The notes beneath the pieces were generated by a model that had not been told where the DNA came from, ran no database searches, and saw only the letters and a program-made list of their open reading frames with translations. Position numbers and translations under genes: made by a program. This document shows, piece by piece, positions 1 through 64,000 of a stretch of DNA of 64,000 bases. The number at the start of each line of letters is the position of its first letter. The first letter of the stretch is position 1. The DNA comes from Geosiphon pyriformis (Eukaryota; Glomeromycota; Glomeromycetes; Archaeosporales; Geosiphonaceae): the NCBI GenBank assembly GCA_016748015.1, contig JAAOMT010000557.1, positions 269,494 to 333,493 of the forward strand. The letters run 5' to 3'.

Positions 1-3000
1 TAAATATTACTACCATACTCCACCAAGTTTACCCATAATATTATGTAAAATAGCATATTAATATAAGTGCTAATAAAGGTGTTTAATGCTTATAAATTTA
101 CAGTTAAAATTTTTGTATTTAAAATATATGAAATCAAAAATAAATAACTTGCTAATTTAAAAAATAATCTATTTTTAATCATGTTATAAGTAGAATTCCA
201 CTGGATGGGACAATCCAGAATGAGTTTATAGTATTTAATTTGACATATATTACAGATGTATTTAAGATGTTCAAAACATTAGAACAAGATATAATTTTTA
301 ATTTATACAAAATTTATATAAAGAAAATTTTAAGTAAATATATTTGGTTTGGGTTTTTAACAAATATTTTGAAAACATTATTTTTTATTTTATCTAATAC
401 TGCCTGTATTACCAAATTTAGAATATGATCAAAGCATTAAAATTGAAGATTCTTCAAGTTTTATTGAATGTTTTTTTTTTCTAATTTTTTTATATAAGCA
501 TTATAATAACTTTAAGTCTTAGATAATACAAATACTAAAAATTTAACTCTAAAACAAAAATAAAAACCAATTTAAGCCAATATTAAAAAAACACTATTTT
601 TGATAATATAAACACTATAATAACTTTAAGTCTTAAATGATACTAATATATTATATAATATGCTAATTTTATTATTGGCTATTGACTAATACAAATTTAT
701 ATAAGAATATATATATGTATCTTTAATATAATTTTTTAATTTTCTAATACTTTAAAAAATTTATTGACAATATTTATTTTATTATATTGTTCACTCATTA
801 ATCTAAAATTAATTATTATTTGTTGAAAGTTCTAATTATTATTAATATAATAAGCAGTAACAAAGACAAAAGATTTTATTATTAGGAAATATTCAAAAAT
901 TTAATGTAAAAAAAATTTTGGACTTAATAATATCTAAATATGTCTATTATATTATAAATATAGGTGAAAAAAAAATAATATTTCATAATAAAAGTAGTGT
1001 TTACTTTTAATTTTTGTCTACTTAAGACATAAAATTCTATGACTTTATTTTTAATTATATTACCACAAACAAATAAGAAATAAAGTTTAAATATTGAAAT
1101 AATTTAATTAATTTAGGGTTTTTCATTATAAAAAGTAGTTATTAATAATTAATAAACCAAATAGTAATCATATTACAAAGTTTTTTATTATTAATTTTAA
1201 TAACAGTTATTATAGAAGACTAAAGCAGTTTTTTAGTTAGATTAGTTAAAAATCATAAAAAAAATAACAAATTTATTTATCAAAACATTTTTTCAATTAA
1301 TTTGCAATTTTTTTGGACATTTTGTCTTTTCTTATGATATTTTTCTATTATAATATATATTGTTTAGCAAAAAGCTTTTAAATAGTATTATAAAGATTTA
1401 GTAATGTCTGTAGTTTTACAAGAAAATGGTTTATACACACATTTTGAGACTGTATATTTAACTGTTTTTTTTATTTTGTCTACTCAAACTTATTAAAATA
1501 GTTTTATATTTTATTTTGAAAATTATATTTACTAAATATATTAATATTTAGACTATTTAGGTTATTAAATTTTATTATTTTGGATTTTGAATCTTAAGTA
1601 ACATTGAATAATTCTGACAATAAATTTATTTTGGTAAATTGAAGAATAGAATTGTTATATATATATAGTTTTATATATTTTTTTAACTGATTATAGTAAT
1701 TAAACAAAATAATGATTAATAAACAAATAGTACAAATTATATTTTTTTTAATTTCATTGAACTTAAACAAGTTTGTAAACCTTGAACCAGACTTGAATTG
1801 AACTTAAACTTGTCAAAAAGATTTAATGCCAAACTTGAATTGAATCTACTTTAAAAAATTAGTTTGGTTCAATTGAAATTCTAAATTATTTAAATAATAA
1901 TTTGGTCTATTATATTTACAAAGTATTTAAAATAGTTAATTAGCTTTTGTTAATCGAATTATTGTTTAAAAATAAGTTTATTATTTTTTATTTTAAGTTT
2001 TTATATTAGTATTTTATCAATTATATATTTGAATTAAGTTAAATTTTTTATAATTAAATTAATAAATTAGAGTTTATTTATTATTAAAAGATAATTTTAA
2101 TAAAAATAGTTTTAAAAAAAATATTAGTTTTAAAAAATATTTAAATTTAGATTAATTAATTTTTCGATAAATAATTTTATAATTAAAATAACAACATAAA
2201 ACAATTTAAAAAAAATAAAAAAGACAATTTATATTATTTATTAATATTATAATTAACAAAAAAATTTTAAATATAAGTAATTTTTTAATATTAATTATAA
2301 TATTATTTCTATTTTAATAAATTTAAGTAATTTACCAAATATTTAATTAATTTTTCTGTAAAAATAAGCCAATAAAAATCATTAAAAATATAATTTTAAA
2401 AATACAAATAATGTTAAAATAAATTTGTTTTATAAAATTTTTTAATTTAAAATAATAAATTTATTTAAAAATATTTTTATACATAAAAAAATCAAAAATA
2501 TAAATTAAATATGTGATATTATTTAATTAATTATGTTTTTATTAGTTAAAACAGTTTTTAAAAAATCATGATTTTTAAATTTTAATAACAGTATTTTAAA
2601 AAAAAATTTTAAATTTTAAAATTTTAAACTTTTGGATTTTAAAATTATAATTATATTTTGATAATTAAAATTATATATATTATAAATTTGTTAAATATTA
2701 ATTTTAATATAGATATTATTAAGTTTAAATTATATATTTCTGTATATTTTTAATTTAGTTATAAAAAAAATTATTATTTTAAATAATTTAATTTATTTAA
2801 TAAATTTTTAAGAGATTTTTTAGTTTTTTAGTTATTATATAATGTTAAATATAATAAAAATATATATATAACTATTGTTAAAGAATTTATTTTAAGAATT
2901 TATTTGTAAAATTATTATTAATTTTTAGAAATAGTTTTAAAATTAATATAAATATTGTAAATTTTATTTATAAATTAATAATTTATTATAAATTAGATAT

Positions 3001-3580
3001 CTAAATACAAAATTTTAAATACAAAATTAAATATATAAAAAAGATTAGTAACTGGCCACATATAATAAGTACATAAGTTTTAATTTTATATATTAGATAT
3101 TAATTGATTCATTAAAAAATTAATAAAAAAAATAAAAAAAGATTAATTGTTGTTAATAATTTTGTTTTATTTAATATTGTTGATTTATTAATAATTAAAA
3201 TTATGTTAAAAATATGTAAAATAAATTTTATCTATGATATTATAATTTGTTTTAATTTTAAATTTTTTTATTATTAATAGTTTTTTGCTAATTTTTGTTT
3301 ATTTACAAAAAATATATTTAATATAAATCTGTAATATTGTTTTAATTAACTTAAATAACTGATTATATATAATAAAAACATAAGTTATATTTATTTTAAA
3401 TTTTTAAATAAATATTATTTATGTATTTATTTTTATATTTAATTGATTATTTAATTAATTTAAATAATAAAATTTAAAAACCATTTATTTATTGTATATA
3501 TAAATAATTTAATTATTGTATTTAAAGATTGTAATAATAATAATAAATTTGGTTTTAAATTCAATTGATTATAAGAATAA

Positions 3581-3633
<53 letters not shown>

Positions 3634-3734
3634 GAAAAATAATAATAATTAATATATAAAAATAATAAAAATCCGATTGGGCCACACTTATTAAACCGAA
3701 TAAAAAAAAATCAACTTAAAATTTTTATTTTTAA

Positions 3735-3775
<41 letters not shown>

Positions 3776-4866
3776 GTATTTTTATTTTTAAATTATATTA
3801 TTATTATATATAAAATATATTATAATAAAATAAAATAAATATTTATATAAAATAACTAATATATTTAAAATATTAATATAATATATAAATATTAAATTGT
3901 ATTAATAAAAATATATAAAAATAAAATAATATAAACCTTTTTTTTATTTAAAAATTTATGTTAATTTTTATAATATATATTGTAATTTTTTATGTAATTT
4001 ATTTTATTTATATTAATTGTAAATATTTTATTATTATTTTTTATATATTTAAAAAAAAAAATTAAAATCAAGTTTTTTAAAATATCAAAGTATTTTTACT
4101 ATTTTAAAGTCTGTTTTTTTTTTTAGTTTTTATTAATTTTGTTATATTAGTATTTATTATAATTATTAATTTTATTTTGGTTATAAATAATAATTTTTTT
4201 TTATCATAAATAATAACAACAATAACAATAACAACAACAACAACAACAACAATAATAATAATAATATATTTATTAATTATATTTTTTAATATGTATAAAT
4301 AATTATAATAAAACAAGTTATATTTAAAAAAAATTTATAAAAAAAAGAATTTTTTATAAATATATATTTTAAATATTATTTTTTTAAGTCTTAATATTAT
4401 TTTTTATTGTTAAATAGTTTAGAATAATACATAATTAAATTTCTAAATTGTTATAAATTAACTAATTAATAATAATTGAATTATTAATGTAAAATATGAA
4501 ACCAATAATACAAATATTAAGATGATAATAAGAATCAAAAAAAAAAATTTATACTAAATCACAATTGATAATGAAACATTTAAATGTTCAAATATGTTTA
4601 AAATTAAAATTCATGATAATTAGGTAAAAAGAAAAGATAGAATCTTTTGATTATTATTAAACTTTGGAAGTTTTTTTTTGCTAATATCACGTGAATAAGT
4701 TTTTACCAAAATCACAATTAGCCATAATTGGACAATTTATTTTTCTTCCAAAAAGAAAAGTTATGCGTGCAATCTAAAAAGCAAATTCAGATTGTTTTTT
4801 AATTTTGATTTTTAAATTCTAATTTACCGTAATCTAGAATGATTGGACCCTGAATAAAAAGGTCAT
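1..4866. other. A+T-collapsed gene-free region
   Basis: Almost pure A/T sequence with no open frame that looks like a protein. It holds (AAT)n at about 3580-3632, (ATT)n at about 3738-3775 and an AAC/AAT tract near 4206-4265. A short stretch near 1740-1870 repeats a 'cttgaattgaa'-like motif. The composition matches that around the decayed LINE copies at 14-32 kb, so this may be the fully decayed remains of repeats; that is inference. Confidence 0.6.
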
Positions 4867-4868
4867 AT

Positions 4869-4870
<2 letters not shown>

Positions 4871-4919
<49 letters not shown>
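4871..4919 (+). repeat. Poly(A) tract, about 49 nt
   Basis: An uninterrupted run of A at the border between the A+T-collapsed block and the less extreme DNA to the right. It could be the tail of an old retroposed sequence or a simple repeat. No element could be recognised on either side. Confidence 0.8.
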
Positions 4920-4924
<5 letters not shown>

Positions 4925-6906
4925 CAATCATTGGTTTTCACTTATTCATTCGATTCCTTGGAATATTATTATCGTATGTTATTTTTAATAATCATGATGA
5001 AGAATGGTTTGTTGATGAAAAAGGGGATGACAGATTTAATTTCCTTTTCCGGAATCTGCAAACTTATCAGTTATTCCGTATTAAGATTTTAGATTTCTGG
5101 GTTGGGATTTTTCTTAATTATAATAATGTGGTCCAGCATTTTGTATCTTGGTAATATTGGATTAGAGATTTCTATGTTTTGATTCATTCAATTTTTTTTT
5201 ATTCTTTGATATTTACGAATCCTGATTTAGGGAAATCAGTTAAATTCATTTTGGTAGAAAAAAAAAAATTTTAAAAGAACTTTGTTTGATGTACCAGAAT
5301 CCGAAATATCAAATATCTAAAAGAGATGACATTTGAAAAAAAAATACGTTATTGCGATCATTGTTCTTTTTTACAGGTCGCTATAACGGTCTGAAAATGG
5401 TCATCAAGAATCATCCATCATGGTACGAATTCATAACGCGGGAAATCAACAAGGTTGGAAATTATAAACTTGTGGGGAAACCAAAAGAACAATCAAAAAA
5501 GCAAGCAAATAAGAAAACCAAACAATTTGAACAACAAATAATGATCATTTGTGTAGTAAATAAATAAAGAAAAGTAAACACAGAGTTTGATCAACAAAAA
5601 GGTCATCATGCAAATATTTGCCAGGTCAAAATTCTGAAGTTTTTTTTTTTTGAAATATAGTTCTCTTAATAAAAAAAAAGTGCGTGAGTCCTTTGTGTTA
5701 CATGTGTGGGTAATTTTTGATTGTTTGACTGTTGTTTAAGTAAATAAATAAATAAATAAATAAATAAATTTGAAAATGCAATATATTTTCTAAAAACCTT
5801 TTTTTTTTTTTTTTTAAATTAAAACAATCTAAACCATTAGATTCTTTGGCAAAAAGAAAAACTCGTTTTTCATCCCTAATTTTCCAAATTTAAATCTCTT
5901 TTGGATCCTGGGAGCAGCTGATCAGTTTTAAAGGTAGGATTTAATATGAAAGAAACGATTCATAATTATTCAGTATTTTTTTCACCCGTTCGCCAAGATC
6001 ACTTTTTGGGCTTTCCCATCGAATTTTATCACGCCAACATAATGTCACTTACTTAATCGGTATAGCGCATTTACCAAATTTTTCATTGTGTATCTAAAAG
6101 GTCACGCGTGCCATTGTTTTACCATTCGTATATTAAAGCTGGTCAATAACCTAGTTCATTTTAAGAACATAACCAGGAGATCTTTAACGTCTTAAAGTAA
6201 TAAAATTCCCGCGCATCAAAAACCATCACTGATCATCAAAATAGTCTTTTATCGTTAAAATTTTAAAATGAAAAATTTGTTCCTAGAGATATTTTGATCC
6301 AATGAATGATTTTTCCGTTATTATTGTCAAGGCGTCGAGTTTCATTTTTTTAGTCGGTTATAATTTCAATATCTGATCGCGTCAGGGATAGAGTCTAGGC
6401 TCTAGACCAAGTGAATAAAAAAAAAAAAAAAATGAAAATGAAAATGAAATAAAATAAAATAAAATAAAATAAAATAAAAAATAGAGATAAAATTAAAATC
6501 CCCGCCCACCCAATTCTGATCATCGATCTTTCTAGAAAAAAAGTTTTTTAAAAATTTCCCGGTTTCAACCGATCATCATTTTTGGGATCGTTCTCACTTG
6601 TCACCACGAAAAGACACACAAAACAAAAACGAAACTGCAGCAATTTCTGGTCACCAGGCCTCTAGTTAACTGTGGAAAATTTCCCAAGGGTGTACGATGA
6701 CAGTTTTGGTAATTGCTAAAATTATTGTTTATTCTTTATCTTTTTCTTGTGTCAACAAAGGAGCAATGATAGCAAACAGTAATCAATCAACGAGATCTTT
6801 TATTAGAATTTTTGATATTGGCGCGTGTCCAAGTTCGGAATTTGATTATACAACAAACACACAAAAAATTTGATTAAAAAAATTTAATCTCATTCTATCT
6901 CTTTTA

Positions 6907-6970
6907 ATATTTGGTCTTTTGACGATGATGATGATGATGATGATTAATATTTGGTCTTTTGACGATGATT

Positions 6971-7009
<39 letters not shown>

Positions 7010-7013
7010 GTGA
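6907..7013 (+). repeat. Tandem duplication carrying (GAT)n
   Basis: The motif 'aatatttggtcttttgacga' occurs twice, at about 6907 and 6949. Each copy is followed by a GAT trinucleotide tract, short in the first and interrupted and longer in the second. This looks like a local duplication mediated by the microsatellite. Confidence 0.8.
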
Positions 7014-7747
7014 CGATGGCGACAGCGACAACTAAGACAAGACGGCGTGATCAAAAGAAAAAATGCTGCAAGATGATGACAAAATTGTTCGATGACACGA
7101 AAAAAATCATTTGAGGAAAAGATATTTAAAAACGATTAATGGGATATGTAGTGTTCATGATTAGGAAAGCTAACTGTTGCCCCGGTTTCGCAATAATGGT
7201 ATCATGCTTAGAAGGCAACTTGAAAATTAAACCTAAAATTCAAAGGTCGTTATTTATACCAGAATCCAGTTAGTTTTGCAATTCATTTCGCACGTTTCAA
7301 GTTTCGATCTTCGATGACAACAGCCTCGAACATGCCCCGTGATGTGGTGAAACAAGCATTGATTTTTTTTTTTTTAAAAAAAAAAATCCACCGAAAATGA
7401 CAAGCTTTCATCATATATTCACACACCTAAAAAAAAAACAACAATATCAATAAAAATTTTTTTTTTTTAAAAATCAATCATCAGATCAACAGAATTTCCT
7501 TTTGGATTTTTGACATGCGATATTTTTGATAAATTACGATGTCTTATCACCTTTAGATATTTATGACATCGAATTATGTGAATACCGTCATTCATTGAGC
7601 TTTAGGCAATTAGGGTTATTTGTTTTATATAATCTCAAAAAAAAAAAAAAAAATTGAAAATAACGAGAACCTGTTAAAATTGTGATATGAAACTGTTTAA
7701 TATAAAAAAATCGCTATAATAAAATAACGATAAAAATAATAAAAATA

Positions 7748-7779
<32 letters not shown>

Positions 7780-8762
7780 TAATAAATAATAACTTTTACC
7801 ATCCTAAGCTATATCTATACTAATTAAAAATACTTATCATCCTATTTTGGTGTTCAAATAAAAGTCATGAAATCGACTTAATTACGATTTAAAAGGATTC
7901 AATTGGCTTAATTCAAAAATTTTTGTTATATATGAATTTAAAATTAATAAAAAATAATTTGAATTTTTAAAATTTGATTTGATTTGATTTGATTTGATTT
8001 GATTTGATCACAAAAAAGTGTATTATAAGAATCAAAAATTTAAATTTAAATTTTTTTTTGTTACTTGAGACATCAATTAATTTTTGATTATAATTTACAA
8101 AAAATATATATATATATAATTTTTTCTCTGTTTATAATATTTAAAAATTTTTGAAAATGTAAAAAAAATAAATAAATAAATAACTAAATCTATTTTTCCA
8201 AGTAAAAAAGTTCTTTCCGATCGGACGATCAAATTTTAAAAATTGAATTATTTCCCTCTTTAATATTTTATATGAAAATGAAAAATAACCAAAAAATTAA
8301 ATGAATTTCCATTTTTTCATTAAAAAGATCATCAAATTTTAAAAAAGAGAAAATCTTAACCCAAAAATCCAACTAAAAAAGTACTTGATATAGATTGGGT
8401 AAGTGATGGTTTTTTTTTTTTTTTTACCACTTTCCAATATGAGAAAAAAAAAAATAAAAAAAAAAACTAGTTCCCTAATCCAAGTTCTGATAGATTCACT
8501 TTTTACATTTGAACTTTAACAAAATTGGATAAATTTGAAGTTCGAACAATATCTAATTTTCTTTTTTTAATTAAATATATTTGTTCATAATAAAAAATAT
8601 ATCATATTATATATATATTTTTGTACATACAGTGTAACGTTTGAAGTAATGGGAACACAAAAAAAATTGGATATTTCTTTCCATTTTTGATTATTGTCTG
8701 CGTTAAAGTATTAGTGTATTTATGTATATATATATATATGAATAAATGTATTTATGTATTTA

Positions 8763-8841
8763 TGTATGTATGTATGTATGTATGTATGTATGTATGTATG
8801 TATGTATGTATGTATGTATGTATGTATGTATGTATGTATGT
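8763..8841 (+). repeat. (TGTA)n tetranucleotide microsatellite
   Basis: About twenty uninterrupted ATGT units. All three frames stay open across the tract, which creates several overlapping spurious open frames made of Met, Tyr, Val and Cys repeats. These are not genes. Confidence 0.95.
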
Positions 8842-9158
8842 GTATATATGTATTTGTGTACATATGTATTTGTGTATTGTGTGTGCCCTGTGCTCACTAC
8901 ATCTGTAACTCTTTTTATATTTTTATTTGGCGTCACAAAACAATTTCAACCTCCAAACTGTACATACACACAAATTCACTTAATACACATATATCCAAAA
9001 ACAAAAAAAAAACCCTCCCCCCTCTCCCCATAATCATCTTACATCAATCAATGTTCGCGCTTTTTTTTCTTTTTCTTTTCCGCCTTTTCTATTGTACAAT
9101 AATTTTTCAGTCTCCCTAATCTTGAAATTTTATTTTTCTTTTTGCTTCAAAAAAAAAT

Positions 9159-9232
9159 TCATTATCATCATCATTATCATCATCATCATCATTATTCCCG
9201 TCATCATCATTATCATTATCATCATCGTCATC
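9159..9232 (+). repeat. (ATC)n imperfect microsatellite
   Basis: Imperfect ATC/ATT trinucleotide tract about 1.2 kb upstream of the GATA-factor start. It is the reverse complement of the GAT tract at 6924-7013, so the two could pair as a long inverted repeat. I see no evidence that they do. Confidence 0.85.
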
Positions 9233-10424
9233 CCCCAACATAATATTCTTATCACAAAAAACACACATACACACTTTCGAATTTAGGAAATTTTTTGACC
9301 ATTATTTATTTCTTTGGATTTAAAATATCACACCATCAATCGTATCAAATCAAATCAATTCAATTCAAAAATCCCTAAACCTCTTTCTCTCTGCTAATAG
9401 AAATCTCTCTTACCTTCTTTTACCCACCTTCTCTTGGTCGATTTTCCGATTTTCCCATTGAAACAACTTTATCCTTATCTACCACTTTTTTTTTATATAT
9501 CAATAGATTCTTTTTTTTAGACTTATCTTTGGTTTAATACTATACAATATATTTTCCTACATCATCACTAATATTTATTATTGGTGGTCTCGGTCAATTT
9601 TCACTTTTTGTCGTCGACTTTCCTGTTTATACCCGTCCTTTACATACGAATTGTCGTCGACCCTTTCGGTTCACCTCTAAAAATTTTCTCACTTACTAGA
9701 CTAATTTCTAAATTTCTATTTGCAAAAGCTTAGGCTTTCCAATTTTTTTTTTAATTTTTTGCTTTGTGAAATAGTCAAAATTCCATTTTCATAACTCTCT
9801 ATCCACTCAAGAGCCGCGCTTGACACGGTTCGAAACAATTTAACGATAAATACAATACAATCCAATCCAATCCAATCCAATCTAATAAAATCAAAATTCC
9901 TTTGTACCGTGCTATTTCTCAAGTCTCGAGGTAAGAGTCAACGGACAATAAACCGCTTTCTCGGACAAAAAGAACACGCATAGTAGAAATACGACTTAAA
10001 AGATAAACAACCATTTTGACGACTACTCATGTGTGTCATAAACAGCAAAGACAAATGTATTATTCTCCGCCTTTACTTGTCCCTAACCTCAAAACTGTCT
10101 TTGACACCCGAGGCGAATATAATGGCTCGTCCAGTTGATTGAGGAGTATTTCGAGACCCCATTGAAAAGGTTTACTCCTCACCCATTGAACACAATTGAA
10201 ATCACCAACAAACAGTCAATCAATTGTTACCATCGATCTTAAAGATTTAGGTGTTTGTTTGAACGGAATTTCTTGATTCTTTTCGATACTAAGAGTTGTT
10301 GGCTCCTCACTCAATTGACATAGCCCCCCCTCCCCCTCAAAACTCTTGGAATTTCTTTGTGGCCTAGCTGATTTTTAAAATATCCACCTAACTTCTTTGA
10401 AATTACCTTTCTTCAAAATTCATC

Positions 10425-12147
10425 ATGTTCCTTAGGTTAAAAAAAAAGGGAGATCTTTCAACCATGAACTTATCCTTCTCAGAAGTGTCTTCACATTTTG
10501 GTATACCAACTCCACCACCGGCCTTCGATCACCCGGATATCAAAAGTCCTTTCTTTTCGTTAAGGAAGAATGATCAAATGTTATCTGCCCCTCCTTCTTC
10601 GAGCGGCACAGAAGCTGGTTCACCGGAACCAAGTACTCCTATCAGTACAACTGCATCACGAATATCCAAATCTCGCTATGTAATCTCAGACATCACAGAT
10701 CTATCAACGCTTCTTCCCGCGATTGCAAAGGCTCATAATATTAGAACAGAAGTTTCCTTCGATTCCTGCAGTGAGTCAACCTCATCAAATGCTTATGAAA
10801 CTATCTCTGCTTACTCGTGTGTCTCCTTGTCAAAGTCTAAGCGAAAACGAAAAGGAACCCCTAATCGCTCACCAGACCATGGTGAATATGATTTCGATCC
10901 TGGCATGGTTTTTCGCTTTCCTGTAGTCTTCTCTGAAAGTTCTGCTCCTGGTACACCGACTATTGCTATTTCGAGTGAATCGGATCTTGCTTCTAACGAG
11001 GGCAATTCTACCGATTCCATCTCTTTAAGATTCACAGCGGTCCCACCTCCAACAACAACAACAACAACAACAACAATAATAACAAGCATTGACTCTTCGT
11101 CTGCGAGTCAGCCCTCGTCCTTAGCAACTCTCATTCATCGTCCTGTTCTATTGCCCGACGTTGTTAGATCGATCGAGGAAGCAAGAATGTCTAAGCTTAG
11201 ATCTCGACCTACAACTCGTGCTAAAAATAAGAAGGTCGATGAATTTAATCTTTATGGATTGAATGGATTAGATTTGCTGATAGATGCTGCAAATCATGCC
11301 CACAATCAGAGTAGCAATACCCCCAAGAATAGTCACACAATTTACAATCACTTTCAAGAAGATCAAAATTTCCAAGCCCCACGTCGTACCTTGAGACCTG
11401 CCGCAGCAACAACAACAACAACAACGACGACGACGACAACAACAACAACAGCGTTTTCATCAGGAGCCAAATTTCTCACATTAAAATCGCGTTCTTCTTC
11501 TCAAACAACGAGTGCCGCTTCAATCTCGTCTTATAAATCATCGGCGGGACGCTCTACTACTGAATACAGTAGCCCGTCTTCATACTATTATAATACGTCA
11601 AAAAGACGATCGTCGATATCATTATCTTCATTTTCGTCAGACCTCAGTGATCCTGATGATGTAAATACTGATAATTATGGCGACGATGAAGATGATCCAG
11701 ATTTCGCTCCAAGTCCCAAGCATGTTAAGCTGGGACCTGGTTTAGGTCTTGGAATTACTGTCCCTCCACCATCCTATACTAGAGAACGCAAGGATGCTCC
11801 CCACAGGACAAAAGTTTGTGCTAGTTGTAGGACAAAAAGTACCCCATGCTGGAGACCTGGATGGCGATCTGATCTTTTTTTGTGCAATAGCTGTGGACTT
11901 AGGTAATTTTTCTTCAGGGGAAATTTTGATTGATTTCTTGTTTTTTTTTTTTTTTGAATCCGATTTAAGTTTTACGATTAACTTAATTTTTCATGATAAT
12001 AGATACAAAAAAACTAAATGTGTCTGTACAAACACCGAATGTCGATACATTCCACTCAAATCTGAATACAATGCGATGTTTAAAAAACCAAAAAATGGTG
12101 ATTGGTCTGATGCCAAAAGATGTTGCAAATGCCATACCGCTTTATGA
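10425..12147 (+). CDS. GATA-type zinc-finger protein, Ash1-like
   Basis: Two exons, 10425-11902 and 12003-12147, split in codon phase 2 by a 100-nt intron (donor gtaatt, acceptor tag), give 540 aa. The first 460 residues are Ser/Thr/Pro-rich and low complexity, with two poly-Thr runs from ACA repeats and an acidic patch before the finger. The zinc finger has Cys465, Cys468, Cys487 and Cys490 (C-x2-C-x18-C-x2-C), with CWRPGW inside and CNSCGLRYKK at the end. A second Cys-rich part follows (Cys499, 501, 506, 533, 534, 536) with an IPLKSE motif. This layout resembles the yeast Ash1-type GATA finger and its C-terminal extension, a family of nuclear DNA-binding repressors. The exact orthologue is uncertain. 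Another in-frame ATG at 10464 also has A at -3 and could be the true start. The intron splits the finger just after the last zinc-binding pair. Confidence 0.85.
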
Positions 12148-13428
12148 AATTGACCAATTCAACCCTTCAATATTATTTTTTTGGAAGAGAATCAACATGC
12201 CAAATATTCTTCAAAGGTTTTCTCTTCCCCATTTCTAAAAACACCAATAAGAGTTAGGTTTTTGAACATGAATGGTGGATAAATTTGTTTATTAAGAAAC
12301 GAAATTGGAATTTTTGATTTTTCCATATCATGCCTGTTCCTTTATGCATTTTTTTCAACCGGTTTTTTTGACAATTGTCTCAATTATTCTATTACCAACC
12401 CTTTTTTATCCCACAAGTATAAAAAAACAAGAATTCATTTTTTTCATTTTGGGTGAGATTCGATAAAACTATATCCTATTTCATTTTATGAATTTTTTGA
12501 AATTTCCACCACTAAGATTTTGAATTTCTACTATGTAATTTTTTATTCTTTGCATCCATCTCCTCTACTTTGATGTTTCTTTTGGTTTTCATCAACCATG
12601 TCCCAAAAAGTCACCCTTTTTTTCATCCCTTACCCCACTTTTTTTCTTCATGCCCTCACTTTCCCCTTTTTTTACCCTTATAAATAGTTCTTTTCTTTTG
12701 TTCCATGCTTTGCGCAGGGCGCCTTTATTGGTTTCGTCGTGTTCTCGCGGTGCTAGCGCCACGCAATTTTTCTGTTCTGTTTTTTTCTTGAAATATTCTC
12801 CCGACACATAACCCCCATTCAAACCCCAGATCCTTGGGCAATCATGAAGAAAAAAGTTGTTAAATTTCTTGTTATATTATGTATTATAAATTTTTCTTTT
12901 TTCTCGCTCAATATTTGAACATAAAAAAAATTTTATGTGTGATTGCGCGCTGACGGCGTCTTTATTGAGTTTTGAAATTTATGTCTGGACATTGTAGGAA
13001 TTCTGGTGTTTTTACCTGAAGATTGGAAAAGAACCTATTGAGAAAAGATCTTGGGTGCAAAATGATGAATTTAAATTATGGGACGTGGCAATTAAATATC
13101 CAGAAATCCTAATTCTCTACAATGGAATACCCAGATGTGCCATCATAATTTCTATAATTGGAGCAAGAAAGCTTGAAAATTTCAACTTTGCATTCAATGT
13201 GATTTTCTGTGTACGGCCTTTTTTTAAAAAAAAGATTAGGAAAAATCAGGTTATTAACAATGATGATATTAATAATTTCCCGATTTTCCAAATTTTGAGC
13301 TGTTTTTGTATTACATGTCAAACAATTTAGGGATTGTCCATTTTTTCAACGGAAAATTTTCGTGCCAAGGAAAATTTAAATAAATAAATAAAAAAAAAAA
13401 AAGAAGAGAACTTTGAACAGATAATAAA
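12148..13428. other. 3' flank and intergenic, no supported gene
   Basis: The first few hundred bases are probably the 3' UTR of the GATA gene. Short G+C-richer patches occur at about 12715-12765 and 12945-12965, but I found no tRNA arms or open frame in them. Frames at 12592-12822 (minus) and 13055-13330 (plus) lack a recognisable domain or splice context. Confidence 0.4.
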
Positions 13429-13731
13429 TTAATTTAAGAACTTGGGACATTGTGCAAGATTCATTATCAACTTATTTATATTATCATAATATTTAGACCC
13501 AGATCCAATCTTTACCTGATGAGTGGTACAAGGAACAGAACATGATTTAACGATCACCATATATGTTATTTCCTCATCTTTTGGATCACCATATTTTGTC
13601 TTCTTTCTTCCCAATACGTGTTCGTAAAAACTCTGCGTCTTTTTTTCTGTAATGAAAGAAAACCTTTGAAATAATTTTCCAATATCAATGAACTCGGTAA
13701 ATTTGATGTGTTCCAATAACTTGGTAAACAT
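13429..13731 (-). CDS. Hypothetical 100-residue open frame
   Basis: An ATG-initiated minus-strand frame of 100 codons with fairly balanced amino-acid composition, less A+T-driven than its neighbours. It contains a hydrophilic middle and ends in CPKFLN. I recognise no family, signal peptide or membrane segment. It lies alone between the GATA gene and A+T-collapsed DNA. It may be one exon of a broken gene or chance. Confidence 0.25.
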   Translation of the reverse strand: MFTKLLEHIKFTEFIDIGKLFQRFSFITEKKTQSFYEHVLGRKKTKYGDPKDEEITYMVIVKSCSVPCTTHQVKIGSGSKYYDNINKLIMNLAQCPKFLN

Positions 13732-15280
13732 AATCTATTGAATGCATATATCTTTGGCATTTTTTGAATATAATGCGATTACGCAATTGGATGGACATGC
13801 CTCAAAAATATAGTAATTACATTTTTTGAATAAAATGAGCCCTTCTGATTAAAGATCTAAATGCTAAAAAATTGATTTAGCAGTTTTTCAAAGGAAAGGC
13901 ACCTGGTAAATTCTAGAAAAGTTCTTGGAATGTAACGTTCAACACCATTAAGTACTTTACCATTACTTTTTTTATTTTATTTTTTAGAAAAGTATTGTTT
14001 ACTCAATATAATAATAATAATAATAATAATAATATATATGTTATGAATTTACCAAATTTGGAATTCAAAAAATATCAGATTCTTGATTATATTTATTGTG
14101 TTATGATTAAGTAATAAACAAATTTATGTATTTTAAATTAAAAGTAATCAATAATTAATTTTAAATAAAGTGAACAATAATATAATTTTAAAAAATATAT
14201 TAAATACATAAATTATAGTAATATTTATTTTAAATAATAATATGTTATTATTTTAATTTTTTAAAAAAAACAAATTAATAATATATTAATAATTTTAATA
14301 TTATTAAGACAAATTTTAAATTTGTGTTTTTAATTAAACAAGTTTTTTTTGTTTTTTTATTTTATTAAACTTTGCGAAAATAATTATCAATAACATAACA
14401 AATTAATTAATTAATTACTTAAACATATATTTGAAAATAATTTATTTAATTAAAATAATATTTTTTAAATTAAATGTTTTAATAACTAATTTTATAAATT
14501 AATATTAAATAATCAGTATTTTACTATTATAATAATATAAATAAATTTGTGTTTTTAATCAAATTTAGTTTTTTTTTAAATATTAATTTTAATAATTATA
14601 ATATTAAATTTTATAAATTAAAAATATATATATATAATAAATCAAAATCATGTTGATTAATATTTTTTCTTAGTTATATTATTTTTAAAATTAGTTAATT
14701 AATTTTTTAGATTTGTGGTTTTTTAATATTTTAAAAAAGTATTGAATTTAATAAAAAAATTTTGATTATTAATATTGTTTTAAATATTAAAATTTAAATT
14801 ATTTGGCTGTAAATTACAAAATATTTTTATCTTTTTTTTCAAGATTTTTATATTTTATTTTATTAATATTACGTTTTAGATAAAATTTTTATCCTATTGG
14901 CTTTTTTTGTTATTGTTGTGTTTTTGGCTATAAAATTAATTAATATATTTTTTGTTTTATATACTAATTTAAATAAAAAATATATTAAAATTTAAAAAAA
15001 TTGTTGTTTTTAAAAATAAATTGAACAAATTATATAAAATTAAAAATAATAAAAATATAAATACTTTTAATAATAAAGTTAATAAAAAATTTTTTACTTA
15101 AATAATAATTTTTTAAAATTTTTAAAATTTTAAAATCAAGTTAAATATAAATAATACTATTAAGTATACAAATAAAAAAAAATAAAAATAATTGTATTTT
15201 AATTTTTTATATATATTAAATATTTTATTAAAATAATTTTTTTTATTAAATTTAATATAGTTTAATTAAAATTAAACTTA
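13732..15280. other. A+T-collapsed spacer
   Basis: Extremely A+T-rich sequence with (AAT)n near 14010-14032 and no open frame of interest. It borders LINE copy A and has the same texture as the spacers at 17.6-18.4, 21.6-22.5 and 30.4-31.7 kb. Confidence 0.5.
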
Positions 15281-17587
15281 TAAAAAAAAAAAAAAAAAAA
15301 AAATCTTTGTCTTCTTAATTTTATGACCATAACCAGAGCAAAGAGTAAAAAAACTGTACCTGATATCTGTCCTAAAATATCTAATAAAATTTCGACCAAA
15401 GGAGATCTCTTTGTTGTAGAGGCAACTAGGCAAAACATTTTAGAAGCCTTTCCTTTACTCAGTAATCATGATAAGCTGCCTTTGGTGGCCACTGAAGCAA
15501 TTTCCTCATCTTTGGCTGGTTTCTCATCAGTCAAAGTTCCCTTAAAAAGACACACTTGGATTAGTCCCAGTGTTGCCTCCACCCTGACTAAAAGCCCTAA
15601 AGTTTTTAATAACAGACCAGTAAATAAGCTGGTCTTCTCTTCTATAGATTCAACACCTGGTGCTTTTAGCACCACTTCTTCAAAAAAATGGTCAAAAAGA
15701 CCAAAAGCTCAGAAAAGTGGGGGCAGTCGCTTGCCTCTGCTATTGTTACACCAAACCCTTTTGTGATTCTCAATGAGATCTTAGATGAGATCTCCATAGC
15801 ATTATCCAGCACATCATCTAAGATGGACCAAGATCAACCACTGGCTGTGTTGTCAAATGTGGTGTTTTCTGGCAGATTATTGCCAGTTTTAGAAGCAAAA
15901 CAATTTCCTCCTGTTGGGTCACCTGTTTTTGGGAACTGGGCTGATCAAATGGAAACTAATTCATCTCCTCCTCTAGTTTTTGGTGCTACTTCTGGTGGTG
16001 CTTAGGAAATTATTACTAGTCATCAAAGATTTGCTGGGTGAGTGGCCTCTACTCTAGTGCCTGGTGCTACTTTTAAAATCAAATTGGCTCATGTTAAGGC
16101 TGTTTTTCAGTCTGTACATGGTTTTTTGGGTGCTAAATCTGTTTCAAAAAACAATGTGAAGCTTTTCTGTATGGAGTTTGCTTTTCAACAGTCTTTAAAA
16201 GCTGTGTTTCTGGTTGAGCTTACAAGCTCTGTTCATTTGGCCACTCTCAAAATTGCCAAGTCTTTGGTGGTTTCTAAATCTGGTTCCTCTCCTGCCACTG
16301 TTGTACTGTGTAATGTACCTTTGGGTGTGTCAACTGCTGATATTAAAACAGCTCTTGGTGTATTTGGTAAAGTTGTCCATGTTGTGCTGAAGCCTGTTGG
16401 TGTTTGGCAGTACATGGTTGTTTACTTTAAGGAATTGGATGCTGCTGCTGCTGCTCTCAATTATTGGTCGATTCTGGTGGGCAAAGATAGTGTTAAGATC
16501 CTTCCAGTTATTAATCAAAATGAGGCCATTCTGTCTCATGATAGGTTCAAGGCCAAGTTGGTCAATCTTCCTTCTGGCTGTACAGCTTTTAAAATTAGTG
16601 ATATAATTTCTCAAGTTGGTAGATAAACATGCTTCATTCCTCAGTCTTCTGATTCTGGTCATTGTTTCTGGTTTGCATTGGTTATATTTGACTTTCAAGA
16701 CAATTTGAATTCTGCTGTAGTTAAGACTGGTACTCTAAGGAAATGCCATATCTGGTAGAAAACTTCTGGCTGCTGGTGCTGCTTTAGTTGTCAAGAAATA
16801 GACCATCTGGCTGTGGATTACAAGGTTTTCTCATCTCCCACATCTAAGGTTCCCAAGGTTTTCAAGTCTTATTTTGTGGGTTCTGCTTCATATGCCAAGA
16901 CTGCTGCTCCTTTTAGTCTTTCTGAGTTTCCTTCTTTGGTGGCTCCTTCAGTTGCTTCTGCTGTTGATCCTGCTGTTGGTTCTAGATTGGACTCTTTGGA
17001 AAAGCAGATTTCGGATTTGGCTGCTCTGGTTAAGTCTATTGTTGAGCTTGTTGGTTCTTTGGTTGCTTTGGTGTTTCATTTTCTTGATGATAATGCTGTT
17101 AAGACTGTTTAGATCAAGAAAGATATCATTTTTATGAAGAGTGCTGCTAACAATTTTGCTAACCTTATGATTGGAGTTTCTAAGGACATTGCTTGTCTTA
17201 GATCTGAAGTTGACTTTGGTGGTATGGATTATGATGGTATACTGGCTGCTAAGTCTTCTTTTTTAAGTGAGAACACTATTGAGCGTATTATTGTTTTGTG
17301 GCAAATGTCTGATGCTAAAACCAGGAGCAATATTGAATCTACTAGATTGTTTTTTAGTGAGTTTATTTTTGACTCTAGGAATCTGAATGGTATTATTGAG
17401 AGAATTCGTGGGTTGGGATTATTCTCACCTATTTTTGATTCAGTGTAGTGAGTTCTTGATTGGGCCAAATGTCTGATTACGTGTAGAAAACACATGATTT
17501 ATGCTTATAATGTAATTTCTTCTATAATATCATAGTTTTAGGTTGTATTTGGGTCTTGCTTATTAAATAAATAAATAAATAAATAAA
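15281..17587 (+). mobile_element. LINE-related ORF1-only element (copy A), decayed
   Basis: A plus-strand relic that begins near a poly(A) run (15281-15302) and ends in a (TAAA)n tail at about 17563-17587, the usual 3' end of a non-LTR retroelement. It encodes only an ORF1-like product: an N-terminal low-complexity region, an RRM-like segment, a CCHC zinc knuckle and a coiled coil. No endonuclease or reverse transcriptase is present. The frame is broken by a handful of stops, mostly at positions where Trp or Gln would be expected, which fits C-to-T/G-to-A decay. It resembles repeat-family proteins of Rhizophagus-like fungi. Because it has a tail but no ORF2, it may be a non-autonomous type moved in trans by elements such as copy C. 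Confidence 0.75.
15323..17448 (+). pseudogene. ORF1-like protein of element A (zinc knuckle), broken
   Basis: Starts at ATG 15323 (MTITRAKSKK) after 'tttgtcttcttaatttt', a leader also found before the start of copy B. One frame shift near 15700 (coding resumes at 15688 in another frame) and stops at about 16003, 16039, 16624, 16756 and 17110 interrupt it. Recognisable parts are an RRM-like stretch at about 16270-16480 (VVLCNVPLGV, then GKVVHVVLKP), a zinc knuckle near 16770-16815 (C-x2-C-x4-H with the final Cys changed to Tyr) and a heptad-like coiled coil at about 16990-17070. The first stop in the knuckle region falls where a second Trp is expected. Nucleic-acid binding in the retroelement RNP is the family role. 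This copy is not functional. Confidence 0.75.
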
Positions 17588-18430
17588 AACTTATGTATTT
17601 AATTATATATAAAAAATATATGAATATTTAATTTATTATATATAAATTATTATTATTAATACATATTTTTAAAGATTAAAATACCAAAAAAATACTTAAA
17701 TTTATATTAATTAATAAACTATTAAAGTAAAAAATACTTATTTAACAAATATTAATAAGTATTTAAGCTTATATTATATACAAAACTATAATTTAAAATT
17801 TCTATATTATTATATTAAATATATAAAACTGTTTTATTATTATTATTAATAAAAAAATAAAAAAAATTTTTAATTTTTTAATTTTTTAATTTTTTGTAAT
17901 TTATTATTACTATTTATTTTTATTTTATTTATCTAATTATTATTATTATTATTATTTATTATAAAATTCAATTATTATTTAATAATATTAAACCAAATTA
18001 ATATTGATTTACAGAATTATAAACTCTAAATACAAGAATATTTTCAAGTAGTTTAAGCTAAAATTAAAAAAATTAAGCAATTTAAACTAAATTTATATAT
18101 TTTAAATATATTTTAAATAATTTAAACAAAGTTTAATTATTTTAAGTTAAAAATTATTTAAAGTTTTTTAAAATAATAAATAATTTATTAAAATTTATAT
18201 TTATTTACAAAAATTAACAAATATTTTAATAAAAACAAAAAGATTAAAAATATAAAATAATATAATAAAAATTTGTAATAAAAAAAACTTTTTTTTTCGA
18301 AAATATATTTATATTAAATATTTAACATAGTAATATTTTTTATATTTAAATAAAAATTTTTTTTAAAATTTATAATTACTTAATTATTAATTGTTAATTT
18401 TTAATTAACTTAAAATATTAAACTTTAATA
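17588..18430. other. A+T-collapsed spacer between LINE copies A and B
   Basis: No open frame. Runs of A, T and AT-dinucleotides dominate, including an (AT)n run near 18431-18446. Confidence 0.5.
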
Positions 18431-19375
18431 TATATATATATATATTTTTATTATGTTTAATAAATATGGCTCAATTATTATTTAAAAGTTAGAAACAAAT
18501 TAAGTATTTTAGTACCAAATATAGTTTACATGTTTTTTATATATAACCAGCGACTTAAGCCAGTTTAGACTATATTATATTAATATTTCAGAAGAAAACT
18601 TATCTAAAAATAACTTTTTTTGAATAATTTCAAACAATATAACACTATTATTAACTAATTCAAACAGTCATTTGGCTGTTTTTAAAGCATTAAACTTAAT
18701 ACTAATAAGTTTATGTTCTTATAGTAATATTAAATTAAAAAACATATTATTATTAATAGCAAATAAACTTACATAAGAGCCAAATATATCAATGTCTTTA
18801 TAATTATACTTAGTTTTTAATATAATTATCTTTTGTTTTAACTTACCAACTACTTTGTTAAAAGTAATTATATATACCAAAACTTTATTAATTCTAAAAC
18901 TAAGTATACTACTTAAAATCAAATTAGCATTAATAAATTATTTAAACACAACAACCAAAATCTGATTGGCTTAACAATAGATTTGACTAAAACAGAAAAC
19001 TGGCCAAATTAAATTTTAAAAAGACCAATAAAAAAAAACTGCAGAAATATTAGCCAATATATTAATAAAAAAAACAGAGCCAACTAAAAGACTAAAAACT
19101 AAAAAAAACACAAAAGCAGCAGTCTTAACATAAGACTTGATATTAGCAAAATAAAACACAAAAGCTCTAAGATTTTTAAAAGAGAAAAGTAGAAACATCT
19201 TATAATTAACAGCCAAATAGTCTAAGTTTTGATACTTAAAATAACATCAACATCTAAAAGTTTTTTATCAAATATAATACTTTCTCAAAGTACTGGTTTT
19301 AATAATAACAGCATTTAAATTATTTTAAAATAACAATTAAAATTAGGTAAATAAAAAATAAAACAAGTTTAACCA

Positions 19376-20291
19376 TTGTTATAGGTGATTATTTGGGGTC
19401 TTAAAGCAAATAAAAAACCTATAACTTGGTGCTTAATAGCTGATTTGGTGTTGATATCTAAAGATTTTGATTGTTTGAAAGTTTTAGTTAAGTCCTTTGT
19501 ATAATGAACAGAAATTTATGTGTTGTTTTCTTTGTAGTTTTCCAGAATTACAATTCCATTGAATTTCTTTTTTAGTGTAGTGAGTAGTATTCCCTTGGTA
19601 AGCTATCCTTAATTTGATGATTTTTTATCCTTATTTTTAGGTCTTTTACCAGTTCTTTTGATATCAGTAACTTAGCACTTAATCCTTAATCAATTAGTAT
19701 ACAACAATAAAAAAGAAAATAACAAAAGAAAGAAAATAAAAAAATAAGCCAAGACAATGAAAAGTTAGTATTCTGTTAATAGCTGTGATTAAAAGCTATT
19801 GTTCCAATGTGGTTAAGTATTGGCAGCTATTAACATGAAGTGTTAATAGTTAGAATTGATGAATATTTTTTAATCAAATGGTAACAACATAAATTGGATT
19901 TTAAATAAGTATTTTATTGATAATTTAATGATTTTACTTCAACAAATATAAACTATTCTTGAAGTAATTAAAGAATAGGTAAGAAAGGAAGTCAAAAAAC
20001 TTAAGAGATATGTTTTTTTTGTTTCTAATACTACTGTTATATATACATATTTCTTTTTACATGAAAAATCTTTTTTTTTTGCTAGATTTCCTATAAAATC
20101 CTTGATTTCCTGAAACATCCAAGATTTCCTAAAAAATCTTCAACTTTTCTGAAATATCTTGAATTTCCTAAATAATCTTAAATTTCCCGAAAAATTCTTT
20201 TTTTTCTTCTTCTATTCTAATTGGCTAATTTATAATCATGTGTTTTTTTTTTTCTATTATGTATTATTTTTTTCTTTTCTAAGTGTAATAC
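19376..20291. mobile_element. Nested insertion in LINE copy B
   Basis: This segment interrupts copy B just upstream of its zinc-knuckle part; copy A is continuous at that place. Plus-strand ends are 'gttatagg' (left) and 'gtaatac' (right). They resemble the ends of the insert in copy C ('gttacc' and 'gtaacac') after G-to-A/C-to-T drift. Like that insert it has an A/G-rich AAAGAAAATAA-type patch about 0.33 kb from its left end and a short tandem array of about 25-bp units near its right end (20080-20200). No open frame was seen. Non-autonomous DNA transposon is a guess. Confidence 0.5.
20080..20200 (+). repeat. Short tandem array inside the nested insert of copy B
   Basis: About four or five degenerate copies of a unit containing 'atttcctgaaa' or 'atttcctaaa' followed by 'aatc', with spacing of about 20-27 bp. 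Confidence 0.6.
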
Positions 20292-21625
20292 TATTAACTT
20301 AAGAAATCATATTACTGATTTTATAAACAGTACAGCCAAAAAAAAAATTGACCAATTTGACTTTAAATTTATTATAAAACAGAATAGTTTTATTTTGATT
20401 TACAAAGAAAAAAATTTTAATATTATTTTTGCTTAACAAAACTAATCAATAATTTAAAACAGATACAGCAATATTTAAAGTTTTAAAATAAACTATTACA
20501 TATTATCAAATACCAACTGGCTTCAACACAACATAAAAGATTTTATTAAACATATTAAAAACTATTTTAACATTAGTAACAGATATACATAAAGACATAT
20601 TATATAATATAATAATAACAAAAAAAAGATCAAACTCAAAAACTACCAAAAACTTGGCAATTTTAAAAGTGATCAAATAAACAAAACTTGTAAGCTCAAC
20701 CAAATATGCAGCTTTTAAAGATCTTTTTAAAGCAAATTTCACATAAAAGAGTTTTATATTGTTTTTTAATACTGATTTTGCATTTAAAAACCATGTATAG
20801 ACTAGAAAACAGTCTTAATATAAGCTAATTTAATCTTAAAAGTGGTATTAAATACCAAAATAAAGACCACCTATTTAGTAAATTTTTGATAACTAATAAT
20901 AGTTTTCCAAGTATTATTAATAGCAACACCAGAAACTAGAAAAAAAATTAAATCAGTTTCTATTTGATCAGCCTAGTTTTTAAGAACAAGTTATTCAACA
21001 AAAAACTGTTGTTTTATTTTTAAAATCAACAATAATTTACTAAAAAATATCATATTTAATGATATAGTCATTGATTAATTTTGGTTTATCTTGAATAATA
21101 AACCAGATAATACAACAGAAATCTTATTTAAGATCTTATTAAGAACCACAAATAGATTTAGTATACAATAATAAAAGCAAGTAACTGTTTCTATTTTTTT
21201 AAGTTTTTGGTTTTTTAACCATTTTTTTTAAAGAAGTAGTACTAGAAACACTAGATATAAAAGTTATTAAAAAAAAAACTAACTTGTTAACTAGTTTGTT
21301 ATTAAAAACTTTTGTGCTTTTGGAAAAGGTAAAAACAATACTAGAACTAATTTAAGTGTATCTCTTTAAGAGAACTTTGACTGTTAAAAAATCAGCCAAA
21401 AATAAAAAAAATGTTTCAGTGGTCATCAAAGACAGCTTTTTACTATTATTAGCTAAGAAAAAAGCTTTTAAAACATTCTGTCTAGTTGCTTCCACAATAG
21501 AAAAAATTTTTCTGGTTGAAACTTTATAAGATATCAAAGAAAAAATACCAGTTGCAGCTTTTTTACTCTTTGTTTTAATTGTAGTCATAAAATTAAGAAG
21601 ACAAAAAGTCAAAACATTTTTTTAA

Positions 21626-22540
21626 ATATATATTATTATTATTAATTAAAAAAAACAGTAATATTTTAAATTTATAAAACTAAAAAATAATTATTAAATT
21701 TTGTGTTTATAATAAAATAAAAATTTATTAAACAAATAGTCTTAAACAATTTTTTATAATTAAAACTAAATAATAATTATTTAAACAATTTGTATTTGAA
21801 TATTAATCTGTAATATTTTCAAAAAAATATTTTATAAACAATATATTACATTAATAAAATTAAGTTAAACTTTAAAAATTAAATTGGTTTATATTAAGTT
21901 TATTTTTTAATTTTTGTATGATTTTATTAATTTAAAATTGATTATTAATTATAATATTAAGTTTTTTTATATAAAGTTTACATTTTAATTTTTTTTAAAT
22001 ATTATTATTTAAATTAAGCTTATTAATTTTTTTATTATTATTTTAAGATTGTAAAATTTTTTATAATATTTAGTTTTATTTTTGTTTTTGTTGTTAAAAT
22101 TTTATATAATGTTTTTTTAGTGTTTTTATTAATAGAATTAAGTATTTTAAATAAAATTTTTGGTATTAATCTTAAACCAATTGGTTTATAACAATAAATT
22201 AATTAAAAAAATTATTACTTTTTACAATACTTTTAAGACCAAATTGGTTATTTTTTTTTGGTTGTATGGTTTTTAAAATTAATAATTTGGATTTTTAAGT
22301 TAATAATTATTAAAATAAGTATTTTACACAAAAATTAATTGATAAAAAACTTTTAAATATTAATATTATTATAAATATGTTTTTGTATTTATTATTTAGT
22401 TTTTAATTATAAAACTGTTTTTTTAGTTTTATAAAACAGTTTTTTAAGTTTTTTATCATATTTAAAAGTTTTATTAATTAATTTATTAACTTAATATTTT
22501 ATGTTAAAACTGCTATTTTTTTTATTGTTTATATTAATGG
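21626..22540. other. A+T-collapsed spacer between LINE copies B and C
   Basis: No coding signal. Repeated 'aaaacagttttttagtttt' occurs near 22408-22450. The composition is like the other collapsed spacers. Confidence 0.5.
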
Positions 22541-23726
22541 AAAAAATAAAAACTTCTTTTTCTCTTACTTCTAAAAATCCTCAAAAAGTGCATTTTCTGA
22601 AAAAGAAGTTTTCTATTTTTTCTTGTTAGTTTTTTCAACATTTCTTTAAATAATAATCCTTTCATCATGAATTTAAAGACTGTTTTGGGCAGTGATATAT
22701 TGAAAAAAAAAAGTGCCCAAAGGTGTTTTCCATGGTCCTGTTAGTGGTTTTTTTGCTCAGAAAAAAAAAGTGGTTCTTGAGAATGTTAAACACTCTGGTG
22801 ATGAGAAGGATATTTCTTTGAGTAAATCTGGGTCTGATATTAATGTGTATTTTAATATTGATAGTCTGTTTGGTGATAATGAGGATATTGGCATGACTGG
22901 TGTAAATGAAAGGTCTCTTTTGGATTCGGCTACAACCACTTTTAAGGCAAAACATATTAATACTGATACAATGTTTAGCTCTCTGCTTAGCTCTCCTAAT
23001 TTTACTATGGATGATGATGAAATTGTGCTTTCTTTTCACTTGCCTATTTTTTTGGAGAAAAAGTGGATTGATCCAAAAATCATTAAGACTCCTGTAGAAG
23101 TATCAATTAAAAAATTATTTGCTTTGGATATTAATTTTTCAGCTGTGAAAAGTAAATTAGCAATGGCAAAAACTCAGTTAATTAAAAATTTTTTTTCTTC
23201 AGTCAATGGTTTTGGGGGGGCCACTACCCTCTCAAAATTTGAAGGGATCATCCAATCAACATTTACTTCAGAAAAAAGCATGGAAGTGGTCATATTATTG
23301 GTCAAAGAAAAAGAGATTAACATAAACAGCAATCTTAAGAGACAAGAAATGAGGTCAGATTGGGCTGTGGTAATTAAGAAAATTCTCATGAATATATTTA
23401 AAGATATGATCATCACCGCAGTATTCAAATTTGGGGAAATTAAGTCGATCAAAATTTAACTAATTGATATGTGGCAAAAAGCTGTAATAGAATTTGCTAA
23501 ATTAGGCCAAGCTAATTTATTAGCCTCTAAGTGGTTATTTCTGATTGGTAAAAATTCTGTGTGCATAGCCAAAGCAGTAAAAGATTGTGAGACTTAGATG
23601 TCAAGAGATCAGTTCAGAGCACTTTTGTTTACTTTGCCAGTAGAAATAACAGTGCATAATTTTGGGACTCTTCTGGACAGGGCTGGTGGGAAAACTTGCA
23701 TTATAAACAGATCTCTGGAAACTGGT

Positions 23727-24737
23727 GTTACCAAAGGTTTTTGGTCTCTTTTTTTGAATGTTGTTAATGTCTGTTGGTTGTAAATTCACGTTTTCTAGAA
23801 ATAGTTGAACCTCCAATAACTGAATTTATCTTCAAATTATCTCCTATAATTTGAACTGCTGGGCTTATAAGTGGAATGGCCAATTTCTTGCCAGTTACTT
23901 TATGTAGTTATGTTGTAGTAAATGTCAACTCTTTCCCAGGAATTGCTCATCTGGAAGCTCACTAAAAATGTGTAGTTACTTTGCTGTAAAAGTCAACTCT
24001 TCTACAGAAATCTTGTCCATAGGCTACCCTAATGATTATAATAAGAAAAGAAAAGAAAAATAAAAGAAATGTAAAAGAAATAGAATTTTGTCAAGAAAAA
24101 CGTTTTCTATTCAGGCCTGGAGTCACTAACAGTTTACTGAAATTGGTAGCTAATCAATTTCGAAATGTTAGTTGGGTTTTGGGAATTTTTCAAGTACAAT
24201 AATTAAAGAATTTGGTTTTTTCAAATTATTTGATATTTATTTCTTTTTGTGTATATAGGAACGGTTTTAAGAGATAAATCTAAAGTAAGATACATTTTCC
24301 AGAAGAAAAAAACTCTTCTTTTATACAACTTGTTGTAGTATTAGTCTATGAACTTGCACTTTTTCTCTTTGCTCAAATTTTGGCGAACTAAAGATACATT
24401 TTGATGAACTACAAGTTATTTTACTGAACTATTGATTAATTTGGGTAAACTATTCATAATTTCGGCGAATTTCTGTAAATTTTGGCAAATTTCTTATAAA
24501 TTTTGGCGAATTTCTGTAAATTTTGGCGAATTTTAGAATGTTACAAAGTTCAGGGTATTGTGTAATTTGATCATCCTACTTTCTGTTATACTAATTAGAT
24601 TATTTTAATTGAATCGTGATATGTGATAATTGATTAAATAATAAATGATAATTTGAAATGATATTAATATACTAATGAATTATAGAAATTATAAGAGTAA
24701 TTTCATGCTAATTAATAGCTAAAATTCTACTAGTAAC
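23727..24737. mobile_element. Nested insertion (about 1.0 kb) in LINE C ORF1
   Basis: The ORF1 reading is cut after a codon series ending in 'ctggaaactggt' and resumes at 'actggtaatagg', so ACTGGT is present on both sides (23721-23726 and 24738-24743). This is consistent with a 6-bp target duplication. The insert begins GTTAC and ends GTAAC, a short terminal inverted repeat; counting two more bases (GTGTTAC/GTAACAC) would leave a 2-bp duplication instead. Removing the insert and one ACTGGT restores the ORF1 frame at this point. Inside are an AAAAGAAAAG patch (about 24040-24085) and a tandem array of a 'gcgaatttctgtaaatttt' unit (24460-24540). No protein is encoded. Confidence 0.7.
24460..24540 (+). 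repeat. Tandem array of about 20-bp units in the nested insert of copy C
   Basis: Three to four copies of a unit 'aattttggcgaatttctgta' with small changes, flanked by two more divergent ones starting near 24380. It occupies the same relative place as the array in the copy B insert. Confidence 0.75.
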
Positions 24738-25559
24738 ACTGGTAATAGGATTCATTGTGCTGTAGTCAGTTTTGAATCTGACAATAATCTGGAATCTGCC
24801 TTTTGCATGGAGCCAATTCTTGGTGGTATTAAACTTTCTTGGGCAAGAATAAATCTGGTTCAGTGTAAAAAATGCAGAAAGTTTGATCATTCTGTTCTAG
24901 AATGTGATGCATTTATTGTGTCCCCATTTAAGCCTTCAAGAACATTTAAAAGAATTGTTTCTAATGGGCATTGTCTTCAGTTCACAAAGTTGTATGAAAA
25001 AAAAGGTGTTCCAATATCTTGCCTCGCTGCTTTTGGTGGCAAATTTTGGGCCCAGGTAGTCATACTTGCTGGTTTTTCTGGTGGTCCTTATTTCAGTTCT
25101 GGTTCTGGTTCTGGTCTCCCTTTTTCTGGTGCCTTAGATTCAAACAGTGGTTCTCCTCTCACTTCAGCCAACAACTCTTCTTTGAATACTTTGGAATACT
25201 TCTTGGAGCTCTTAACAGATCAAGTATCCAGTATTTTAAAAAAGTTAAGCAGCATAGAACTGATACCAACAGCAACATCTTTTAGTGTTCCTTCTCTGGC
25301 CACTCCCACCTCTTTGGTGCCACATTTGGATGTAGATATGGCTTTGAATAATATGATATTGGCTTCCGCTTCTTTTCTCTCAGCTGTTGATGATGTGGTT
25401 TATAATTCTAGCTTGAGTTTTTCCAAGGTTCTGACCTCCAAGATGGCAGATTGAAATCAAAAATGATAGCTTTTGAGGTCTCAATTAGTTTGGTTTTGGA
25501 AAGGTTGGATTGTTTGTGTTCTGGTGTAGGTTTTTTAGCTTTCCTTCCTTCTTAATGAG

Positions 25560-28500
25560 TGGTTTGGTGTGAAAAGTGGCTACATATAATGTCAGAGACA
25601 TAAACAATCCTGCCAAACAAGAAAATATTGTTTGATAGCACAAAAATACAGGCAACATGATTTCAGTGGTTACTGAAACAAAGTTGAAAGACAAAGTTTG
25701 TTCTTGGATTATGAATAAATTTGATGGTATTCAAGTGTTCACCTCTGGTTTAGAGTCTGGTTATTTGGGTGCAGACATTGCCATAATTATGGATGTTTCT
25801 CTAGCAAAGTATGTGTGCAAAGTTTCTAAGGTGTCTGGTCGACTTATCTCTGTAAAATTGCTCTTCAAAAACAAACTTTTAGTGACAGTTTTGGGCTTGT
25901 ATGTGGGTGCCACCTTGGAGAAAAGGCTGGCTCACTTCCACATTGTCAATTCAATAGTGGCTGAGGCTTTAAATGACAGTATATTTATTGTTCTTGGTGG
26001 TGACTTTAACAAAAATGATTCTGGTTGCAGTGCAAGCTTCAAGAAATGTCTGAATCTGAGTTTGTTTGATTCTTTATATGGTTTTTTTTTGTACAAACTT
26101 CCCATATGGTCCAATTTGAGGGGTGTTCAAAAGTGCATAGATTTTATATTAGTTAATGATAGTCTTCACAGTTCTTTTTTTAACCAAAAAGTTTACTGTT
26201 CAGGTGAATTTTTTGATTCTGACCACTTGGTCATGTTAATAGATATTGGTTTGGGGGGCTTTCTCAATTCTTAGCTTAATTTGATATGCAGACAGGCCAC
26301 AAAAAAAAAATGGAAATACAAAGTCAATAATGTCAATAGAGAGGTTTGGAAAAAGTTTGGGAATGCATCATTGGTTGCTGTTTTAAAAACTGCTGGTGAT
26401 TTTGAATACCATAACACTAAAGATGATATCAATAGAATGTGAACACTTCTTTGTCAAATAGTGCACTCTGCAGTGGAAGCTACTTTTGTGAAAACATGGT
26501 CCTGGAATAGTGGGTTGGTCAAGACTGCTGCATTTTCTAGATTTCACAAGTTAGAACTTTTGGTGGCAAAAATTTTGAATACATACAAATCAAGAAATTT
26601 GGAAAGACTTCAGACTTTAGTTGATAAATAGGTTAACTTGGACTTTGACCAAGCTATAAAGTTCAAGAGTTCCTTGGACAATGGTTAAGACAGAGTATTG
26701 GTTGAATAATTATTGGCACATTTTAGGAAATTGTATAGGTTCTGCAAGTTTTTGGACTCTAAGGCTACTAAAGACTCATGGATCTGGGTGGCCATCAATA
26801 AGTACATGGAAGTTTTTGTGGACAACAAAGGTCAAATGATCAGAAGTGTGTTAGAGAAGTCTTTTAGGAAAGTTACATTGGATCATCTGGTTAATAATAA
26901 AGATTTGGTTTTAGAGCCTGATTTGGTCAAAGGCAGAGTGGATTCAATTATGGAGAATTCGACCAGGAAATGCACAGTCAAATCTTTAGTGTCTTCCTGT
27001 TGGCAAGTACAATTTTTTCCTCTCAATCATGTCAGTGATAATGCATTCTGTGGTGTAATAAAGCAAATTGATCTTGATGAGTTTTTATTGGTGGTCAAAA
27101 ATCTTCCTGACGGCAAAGCTACTGGTTTGTCTGGTATCTTAATGAAATGTAGAAGCACTATGATGAGTCTGTTCTGGTTTTTCTTTTGCATTTGCTCAAC
27201 TTGTGCTTGGTATGTGAATCTGTTTCAGATATCTGGAGAGAAGCCTAGGTATCTATGATTCTAAAATCATATAAGTGAGAAGGAGTTCTAATGAACACCA
27301 GACCTATTGCTCTCATTGAAACCTCTAAGAAAATTTTTTCAAAAATTCTATTTGATCACATTTCAAGAGTCTGCAGCACACACAATGTTCTGTGTGGAGA
27401 TAATTTTTTGGTATTGAAAGACATTTCTACTTAGTCCCCTATCTTTGTTGTAGGATTTGTTGTAGAAAATGCTTTGAAAAAGGGCAGAAAACTCTGGTTG
27501 GTATATTAGGACATGTGCAAAGCTTACAATTTAGTAGGCTGATTGCACTTGAAAAGTAGTCTAGAGAAAATCAAAATATGTAAGAGATTTGTCAGGTTTT
27601 TTGGTAATATTCACAATGGTTGTATAAATAGAGTTATAATAGACTTTGGTTTGTCTGAAGGTTACAAAATTCATGATGGTCTGGACCAGAGAGAAGTTTT
27701 TTCTCCTTTTTTATGGAGAATTTTTTATGATTCTCTGTTGTGCAAAGTGAAGAAACATAAGTCATTTTTTGAGTATTGGATTGATTCTAAATTTGTGGCC
27801 AGAATGAGCAGAATTGAGTCAAATGCTGGTTTGATTTTTTATTTGGCTGCTGGTGTTTTCATAAATGACACCATTTGGGTTGACAATTGTCATACAATGA
27901 CACAGAATATTTTGAACATTGCTAATGAGTTCTTTGAATTAATGGATATATTGATTAACATGGAGAAAACAATTGCCATTTCTATTAACCCAAGGACCAG
28001 TAACATCTTCTTAAAAGTGAGTGGGTCTCCAATTTCAATCACAAAAACTGGTGAGGCTCATTGGTATCTAGGTATTTTTCTGTCAACTAAAAGTTTTTCT
28101 GGTCTAAGTTTAAAGAAAGTGAATTCAGATGTCAAGTTTTTTTCATTCATGGTTTTGCACAAAGCTATTACAGACAAACAGTTTTCTTATTTGGTATTAG
28201 CCATTTTACAGCCCATAGTAGAATATAGAACTCAATTTAGCTTTGTCAATAGAGGCACGTGCAAGAAATAGGACCATATGATTAGAAAGGGGTTGAAGTC
28301 TAAAGCCAGTTTGCCTAAAGACTTTCTTAATGAGGCAGTACACCATCCTTCTTTTTACAATTTGAAGCCCTTTGAACAAGTTCAGGCAGAAGCAAAAGTC
28401 TTATCGGTGTTATAGTTTGCTAATAATAGTGAGTTAATGGGTTGACTATTTGGGCATAGGTCAATAGACTTGCAGGTTTTGGGCTGGGTTCCTCAGAACC

Positions 28501-30240
28501 CTCTTCAATTTCCTGTTAAGTTGATGGTCAATTCAATGAACAATTTTCTGGTTGGTGTTACTAAAATTTTTTTGTGTAATAAAATTTTCTTAGCTAATAG
28601 CTTGCCCAATGCTTTTTGTCTTAAACAAAGTTTTCCTGTTCTGGATGTTTTGGACCAGGCAATATATCTCTGGGTTTGCAAACCACTAAAGTGTTTTGGG
28701 ATCATTTTTGCAGACCAGTTGTTGAACAGTCATGGAAAATGTTTCAATTGGAAGAATTTTCACTGTTGGAAATGATTGGATCCCAAAGGCCCAGTTCCCT
28801 TATAGTTCATAATGGTTTTAGATTTTGTCAAGAGTGGTGATTTGGCTAAAGGTTCCTCTTCTGTTTTTGAGTCTCCTTCTAAGTTAGATGTTTCTAATAC
28901 AGACCACTTTGGTTTCATCCATTCTAGTTTAAAAGATGCTTCTTTGCTAGTGATCTCAGTTTATACTAATGGTTTTGTTAAAGACTTTGATACTTCTGAT
29001 ACTGTCGGAGGGGCTGTCACTTATTTTTCTGATCTAGGTTTGTATATAGGTGTGGAGATTTATAATTTGCTATCATCTACCTTAACTAAAATACAGGCTG
29101 TTGCACTGGCTCTTGAGTGCATTCTGGCTTCCTTAAATGTTACAGTTTTCTTTGACAGTCAGGCTTCTTTGGATGCTTGTCAGGCTGAGTTGAAGTTGGT
29201 GGCTCCAGATTTTCACAACAGGTACTGGATGGAGCACTGTCATATTAGCAATTTGGTCAAATATAAAAACATTTCTGTTACCTGGACAAAGGTGAAAGAT
29301 CACTCTGGTGTGTTGGGCAATGAATGTACTGATTGGTTGGCTGATCTAGCCATATTATCAGTGCTTGTTTTTTTAGCAAATATCAAAAAAAAATTTTTAA
29401 TGACAGATGATAAAGTGATTTCTGGCAATGCATGCTGTTTTATTAGAATAACAAATGATATTGTTAGACGTTTTTAATAAAAATTTGGACCTGGTTTAAG
29501 CATTGTGGATCCTTTATGAGTTGGGGACATAAATTGGGTTTGTACTGCTTTAGTCTGGCACTCTGATTCCCATATGTCTGCAGGATATACAAGCAGAATC
29601 ACCACTGGTTTGCACACTTATTTGATAAAAGCTTTACACAAAAGGCTGCCTGTTGCTATTAGAAAGCATTTATATAATTAAAGTTATCTTAATGTATTAT
29701 GTGTATATTGTAGAGAGATAGAATTTTCAGATCATAGTTTTGTTTGTTGCTTAGACTTTTTAATGTATTAGAGCTTGTTAAATAAACATTCCTCTTTTTG
29801 AAAATCTCTTACTGGGACAATCTTGTCATCATCTGTAGTTTTGCAGTCTCTGGCTTCTTCTGTTTCTAATGATAGTTTTTACACAATTTTGTGTAAGGGT
29901 CTCATATTTGAAGATTGGTTGGCAGATACTAAAGCATCTTTTGTGGATACTAAGCTTACAATGTCTAATCTGGTTGAGTTTGTTTGGGATATGGTTGTTG
30001 GCCATAGAGAGCAAATTTGGGTGCCTAATTCAAAAATTTGAGCTGAAATAAAGTGTCATGGGTCATTATATGCAGATGGGTCTTTATATAATATTATTCG
30101 GAGTCTTCTTGCTAAGATTTCAGATGTTGCTTATTTACTAGGGATTGAAAGGAATCATGTGACCAACTTTGGCCTGAGTATTGGCCATTTGTTTTTTGCT
30201 GGTACTACTGGTGAAGTTACAGTAAATATAGTTGCATAGT
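25560..30240 (+). pseudogene. LINE C ORF2 (endonuclease, reverse transcriptase, RNase H), broken
   Basis: The endonuclease part runs about 25575-26275 and keeps TETKLK, GGDFN and SDHLV motifs. The reverse transcriptase part runs about 26290-28270. It includes LPDGKATGLSGI, a fingers/palm region and FINDTIWV where an F-x-D-D motif is expected, so the first of the catalytic pair is Asn. The segment before it, GLDQREVFSPFLW, corresponds to the conserved Q-G-x-x-S-P block with Gly changed to Arg. An RNase H part lies at about 28950-29370. Its first acidic motif reads VYTNG (Asp to Asn) and the next conserved Glu is Lys (STLTKIQAV); FFDSQ and the late TDWLA remain. More than a dozen stops interrupt the frame. 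Target-primed reverse transcription is the family function and is lost here. Confidence 0.85.
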
Positions 30241-30370
30241 ATAGCCTTGATTGGCCGAGTGATTAGTTACATATAGCAATAGTATAAATCATATTTAATT
30301 TAGAACTTTAGATAATTGTATTGTATTAGATAATAATTGGGCTTCATTCGTTAAATTAATAAAAAAAAAT

Positions 30371-32649
30371 ATTAATGTTAATTATAATTTTAAAATTGTT
30401 TTACTTTTAAAATTTATTAATTTTAATTGAATTTATTGTTAAAAAAACAATTTTTTTAATAAATTTAATTGTTTTTTTGTGTTAATTTAAATAAATTTTA
30501 CTATAAATATTAAAACCAAATTTATTTTATTAAAATTTTCAATTAAAAACATATTTAAAATAGTTATATATTTGTTTAAAAATTTTTAATTAGTTAAAAA
30601 AACAAAAAAACCACTTATTTTTTTAATATATATAATTTTAAAAATTTGTTTACAATTATAGTTAATTAAAATAAACTTTATAATATATCATATATAATTA
30701 AAAATAAATAATATATTATAAAAAAAACCAATAATAAATACAAAAACATTATTTATAATAAAAAAATATTTGCACATTATTTTTAAAAAATAAAAACATA
30801 TATATTTGTTTTAAAAAAACAATTAAGTATTTATTTTAGATTTAAATAATTAATTACATATAATTAATATGTAAATTAAATTTATAATTTAATTTTTTAG
30901 AAATAAAATAACATAAAAATTAGTAAAATTATATTTAGTTAAAATAAATAAATAAATTTTTCTTTTTTGCATTTTAAATTATATTTAAAATAAAAATTTT
31001 ATTATTTAAAAAATTTTCAATAATAAAAGTAATTAAAATAATACATAAAAATATTATTAAAGTTATTATTATTAATTATAAAAATTTTAAAAATTATTGT
31101 TTTTTAATCTTTTTATTATTATTGCTTATATAACTAAAAAAAACAAAATAATAAAAAAATAATTTTTTTAAACAAATTTAAAGTTTTTTTTTAAAATATT
31201 AAAAACAATATTTTTTGTGGTTTTTAAAGTCTTTTTTTAACAAATAAAATGTTGGCTTTTTTTAGTTTTCTTAATGTTTTTGCTAATTCTATAATATTAA
31301 TACCAATAATAGCACTTAATAAATAATAACTTTTTTTTATTTTAAAAAATAATAACAACAACATATTTGCTAAATTTAATTTAAATTAAAATTTAATTAA
31401 TTGTTTAATATAATTAATTAGAAGTAATTAATTTTATATTTTTCATATATAATTTTATTTAATTATATTGTTGTTTTATTTAATTATAAAATTTGGATTA
31501 ATAAAATAAAAATTAAAGCTGTTTGTTATTTTAATGTTTAATATTATTGCTAAAATTAAAATAGCTTATATAAAAACTGTTTTCTAATTTTTATATAATT
31601 TTATTAATATTAAATTAATTACCAAAAACAGTATTAAGCTTTTTTATAATTCAGATTTGTTATTAAAATTAAGTCTATTAAGATTACAATTTTATTTAAT
31701 GTGTGCAGTTCGACCACTACCTATTACAATATATTCACTGTGGACCTTTTAACATTTTAAATATAATTGTTATTTTGATTAATAATTATAAGATTTAATT
31801 GAAAATAGAAATATTGCGAATAATTTGTTTTCAATTTAAATTAATATATTAATATAGATTATTATTAATAATGTAAAACGGTGATCCAAAGAATATATCA
31901 CATGACTTCAAATTTCATATATAAAGAGAATTTTTTCAATCCGAAGAATGTAAAATAAATCTCAGTTGAAAGGAATTTTTGCGGAGGTAAATTTTATGTT
32001 TAATAAAATTCGATATTAAGTTGTTGATGATTAAAAAATAGCACGTATTATCTTAGTTTTCTACAAAGATAACTTTGATGAGAATATACTTCTTTCTTTT
32101 CTGAGACTTTATTTAAGAGCTTTCAAGCGTTACATGCTTTCCAATCCATGTAAAACAATCTAATTAAGTTTACTCATTCCTTTTTTGCTTTTATCCTCTT
32201 ACAACAGAAACTTTAAAACAATATATCTGAAAATGCCAGAACTCTCTCAATAAAACTTAATCAAAAAAAAAGTTGACCAAAAGATTTTTTCATAATTAGA
32301 CTGTTGAAAAATATCAAAATAATATGCTTACACAATAGACTATTTTTTACCACAGCTAATTTGTGAAAATTAAAAGCTTCTAGTATCTTAAACAATTTAG
32401 CAACCAACCTTTAGACTCAACTGAAGAATGAAATAAAAATGCCAAAAAGCCCAAAATTGACAACAAAATTAAAGTAAAGCAAGTATAAAAATTACGGAGG
32501 GAGTAATTAATGATGTTACCAACCCTGAAATGCTTTGTCGCACATTCAATCAGGTACTATAGTTTGATTATCGATCATTATTAAAGAGGTTTTTGGTAGT
32601 TTGTCCATTTAATTTTTTTTTTTTTACCACGGAAAAATAAGTTCTCAAG
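30371..32649. other. A+T-rich spacer left of the gene cluster
   Basis: To about 31700 the sequence is A+T-collapsed with no frames. From about 31700 to 32649 G+C rises gradually and the text looks like ordinary intergenic DNA. The last few hundred bases should hold the promoter and 5' UTR of the V-ATPase gene. Confidence 0.5.
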
Positions 32650-33941
32650 ATGTCTCAAATAAGTGCTCTGAACGATGACGAAGTTCGCGCTGAAATGAAT
32701 AAAATGGTTTGTTTTTTGTAAAAGTCAAAAGAGATATATTCTAGCTATCTTGTTCTTTTTCGTTGATAATTTTATCGTTGCGATGTATATATGAAAACTT
32801 ATAGGTGGAATTTATCAAGCAAGAAGCCAGAGAAAAGGCTCGCGAGATAACAGTTAAGGTATTTATTTGTTCAAAGGTCAACTGCTTTATCAATGTTCTT
32901 CGGATTAAACTCATTTTGAATCAAAAGGCGAATGAAGAGTTTAACATTGAAAAGGTATTTTCACGTTTTTTACAAATAATTTGAATTTTTCGAATGTCTG
33001 ACGCACCTTGATTTTCGTTGACCTTGTAGGCCAAGCTCGTACGTCAGGAATCGATAAATATTGAGGCCGCCTTTCAACGAAAAATCAAACAAGCTCAAAT
33101 CCAAAAAAAAATGTTGGCATATTTTATACAAAATAAATCATATAAATTGTGTAACAGTTGAAAAATTTTAAGTTTTTTGTTTCTCCTCTCTCCTTTATCA
33201 GTGCACAATCAAATTATATAAACAAGTCACGTCTCAAAGTTCTTCAGGCGCGCCATCAAAAATTGGAAGACTTATTCGCAGAGGCTAGAAGCAAACTTCA
33301 TGATGTTGGGAATGATCAAGAACGCTATCGAAAATTATTGAGTGGCTTGATATTACAGGTTTAATTAGTTCTTTTGTTTATATTTCAAAAAAAGATACAA
33401 AATTCAATCTATTTTTCCCATTTTTAGGGACTTTTTCAAGTTATGGATGAAAACGTTTCGTTAATTGTCAAGAAATCGGAAGTACATCTTGTAGAATCAG
33501 TCCTCGCTGAAGTGGTTGAGGAGTATAAAAAATCCACACATCTGCCCGTTAAGATAGTAGTTGATCCAAAGGAACATTTACCCGAGTCGAAGTATGAATG
33601 TTTACAAGATTACTTAATTTAGTTTTCGGTACTTTGACTTTTTTAACTGTAACTTTCTTTTCAATATAAAATTGAGAATAGTGCTGGGGGTGTTATTCTT
33701 ACGTCACATTTTGGCCGCATAATAGTCAATAATACGCTCGAGGAAAGGTTGAGCATAGCAGAGGAAGAGGTAAGCCAAGAATGAGAGTTTCCATGAGCAT
33801 TTTGTTTCAGTTATCTCTGCCTTTCTTGAAATATTAAATTGTCTTAAATTATCAAATGTCAATTCTTAAATCCAACAGATGCTTCCTGAAATTCGTGTAT
33901 TGCTCTTTGGTCATTCTCCCAATCGAAATTTCTTTAATTAA
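32650..33941 (+). CDS. VMA4: V-type proton ATPase subunit E
   Basis: Eight exons: 32650-32706, 32805-32858, 32928-32954, 33030-33112, 33202-33358, 33428-33591, 33682-33769 and 33879-33941. All have GT-AG introns and consistent phases, giving 230 aa, the usual length of the family (about 226-233). Family signatures are EFNIEKAKLVRQE near residue 40, QSNYINKSRLKVLQAR near 75-90, AGGVILTSHFGRIIVNNTLE near 180-200 and LPEIR followed by a FFN C-terminus. The N-terminal half is a long charged helix, as expected for the peripheral stalk of the V1 sector, where subunit E pairs with subunit G and links V1 to V0 on vacuolar and endosomal membranes. Introns are about 65-100 nt. It converges on the epimerase gene, stop codons 224 bp apart. 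Nothing suggests loss of function. Confidence 0.95.
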
Positions 33942-34165
33942 AGTTAGCTTATTCTAATTTTATTACAGCTAAATGTATGTATACACATTTATGCTCTCAT
34001 TGAAACTCTGAACATCAATTCATTGATTATTTTTGCTATGTATATTAATTAATTTTAACGTATCAATATATTTAAATAAACATTTGGTAAGCATTTATTC
34101 ATAAAGACCAGTTCTTATCAATGATTTTATCTAATGAAGGATCAGCGAATCCCTTGTCTCAACCC

Positions 34166-35758
34166 TTATAAATTCTCGATTAGTAGATTGGAGATATCAA
34201 CCACTTGTTCGATGCCGGGATAAGCTGGGATATGAAGCCCAAACTTTTTCTCCAATTCTCTGTCGATTTCCAAATACCAAGATCAATGTCCGTAAATACC
34301 AGGATACCGAGTTTCAAAGCGAAGAAAACATCGAAAGAAATAAAATATCGCACAAAAATACAAAGCAATAAAGAAAAAAAAAAGTTGACGTACGGTGTTA
34401 CGAATCTTCCCCCAAGGTAGTGGATTCCTTTGAAATGTTGTGCACAAAGCTTTGGAGCTGTCAATGAAATCAGCATTACCGGAGTAAAGCTACGATTGTT
34501 GATGTTGCCTTCAAAAAAAAAAGGTTTAAAATGATCATTTGTATAGTGCGGTCAGAATCAACCCCACTTCTGATCAATAAAATGGTTTATGGAAAATACC
34601 TTTCTCTAAATCCCAGCCCGAAGGTATATCGACTATTGTTGAATAGTTTAATACCACTTATTGTAATAAATTCTATAATCACACAAATGTATTGAGGAAT
34701 TAGTTGAAACCTGATACTATCGGCACTTTGGTTTCTTTTAAAACCTTTGATCAGGAGATATTGTAAGTGGATGATTGAGATCTTTTTTTAGTTTAAACAT
34801 CATCGGTTTTAATATTTACCTGAATCACTTCCCCAAACGGAGGACGTATTTCTCCTGAAAAACTAAATCCTTTTGGAAGGACATATTAACCAACTAGACT
34901 TAAATATCAAATTATCATAAACATACTAAGGAGACATACCAAAAATCGCATCCAAAATCAGATTTGTCTGACTCAATACTGGAGTCAATTCGTTAACGAA
35001 GGGGATATTCAAGTTATTGCATTGCGTAACTAGACGCTTTTTTTTTCGAAAAAATATTTATATGAAATCTCAATCATCAATTTCGATTTTTAATTCTGAA
35101 ACCGAAGAAGATTTACCGAACCTCGTAAAGATCCTTTTTGGCTTGCTTTGGATAAAAAATACTGGGATTGTATCCGAAGTGAGAGAGATGTCTTGCGGCT
35201 ACTAGACCTATATCAAATCAAATCAAATCAAATTACTTTGTTAGCGAATTTAAGACTCAAGAAACTAGCATGAAGTCTAGAAATTATGCATAGATGATCG
35301 GGTGAAATCACAAAGATACCAACCATCACCACCATTATTTCCAGGTCCACAACACACAAGAATCTGTGAATGTGTTTGCTTGCTATATACTTTTGCCACA
35401 GCTTGTGCAACACTTAGGCCAGCAAGCTCCATTAGCTGTTTTCCAAAATCGGATTACAAAAATGGAAAAGCCTAATTCGCAAAATTAATAAGTGGTCAAA
35501 TATAACGGGCCTGATCTATAGAAAATCCACCAGCTTGCGACATCAATTCCTCATCAATTTTTTGGGCGACACGTTGAGTGAGATACTTTAATCCCAAAAA
35601 GAATGGTAATAAATGAAAGATATTAGAATCATGTTTATTAAATGCAACTTAGGAAACTCCGATATTCTCATGATAAATGAAAAAGATAGCTGATAAACAT
35701 AAATGAATAGGCAGTTTTTTTTTTGAAACCTTGATTTGAACTTTACCTTCAAAGCCAT
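34166..35758 (-). CDS. NNR1: NAD(P)H-hydrate epimerase
   Basis: Ten exons (5' to 3' on minus): 35758-35747, 35585-35511, 35435-35324, 35207-35122, 35036-34940, 34869-34820, 34744-34711, 34632-34600, 34508-34394 and 34259-34166. The predicted protein is 235 aa, about the size of yeast Nnr1 and the catalytic part of mammalian NAXE. The enzyme interconverts R and S forms of damaged NAD(P)HX so that the dehydratase can repair it. Family motifs are all present: [21 protein letters not shown], the nucleotide-binding [38 protein letters not shown] and HYLGGRF. The first exon, encoding only MALK, is inferred from a good donor and phase. Intron 2 (35436-35510) needs a GC donor (CAG/GCCCGT). No targeting peptide is visible, so a cytosolic form is likely. 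Confidence 0.9.
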
Positions 35759-36044
35759 TCTTACGAGGTTTCAAAGTTGCAAGTTGGGAGAAAATTCAAA
35801 ATGACATTTGATGATCCCTTTTTTTGATAATCTCAGTTTTCTTCAAATGATGTTCTACAAAATATTTTGTACTAGTTACAAACCTGTCCCACTGCGCAAA
35901 CCAGCAAACGCATATAAATTCCCATCTTAATTTCTATTTTACTTTTCCCTCCACACATTTTCTTTTACGTATGGAACTTTTGACAATACAAGGAATTTCG
36001 GGTAATACTTGAACCAACTTACAAACTTTGCAACACTTTCAAAA
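35759..36044. promoter_or_regulatory. Divergent promoter region, epimerase and unknown membrane protein
   Basis: 286 bp separate the start codons of two oppositely directed genes, so both promoters must lie here or overlap. No defined element was identified. Confidence 0.5.
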
Positions 36045-36984
36045 ATGACCCTAATGCATACAGCTGGAGAAAAAAAGCATTACGTTGCAGGCATTCAACA
36101 AAAAAGGCCAAGCAACCTTAATCATTCGTTGCTTTTTCTGATCTTAATGGTGGCATTACTCTTTTATAATTTGTCAAATTCAACAACAATGACGGCGGCG
36201 CCGAGTGTGAACGAGACGAAGCCACGCAAAACGCTTGTTGTCTGGGTAAAACACCCACAGCACTCTGACGCCGTGAAACTTCACGTTCCACCCGACGCCG
36301 ACGTGCACGATGTAAAAAAATATATTCGTCTTGAACTCACTCCTGCTCTTGATCAAGAAAGTTTGGGCAAGGTTTTGTTGTTAAGTCCCACACGTGGCAA
36401 GTTGAGTCCTGACACCCCTATCAAAAAAGTAATTGATAGAAGAGAGCCATTAATAGTTTTTGTCGATAATACTGGTAAGTGGATATTGTTTCATGAAGTC
36501 ATTAGAATTTTCCTCGGCCTCTTTAATTTTTTGCTTTCTTCCAATTACCTGTTTCAATAACATTTTAGATTCCCGACTTTATCTTAAAAAACTCACTACT
36601 GAGCAAGTTCCTTTGCAAGTTAATGCACCATTGTGTGTAAAATCAGAAGAAGCTTACATTGTTATCGCCAAAATACTCTTAAGACGAAATTCACCTAAAG
36701 ATCTCACAGTGTTGAAAAATAACTTATGTGATGCAAGTGTTGAAAGTTGGAGCTCACGACACTCTTATACACATAGGGATGGGCGGTAAGTAAAGGCTAA
36801 GTTTCATATAATACTTCCATTCAATGCTTTGTTTTCGTCTTGGAATAAAGCTGTTAGAGCAGGTACAGAAAAGTTAAGAGAGAAAGAAATCGACTACAAA
36901 AAAAGAAGAGGCAGGACAGCCAGCACCAATATAGGAGCAAATATTGGAAGAAATGGTTTTAAATTTATTCATTTACAAGGTTAA
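36045..36984 (+). CDS. Unrecognised protein with N-terminal membrane anchor
   Basis: Three exons, 36045-36474, 36569-36785 and 36858-36984 (donors gtaagt; acceptors tag), give about 257 aa. ATG 36045 is the first in the open frame. The alternative ATG 36189 (MTAAPS) would remove the membrane segment. A hydrophobic helix at about residues 29-45 (LLFLILMVALLFYNL) with a basic stretch before it looks like a signal anchor. A folded-looking segment of about 85 residues follows (KTLVVWVKHP to PLIVFVDN), alternating short beta-like strands with an amphipathic helix; the pattern is reminiscent of a ubiquitin-like fold, but this is only an impression. The C-terminus is basic (KKRRGRTAS). I do not know the family. 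The third exon was found because the second exon's apparent stop overlaps a perfect donor. Confidence 0.6.
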
Positions 36985-37656
36985 TTTACGAACGGTAATA
37001 CTGCTGCTCGTTAGAATTACATAGAAAAAATGCTAGAAATATTGGACCAGATTTTTTCGTAAGTGAGAAAATGGAGTTTTGAGAATGGGAGTGATTTTCC
37101 AATCCATTTTCTGCTTAATATCTATCCAATTTTCATGGTTGTTCTCACTTGTATTATCATTACTGAGAAGGTGAAACCTCAAAATTTGGTGATCTATTTT
37201 ATATCAATAAAATATTGGAAATTATAAAATCTTTATTCATGAAGATTAATTACTTCCGTTCGATTCTTAATGCTAATTCAAAACTTAAGGCTTTATTTTT
37301 AAATTTTCATTCTGTTTGAGAAAGTTAGGAAATCAGATAAATAAAAAATCCTTCATTAGCTTCTCAATCTATTAGATGATTTTGCTTTTTATAATAAATT
37401 TGCAGTGGCAAGCAAGCATTTGAAAATAAATCTCTATAAATTAGGATCGAGCAATTAACCAGATCCATTCTATTTCTGAATTAGAATTTTTTAAAATAGA
37501 AATATAACAATGAAAGTATCATTCGAAAATTTATAGTTTCTCACCCTTATTAAAAATAATTTGACATATTATAAGCTCTTGGCCAGCATTTGCTAAACAA
37601 TCAAATACCTCATGGATAACCCCAAATATAAATTTATAAAGATAGAGAGCATTTCC
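36985..37656. other. Intergenic between convergent genes
   Basis: A+T-rich 672 bp between two stop codons. It should hold both 3' UTRs and terminators. No open frame or repeat was noted. Confidence 0.5.
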
Positions 37657-38504
37657 CTAACGTTCTGCTAGGAATTTTTGTAAATCTTGTTCTGTTAATC
37701 AAGGAGATGACGTCAGATATTTGCATAATTCAAAACTTGAAAATAAGAATTGAACTCACCAATACTCCAAACATGGGCTTTCAATTCAAGATGTTGTATA
37801 TTCAAAGAATCCTTCAAATGTCAACATATAAAATGAATCAATTTCTTTATAAAACTTAACAAAAAAGCAGAATCAAGGTTGAAAATATTCGAACAACTTA
37901 CATATATTTTTTTTCCCTCATTCCTTAATTCCAACAATTGATCTTCGCTTGCAGCATAACTCTGCAACAATTTTAAATCTTCTTCAATCTTTTCAATCTT
38001 CTTAGCATAATCCCTCACCTTAAAATATCGGTCCAGCTTAACTGATCAATCACTCAATCACTCTTTTTAAAATGAAATGCGGAAGAGAAAGGTTTGATCT
38101 AAAATACCTTATTGGTAGATTGTTGTAGCTCTTCAACAGAACCCAGCAAAAGGTTGGATGCTGCATGATACTCGTCTAAAAGATAAATGTACCCGGCACC
38201 ACTTGCAACTGTAAAACCGAGAAGAAATCCAATGATACTGTGTCAAAAAAAGATAAATTTTAGCACGAAATGAACCCAGTTCCCATACAAGAGAGACAAG
38301 AGTTATTGGAGTGCTTCAACGGAGTTACTCCAAGGCTCCCAACACTCACCCTCCTCGAAACCCACCTACTGGCTTTTTCGGAGTGGGTACTTGGTTTTCA
38401 GAGGTAATAGCTTGTGAGCGGTACGGCGTATTCGAGAATAGTCGTAAATTGCTTCGTGCGAGAATTCCAAGTTGACGAAACAAAGGACGAGGGAGGTTTT
38501 GCAT
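37657..38504 (-). CDS. Conserved mitochondrial membrane/coiled-coil protein, apparent frameshift
   Basis: Five exons: 38504-38350, 38239-38108, 38018-37902, 37811-37760 and 37691-37657, about 155 codons. The N-terminus (MQNLPRPLFRQLGILARSN) is rich in Arg, Leu and Ser and lacks acids, so a mitochondrial presequence is likely. A Gly-rich segment and a membrane helix (TVASGAGYIYLL) follow, then DEYHAASNLLLGSVEELQQS and a long coiled coil ending HVWSIEQDLQKFLAER. The pattern matches a fungal mitochondrial protein family of unknown function, known to me only by its shape. Exon 1 ends in phase 2 at the best donor (gtgagt), but exon 2 must be read in phase 0. An extra GA/TC dinucleotide at about 38219-38224 explains this. 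A weaker donor (gtaggt, after codon CCA) would avoid the shift but lose the Gly-rich part. Confidence 0.7.
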
Positions 38505-38726
38505 AGCGGCCAAGGTGAAATTTTTGTTGACATCAGAAGCTCGGAGATCCTGACTGCCATCTGTAACTTAGTCTAACATAACAACAATGGATTTGGGTAC
38601 CCAATCATATTTTGTACAATAACTGATGTACTTTCTTAACACATGCAACGTCTATCACCATAATAAATCTTAACTTTTTAAGGGTTAAGCATTCTAATTT
38701 CATACCTTTCAAACGAAGATTGCACA
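38505..38726. promoter_or_regulatory. Divergent promoter region, mitochondrial protein and MTC1
   Basis: 222 bp between oppositely directed start codons. No specific site was recognised. Confidence 0.5.
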
Positions 38727-40189
38727 ATGAGCGACAAACCTTCCACCTCCAAACCACCAGAGGATGTATTACAGTTTCTTGACAGCCTTGACACATATAA
38801 TCAAAAGAATAATTCTGCTGCTAATTTAACAGTTGGAAAAACAGCGAGCGGAAACGAAGCGCCAAAGACAGTAGACGATCGAGCGACGGACACTCAATCT
38901 GTACTCGACTTTCTTGACCAATTTACACAAACTACTTCGTCCTCCACCGCAGACCCAACTACTATTACAACTTCTCAAGTTTCCCCAGTGACCAACAAAA
39001 TCATAAACGATGGTGGGCTAGTAAACGAGTCTTTAGAGAGCAAAGATCAAGCAACTACTGGGGACCACGCAACAGAGCAACCTTCTCAGTCGCAGCAGCG
39101 ATCTGGTTCTTGGTCCTGGGGTGGACTTCTTGCAACCGCCTCTACTGCTTATAAAACTGCTACGACAGTCGTTGATACCTCTGTTAAAGGAGCGTTAGCC
39201 ACTGTCGAAACAGTTCGAGTTAATGAGAGCACCAAAAAATTTGAGGAAAGAGTTCGTGGATACGTAAATAAAGAAACAATTGGCAAAATTGGTAGATTTA
39301 TCTTTTTTTTTTCTCAAGAAATGCTGCTTAGCAAAAAGCCTTCACTTCGAGTAATATAAATTGAAACACACAAAATAGGTGCTGATCTGAAAACGCTCAG
39401 TTTAAGCACTATAAATACAGTAGTTAATGCTGTAGCTCCACCAATTGCTGAGCATGAGGTGGTGGAAGTATGGTTGGCCCATGATATGGTTGGTTATATT
39501 GGCGTGGAATCTCTTGTATATCGTGCATTTATGAAAGTCATGGAACAAGTGGAAGGTGGGGATATTGTCATGCGAAAAGGCAATGAATCGAAAAGAAGAG
39601 ACTCAGATGCTGGTACCTATCGAGACCTAAATTTTTGTGAAGGCTTTGTTGAGGCAGTAGGACTTGCGACGGTAAATCGATGAAATTTAATAATGTATAA
39701 AGAAATATTTGCTTATACAACTTCTCATTTTAGGCTACAATAGAACAAATTATCAAAGAAAATTATACTCCATCACAAAAAGAAAAAGAAAAGAGAAATG
39801 ACTCAGAAGCGTCCTCTTTGGATAATGTGGTGACCACATGTCCTGTGTTTATGTCAATTCAACCAACCAAAGCAAATCCATATAATTTACCGTCTATATC
39901 CGATGAGCCAGGGACTGCTAATCATAATCTTGATCCCGACAAATATTTGTTCTATGTGATTGTTCTCGCTGATCCAACTCACAAACTTAATTTTAAAACG
40001 TTCTCACAATCACTTCCGATTAGTTGGCTAGATATTCCATATGAGGAGAATGAATGGGTTGAAGAAAAAATGGTGGAATCATTAAAACTAGCGGTGCAAG
40101 CAATCGCCCAGGATTATGTTTGGGCTCGGATGACTGGGGACGGAAAACATCCTCCACCACGAGTTGAAGTACCCATTATTCATGTATGA
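38727..40189 (+). CDS. MTC1: Maintenance of telomere capping protein 1-like
   Basis: Three exons, 38727-39291, 39379-39671 and 39734-40189, with GT-AG introns of 87 and 62 nt, give 437 aa. The N-terminal 120 residues are Ser/Thr-rich with two short DVLQFLDSL/SVLDFLDQF motifs. A conserved WSWGGLL segment near residue 130 precedes a predicted helix. The second exon has APPIAEHEVVEVWLAHDMVGY and MEQVEGGDIVM; the last carries a YLFYVIVLADPTHKL strand-like segment and ends near DYVWARMTG. These features are characteristic of fungal MTC1, a protein linked genetically to telomere capping in yeast and found in peripheral and COPI-associated fractions; its biochemical role is unclear. The gene is divergent from the mitochondrial protein and convergent with the glycosyltransferase. 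It appears complete. Confidence 0.85.
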
Positions 40190-40743
40190 AGAAAGAACGG
40201 CTTGCGCATAAGAATTTGCAGAAACTGTTTTTTTTTCGATTTGACAAAATTTACATTATATATTAGTTTTATATTAAAATAATTTAAGTATTTTCATTAA
40301 ATAAATATTTTATATTACAGAAATTTTAATAGAAAAAGTACAAGACTATATATCTATCTATTCACTTTTTATAAATACACGGGCAGATTCAAAGAATTGG
40401 TGAAGTGACAAAATGAAAATCATGACCGTTCAAGTTTTTATCTAATCAATTCTGGTGTGAAGGGAAGTTTTTGATGAATTTGATTTCTTCACAGTTTGAC
40501 GCTTGGGTTCATCTTAATTACTGGATTTAGTGCGAAAGAACAGGGTTCGTTTCGATTTTGATAAAAATGCTAAATTAGTTGCAATTTTGTTTTATGATTG
40601 TGACTAAGCGGGGATGACGACCAACTTTGGCGTGTAGTTGAATTATTTTAAAACAAAGTTCTTATATCCATCGTTTGCGTTGAAACATGTTCACATTTTA
40701 GGAAGCAAAATTCGACCTTGGGTTTGAGCTTGATATCAACCAG
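40190..40743. other. Intergenic between convergent genes
   Basis: 554 bp between the stop of MTC1 and the stop of the glycosyltransferase. It presumably contains two 3' UTRs. No frame or repeat was seen. Confidence 0.5.
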
Positions 40744-42623
40744 CTATTGATTCTTTTTCCCTTCCCGTCTTTGAAGATCTTCGTAAGCTGCTAAAGCGAC
40801 AGCCTTCTCATATTCATCAACACATAACAAATCTTTTGCACTATAAGTCAACCCGTATCCAGTTTCCGGAGGACAATCAGAAACTCGAAATTGTAATTCT
40901 TGACCACGTTCAACTAATATCTCGCCAGTTACCAATTTGCCCCACAAGTCGAGCACTGGCAAATCATTATAATCTGCCAATCTTTCATTAGGTAACTCTT
41001 TAACAATAATATAACTGTCAATAAGTGGTATTTCGAAAGGGTGAGGTGATTTTTGTCTTTGCTGATGAATATGCATTCCGTATTCTGCATGATTTGTTGA
41101 CAGACTTGCAAAATTATTAAAATTCGGATATAGCATGACGTATCCACGGAGGTAAACAAGTTCGATAAAAAATCGTTTCCATGAATTCTTCCAACGATTT
41201 GATCGACTATCGGGAACAGTGATATTTTGTAACTTGATAGTTTTTATGTCTTGCATACGTCCTGTCAAGTATTCATGAAATTCGCGCCAGATCTCCGGAA
41301 AATAAACAGCACCCCAACTGCACGGCACTTGGGTGAGATATGGAGAATGTTCGTGAATTTGGGCCATTTTAAGTATCGATGACGGATCAAATTTTTTGCG
41401 ACCAGTAATATTTAGTTCCAAATGATTAGGACTATATAAGCTTACGCCAAACATTCGTTTGCTTGATGAACGATCGGAGCCGTATCGATATTTCAATACG
41501 TTATATTTTATCCAAATATAAAAAAATGGTGAAACCTCGACATCATCCTCTAAAAGGACGGCATATTCATCTTCATTAGCAGGATAAAAAGATTCTACAA
41601 TAGCAGGTAACAGACCACCCTGTTGTACCCGATGTCGAAGAGTCACTGGGCCAAAACGCCATTTAAATTTCTGAGCGTAGTCAATCGTGATAGGATCAGC
41701 ACCTTGATCCATATTTATCGTGAGTGGTATTTCATCACCAAGAGAATAGGAAGATTCAAGCGACCGTAGTAAACGTGAAAAAGAATCAGGTCGATCCTGG
41801 GTGATAATTTGGATATAGATTTTTGGTGTATTCCAGTCTATAAATATTGAAGATAATGTTAAAAAATTAGCCAAAGTAGACTAATTTTCATTAAAAAAAA
41901 AAAAAAAAAGAGCCTACATTTCAACGTGTCTATTGTAAGATTTGGTAACCAATCTAAATATTCAATTTCGTTCAAATGCACTCCTATTCCAGTTACATCT
42001 ACAGAATCAGATATTGCAGCAACTAAACCACGTGTTGCAGAATTTCGAAAATCTTTGACGTAAAAGACAATTTCTGGTTTTAATCGACCTAATATTAGGA
42101 GCATTTCCTGGAAAACTTTTGATAAAGTATTCACGTAATCTTCGGATGACCAAGTAAATCTGCTAGAATGACCGACGTCCAAGTCAAAAATAGTAAGAGA
42201 ACAATTATGAAATTGACTTTGATTAATCAATTCTGTCATTTCTGTTCCACTCATTCCTCGTTGACTGCCAGTAACGACAACATTAAGGGAAAGAGAACGG
42301 TCCGACTGTTTTGCAAATTTGCAAAAAATTGGGTGCAAAAGTTTTGCTTGTTGACTTCCGTCAACAAACACTAGAAATTTTTGTGTAGTGCTAGATGCGT
42401 CGAATTCGTGACTGGCTCGAGATTTTAAGGGTTGAAGGGTACTTTGACCTCCAAATATATAAAAAGTTGTCGAGAAGATGAGGAAAATAGTGAGCAGTGC
42501 CGAAAGGTTGCGCAATAGTCTTGAAAAAGGAGCAGAACGCATTGCTGAAAACTTTTTTCCAACACGTTTGTGTATAGGAATGTGAGGGGAGAATAAACTT
42601 TGTCCTTCTTCGTAATGAAGCAT
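40744..42623 (-). CDS. Type II membrane glycosyltransferase (GT2-like)
   Basis: Two exons, 42623-41918 and 41837-40744, joined in phase 1 across an 80-nt intron, give 599 aa. ATG 42623 starts MLHYEEGQ. A single membrane helix lies at about residues 40-58 (LSALLTIFLIFSTTFYIFGG) after a basic stretch, the Golgi type II topology. Residues 75-230 form a first globular part. The second part starts IYIQIITQDRPDSFSRLLRS and contains LLEDDVEVSPFFY, a D-x-D-like metal/nucleotide-sugar site typical of GT-A fold enzymes, and PCSWGAVYFPEIW, which could form the acceptor site. Several N-x-S/T sequons are present. The donor sugar and acceptor cannot be deduced; glycan or lipid modification in the secretory pathway is likely. 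Cytosolic tail about 40 residues. No sign of decay. Confidence 0.8.
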
Positions 42624-44136
42624 TACAGCTTGTGCGTTCCAACCGGTGGTGCAGATTTTTCTAGGAGGTTCAAAGTATTATGAGAAATAGAAGAGCCAAC
42701 TGTTTTATTAAATGGCTTCAGACAAAGTTGCGGAAAAGAAGGGTAGTGGTTTAGGGGATGGATGGATGAGTGGATGAGTGAATGGGTGAGTGGGTGGGTA
42801 GGAGGAGAGGAGGTAAAAAGAAAGGGAATGAAACCCAAAGTTGGCTAGGGTTTAGTGATAAACAGTTTACAGAAATGATGAAGTTAAATACCCGGTTCCC
42901 ATTTTCCAATTTAGCATCTCAGGGCATACTCTTGATTTTTGTCCTACAGTCTGGTGAATTAGGTGTATATTATTGAGATTTCGTTTCGAAATATTTTATA
43001 ATGGTAAAATATCAAAAATTAATTTCTTTTCATCAGGTCAGAATTATACCCGGTTTATTTGAATTTTAAATGTTCTTATTCTTGTTTGGATCGTGAATCT
43101 GATCTTTTGTTGACAAAACAGAACGTCAGTTTTTCCAAATTATGGTTTGTCGAAAAATTGCATAATCTTTTTAGTGGGAAGCCAAATTGGTAAGCGAGGG
43201 ATGGAAAAGAAATTTCCATTATTGTGATACCATTAAATAAATAATAATTATTTTCTTGAAAAAGAATCTTCCATCACGGAATATTCTTTTTACTTTATCA
43301 TCTCGCTACAGTATCAAATTTTCAAACAAAAAATACTATACAATCGAGGCTCCTCGAAATGAATAAAGCGTATTTTTTTTATAATGAGGTAGGTGATTGA
43401 GAAAGCTTAATGACGCCAAAAAAAAATTGATATCGTCTCTTATTTGAAATTTCAAACTTTTTAGTTATTAGGGAAGGATTACAAAAATCAAAAAGATTCT
43501 CAAGTTTTGTAAATTGAAAGAGTCGGTCAGACCTTCTCATTCGAACCTTCTAATTCGATCCCTATTGGGTCGTTTCTGCAAAAGGATAATGAAATGACGA
43601 AAGATGCTTCATGCAAAAAATTTAATAATTAAGAAACTTTAAAATTTCATTTTACAATGCATCTACACATCAACAATTTCCTTTTGTATGATGCCTGTTT
43701 TTTGTGGGGAAAGAGGATATATTTTGAAGAAATGAATTTGTGTGACAATTGATAAATTTTTTTTATCGGGTACTCGGAACTGCATGAGAATATGTAGAAA
43801 TGAACCTATAAAATGCTATGGTAGGAGGAATTTTACTTATAGGTTGATAATTACGCTGAAACAGTAAAGGACCCTTTAAAAAATGTTTATTAGTGTGTGA
43901 AAATGATACGTTATCATTGATGATCTTGATCTTGTGTAAAGAAAAAATTATTTGTTTGGCAACCGATTAGCGAGAGATAAAACTCAAGATTTTGATTGGA
44001 GTATATTTTAATATATTTAAAGAGTAAAATAAAAAAATATTATAAATATTGCTAATAATTAAAAATAAAAATAGTTTTTGAATTGATTTATTACATATTT
44101 TTTAAATAATAATAATAAATAATAATAATTATAATA

Positions 44137-44184
<48 letters not shown>

Positions 44185-45287
44185 CATAATAAACTGAACA
44201 AAATTTAATAAATTTTATTTGATAGTAAACTATGTGAATTTATTTCATATCTTGCTTGTAAGAATTTACGTAAATTGCTCATGAATAAATATATTGGTCT
44301 CAATTTTACATTTAGGAAGCTCATTATTAACCATTTGAAACTTCATTGTGTGTTGTTCACATGTATAAAATAAACGCGAAATTTTATCTTTAATCATCTC
44401 TACAGTGTATACTATGGCTTGTGTTTTGAAAAACAGAAATAAATTTTAATTATGGTAATAAATCTCTCAATTAATTTTTTGTAATAGCTAGTTTCTTTTA
44501 AACCCTTCGTTTATGAAAATCTATAAATATAAATAATAATATTCCCATTATCCAAATTGTTTTATCGTCTAAATATTTATTGGTTGTTGATAATATTAAA
44601 ACCATTGATTTTCATTTATATTAATCTCGTCAGACTTCCATTTTAATTTATTAAAAACAAAATGTGAGGCTTGCAATCTGAAATCTGACTAAAAGTTTTA
44701 TTTTAAATTAATCGAATTTTTTACTCGATCTTTCAATTTCCTGAAATCACTTAATCAAGTTACTATTTCTTACCCTAAATGAAGAAATTCTTTATCAAAA
44801 TCAAGCTCTCAAAGAAATAGCTAAAACGCTCAAAGAAAAAATCTCCCAAGATTCCTGGACTCGTCTCCTAGGCCCCCTTTTTTAGGGGTTATGAAGCGTG
44901 TTGTCTAAAAGATTAATTTTGAAGTTTGTTACACCATCTCTCTAATCAATTTTATCTAAATCTTGAGAGATAAATTATGTCAGTGATAAAAAGGGAAAAG
45001 TAATTAATCAAAGTCTTTCAAACTCTATGAAACAATTTCAAAAAAAAAGTGGTACATTTCAAAATGTTAAATGAACATAATTCTTATAAATATTTGGTTT
45101 CTGGTAAAACTAAAATGATAATATACTATTCCAATTTATTTTGAACCCTGATGATCTGCAGATAAATCTCCGTTAACTCTTCGCTGATCACGCTCGAATT
45201 TGACAATGAGTCATTGTTTCACTAAAAGGACAAGTCAGTGAACCCACAAAGTTTAGAACGGATGCTTTGAATTTTTCAAATCTCGTG
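42624..45287. other. Intergenic region between glycosyltransferase and polymerase beta homologue
   Basis: 2.66 kb between two divergent start codons. A GGATGGATGAGTGGATGAGTGAATGGGTG-type short repeat lies at about 42755-42800, just upstream of the glycosyltransferase. An (AAT)n tract is at about 44107-44184. The right half is A+T-rich. An upstream ATG at 45262 opens only a two-codon frame before the polymerase gene. No gene was seen. Confidence 0.5.
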
Positions 45288-47553
45288 ATGATGCGTCAAC
45301 CGAAACAAGTCGTTTTGAGCTTCAAGCACCAAAACCAAAGTCACTTCTCAACCTTGACTTTGCGTCCCTATTCCCCCTCTCTCAAAAAAACACTGTACAG
45401 CCACTCACACAAGCGAGCTAGCTTTTCAAGTTTCATTGTAACTATAGAAAGTCCCAAGTTGTTTTTACTTGCGCCGACCATTCAAGGGCCTTTACGCAAG
45501 AACACACGACTTTCCCGCGTTAAACCCACTTTTTCAACAAACACTGCTAACTTGCGTTTCAGCGTGAAGGATGCAAGCGCTCCAGTCCCTAAATTGTTGG
45601 AAAAGAAAAAAAACAAAACAGAAAAAATAGTGCTTTCAAAGTCTGAGGCACCCCCTCAAAATTTGAACTCCAACATAACAAAAATACTTGAAGGTTTAAG
45701 GAAGACTCTCTTGCTTGAGGATTCTTATCTTCAATTTATTATAATTATAATTTTATGTTACAGTATTGGCTCGTAAAGAAAGAGATAACGTATACAAGGA
45801 ACGAGTATATTTCAACGCGATTCGTTCAATATCATTATATCCTCAGAAACTCGCATCGGGAGAAGAAGCAAAACGAATAAAAGGAATAGGAGACAGTATT
45901 GCTCAAACCATTGATGAAATCTTGAAAACAGTATGTAGTTGAAATGAATTTATAACTCTATAATTGAAAAGATCAAAAGTATGTGATCTTTGGGGCAATT
46001 AATAGTCAAAATTTTCATTTTTACCATTTCATTAAGGGTACATGCAAAAAATTAACAGAGGAAATCGGTCCAGAAGATGAGTTGCAGAATTTGGTCACTC
46101 AAGTTCATGGAATTGGGTGCGCCGCTTCCTCCTTTAAAATTTGGAATCCGTATTATGGAAATTATTGAGATTAAAGCAATTTCTTGGAGATGTCTCATTT
46201 ATTATGTTTAATATTTTACTTTGAAAGGCCAGTATCCGCCCAGAGATTGATTGAAAAAGGATGCAAATCAATTGATGATGTTGCTAAAGATCCTGATTTA
46301 ACGTCCAAGCAGCGAATAGGAATCAAGTATTTTAACGATTTGGCAACCGAAATTCCTCGTCAAGAGATGGTCGCACTGGAAGTAATAAATGGTTTTTTGT
46401 GCAATTTGTTTTTATTTCGTGATTATTTTTCCTGATTTCAGATTATTTGCTAATTATGGCATATTACAAAAGGGATACATAATCGGAGCGTTACAAAAAT
46501 TAGACGAAAAATATATTGCGACCATTTGTGGAAACTTGTAGGTATTTTTTTTATAAATTGGGTCAAAATTATCATGATATATTTAATTTTTTCTTTTTTC
46601 CCGTTTTAATTAGTCGGCTAGGCTTTCAAATGTCCCGTGATATAGATCTCTTAGTCTCCCACTATGACTATATAAGTTCGCTCCAACCTAAACCAGGAGA
46701 ACTACTTCAGAAAATTGCCAATAATCTTGAAGAAAAACAATTTATCAAAGATCATATTAGTATAGGACCGCTTAAATACATGGTAAATTTTTATTCTCGA
46801 ATTCATAAATAATAATTAAACTCGGGAACTTACCCAATATACCTAGGGAATATGCCGACTTTCAAACGACACGAGTTATTTGCACCGACGAATTAACATG
46901 CGGTATTTTATAACAGTTTACCCATTTCCAATTACTTGAAAATGTATAGGTCAATTGAGTGATATTTCAACATGTCTCTCGATTTCAGATTAGTACCTTA
47001 CGATCGCTACTGGCTTGCTGTGTTCACCCTCACAGGTGATGATGAGTTCATCAGATATACTCGATCTCGTGCCATTAAAAACGGCCTTAATATGAATGAA
47101 TACATCCTGGCACCTAAAGATCCCGCGACTGGCGAATTAGGAGAACCTCTCGAGATAAAGAATGAGGAAGATATATTCAAAATGATTGGAATGAAATATT
47201 TACCACCCGAAGATCGGTGTTGGAACCCGGTAAAAAGGGAATTAAAGAAGGGACAACCATTAAGCGTAGATTGGTGGAGAAATCTATCCAGCCAAACTTC
47301 AGATCGATCTCGATGGGCTGAAAAGACCACGGATACAAGTCGGCAAAAGCAGTCATTCATTTCAAGATCTTTGTTTGGAAAAGAATTAACGAGTCAAACC
47401 CAAACAGGAACGGTAGTGAATAACAGTAACATGATACTAAAGGAAGAAATTAAGCAAGAAATTAAGCAAGATGTTCCAAAAAGTAGACCACTATTATTTG
47501 AAGTTACAAAGCGCATATTCAAATGGCCTTGGCCGACAGAAAAAAGGGCTTGA
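45288..47553 (+). CDS. POLB: DNA polymerase beta homologue with degenerate active sites, probably mitochondrial
   Basis: Eight exons: 45288-45693, 45764-45930, 46037-46116, 46228-46381, 46473-46537, 46614-46782, 46847-46902 and 46989-47553, 553 aa. The first 100 residues are Arg/Lys/Ser-rich and nearly free of acids, like a mitochondrial presequence. Residues 125-440 follow polymerase beta closely: 8-kDa domain, two helix-hairpin-helix motifs (GIGDSIA, GIGPVSA), QRIGIKYF, CGNFRLG, SRDIDLL, HRRINMRLVP and NEYILAPKD. Asp300 and Asp302 match the first two catalytic aspartates. The third (human Asp256) is Asn364. The lyase lysines 68 and 72 are Ser180 and Thr184. Human Ser180, Arg183, Gly189, Tyr271 and Phe272 correspond to Asn290, Leu293, Arg299, Thr379 and Leu380. 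A 110-residue C-terminal extension is unique. The frame is intact, so a structural or regulatory product is possible; a young pseudogene is the alternative. Confidence 0.85.
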
Positions 47554-47827
47554 AGGTGAACCAATGCGATAACTAGATATTGCAAGAAATACAGAATGCA
47601 CTGCTTCGATCAGAGGGCTGGATGTCTAAAAGTTCCAACGAGGGGGATTTTGAGAGATTGTTTATACCAATTTATTTAACTTTTCGTCCAACCTTTGGCA
47701 TTTCATTAGCGAGTAGATTATTTTCTAGACTGATATGATAGTTTTAATACTGATTGGCCTTTATCATTTCAACTCGTCTGTGTAAAATTATAAAACAAAA
47801 GAGTTTAGCCCACAAAGCAAAGCTCAG
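47554..47827. other. Short intergenic, convergent
   Basis: 274 bp between two stop codons; holds both 3' UTRs. Nothing else visible. Confidence 0.5.
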
Positions 47828-48184
47828 TCATATGGTGTGTTTCACTTCAGCCTTTAATTTTGTCACCTCCTGCTCCAGCCGAAGCAGTTCGCTTTCTTTT
47901 TGTTCTACATATTCTTTATAGTCCAATTTATACCACAAGAAATGCAGAGCAACATAAGTACTCGAACTCCATAAGAAAAAATTTGTAATTGGTGTTCCAA
48001 AGGTTTGCCAAAAAGTGAGCCTCTTTTGGTTGGAACTGAAGGGGGGTGAAGTTGGCGGAGTGGTTGTTGAACTTCGTCTTAAAGTAAGCATAATTGGCCC
48101 TGGTTCAGCACCCAAGGAAAAAGACGTGTTTATGCTCGACCCAAGGTCAAGTTTTGCCTTGAAGAGTCGAGAGACCCGAAACAT
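47828..48184 (-). CDS. Small single-helix membrane protein, likely mitochondrial
   Basis: Intronless 118-codon gene. The N-terminus (MFRVSRLFKAKLDLG) is basic and amphipathic and could be a mitochondrial presequence. A Ser/Thr/Pro-rich linker follows, then TFWQTFGTPITNFFLWSSST and a membrane segment running to about residue 84 (FFLWSSSTYVALHFLWYKL). It ends in a short coiled coil (EYVEQKESELLRLEQEVTKL). This topology, short matrix arm, one helix and coiled coil, recurs in small inner-membrane proteins of fungi, but I cannot name the family. The gene is divergent from EMG1 with 111 bp between start codons. Confidence 0.65.
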   Translation of the reverse strand: MFRVSRLFKAKLDLGSSINTSFSLGAEPGPIMLTLRRSSTTTPPTSPPFSSNQKRLTFWQTFGTPITNFFLWSSSTYVALHFLWYKLDYKEYVEQKESELLRLEQEVTKLKAEVKHTI

Positions 48185-48295
48185 ATTTTTTCGTTGGTGC
48201 TGTATGATAATCCGTTGATAAATTATAAATATCTAATGGCAGAATGACTCATAATTATTGGCTTAAATATTTTGGGTTCCACTTGCCGATATATC
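48185..48295. promoter_or_regulatory. Short divergent promoter, small membrane protein and EMG1
   Basis: Only 111 bp separate the two start codons, the tightest pair in the window. A shared bidirectional promoter is almost forced by the spacing. No motif was recognised. Confidence 0.55.
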
Positions 48296-49671
48296 ATGGC
48301 ACGTAAAAAGAAAAGGTCACTTACTATCTTTGCATTTGAGAAAGAGAGGGACAAAAACTCGAAAAAACGACAGAAAGGCTTTCCTATTGAGATTCCTGAG
48401 GCTCAAGAGTTAAAAAGCTTAACACAGGAATCGGATATCGTGGAAGAGGCCCGAGAAGAGCAACAACTTGACCCTATTAATATATCGGAGGGTGTTGATG
48501 AAGAACAGGTTCTTAAAAATGAGCCAGAACCGGTAGAGCTCGTCTCAGAAGGTGTTGATGAAGAACAGGTTCTTAAAAATGAGCCAGAACCGGTAGAGCT
48601 ATCTCTTATTCCGAAAAATGTCAACACCTATCTCGTCCTGGAAGGTATTGATGAAGAAGAGGTTCTTGAAAATGACCCAGAACTTTTAGAGCTCTCTCTC
48701 ATTCCGAAAAATGTCAACGCTTACCTCGTCCCCCAAACACCACGAATACCAAAAACTCCCACGGAGAAAGAATCTACGCGTCGGTTGATTGTGGTTCTAG
48801 AGGCGGCTTGTTTGATGACCTACAAATTCGACAAAAAGAAAACAGTTGAATTACTGAACTGCGACGACCATCGTGGCATTTTACAAAAGCTTGGTAGAAA
48901 CCCTTCTGATTCTAGACCAGATATCACTCATCAGGTAAAGATATTTCAACTAGATCTAATTGATTTAATTTCGCTCGCCTCAAAAATTCATCGCTTAATT
49001 AATCTAGCCTTTTATTTGAATGAAGTGTTTGATGCAGTTGCTAGATACTCCATTAAATAAAGCTGGTTTATTACAAATTTATGTACACACTGCAAAAGGC
49101 GTGCTGATCGAAGTGAATCCGCATGTGAGAATACCAAGAACTTTCAAAAGATTTTCTGGCTTAATGGGTAGGATGGCAGAATTTTTATTAGGAATGTATA
49201 TTCATTTAATTGTTTTACAATTGACTTTTTGGCTTTTATGCTGTTTCTCAAACACAACCCAGTACAATTGCTACATAAACTCAGTGTCTCCTCAATTAGA
49301 GGTTCAGAAAAGCTCTTAAGGGTAATCAAGAATCCAGTCACACAATATCTACCGACCAAGTGTAAAAAATTAAGTATGTTCAAGATTTTGCCACTGTTAA
49401 ATTTCAGTATTTTTTGCTGATCGATAACACTTCTTATTTTGCAAAAGCCTTATCATTCGACGCAAAGACTGTAAGACTTAGAGATTATCTTCCCACCATC
49501 CCCTCCGATCATTCTATATGTGTTGCGATTGGAGCAATGGCTCATGGCCCTGATACTTTTGCCGATGATTGGGTGGACGAAAAGATTGGAATTTCCGAAT
49601 ATTCATTATCAGCTGCTGTGACATGCGCAAAATTCTGCTGTACTTTAGAAGATTTATGGAATATAGTATGA
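48296..49671 (+). CDS. EMG1: Ribosome biogenesis methyltransferase EMG1/NEP1 with N-terminal extension
   Basis: Four exons, 48296-48934, 49026-49167, 49263-49373 and 49448-49671, give 371 aa. Residues 162-371 are a full SPOUT-class EMG1 domain: [86 protein letters not shown] and [18 protein letters not shown]1 methylates the N1 of a pseudouridine in 18S rRNA and is needed for small-subunit assembly in the nucleolus. Yeast and human proteins are about 245-252 aa, so roughly 130 extra residues sit in front. These start with a basic, nuclear-signal-like MARKKKRS and continue as an acidic tract built from repeats (units at 48488, 48548 and 48641). ATG 48296 is the first in frame. Splice acceptors for exons 3 and 4 were chosen by phase and family fit. 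Confidence 0.92.
48488..48733 (+). repeat. In-frame tandem repeats in the EMG1 N-terminal extension
   Basis: Three units: 60 bp (48488-48547), 93 bp (48548-48640) and 93 bp (48641-48733). The first two share an almost identical 53-bp stretch. Encoded units begin [18 protein letters not shown] or [18 protein letters not shown], and the longer ones continue SLIPKNVN-x-YLV. Near identity of the first two indicates recent slippage or unequal exchange. Confidence 0.9.
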
Positions 49672-50506
49672 TGCCCGAAAATAGGTGGACAGGTTGTGTT
49701 TAGGTTGGTTAATTGGATCTTTTTAATTCCAAATCCATTTGAATAGCTCCTTAATGAACTAAAGATTGGGTTAAAAATTTTGTTTACCGATATTTAATCG
49801 GAAAAGGGAGAATACAGTCATACCTCTCAGATGATTAACAAAATCCTTGAATTTTATAAATTGTTTGATACACAGATATCCTATGGTGTTAAGCTTTATG
49901 CCTTGATAATGTCCAAATGACCGAGGATTCGGGAGTGTGTATGGCTGGGGACATATTCTGGCTTTTTAGACAAACATTACTTGTGCTTTAATATCAATCA
50001 AATAACGCAAGGCTCGGGCAGGTGCTTTTGTTTCGGTAAATTAAGGTCACACTTTAAAAGATTAATATTGAGATAAAATTTTATAAAGTCACAATTAATT
50101 TTTGTTTTTGAGATAATTGTAAGTTTTTCATTTTTTGATGTTCAATTGTAAACTTGACAAAAATTAAAATCAAGTTTTAATATAATTGTTTTAACATTAA
50201 TAAAAAAAATAATGTTGAATAATCAAATAATCAAAAAAAAATTTTTTGGGGGTTATTCATTCAAAAAGGAAGTACTGGTGAATACGCGTCTTGACGCGTA
50301 TTTATATTTTAGTCTGATCACTACACGTATGCACGAACTCAACTATTTTATCCGAGACCACAAGTAAACGCGTTTATTTACTTAACCATCGAAAATCTCC
50401 ACGATCAACTATTCTTGTTGGCTTCCAATCATTAGAAAGAGTGAATTTTCGCTGGGAAATGGAATTAGCGGATTGCTTTCTTTGCTTGAAAAAGGATATA
50501 AGTTGA
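49672..50506. other. Intergenic, contains ACGCGT palindromes
   Basis: 3' flank of EMG1 followed by A+T-rich DNA and, in the last 230 bp, G+C-containing palindromes described separately. No open frame of note. Confidence 0.5.
50281..50375. promoter_or_regulatory. Three ACGCGT (MCB-type) sites, two in a perfect palindrome
   Basis: A perfect inverted repeat with 10-bp arms and a 2-nt centre (50281-50302) carries ACGCGT in each arm (50284-50289, 50294-50299). A third ACGCGT lies inside the palindrome AAACGCGTTT (50366-50375). ACGCGT is the MluI cell-cycle box bound by MBF in yeasts. Three such sites in 95 bp are unlikely by chance in DNA this A+T-rich. They lie about 130-225 bp upstream of a possible plus-strand gene at 50507. 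Function here is inferred, not shown. Confidence 0.5.
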
Positions 50507-50798
50507 ATGAGGAGATACAACAGAGCCCTGTTATTTGTTAAGTATGTCGCTTCTAAGCATCTCTTGTTCCCTGATTTTAAATTTTTCTTTGCAGGAATTT
50601 AATTCTTCTCTAACAAGAAGACTTTCCACTCATTTACAACCGATTTCACAACCTTCATCACCCCATTGTGTTGGACGCATTTCCTCATTTGACGGCGAAG
50701 ACTTCGACTCGATCACTGGATATGGCCGGATGACTGCCCAGTCATCATTAATGATGTTGTGGGGATCTTTGCCTCGGAAGAATCCAGGTAGATCGTAA
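50507..50798 (+). CDS. Doubtful small two-exon gene
   Basis: Exons 50507-50536 and 50595-50798 (donor gttaag, acceptor gcag) would give 77 aa starting MRRYNRALLF, Ser/Pro-rich, and ending SLPRKNPGRS. The last codons overlap a possible further donor (gtagat at 50789), so more exons may follow. I recognise no family. The opposite strand is also open through the same stretch (about 50620-50810) with a sequence of reasonable composition containing NDDWAVIRPYPVIE, so the coding strand is not settled. The upstream ACGCGT sites would fit a plus-strand gene expressed at G1/S. Confidence 0.35.
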
Positions 50799-52727
50799 AC
50801 GACATTGACTTTGTTGCCTTACAGAAATTAGTTAATTAATTACAATCATAAAAATATCTACAAGAATGACGATCATTCTGCTATGACGCGAAATACTCTT
50901 CAAGAAGTAGGAAAGACTTTTTTCTGTATTATACAAAATAATTATATATAAATACAGTAGTTTCTAGCTTTAGAAAAAGATAGAATTTATTCAAGTAATA
51001 AAATGTTTAATAGTTTTTTCACATTGAGAAAAACTTCTTTTTCAAAATAACCAACTCCAAAATAAATAAATAAATATTTTAACATGAAAACAAAAATCAA
51101 ATTTTGAATATATTTCGGCCAAAAATTCTTAATTGACTTTTAAAATCTGAAAATCTGTTTTGGATGAATAATTTCATCATCAAGATTATTTATTATTTAT
51201 TAATAGTATTTATTATTAAAATTAATTTTATTATTAGAAAATAGAAAATAGAAAATAGAAAATAGAAAATAGAAAATAGAAAATAGAAAATAGAAAAAAT
51301 AGAGAGATTGAAAAAGCAAAGACCAGTTTTATATTTTTTTAACTTTGTTTACCTCTAATTATATTATGCGGATATCGAATCATAAAATAGTAACGAGAAA
51401 GTAACGGTAAAAATAAAGAAAAAAAAGTTTTTTTTTTTATCATAATTAGTTCATTTTAAATAAAATAAAAGCTCTGTTAATAAGTTTGGATTTTCCAAAG
51501 AAAAGCTTTGATAATGATGAAAAATTTCAACATTCGCAATTTCAAGTAATTTTGATTAAGATTCTATAACCAACATATTTAGGATCTTTTACTCAAAAAA
51601 AAAAAAAGAAACATAGTTACACAAAAAAGAACTTTACAATAATATCCTTCAACTTCTTTTTTTTTAACGTTTCATCTTCATAAACCCCGAATCAGTTTTA
51701 ACGCCAAGAAACCACACAGATATTTTAATTCTCAAACATTTATTCCTTTTGAGGGATTTTGTGTGTGTAAAATATTAAATTTTGTTCGATATAAAGCGTT
51801 TGGAGCATAGATGTATATTTTTATATAGATATATTACAAAAATGAGGTTTGTTCACGAAAAGCTTCCAACTTTTGGATAAGTTTTTTTTTATATTAAGCC
51901 AGGTTGAAAATTTCTTTAAGTGAAATAGAACGGATTTTTAAAATTTCAAAAATCGTAGAATAATAAATGTAATTTGTGTGAAAATCATCAACATCAAAAT
52001 AAATACATGTACATGTAAACAAAAAAAAACATTTAATTAAAATATATAATCATCAATTTCAAAAACCCCAATTTTTTTAAACGAGAGAATTTCCGCGGAA
52101 GAATTTTTAATCAAAAGTTATTTTTAATTTATATATATATATATAATTTATGATAAACCGTACGCCTTGATACTGCATAATAGTTTTGCTTCAAAATGAA
52201 ATCAAATTAATTTATCAAATAAATTATTGTAACACATTTTAATTGTCTAGAATTTCAATTAAATCCCGGTAGATTAAAAATCTAGCGAAACTGGTCTTTG
52301 TTTTCATAAAATTCTTCAAAGATTTAAGTGGGAGAATGAAAGTTTAATAAAATAAACTTGATGAATCTATTTTGGAATTTTAACAAAGGATATATGCATA
52401 AAAGGCTTTCTTGTTGTCTAAATCTGAAATCTGAAATCTGAAAATTCAAAATAAATAATTTTCTTCAAAGAACGGCACGCGCACACACACACACACTCTT
52501 AATTCATTAAGGGAAGGGAAATGAAGAGAAGAATCTTTAGGAAGCGGGAGAAAGGAGAGTGCATTCTAATAAAAAAAACAGAGAATATCTGCCTAAAATT
52601 ACAAAAATTATATAAATAAAATTGTTATACATTATATTCACTCACAGAGTTTTATGAAAACTTTCCTTTTCGTACAAAAAAATTATAAATATAAAAATAT
52701 AAAAGTATGTTGTAGTGCACAAGATTT
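50799..52727. other. Intergenic, A+T-rich
   Basis: No supported gene. Contains the GAAAATA heptamer array (51237-51294), an (AT)n tract near 52131-52144, a repeated 'aaatctga' run at about 52419-52441 and a (CA)n near 52484-52495. The part nearest 52727 is probably the 3' UTR of the Kre9/KNH-type gene. Confidence 0.5.
51237..51294 (+). repeat. (GAAAATA)n heptamer minisatellite
   Basis: About eight perfect tandem copies of a 7-bp unit, which is unusual among the trinucleotide tracts that dominate the window. Confidence 0.95.
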
Positions 52728-53518
52728 TCAAAAAAGATATGATAGGGCCAAACTAAAAGCACCAAAAACTAATCCAGCAAAAGCTGACGAAGAGATCTTT
52801 TGAATGGATGCAGCTGAAACTATAGGCGCTTTAGTAGTAGGTGAGCTGGAAGGCGAAGTTGAAGAGGTTGAGGATGCTGAATTTTCTGTTTTTGAACCAG
52901 AAGGATCACTACTCTTAGATGATGTACTATTATCAGATGAGGGTGATGACAGAGAGGAGGGTGAGTTGGTAGTATCCGCTGAGGTTGTGGAGTCAGGGTC
53001 GCTTTGGGGTTTGCTAGGATCGAATCCTTTCACAGTACCAGAAATTCCTTGGATGCTAAAACGACCAGAATAGTAGCTTGATTTTCCATCAGAGTATCTG
53101 AGGAAGCTAAAAGAAGATTGTTTAAAATTTTTTGTTAAATTCAGCTCATATGTTCAATTAGGAAAATTTATGACGCATTTCAATATGACCATCTCTGAAT
53201 AGCAAAGACTTACTAGAATTTTCCTGGAGGTCCCAAATTCTTTTTCACCTTATATTCCTGTTTTCCGGCGGTAGCTTTAACGCTTTTTACAATTGTATCA
53301 ACAATAACTTGTTGGGTATTTCCAGTCATTAAAAAAATGGAAACATCACCCATATCTTTAAGTGATGGTTTTTTTCCATTATCATTCCAAGTTATAATTA
53401 CAGTAGTATCTGCTTGCCAAGTGATACTATCATAAGGAGAGGTAGTGAAAATAGACGCGTTTATTGTATTGCTAGCAATGAAGCTAGCTGCAAGAAGGAA
53501 AGAAGTTGTGAATTTCAT
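52728..53518 (-). CDS. Secreted Ser/Thr-rich GPI-type protein, Kre9/KNH domain
   Basis: Two exons, 53518-53214 and 53106-52728, joined in phase 2 (donor gtaagt), give 227 aa. Residues 1-21 form a clear signal peptide (MKFTTSFLLAASFIASNTIN). Residues 22-120 match the Kre9/Knh1 N-terminal domain found in many fungal surface proteins: FTTSPYDSITWQADTTVIIT, WNDNGKKPSL, VSIFLMTGNTQQVIV, LGPPGKFYFLRYSDG, YYSGRFSIQGISGTV. A Ser/Thr/Pro-rich stalk suited to O-mannosylation follows (about 130-200). The last 20 residues are hydrophobic (AFAGLVFGAFSLALSYLF) after a small-residue stretch, as for GPI attachment. Role: cell wall or plasma-membrane surface protein, possibly linked to beta-1,6-glucan in the founding yeast members; the exact function is unknown. 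Confidence 0.85.
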
Positions 53519-54361
53519 TTTTTGGAAATTTGACTTTCAAAGCAAATTTTAAGGGTCGAGATTTATGATTTTAAATAAAAGTAAAGGTAAAATGTTTGTG
53601 ATTTTTAGGTAAAAATATAGGGTAGAGAGAGTGAAGAAAAGAATTTAAAATTAGTGGCTTTCCTAATCAAAGGAAGTTGGAAATAAGGAGTTAGTGGTTG
53701 GTTTTAATGTTAAAAGAAAGGGAAAAAGAAATAAAGAAATAAAGAAGGAAAGAAGAAGATAATTCATTTTTCGAATAAAGGTTTCGGGGCATATTTATAT
53801 CATGTATTAAATTGGGAACGAATTTTCATTATCTGCCAATTAATGATCCCACTCGTGACATTTCGTGTTAGAAAATCTTTCACATTTGTGGTCATTTAGG
53901 AGGTTTGGCAATTATCCTTATTCCCTTCTCGGGCGTACCATGCATGATTGATATGATAAATGAGAGAGTACGGTACTAATCTTTATAATTACTCAACATT
54001 TTTTTTCGTCATTTTATCTCAACTTTTTGTTATTTCATTGTACAATATAAATAAAAATATTTTTTAATTCATAATAAAATATTAAGTTTATTATTTTTAT
54101 AAAGAAATTTTGTATATATATATGTATTCATTGGTATAAAAACTTCAAAAAAGTTTTGTAGATATACAAAAGAGAAAAGAAAGCGAAAGAGGAAAAAGAT
54201 TTCCATCCCTCATCCTTATGAATCTTGTTAAATGATGTAATATTCCCTCATCAGAATTTAAGAAATAATTTAAAGTGCATTAAAAAGCTTGAAAATTAAT
54301 TGATCAAAGTAATCTACAGTTGGAGAAACGTTGAATTAAAAAGATTTGTGTTTTGATTATA

Positions 54362-54419
54362 TTATTTGCATAATACTCATTAACATCCTATTATTTGCAT
54401 AATACTTATTGAAATCCTA
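54362..54419 (+). repeat. 29-bp tandem duplication
   Basis: Two adjacent copies of a 29-bp unit starting 'ttatttgcataatact', differing at three positions. Confidence 0.9.
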
Positions 54420-57212
54420 TTAATTAGTGCAATGGGTTGATGCGCATAGTAAACACCCATCCTAAAAACCTTCCTCATTAAATGATTGGCATCGCGGCCG
54501 ATATTATGGAAAAATCCCCGAAACATTAGTATAACAGGGGTACTGGAAAAAGAAAAATAGGTAATTACGGATCAACCAATGTTGACAAACAAGATAGACA
54601 GGTGGTGTTTTGTGCACTTTTTCTAAACTTGAGTTTATGTAATTTATCACCTAAATGTAGATTAAAGGAATGTTCTTGGCATTTATAATTGCAACATAAG
54701 ATGTGACGTTTTACTTTTAAATTTTATTTCAATTGTTATATTTATCAGTTATAGGTTCATTTTCAGGCATGTTCCTCAGATAACCTTTTTTGGCAAAGAA
54801 AAATTTGTTGTCAATTTTCGTTTAACCCACATGATTTCATGTGATTTAAACATTTAATCTTGAAAAAATAATTGAATTTTAAGAATTTTTTATTGTTTAA
54901 TTCAAATTGATTCTTTAATTCATTGGAAATTATTTTATAAAAGCTTAGTTTGTTTATAATATAGTTACTCTTTTTTATTACTTAAAAAATTATTTTTTTT
55001 GGATATTAAAAAATAACATGATTATTTTTAAAAACAGAAATACTTTCAATTAAATACAATAAGACAAAAATTTATTAATGAAAAACATGGATATTTAGGT
55101 TTCAAGATTTATTTTTTATAAATAACACACAAATAAATTTATTTGCAGCAAATATTTTTCTTGTAACTTCATAGTTTTGTTATTATTAAATTAAATTTGT
55201 ACTCTTGTAAAATTTTGATTTGTTATGATAAATATTTTTTGGGTCAATATTTTAATGTATAAAAACTTTAACTATTTAGTTTAAAAGGTGACATCTTTTT
55301 TATGATCAAAAGATTAATAAAAAGACATAATTGTATTTAGATTATTTATTTTTCTTAATTATTAAAAAGGATAACAATTAATCTTTTTTAATTAGAAAAA
55401 GCCATCATATTTTTCTAGAAATTTCTTTAAAAATTTTTCTTAATTTTACTTGAACAAATAAACATCAAATTGTAATTTGGTTTTCATTTTCAAAGAATAT
55501 AGTAATCAAGTATTTCTCGATTATTTTCAATTTTTCAAGTTAATAAGGAAAATTTTGTATCAAAAATATTTATTCTATATTTTTAACAATAAATACTAAT
55601 TAATAAAACAATGATCAAATATAATTTTTCATGTAAAAAAAAGAAACTATTTAAAATTATTGTTATTTATCAAAAAAAAAAAAAAAACTGCAAAATTTTT
55701 TATTTATTATCACTTATTATTATTATTATTCAAACCTAGTTTAATGAATTAACATAAATTTACATTTATAAAAATTTTAAAATAAATTGATAAAATTCAA
55801 GAATTCATAATTTTATATTGCTTCTTTTATATATATGTATAAATGGTTTTAGTTCTTGAAAATAATATCTTGATTACAAAATTTATTTTTTTAATCTTTT
55901 TTTTAAATAAACATATAATCATTTTAGTATTTAAATAATTTTAAAATAATTTCATTACCAAAACTATTAAACCAATTTTATATTAAAAATTTATTTTCAT
56001 TTAACCAAAAAAATTTTTTTTTTTTTTGAAATATTAAATTGTATTAATTGCAACAATTATATTTTGATTAAAAAATTATTATTATTATTTGTTAAATTTG
56101 GATTTTATTAAAATATTTAATTCAATTTGATAATCTGTACAAATATATTTTTTTTTTCATTATACCAATTTCACGACTAGAATATCTTTTCTTTAAAAAA
56201 AACATAAATGTGAGCTCTTTGATCAAGTAAAATTGTTTCATAATTGAATATAAAACAGACAACAAAAAATTGGAAACACTACACTTATTTATTTACATAT
56301 TTGTTTTGATCATTGTGTATTTAAATATGTTGCGTAATTATGGTGCAAAATTTTTCATTTATGAATGTTAAAAATATTGTACCACAAAAACAAAAAACAT
56401 TAATAAAAATTTCTTAAAAAGTTACAAATAAACTGTAACAAGCTTGTATATTAAGTGATAAATTTTTAATCAAGTGGTAATAATTATGAAAGTCACTTTA
56501 AATACGGTGTAAATTTTAATAATATTTAATTTCTTTTTTACCTTTAAAGAAAATTATGTATAAACGTCACAAATAAGCATATTAGCATCACCAAATGAGT
56601 ACATAGTTGTATAAAATATACCGACCGTCGAGCGATTATTATTTAACTCATCAAATATGTGAAACCTCTACGTTCTATTGAAATCTTATTATATAATATA
56701 TAGAAAAATTTTAATAATTCTTTATGCTCATTTCTCAAATATTGGGAAAATTTTCTTTCACTCCTTTTTTTGATAATGATTAAGTACAGATAAAATCATG
56801 TATTTTATACATATGTTAAGATTCTATAAAGGAACGTCTCATTATGAATTAAATGTTCTTGGAAATGAAGCATTTGGACTGAATATAAATCAATTAATAA
56901 AAAAGTTACCATCAAAAAAGTAAATAAATTTCATATTTCCCAATAAATGTCGTGTCTATGCTTTCATTAGATAGGTAAGATTTTTAACAGGATTTAATTT
57001 TTATTTTTAAAAACTGATAAATTTATAATATATCTCCTATCTAGACTCTATTAATATGTATTACTATTGATAGTTGAAACTATTTTTAAGAATTGAAATT
57101 CATAAACGAATCATTAGATTCTATGGCATTAGCGAGCTATATTTTATATTAATCAAGAATAACTATTTAAAAGTAAAGCTTTAAAAATTCCTCAAGTATA
57201 TATAAAAGATCT

Positions 57213-57296
57213 TACCTTTTGGTGATGCAATTAGTAAGCAATGGAACTTTGCATGATTTCTTGGAAAAGAAACATAAAAGTAAAGAGTCTTTTTAA
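57213..57296 (+). pseudogene. Protein kinase relic
   Basis: A short open stretch reads YLLVMQLVSNGTLHDFLEKK and ends at a stop. It matches the hinge and following helix of the TKL-like kinases expanded in these fungi (pattern LVM-x-x-A-x-x-G-x-L-x-x-x-L). The next codons show a Trp and then stops. Upstream sequence cannot be followed. It is most likely a remnant of a kinase gene related to the one at 59755. Confidence 0.45.
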
Positions 57297-57669
57297 ATGG
57301 AATAAAAAAGTTCTCTAGCAATAGAATTACTAAAATGGGTTAAATATTTCGATAAAAAAAATTGTATATGTACATGTACAGTACCTCAAAAAGTAATTCC
57401 AATCAAAATCAGACTCAAAAATTCTGATACTTTTCCCGATTTTACACAATTTATATACTAAATAAAAATTGTATCTAATTAATACATTGTCAACCCTCTA
57501 TTTGACTCTAATACCACTTCAATCATCCTTAGCATTGAGGCAATAAATCATTTGAAAATAGAGGTATCGAATTTCTTCCATTCCTCCTTTAGTGTAATTT
57601 TAAGTTCGGTCAGAGACTTCGAAAAGACTCTATGTTTTTGGATATTGTCCTTCTGGCGAATTTGCTAAC

Positions 57670-57742
<73 letters not shown>
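57670..57742 (+). repeat. (AAT)n microsatellite
   Basis: About 24 uninterrupted AAT units at the boundary of an A+T-collapsed block. Confidence 0.95.
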
Positions 57743-57746
<4 letters not shown>

Positions 57747-58440
57747 TTTTTTATTTGAAAAAATAAATATTAATATTTAAATTTTCTATGTTATTTTATT
57801 TAAAACAAAATTTTTAATTGATTAAAAAACTGAAAATTACCCAAATTACCAAATACCATATTTAAATAATTTAATTAATATATATAAAAAAGTATTATTA
57901 TAAAATTTCAAATTATATTATTATATTAATTATATTTTAATTTAGTAATTTATAATAATTGATTTTATACATTTATTTTAATTATTAACTAAAGATTTAA
58001 TAAATATTGATTAACAAATATATGGTATTTTTAAGATGTTTATTAAAAACTATACTTTGCAATAAAAATTTAGTATATTTATTAAATTAAATAAAACAAG
58101 CGGTTCTCTTGAATATGTTTGAGAATGATTGGAAATTTTACGATAGATAAATAAAACGAGTGGCAGCGGGAATAAATAAATATTTACACCTCAGCCTTTT
58201 TATAGAATTTGGAAACGCTATTAATTTTGATAATTTTGTTGCCCACCATTATTTTCTGTTGGAACGAATTAATTTAGATTTTTGAGAAAATAATCAAGTT
58301 ATTAGAAAGTTTAAAGAGAATAAAAACATTTTAAATTCAATAAATTACTTTTATATAATTTAATTGGGAAAAATAAAAAATTATCTGAATATTATATTTA
58401 TTTTTTTTAAAATATTGTTTAATTTTTGATAAAATTTAAA

Positions 58441-58750
58441 GAAACTAATTTTATAATAATTTAATTTTAAAAATATTTTATTAGGTTTTAAAATTTATTA
58501 AGTAATCATAGAATAAGAATTTCACAATTTGGATGTTGTAAGATATTATTTTTATTTAAAAAAAATTTTATTTTATATTTTGATAATTTTCGATTAATGA
58601 TAAATAAATAGGATGACAATGTTAATATGGTAAGATATTGGCCATTTTGAATTTAACTAAAATTCATTTTAGCCTAATCAATTTGATATTCTCTAATTCA
58701 TTGGTTTTATAATAATTAATATGAGAGAGAACTGAGACCTAATAATAAAA
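58441..58750 (+). repeat. Diverged direct repeat, left copy
   Basis: Shares with 63586-63823 several blocks in the same order: 'ttttataataatttaattt', 'aatttcacaatttggatgtt', 'attatttttatttaaaaaaa', 'attttatattttga' and 'gaactgagacctaataataa'. The right copy is shorter by internal deletions. The family is unknown. The two copies flank the pseudokinase gene. Confidence 0.7.
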
Positions 58751-59291
58751 ATAGTGAAAGAATTTTATTACTAATGCATAATGTTAAAGACTTTTTGATA
58801 TATATAGAAATTCTAAATAAAAATATCCAAAAAACAACAATCTTAATTATAAAAGCCATAGTTAGTGCACACTCTTAATATTTATGCACTTAGAAAGAGA
58901 GTGTATTTAAAGAAATAGCCAATACTAAAATAGATATTGTTTCACAAATGAATTTTTTTTAATGCCAAATGCACCTTTTACACGTGACTAGTCACCAAAA
59001 CTATCTAAATTAGACTAACACATTATGTTATCATTATCTAACAAACAATCGGAAACTTCTGATTGATGATTATTATACTAGAGAGTATTCAGAATCATTT
59101 GCACATGCAGAATATAAAGGGTATGTACTTAGCTTTAAAAGTCCCAAACTTGGAACCAGGCTACAGTGTGCATATAGAGAGAGTGTGCGCTTATGGAGGT
59201 GTTAGGTTATTTAATAAATGTAAATGCTGAAAAGTTAATAGTGATACTAGTGATACGGATATTTTTCATACTTCACACGATGCCTAAACCG

Positions 59292-59295
<4 letters not shown>

Positions 59296-59349
<54 letters not shown>
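59296..59349 (+). repeat. (ATT)n microsatellite
   Basis: About 18 ATT units, which generates a spurious poly-Tyr open frame at 59193-59408. Confidence 0.95.
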
Positions 59350-59390
59350 GTTGCTGTTATTATTGTTCTATAAAGAAATTGAACTACTTG

Positions 59391-59517
59391 TTTAGGCAAC
59401 GACAATAAGATAATAGGAAGCTTGTTTGACGTTTTTCTCAGGCAACGATATGAGATAAAGGACGGCTTTCTTAGGCAACGACAATGAGATAATGGGAAAA
59501 TTTGTTTAGCGTCTTTC
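59391..59517 (+). repeat. Three tandem copies of a GGCAACGA-containing unit upstream of the kinase
   Basis: Copies start at 59391, 59438 and 59471 (about 47, 33 and 47 bp). Each begins 'ttaggcaacga' or 'tcaggcaacga' and contains 'gagataa'-like sequence; the first and third are most alike. The last copy ends about 240 bp before the kinase start, so the array could be part of its promoter. Confidence 0.75.
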
Positions 59518-59754
59518 TTTGTGTATTATAGCTACTTAAACTTATTTAGTATGATTTGTAGTAACGACATTTTTCAAAATAATTCTATTAATTGATATGT
59601 TAAACTATGTTAATATAGAAAAACAACATAAATACATTTGCTAACTCGGTCTTTAAAAAAATTACTTTCTAAACGTACTATCAAATAAAGCTTTCAAAAT
59701 TCGAATAATAAATATTCCCATTTTATCCTTTGGTTTTTATCCTTTGTTCATACC

Positions 59755-61081
59755 ATGGAAAACAAAGAAATTAAAAGAACTCTTCCAGAGACACATGATT
59801 GCAACCTGTGCTCACTCTGTCAAGAGAGTATTAAAAACAATAGTAATAATAATTGTGCGGCATGCCAGTTCATATTTTTTGAAAAACTTTACTGCGACTT
59901 TTCAAGTGGCAATAAAGTAGTTAATGAAATAATTAAGAATCCAATCTATATTCCACCTAATGATGTATATAGTAGAGATGAAAATGGTAGATTGAATTGC
60001 TATGAATGGATTCCATGGGAGCGTTTATCGAATATCAACGAAATTGATAGAGGAGGGTTCAGTATAATTTATAAAGCAACCGTAATCGATGTATTAATTG
60101 ATAAGTGGAGTATAAAACATCATGGTTCAACGGAATATAAAACAGAAAGAACAGAGGAAGTAGCAATAAAAATTATCCCAACGAACAGTGAAGAACTGTT
60201 TAAAGAGGTAAAAAAACTATTATTATTTATCTTTATATTTAACTCATTTCTGCCTTTTATTTATTTACTATTTACTATTTAATTTACTATTTAATTTATC
60301 ATTTTTTACACTGTGTTGATAGTTAAATATTCAAAGAGCTATTGCAATTCATCAGCGTGGGCCTTTAAGTTATATATCTTCAATATGGGGGATTACGCAA
60401 AACGTTGAAACACTCGAATATGGAGTTGTAATGGATTTTGCTAAACATGGAAACATGCGAAACTATTTATCAAAAAATTTTCATTCTACGAGTTGGGACG
60501 GTAAATTAAGGATCGCATGGAATATAGCTTCTGGACTTTCACAAATTCATTCTTCTGGTATGGTTCATAGTAACCTAAATGTGTTCAAAATCCTACAATT
60601 TAGTCAAACTAGAATACAAATTGGAGGCCTCGGATTATGTCAACCAGTAAACCAGGAAGAAACAACAACAACAACAACAACAACAGAGGAAAAAAAGATA
60701 TATGGAGTGATTCCATACATTCCACCAGAAGTTTTAAGAGGAGAAAAGTTTACAACAGCTGGTGATATTTATAGTTTTTCCATGTTATTATGGGAATTAG
60801 CAACAGGAAAGCCTCCTTTTCATGATTATCCTCATGATCATATTCTTATAATGGCTATTTTAAATGGTCAAAGACCTAAGATTACCTTCCCACTTATTCC
60901 ACCTTCAATTGCTAAACTTATTGAAAAGTGTTGGGATCCTAATCCTAAGAATCGTCCTACTGCCAGAGAAGTTGTGGATAAGTTGGCGGAAAATACGTAC
61001 CCGAATTCCGAGTTTAGAGTATCAGATAAATACGTAAGAGAAAGTTTAAAGAACGATTCGACACAAATTATTCAACAATGA
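59755..61081 (+). CDS. TKL-type protein kinase homologue lacking catalytic residues (pseudokinase)
   Basis: Exons 59755-60207 and 60323-61081 with a 115-nt intron, phase 0, give 403 aa. Residues 16-47 hold a Cys cluster (CNLCSLC, CAAC) followed by a conserved linker ending YEWIPWERL, the N-terminus common in the expanded kinases of Rhizophagus-like fungi. The kinase domain starts near residue 97: the Gly-rich loop is RGGFSIIYKA and the ATP-binding lysine is Lys139 in VAIK. The catalytic loop reads VHSNLNVFKIL where HRD-L-x-x-x-N is expected, so the catalytic Asp is Asn235 and the Mg-binding Asn is Lys240. The DFG motif is GLG, with Gly253 for Asp. A poly-Thr insert (ACA repeat, 60660-60681) follows. 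The APE region (PPEVLRG), DIYSF, PPFHD and the final Arg of the C-lobe (KNRPTAREV) are kept. The fold is probably intact but phosphotransfer is unlikely; signalling scaffold or recent non-functional copy are both possible. Confidence 0.85.
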
Positions 61082-64000
61082 TAACGAGCATTCATCCAGA
61101 AGCAGTTTATACAAATCGTTTTTTAACTTTGCAAATAATTAATTTTTTTAATGGTTAGTTTATCATATTTATAAGTTATAAACACTTTAGTTAACTATTT
61201 TATTATACAGAGTATTTTTTAATAAAATTTATTCAAGAACTGTGTTATTAAACTTTAATATTCAGAAATATAAAATACTTCAAATTAAATTTTCTTCTAA
61301 TAAAATACTTAAATTTATTGTTTGAAAGCTAAAGTAAAATTATCTAATATATCAAAATTATACTTATATTGAATCATTTCACTTTAACCTTGACTATTAA
61401 ACTTCAATTAGCTAAATTATCATTTAATGTTAACATTGTGATTTTATTATATTTTTATATTTTAAATTCAACAATGAATGTGCTAAAATATCAATCACCT
61501 AAATTTATAACTATTATTCAATAACAATAGAAATATGAATATAATAAATTTAAATAGACTTATTAAAATAACCAATTTTTTATTCTCAATGTTTTTGTTA
61601 TCATTTTTGATAAAAAATTAAATTTATAAGTTTTTAATAGAAATTCATTTAATAACAGTTAGAGATATATTATCAAAATGCAAAAATTAAAATATATATG
61701 CTACTAATAAATAATAAATAGGTTATTTTTAAAAATTAAATTTTTTAGATTTGTAATTAACTTTCACTTATCACAATTAGTTAGTTTTTTTAAAAAAAAG
61801 ATTTTTACATTAGTTTTAAAAACGTTAAAAACTGCCTTATTAATTAAATTTTTAAAAATTAAAATAATTATTTTAAAACGTATCAATCTAATTAAATTGA
61901 AAATAGGCTAATTAATGAAATTTTCAAAATTTTGATTTTTAGAAAAAGTAACGATTGTCATTTATATTTTTAAAAATCTTAATAAAAATATTTTAAATAA
62001 TATATTTGATTTGTGCAACAAAAAAATTAAAAATATCGGCCAAATTATATCGTTTTGTTTCATAAAAATGTTAAAAAATTTGATTTTTATAATTAAAAAC
62101 TAATTAGTTGAAAAATATATTATGAGTTGTTTTTTGTTAAACAAATCCTTTTTTATTTACAAATATTCAAGTATTATTTTAATATATATATTGTTTTGTT
62201 TTGCTTCTTAATTTTTTACAGTTTTTAAAACTTCAAATTAGTTAATGACTTTATAAACCTTTGCATCTTTCATTTTTCTTACTTGAAAAGAAATTTCATT
62301 ATGAAAATTGACAATTACTTAACGGGAAACAGAACGCCCCAAAAAAACGTAAACTTAAGCAACTGTTCATAAAACCAATAAATCTCGGTAATTACAGTCC
62401 TAGCAGAAAGTAAAGGCTGACAATTTTTTAATATCATTATTATAATTTATCTAAAAATTAAAATTTAGTATGTATTTATACGAGCTTGAAAATTTATAAA
62501 AATGATACAAATATTAGTCAATTCTACCACCCCTCTGTAAGGTTTGCTCATTCTTTCTTTTACTAGCTCAATAAAAATCTCCTAAAACATACTCTTTTGC
62601 CACTATTGCTTTTAAAACGGCCTGAAAATTCTTCAGAATAACACTTACACGTCGGCTTTTTTTTGGAAGGAGGTAAGGAACACGGCAAATTTTCCCAAGA
62701 ACGTTGGTACCATTAATTTCCGCCATGACTGTAACAAGCTTAATCACTGAACCTTAAAATTTGATTGAAATATAGCTTCCATTGTTCATAATTTTAGAAG
62801 AAACCCAATCTTTAAAACTATAATTTTTGAATTTTACAACAAAATCTTAATCCAATGCTAGAAATGGTGTGCGATAAGCCTCGCAGCTTTACCATGACAG
62901 TTTCATAAAAATACATTAGTAAGCTATAATTATGGAAACAGTAATAAGTAAGTAACAAAATGTGGGTATTTTAAATCTTATTTATTAACTCTTGGAAACC
63001 GAAAGCTAGAATAAGCTTAAGAATTTATGAAAAATAATAATTAAATTTTAACTGGTTTTTTTACCAACCTTATATCTAACTATGAAAACAAATCAAAATT
63101 TTGAAAACAAATTATATTCAGATTTTAATAATTGAGCAACAAATTACAGGAATTATAACCAGTAAACCAATTTTTTTCAAGAAAGCTTGTTGAGTTATAT
63201 TTAAATTATTAATTGATAAAATACAATATGAGAAATCGCTTATTAAAAAAATGGTATAATGTATAACTTTTCCAAACTTCTTAGTGGAGAATTCTAATAT
63301 TCCACGTCAATTAACCAGAATTCGTGAAAATAAAATCAGGTTTGAAATTTGAAATCCGAGAAAGTTCAAAAATATTCATTGAAATTTATGTCATCTATCA
63401 ATTCAAAATGTAACCATTCCAATAATATAAAATTATCTGAGTGGAATTATTATTATTGAATGTGTTGTCAATTTCAATAAACTAGTAAATTTTTGGCAAC
63501 AAAACACTCGATGTTATTCTTTATAATAAGAATAACATGGTTGCGTTTCTTGTACAATCAAATTATAATAATATTTCTAACGAGAGAAACTAGTTTTATA
63601 ATAATTTAATTTGAAAATATTTTTTAAAGAATTTCACAATTTGGATGTTTGTCAGTTATTATTTTTATTTAAAAAAAGATAATTATTTTATATTTTGACA
63701 GTTGTAAATATTAAAATGGGTAGTTTTTAATAAATAGAATCACAATGTTGACATTGTAGCAGTTGTGGTAATAATCTTCCTTTGAGTGTTATGAGAGAAG
63801 AGAACTGAGACCTAATAATAAAGAAATAATAAAAATAATAAAAAAGAATATAATTCTAATATATAAGTGATAAGTTATAGCGACAATTTTTTAAACATAT
63901 AAACACAGAGAAACAATATACCGTAATTTGCCGCGTAAAAGACCTGGGTCTGTTACATTTCAACCCTTGATTTTTTTGATCTAGACCTCCTCCCATTGTT
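61082..64000. other. A+T-rich non-coding region to the window end
   Basis: No intact gene seen. It contains the right copy of a diverged direct repeat (63586-63823). A less A+T-rich patch at about 62300-62720 shows no open frame. The last 60 bp (from about 63930) again rise in G+C and may be the start of something that continues outside. Confidence 0.5.
63586..63823 (+). repeat. Diverged direct repeat, right copy
   Basis: Partner of 58441-58750, same orientation, about 5.1 kb apart, with shared block order and the shared ending 'gaactgagacctaataataa'. Confidence 0.7.

What the first reader, a model, noticed from the sequence alone, without database searches (positions are those of the whole stretch)
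45288..47553. Polymerase beta homologue with an intact frame but most catalytic residues replaced
Seen in the sequence after splicing by eye: third catalytic Asp is Asn (codon AAC at 46893-46895), both lyase lysines (human 68 and 72) are Ser and Thr, and residues matching human Ser180, Arg183, Gly189, Tyr271 and Phe272 are Asn, Leu, Arg, Thr and Leu. The family functions are established for polymerase beta: two-metal nucleotide transfer by three Asp and 5'-dRP removal by Lys72. The frame stays open through eight exons and 553 codons with the fold-defining residues conserved. Loss of two separate activities without loss of the frame suggests a repurposed protein, for example a DNA end-binding or structural factor. 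A young pseudogene is the competing view.
Basis: partly seen in the sequence, partly recalled or inferred. Interest (0 to 1): 0.75.

Follow-up and report, generated by a model that had tools for sequence, protein, structure and literature searches.

The report
Fungal DNA polymerase beta without catalysis

Summary
Eight exons (45288-47553, +), all seven introns GT-AG, join into an open 553-codon frame with the four family X domains. Pol beta is the closest solved relative (261 bits; Pol lambda 155). Asp190 and Asp192 are kept; Asp256 is Asn, at 46895-46897, two bases from the stated place; lyase Lys68 and Lys72 are Ser and Thr; R183L, G189R, R149E and N279I add to the loss. No alternative exon 7/8 junction tried restores the Asp. 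Several listed positions also vary in human Pol mu, so the polymerase case rests on D256N and R183L. The gene is single-copy; the one other PolX found is Pol mu-type with its Asp triad. In 3,600 neutral simulations none gathered four key changes without a stop, so catalysis was lost while the gene was kept; very recent death is not excluded. Best reading: a Pol beta pseudoenzyme that still binds DNA. Inactive PolX is known in bacteria; the papers listed in my searches showed no eukaryotic gene of this kind. Expression, orthologues and dN/dS were untestable here.

The parts
45288..45693 (+). exon 1: cationic N-terminal extension (residues 1 to about 125) and start of the 8-kDa domain
   Evidence: donor AAG|GTTTAA
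45764..45930 (+). exon 2: 8-kDa lyase-type domain; Lys68 equivalent = Ser (45895-45897), Lys72 equivalent = Thr (45907-45909), HhH1 GIG kept
46037..46116 (+). exon 3: end of 8-kDa domain and start of fingers (D) domain, HhH2 GIG kept (last G shared with exon 4)
46228..46381 (+). exon 4: fingers (D) domain and first palm residues; Arg149 equivalent = Glu (46349-46351)
46473..46537 (+). exon 5: palm; Ser180 equivalent = Asn (46533-46535)
46614..46782 (+). exon 6: palm; Arg183 = Leu (46618-46620), Gly189 = Arg (46636-46638), Asp190 and Asp192 kept (46639-46641, 46645-46647)
46847..46902 (+). exon 7: palm; Asp256 equivalent = Asn, codon AAC at 46895-46897, in HRRINMR
46903..46988 (+). intron 7 (GT-AG); its last bases read LDF in the downstream frame, but no AG lies between the in-frame stop at 46960-46962 and that Asp codon
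46989..47553 (+). exon 8: thumb (Tyr271 = Thr, Phe272 = Leu, Asn279 = Ile) and a C-terminal extension of about 108 residues without Pfam match

Best explanation
The gene encodes a Pol beta-type protein that has lost both enzyme activities but is (or was until very recently) kept by selection: a pseudoenzyme. Shown here: intact frame and splice sites, family X domain order, replaced third metal Asp, replaced Arg183 and lyase lysines, single copy, and a separate Pol mu-type gene with its Asp triad. Inferred: it cannot add nucleotides or cut 5'-dRP, but still binds gapped or nicked DNA through its two helix-hairpin-helix motifs and kept basic residues, and works as an end-binding or scaffold factor. 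The strongly cationic, acid-poor N-terminus suggests mitochondria as the place of action, with the nucleus as an open alternative.
For: Open 553-codon frame over 8 exons; four family X Pfam domains over cut-off; 135 of 324 aligned residues (41.7%) identical to human Pol beta, 39-44% in each of four domains. D256N and R183L at positions that are the same in human Pol beta, human Pol mu, the genome's own Pol mu-type gene and one viral PolX, L011. The viral PolX, 27.5% identical elsewhere, keeps 9 of 13 metal/dNTP positions (P = 0.003), while the window protein, 41.5% identical elsewhere, keeps 5 of 13 (P = 0.69): the extra conservation of the active site is gone. K68S, K72T and E71Q remove the lyase site. 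In the neutral simulation 0 of 400 runs at each of 9 divergences combined at least 4 of 6 key residues changed with no stop. One DNA match in the genome. Pol beta D256A (Ala, not Asn) is called polymerase-dead in PMC5228075 (passages read). Residues 1-92 hold 15 K+R and 1 D+E.
Against: No transcript, protein or orthologue evidence. Asp190 and Asp192 are kept, which drift in a dead site would not require. Human Pol mu is also at 5 of 13 by the same count and the Pol mu-type gene at 6 of 13, neither enriched, so the count itself does not prove inactivity. Kept DNA-contact residues show possible, not actual, DNA binding; K41, K68, K72 and K230 are lost. The N-terminus shows no unusual amphipathic helix (62% of shuffles reach its value), and SUMO-like motifs in the C-terminus would point to the nucleus.
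Confidence: 0.62

Rival explanations
1. A young pseudogene: the gene is no longer used and its frame has not yet broken.
For: No expression data; the neutral simulation of this coding sequence gives P(no stop) of 0.26 at 1% and 0.085 at 2% divergence, so a very recent death leaves the frame open (indels ignored).
Against: Death that recent does not explain the losses: on average 0.12 of 6 key residues change at 1% and 0.26 at 2%, and 4 or more changed in 0 of 400 runs each. Identity to human Pol beta outside the active site stays at 41.5%. So catalysis was lost while the gene was kept.
Confidence: 0.15
2. A divergent but active enzyme: some nucleotidyl transfer or another reaction survives, using Asp190, Asp192 and an unknown third ligand or Asn256.
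For: Asp190, Asp192, Ser188, Gly274, Asp276 and R254/R258/E295/Y296 are kept; human Pol mu, a gap-filling polymerase (PMC5557891, start of abstract in the listing), differs from Pol beta at S180, G189, Y271, F272 and N279 too.
Against: D256 and R183 are the same in the four other sequences compared; R149 is reversed in charge (it varies in the others, without such reversal in the viral and human Pol mu rows); G189R puts a large basic side chain beside the DxD. D256A is described as polymerase-dead (PMC5228075).
Confidence: 0.12
3. Gene-model or assembly error: another junction or a sequence error hides an ordinary Pol beta.
For: The end of intron 7 reads LDFRLVP in the downstream frame, which resembles the Asp motif; the model rests on homology only.
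Against: 0 of 12 distinct in-frame, stop-free GT/GC-AG junctions (the model's own and 11 others; introns of at least 29 bases) restores the Asp; the motif HRRINMRLVP aligns without gap to human HRRIDIRLIP. The changes are spread over six exons.
Confidence: 0.04

Closest known systems
DNA polymerase beta (human, rat; family X)
   Same: Same domain order (8-kDa, fingers, palm, thumb), 41.7% identity over 324 residues, best PDB match, two HhH GxG motifs and R254/R258/R283/E295/Y296 kept.
   Different: D256N, R183L, G189R, R149E, N279I, K68S, K72T; N-terminal extension of about 125 and C-terminal extension of about 108 residues.
Noncanonical prokaryotic PolX (e.g. Deinococcus), PMC9226535 (abstract and sections 11 and 16 read)
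   Same: Altered metal triad and altered dNTP-binding residues in a PolX that is kept; the paper reports two tested members inactive as polymerases.
   Different: Those are reported to keep a PHP exonuclease and a lyase domain without specific alterations; the window protein has no PHP match and has lost the lyase lysines.
Human Pol beta variant with exon alpha, PMC6616571 (listing and start of abstract only)
   Same: A eukaryotic Pol beta form said in the title to be deficient in DNA polymerase.
   Different: A splice variant beside the normal enzyme, with full dRP lyase activity by the title; here the genomic codons themselves are changed and the lyase lysines are gone.
[quoted passage not shown]
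   Same: Pol beta-type core; the PAK form has N- and C-terminal variable extensions; mitochondrial in most trypanosomatids (here only suspected).
   Different: Both trypanosomatid enzymes are reported to have polymerase and dRP lyase activity.
Pol mu/TdT- and lambda-type fungal PolX, PMC12828229 (passages read)
   Same: Family X in fungi; the genome's second PolX (L006) has Pol mu as best PDB match and the GW motif.
   Different: The window gene is Pol beta-type, which that paper says multicellular fungi lack.

Membership tests
DNA polymerase family X, Pol beta type (by descent) | Domain order 8-kDa HhH, fingers, palm, thumb | tested here: met
   PF14716, PF10391, PF14792, PF14791 all over cut-off
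DNA polymerase family X, Pol beta type (by descent) | Closer to Pol beta than to Pol lambda or mu | tested here: met
   261 bits to Pol beta against 155 to lambda; mu not among the 60 shown of 93. No tree with eukaryotic orthologues was made.
Active DNA polymerase beta | Three metal-binding Asp (190, 192, 256) | tested here: not met
   D, D, N
Active DNA polymerase beta | Triphosphate-contact Arg183 (and Arg149) | tested here: not met
   L and E; R149 also differs in the three other comparison sequences, R183 does not
Active 5'-dRP lyase | Schiff-base Lys72 and Lys68 | tested here: not met
   T and S
Noncanonical (inactive) PolX as in prokaryotes | Altered triad and dNTP site in a kept gene | tested here: met
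   that the gene is kept is inferred from the simulation, not from orthologues
Noncanonical (inactive) PolX as in prokaryotes | Functional PHP nuclease domain | tested here: not met
   no PHP match in the whole protein (E to 0.001) or its C-terminus (E to 0.1)
Mitochondrial Pol beta-like protein | Import into mitochondria | tested here: inconclusive
   15 K+R and 1 D+E in residues 1-92, but no unusual amphipathic moment
Pseudogene | Broken frame, lost splice sites or neutral evolution | tested here: inconclusive
   frame and splice sites intact; dN/dS not testable here

The most novel reading that the evidence does not exclude
A eukaryotic Pol beta lineage turned into a dedicated non-enzymatic DNA-gap or end-binding factor, perhaps of mitochondria, in an organism that no longer has any PolX with the lyase lysine pair, so that base excision repair there must run without PolX dRP removal.
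Probability: 0.3. Interest if true: 0.7.

Novelty: new variant of a known kind. Interest (0 to 1): 0.5.

Why it matters
Inactive PolX proteins are described in bacteria, where a second, nuclease domain offers a reason for their retention (PMC9226535). A eukaryotic Pol beta with neither activity and no further known domain would be a cleaner case of a repair enzyme reused for binding alone, and it would bear on how fungi said to lack Pol beta (PMC12828229) carry out base excision repair. It is directly testable with one purified protein and RNA reads.

Tried and rejected
Rejected: restoration of the Asp by another junction (0 of 12 in-frame junctions, the model's own included; donors to 47009, acceptors to 47079); neutral decay as the origin of the losses; a second, active Pol beta copy (one DNA match; thumb and fingers models hit only this gene and the L006 gene; the palm model hit only L006 and missed the window gene in the unspliced genome, so by-exon searches can miss genes); the C395 hit as a PolX (its frames look like Mus81, named from recall).

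Led nowhere: relatives in viral contigs, genome contigs and phages: none. The alignment query gave one viral PolX (L011) and one bacterial fragment that I did not use (L012). XRCC1_N and FAS_I_H searches of the genome found nothing, but no control genome rang, so they show nothing. PMC6264785 (passages) mentions Rhizophagus only for a ligase. Paper searches: 0 papers; some searches listed 20 of 70, 20 of 33, 15 of 597, 4 of 4 and 10 of 19. Among those listed I saw no eukaryotic Pol beta gene that lacks both activities; PMC6616571 (a polymerase-deficient human splice variant) comes nearest. This speaks only for these nine searches of an open-access library. RNA mapping and dN/dS could not be run.

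Limits: the simulation assumes kappa 2 and intron base frequencies, ignores indels and starts from the present sequence. The 13-position comparison uses four sequences besides human Pol beta, one of them the window protein, and 10 of the 13 roles are recalled. Exons were chosen by homology and splice signals. L006 was spliced by eye over its core only. The SUMO-like matches had no chance control.

Full report
Observation. I joined eight exons by homology and splice signals: 45288-45693, 45764-45930, 46037-46116, 46228-46381, 46473-46537, 46614-46782, 46847-46902 and 46989-47553, all on the + strand. They give 554 codons including the stop, with no internal stop and GT-AG at all seven introns. 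Introns are 64-111 bases and 20-31% G+C, against 39.8% in the exons. The protein has the four family X domains over Pfam's cut-offs. Its best solved relatives are Pol beta chains (261 bits at best); Pol lambda follows at 155 (60 of 93 matches shown).

Residues. On a local alignment to human Pol beta (324 aligned residues, 135 identical), Asp190 and Asp192 are kept and Asp256 is Asn, codon AAC at 46895-46897. Lys68 is Ser, Lys72 Thr, Ser180 Asn, Arg183 Leu, Gly189 Arg, Tyr271 Thr and Phe272 Leu, as stated. Kept: Lys35, Tyr39, Lys60, Lys84, both GxG hairpin motifs, Lys234, Arg253, Arg254, Arg258, Arg283, Asn294, Glu295 and Tyr296. The roles of these residues are recalled from the Pol beta literature except where cited: PMC11914125 (passages) names K35, Y39, K68 and K72 at the 5'-phosphate and D190, D192 and D256 as the triad; PMC5228075 (passages) calls D256A polymerase-dead. 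Asn is not Ala, so loss of activity by D256N is an inference.

Control on the residue list. At 13 metal and dNTP positions the window protein agrees with human Pol beta at 5, human Pol mu at 5, the genome's own Pol mu-type gene at 6 and a viral PolX (L011) at 9. Asp256 and Arg183 are the two that no other sequence compared has lost. The window protein has neither the YF pair of Pol beta nor the GW pair of Pol mu. The viral protein is 27.5% identical elsewhere yet enriched at these positions (P = 0.003); the window protein is 41.5% identical elsewhere and not enriched (P = 0.69); Pol mu and the Pol mu-type gene are not enriched either (P = 0.24 and 0.12). With Pol beta as its nearest relative, the active site has lost its special conservation while the rest of the fold has not.

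Junction. The last bases of intron 7 read MSLDFRLVP in the downstream frame, a tempting way to restore the Asp. Of 12 distinct in-frame, stop-free GT/GC-AG junctions (the model's own and 11 others; introns of at least 29 bases), none does. The in-frame stop at 46960-46962 and the lack of an AG between it and the Asp codon explain why. Intron retention gives stops.

Genome context. The window lies in a 124.7-Mb assembly of 406 contigs. The gene has one DNA match there. Thumb, palm and fingers models reveal one more PolX at C355 near 1,190 kb. Its frames include a BRCT-like N-terminus (recognised from recall), GDVDV and RQLDII with intact Asp, and the GW motif; its best PDB matches are Pol mu (208 bits), then TdT, lambda and beta. 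It has Lys at the Lys68 place but Gln at Lys72. If the by-exon searches are complete, no PolX in this genome has the full lyase pair; that is inference, and the palm model's miss of the window gene shows that such searches can fail. The PF14716 hit at C395 lies beside Mus81-like frames (from recall) and is not counted.

Pseudogene test. Starting from the present coding sequence, I simulated neutral substitution with intron base frequencies, 400 runs at each of nine divergences from 1% to 30%. At 1% divergence the frame stays open in 26% of runs, but on average 0.12 of six key residues (those matching K68, K72, R183, D190, D192 and D256) have changed. No run with four or more changed kept an open frame. 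The losses therefore arose while the gene was maintained. This does not show that it is maintained today.

Location. Residues 1-92 hold 15 Lys/Arg and 1 Asp/Glu, as mitochondrial presequences do (recalled), but the hydrophobic moment is not unusual (62% of shuffles reach it). SUMO-like patterns start at residues 422, 447, 516, 520 and 524, without a chance control. Neither terminus has a Pfam match over cut-off. Location is open.

Known kinds. PMC9226535 (abstract and sections 11 and 16 read) describes prokaryotic PolX with altered triads, 27.5% of its set, two of them shown inactive as polymerases, that keep a PHP exonuclease and a lyase domain without specific alterations. The window protein is like them in its altered polymerase site but has no PHP domain and no lyase lysines. 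PMC12828229 (passages read) states that multicellular fungi lack Pol beta; its fungal set was gathered with human TdT as query. Trypanosomatid Pol beta enzymes, mitochondrial in most species, are reported active (PMC8375306, passages). A human Pol beta splice variant is polymerase-deficient but lyase-active by its title (PMC6616571, listing).

Verdict. A Pol beta pseudoenzyme kept for DNA binding is the best reading; its present use, place and partners are not shown.

Noticed in passing
window 48248-49060: An open frame on the + strand matches the start of EMG1/NEP1 methyltransferase (Pfam 1.7e-10) and carries a long N-terminal part with repeated units of the type [18 protein letters not shown].
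   Followed up: no
window 2001-4000: A 2-kb stretch of only 7.3% G+C.
   Followed up: no
window 22704-29477: A run of + strand frames that look like a LINE-type retroelement (endonuclease- and reverse transcriptase-like; named from recall).
   Followed up: no
L006 (G000:C355:1186500-1192500): The genome's second PolX, Pol mu-type with intact Asp triad; its Lys72 equivalent is Gln, so it too may lack dRP lyase activity.
   Followed up: partly
L011: A viral-contig PolX of up to 291 residues, about 28% identical to human Pol beta, with intact triad and Lys72 equivalent but with part of the 8-kDa domain missing in the alignment.
   Followed up: partly
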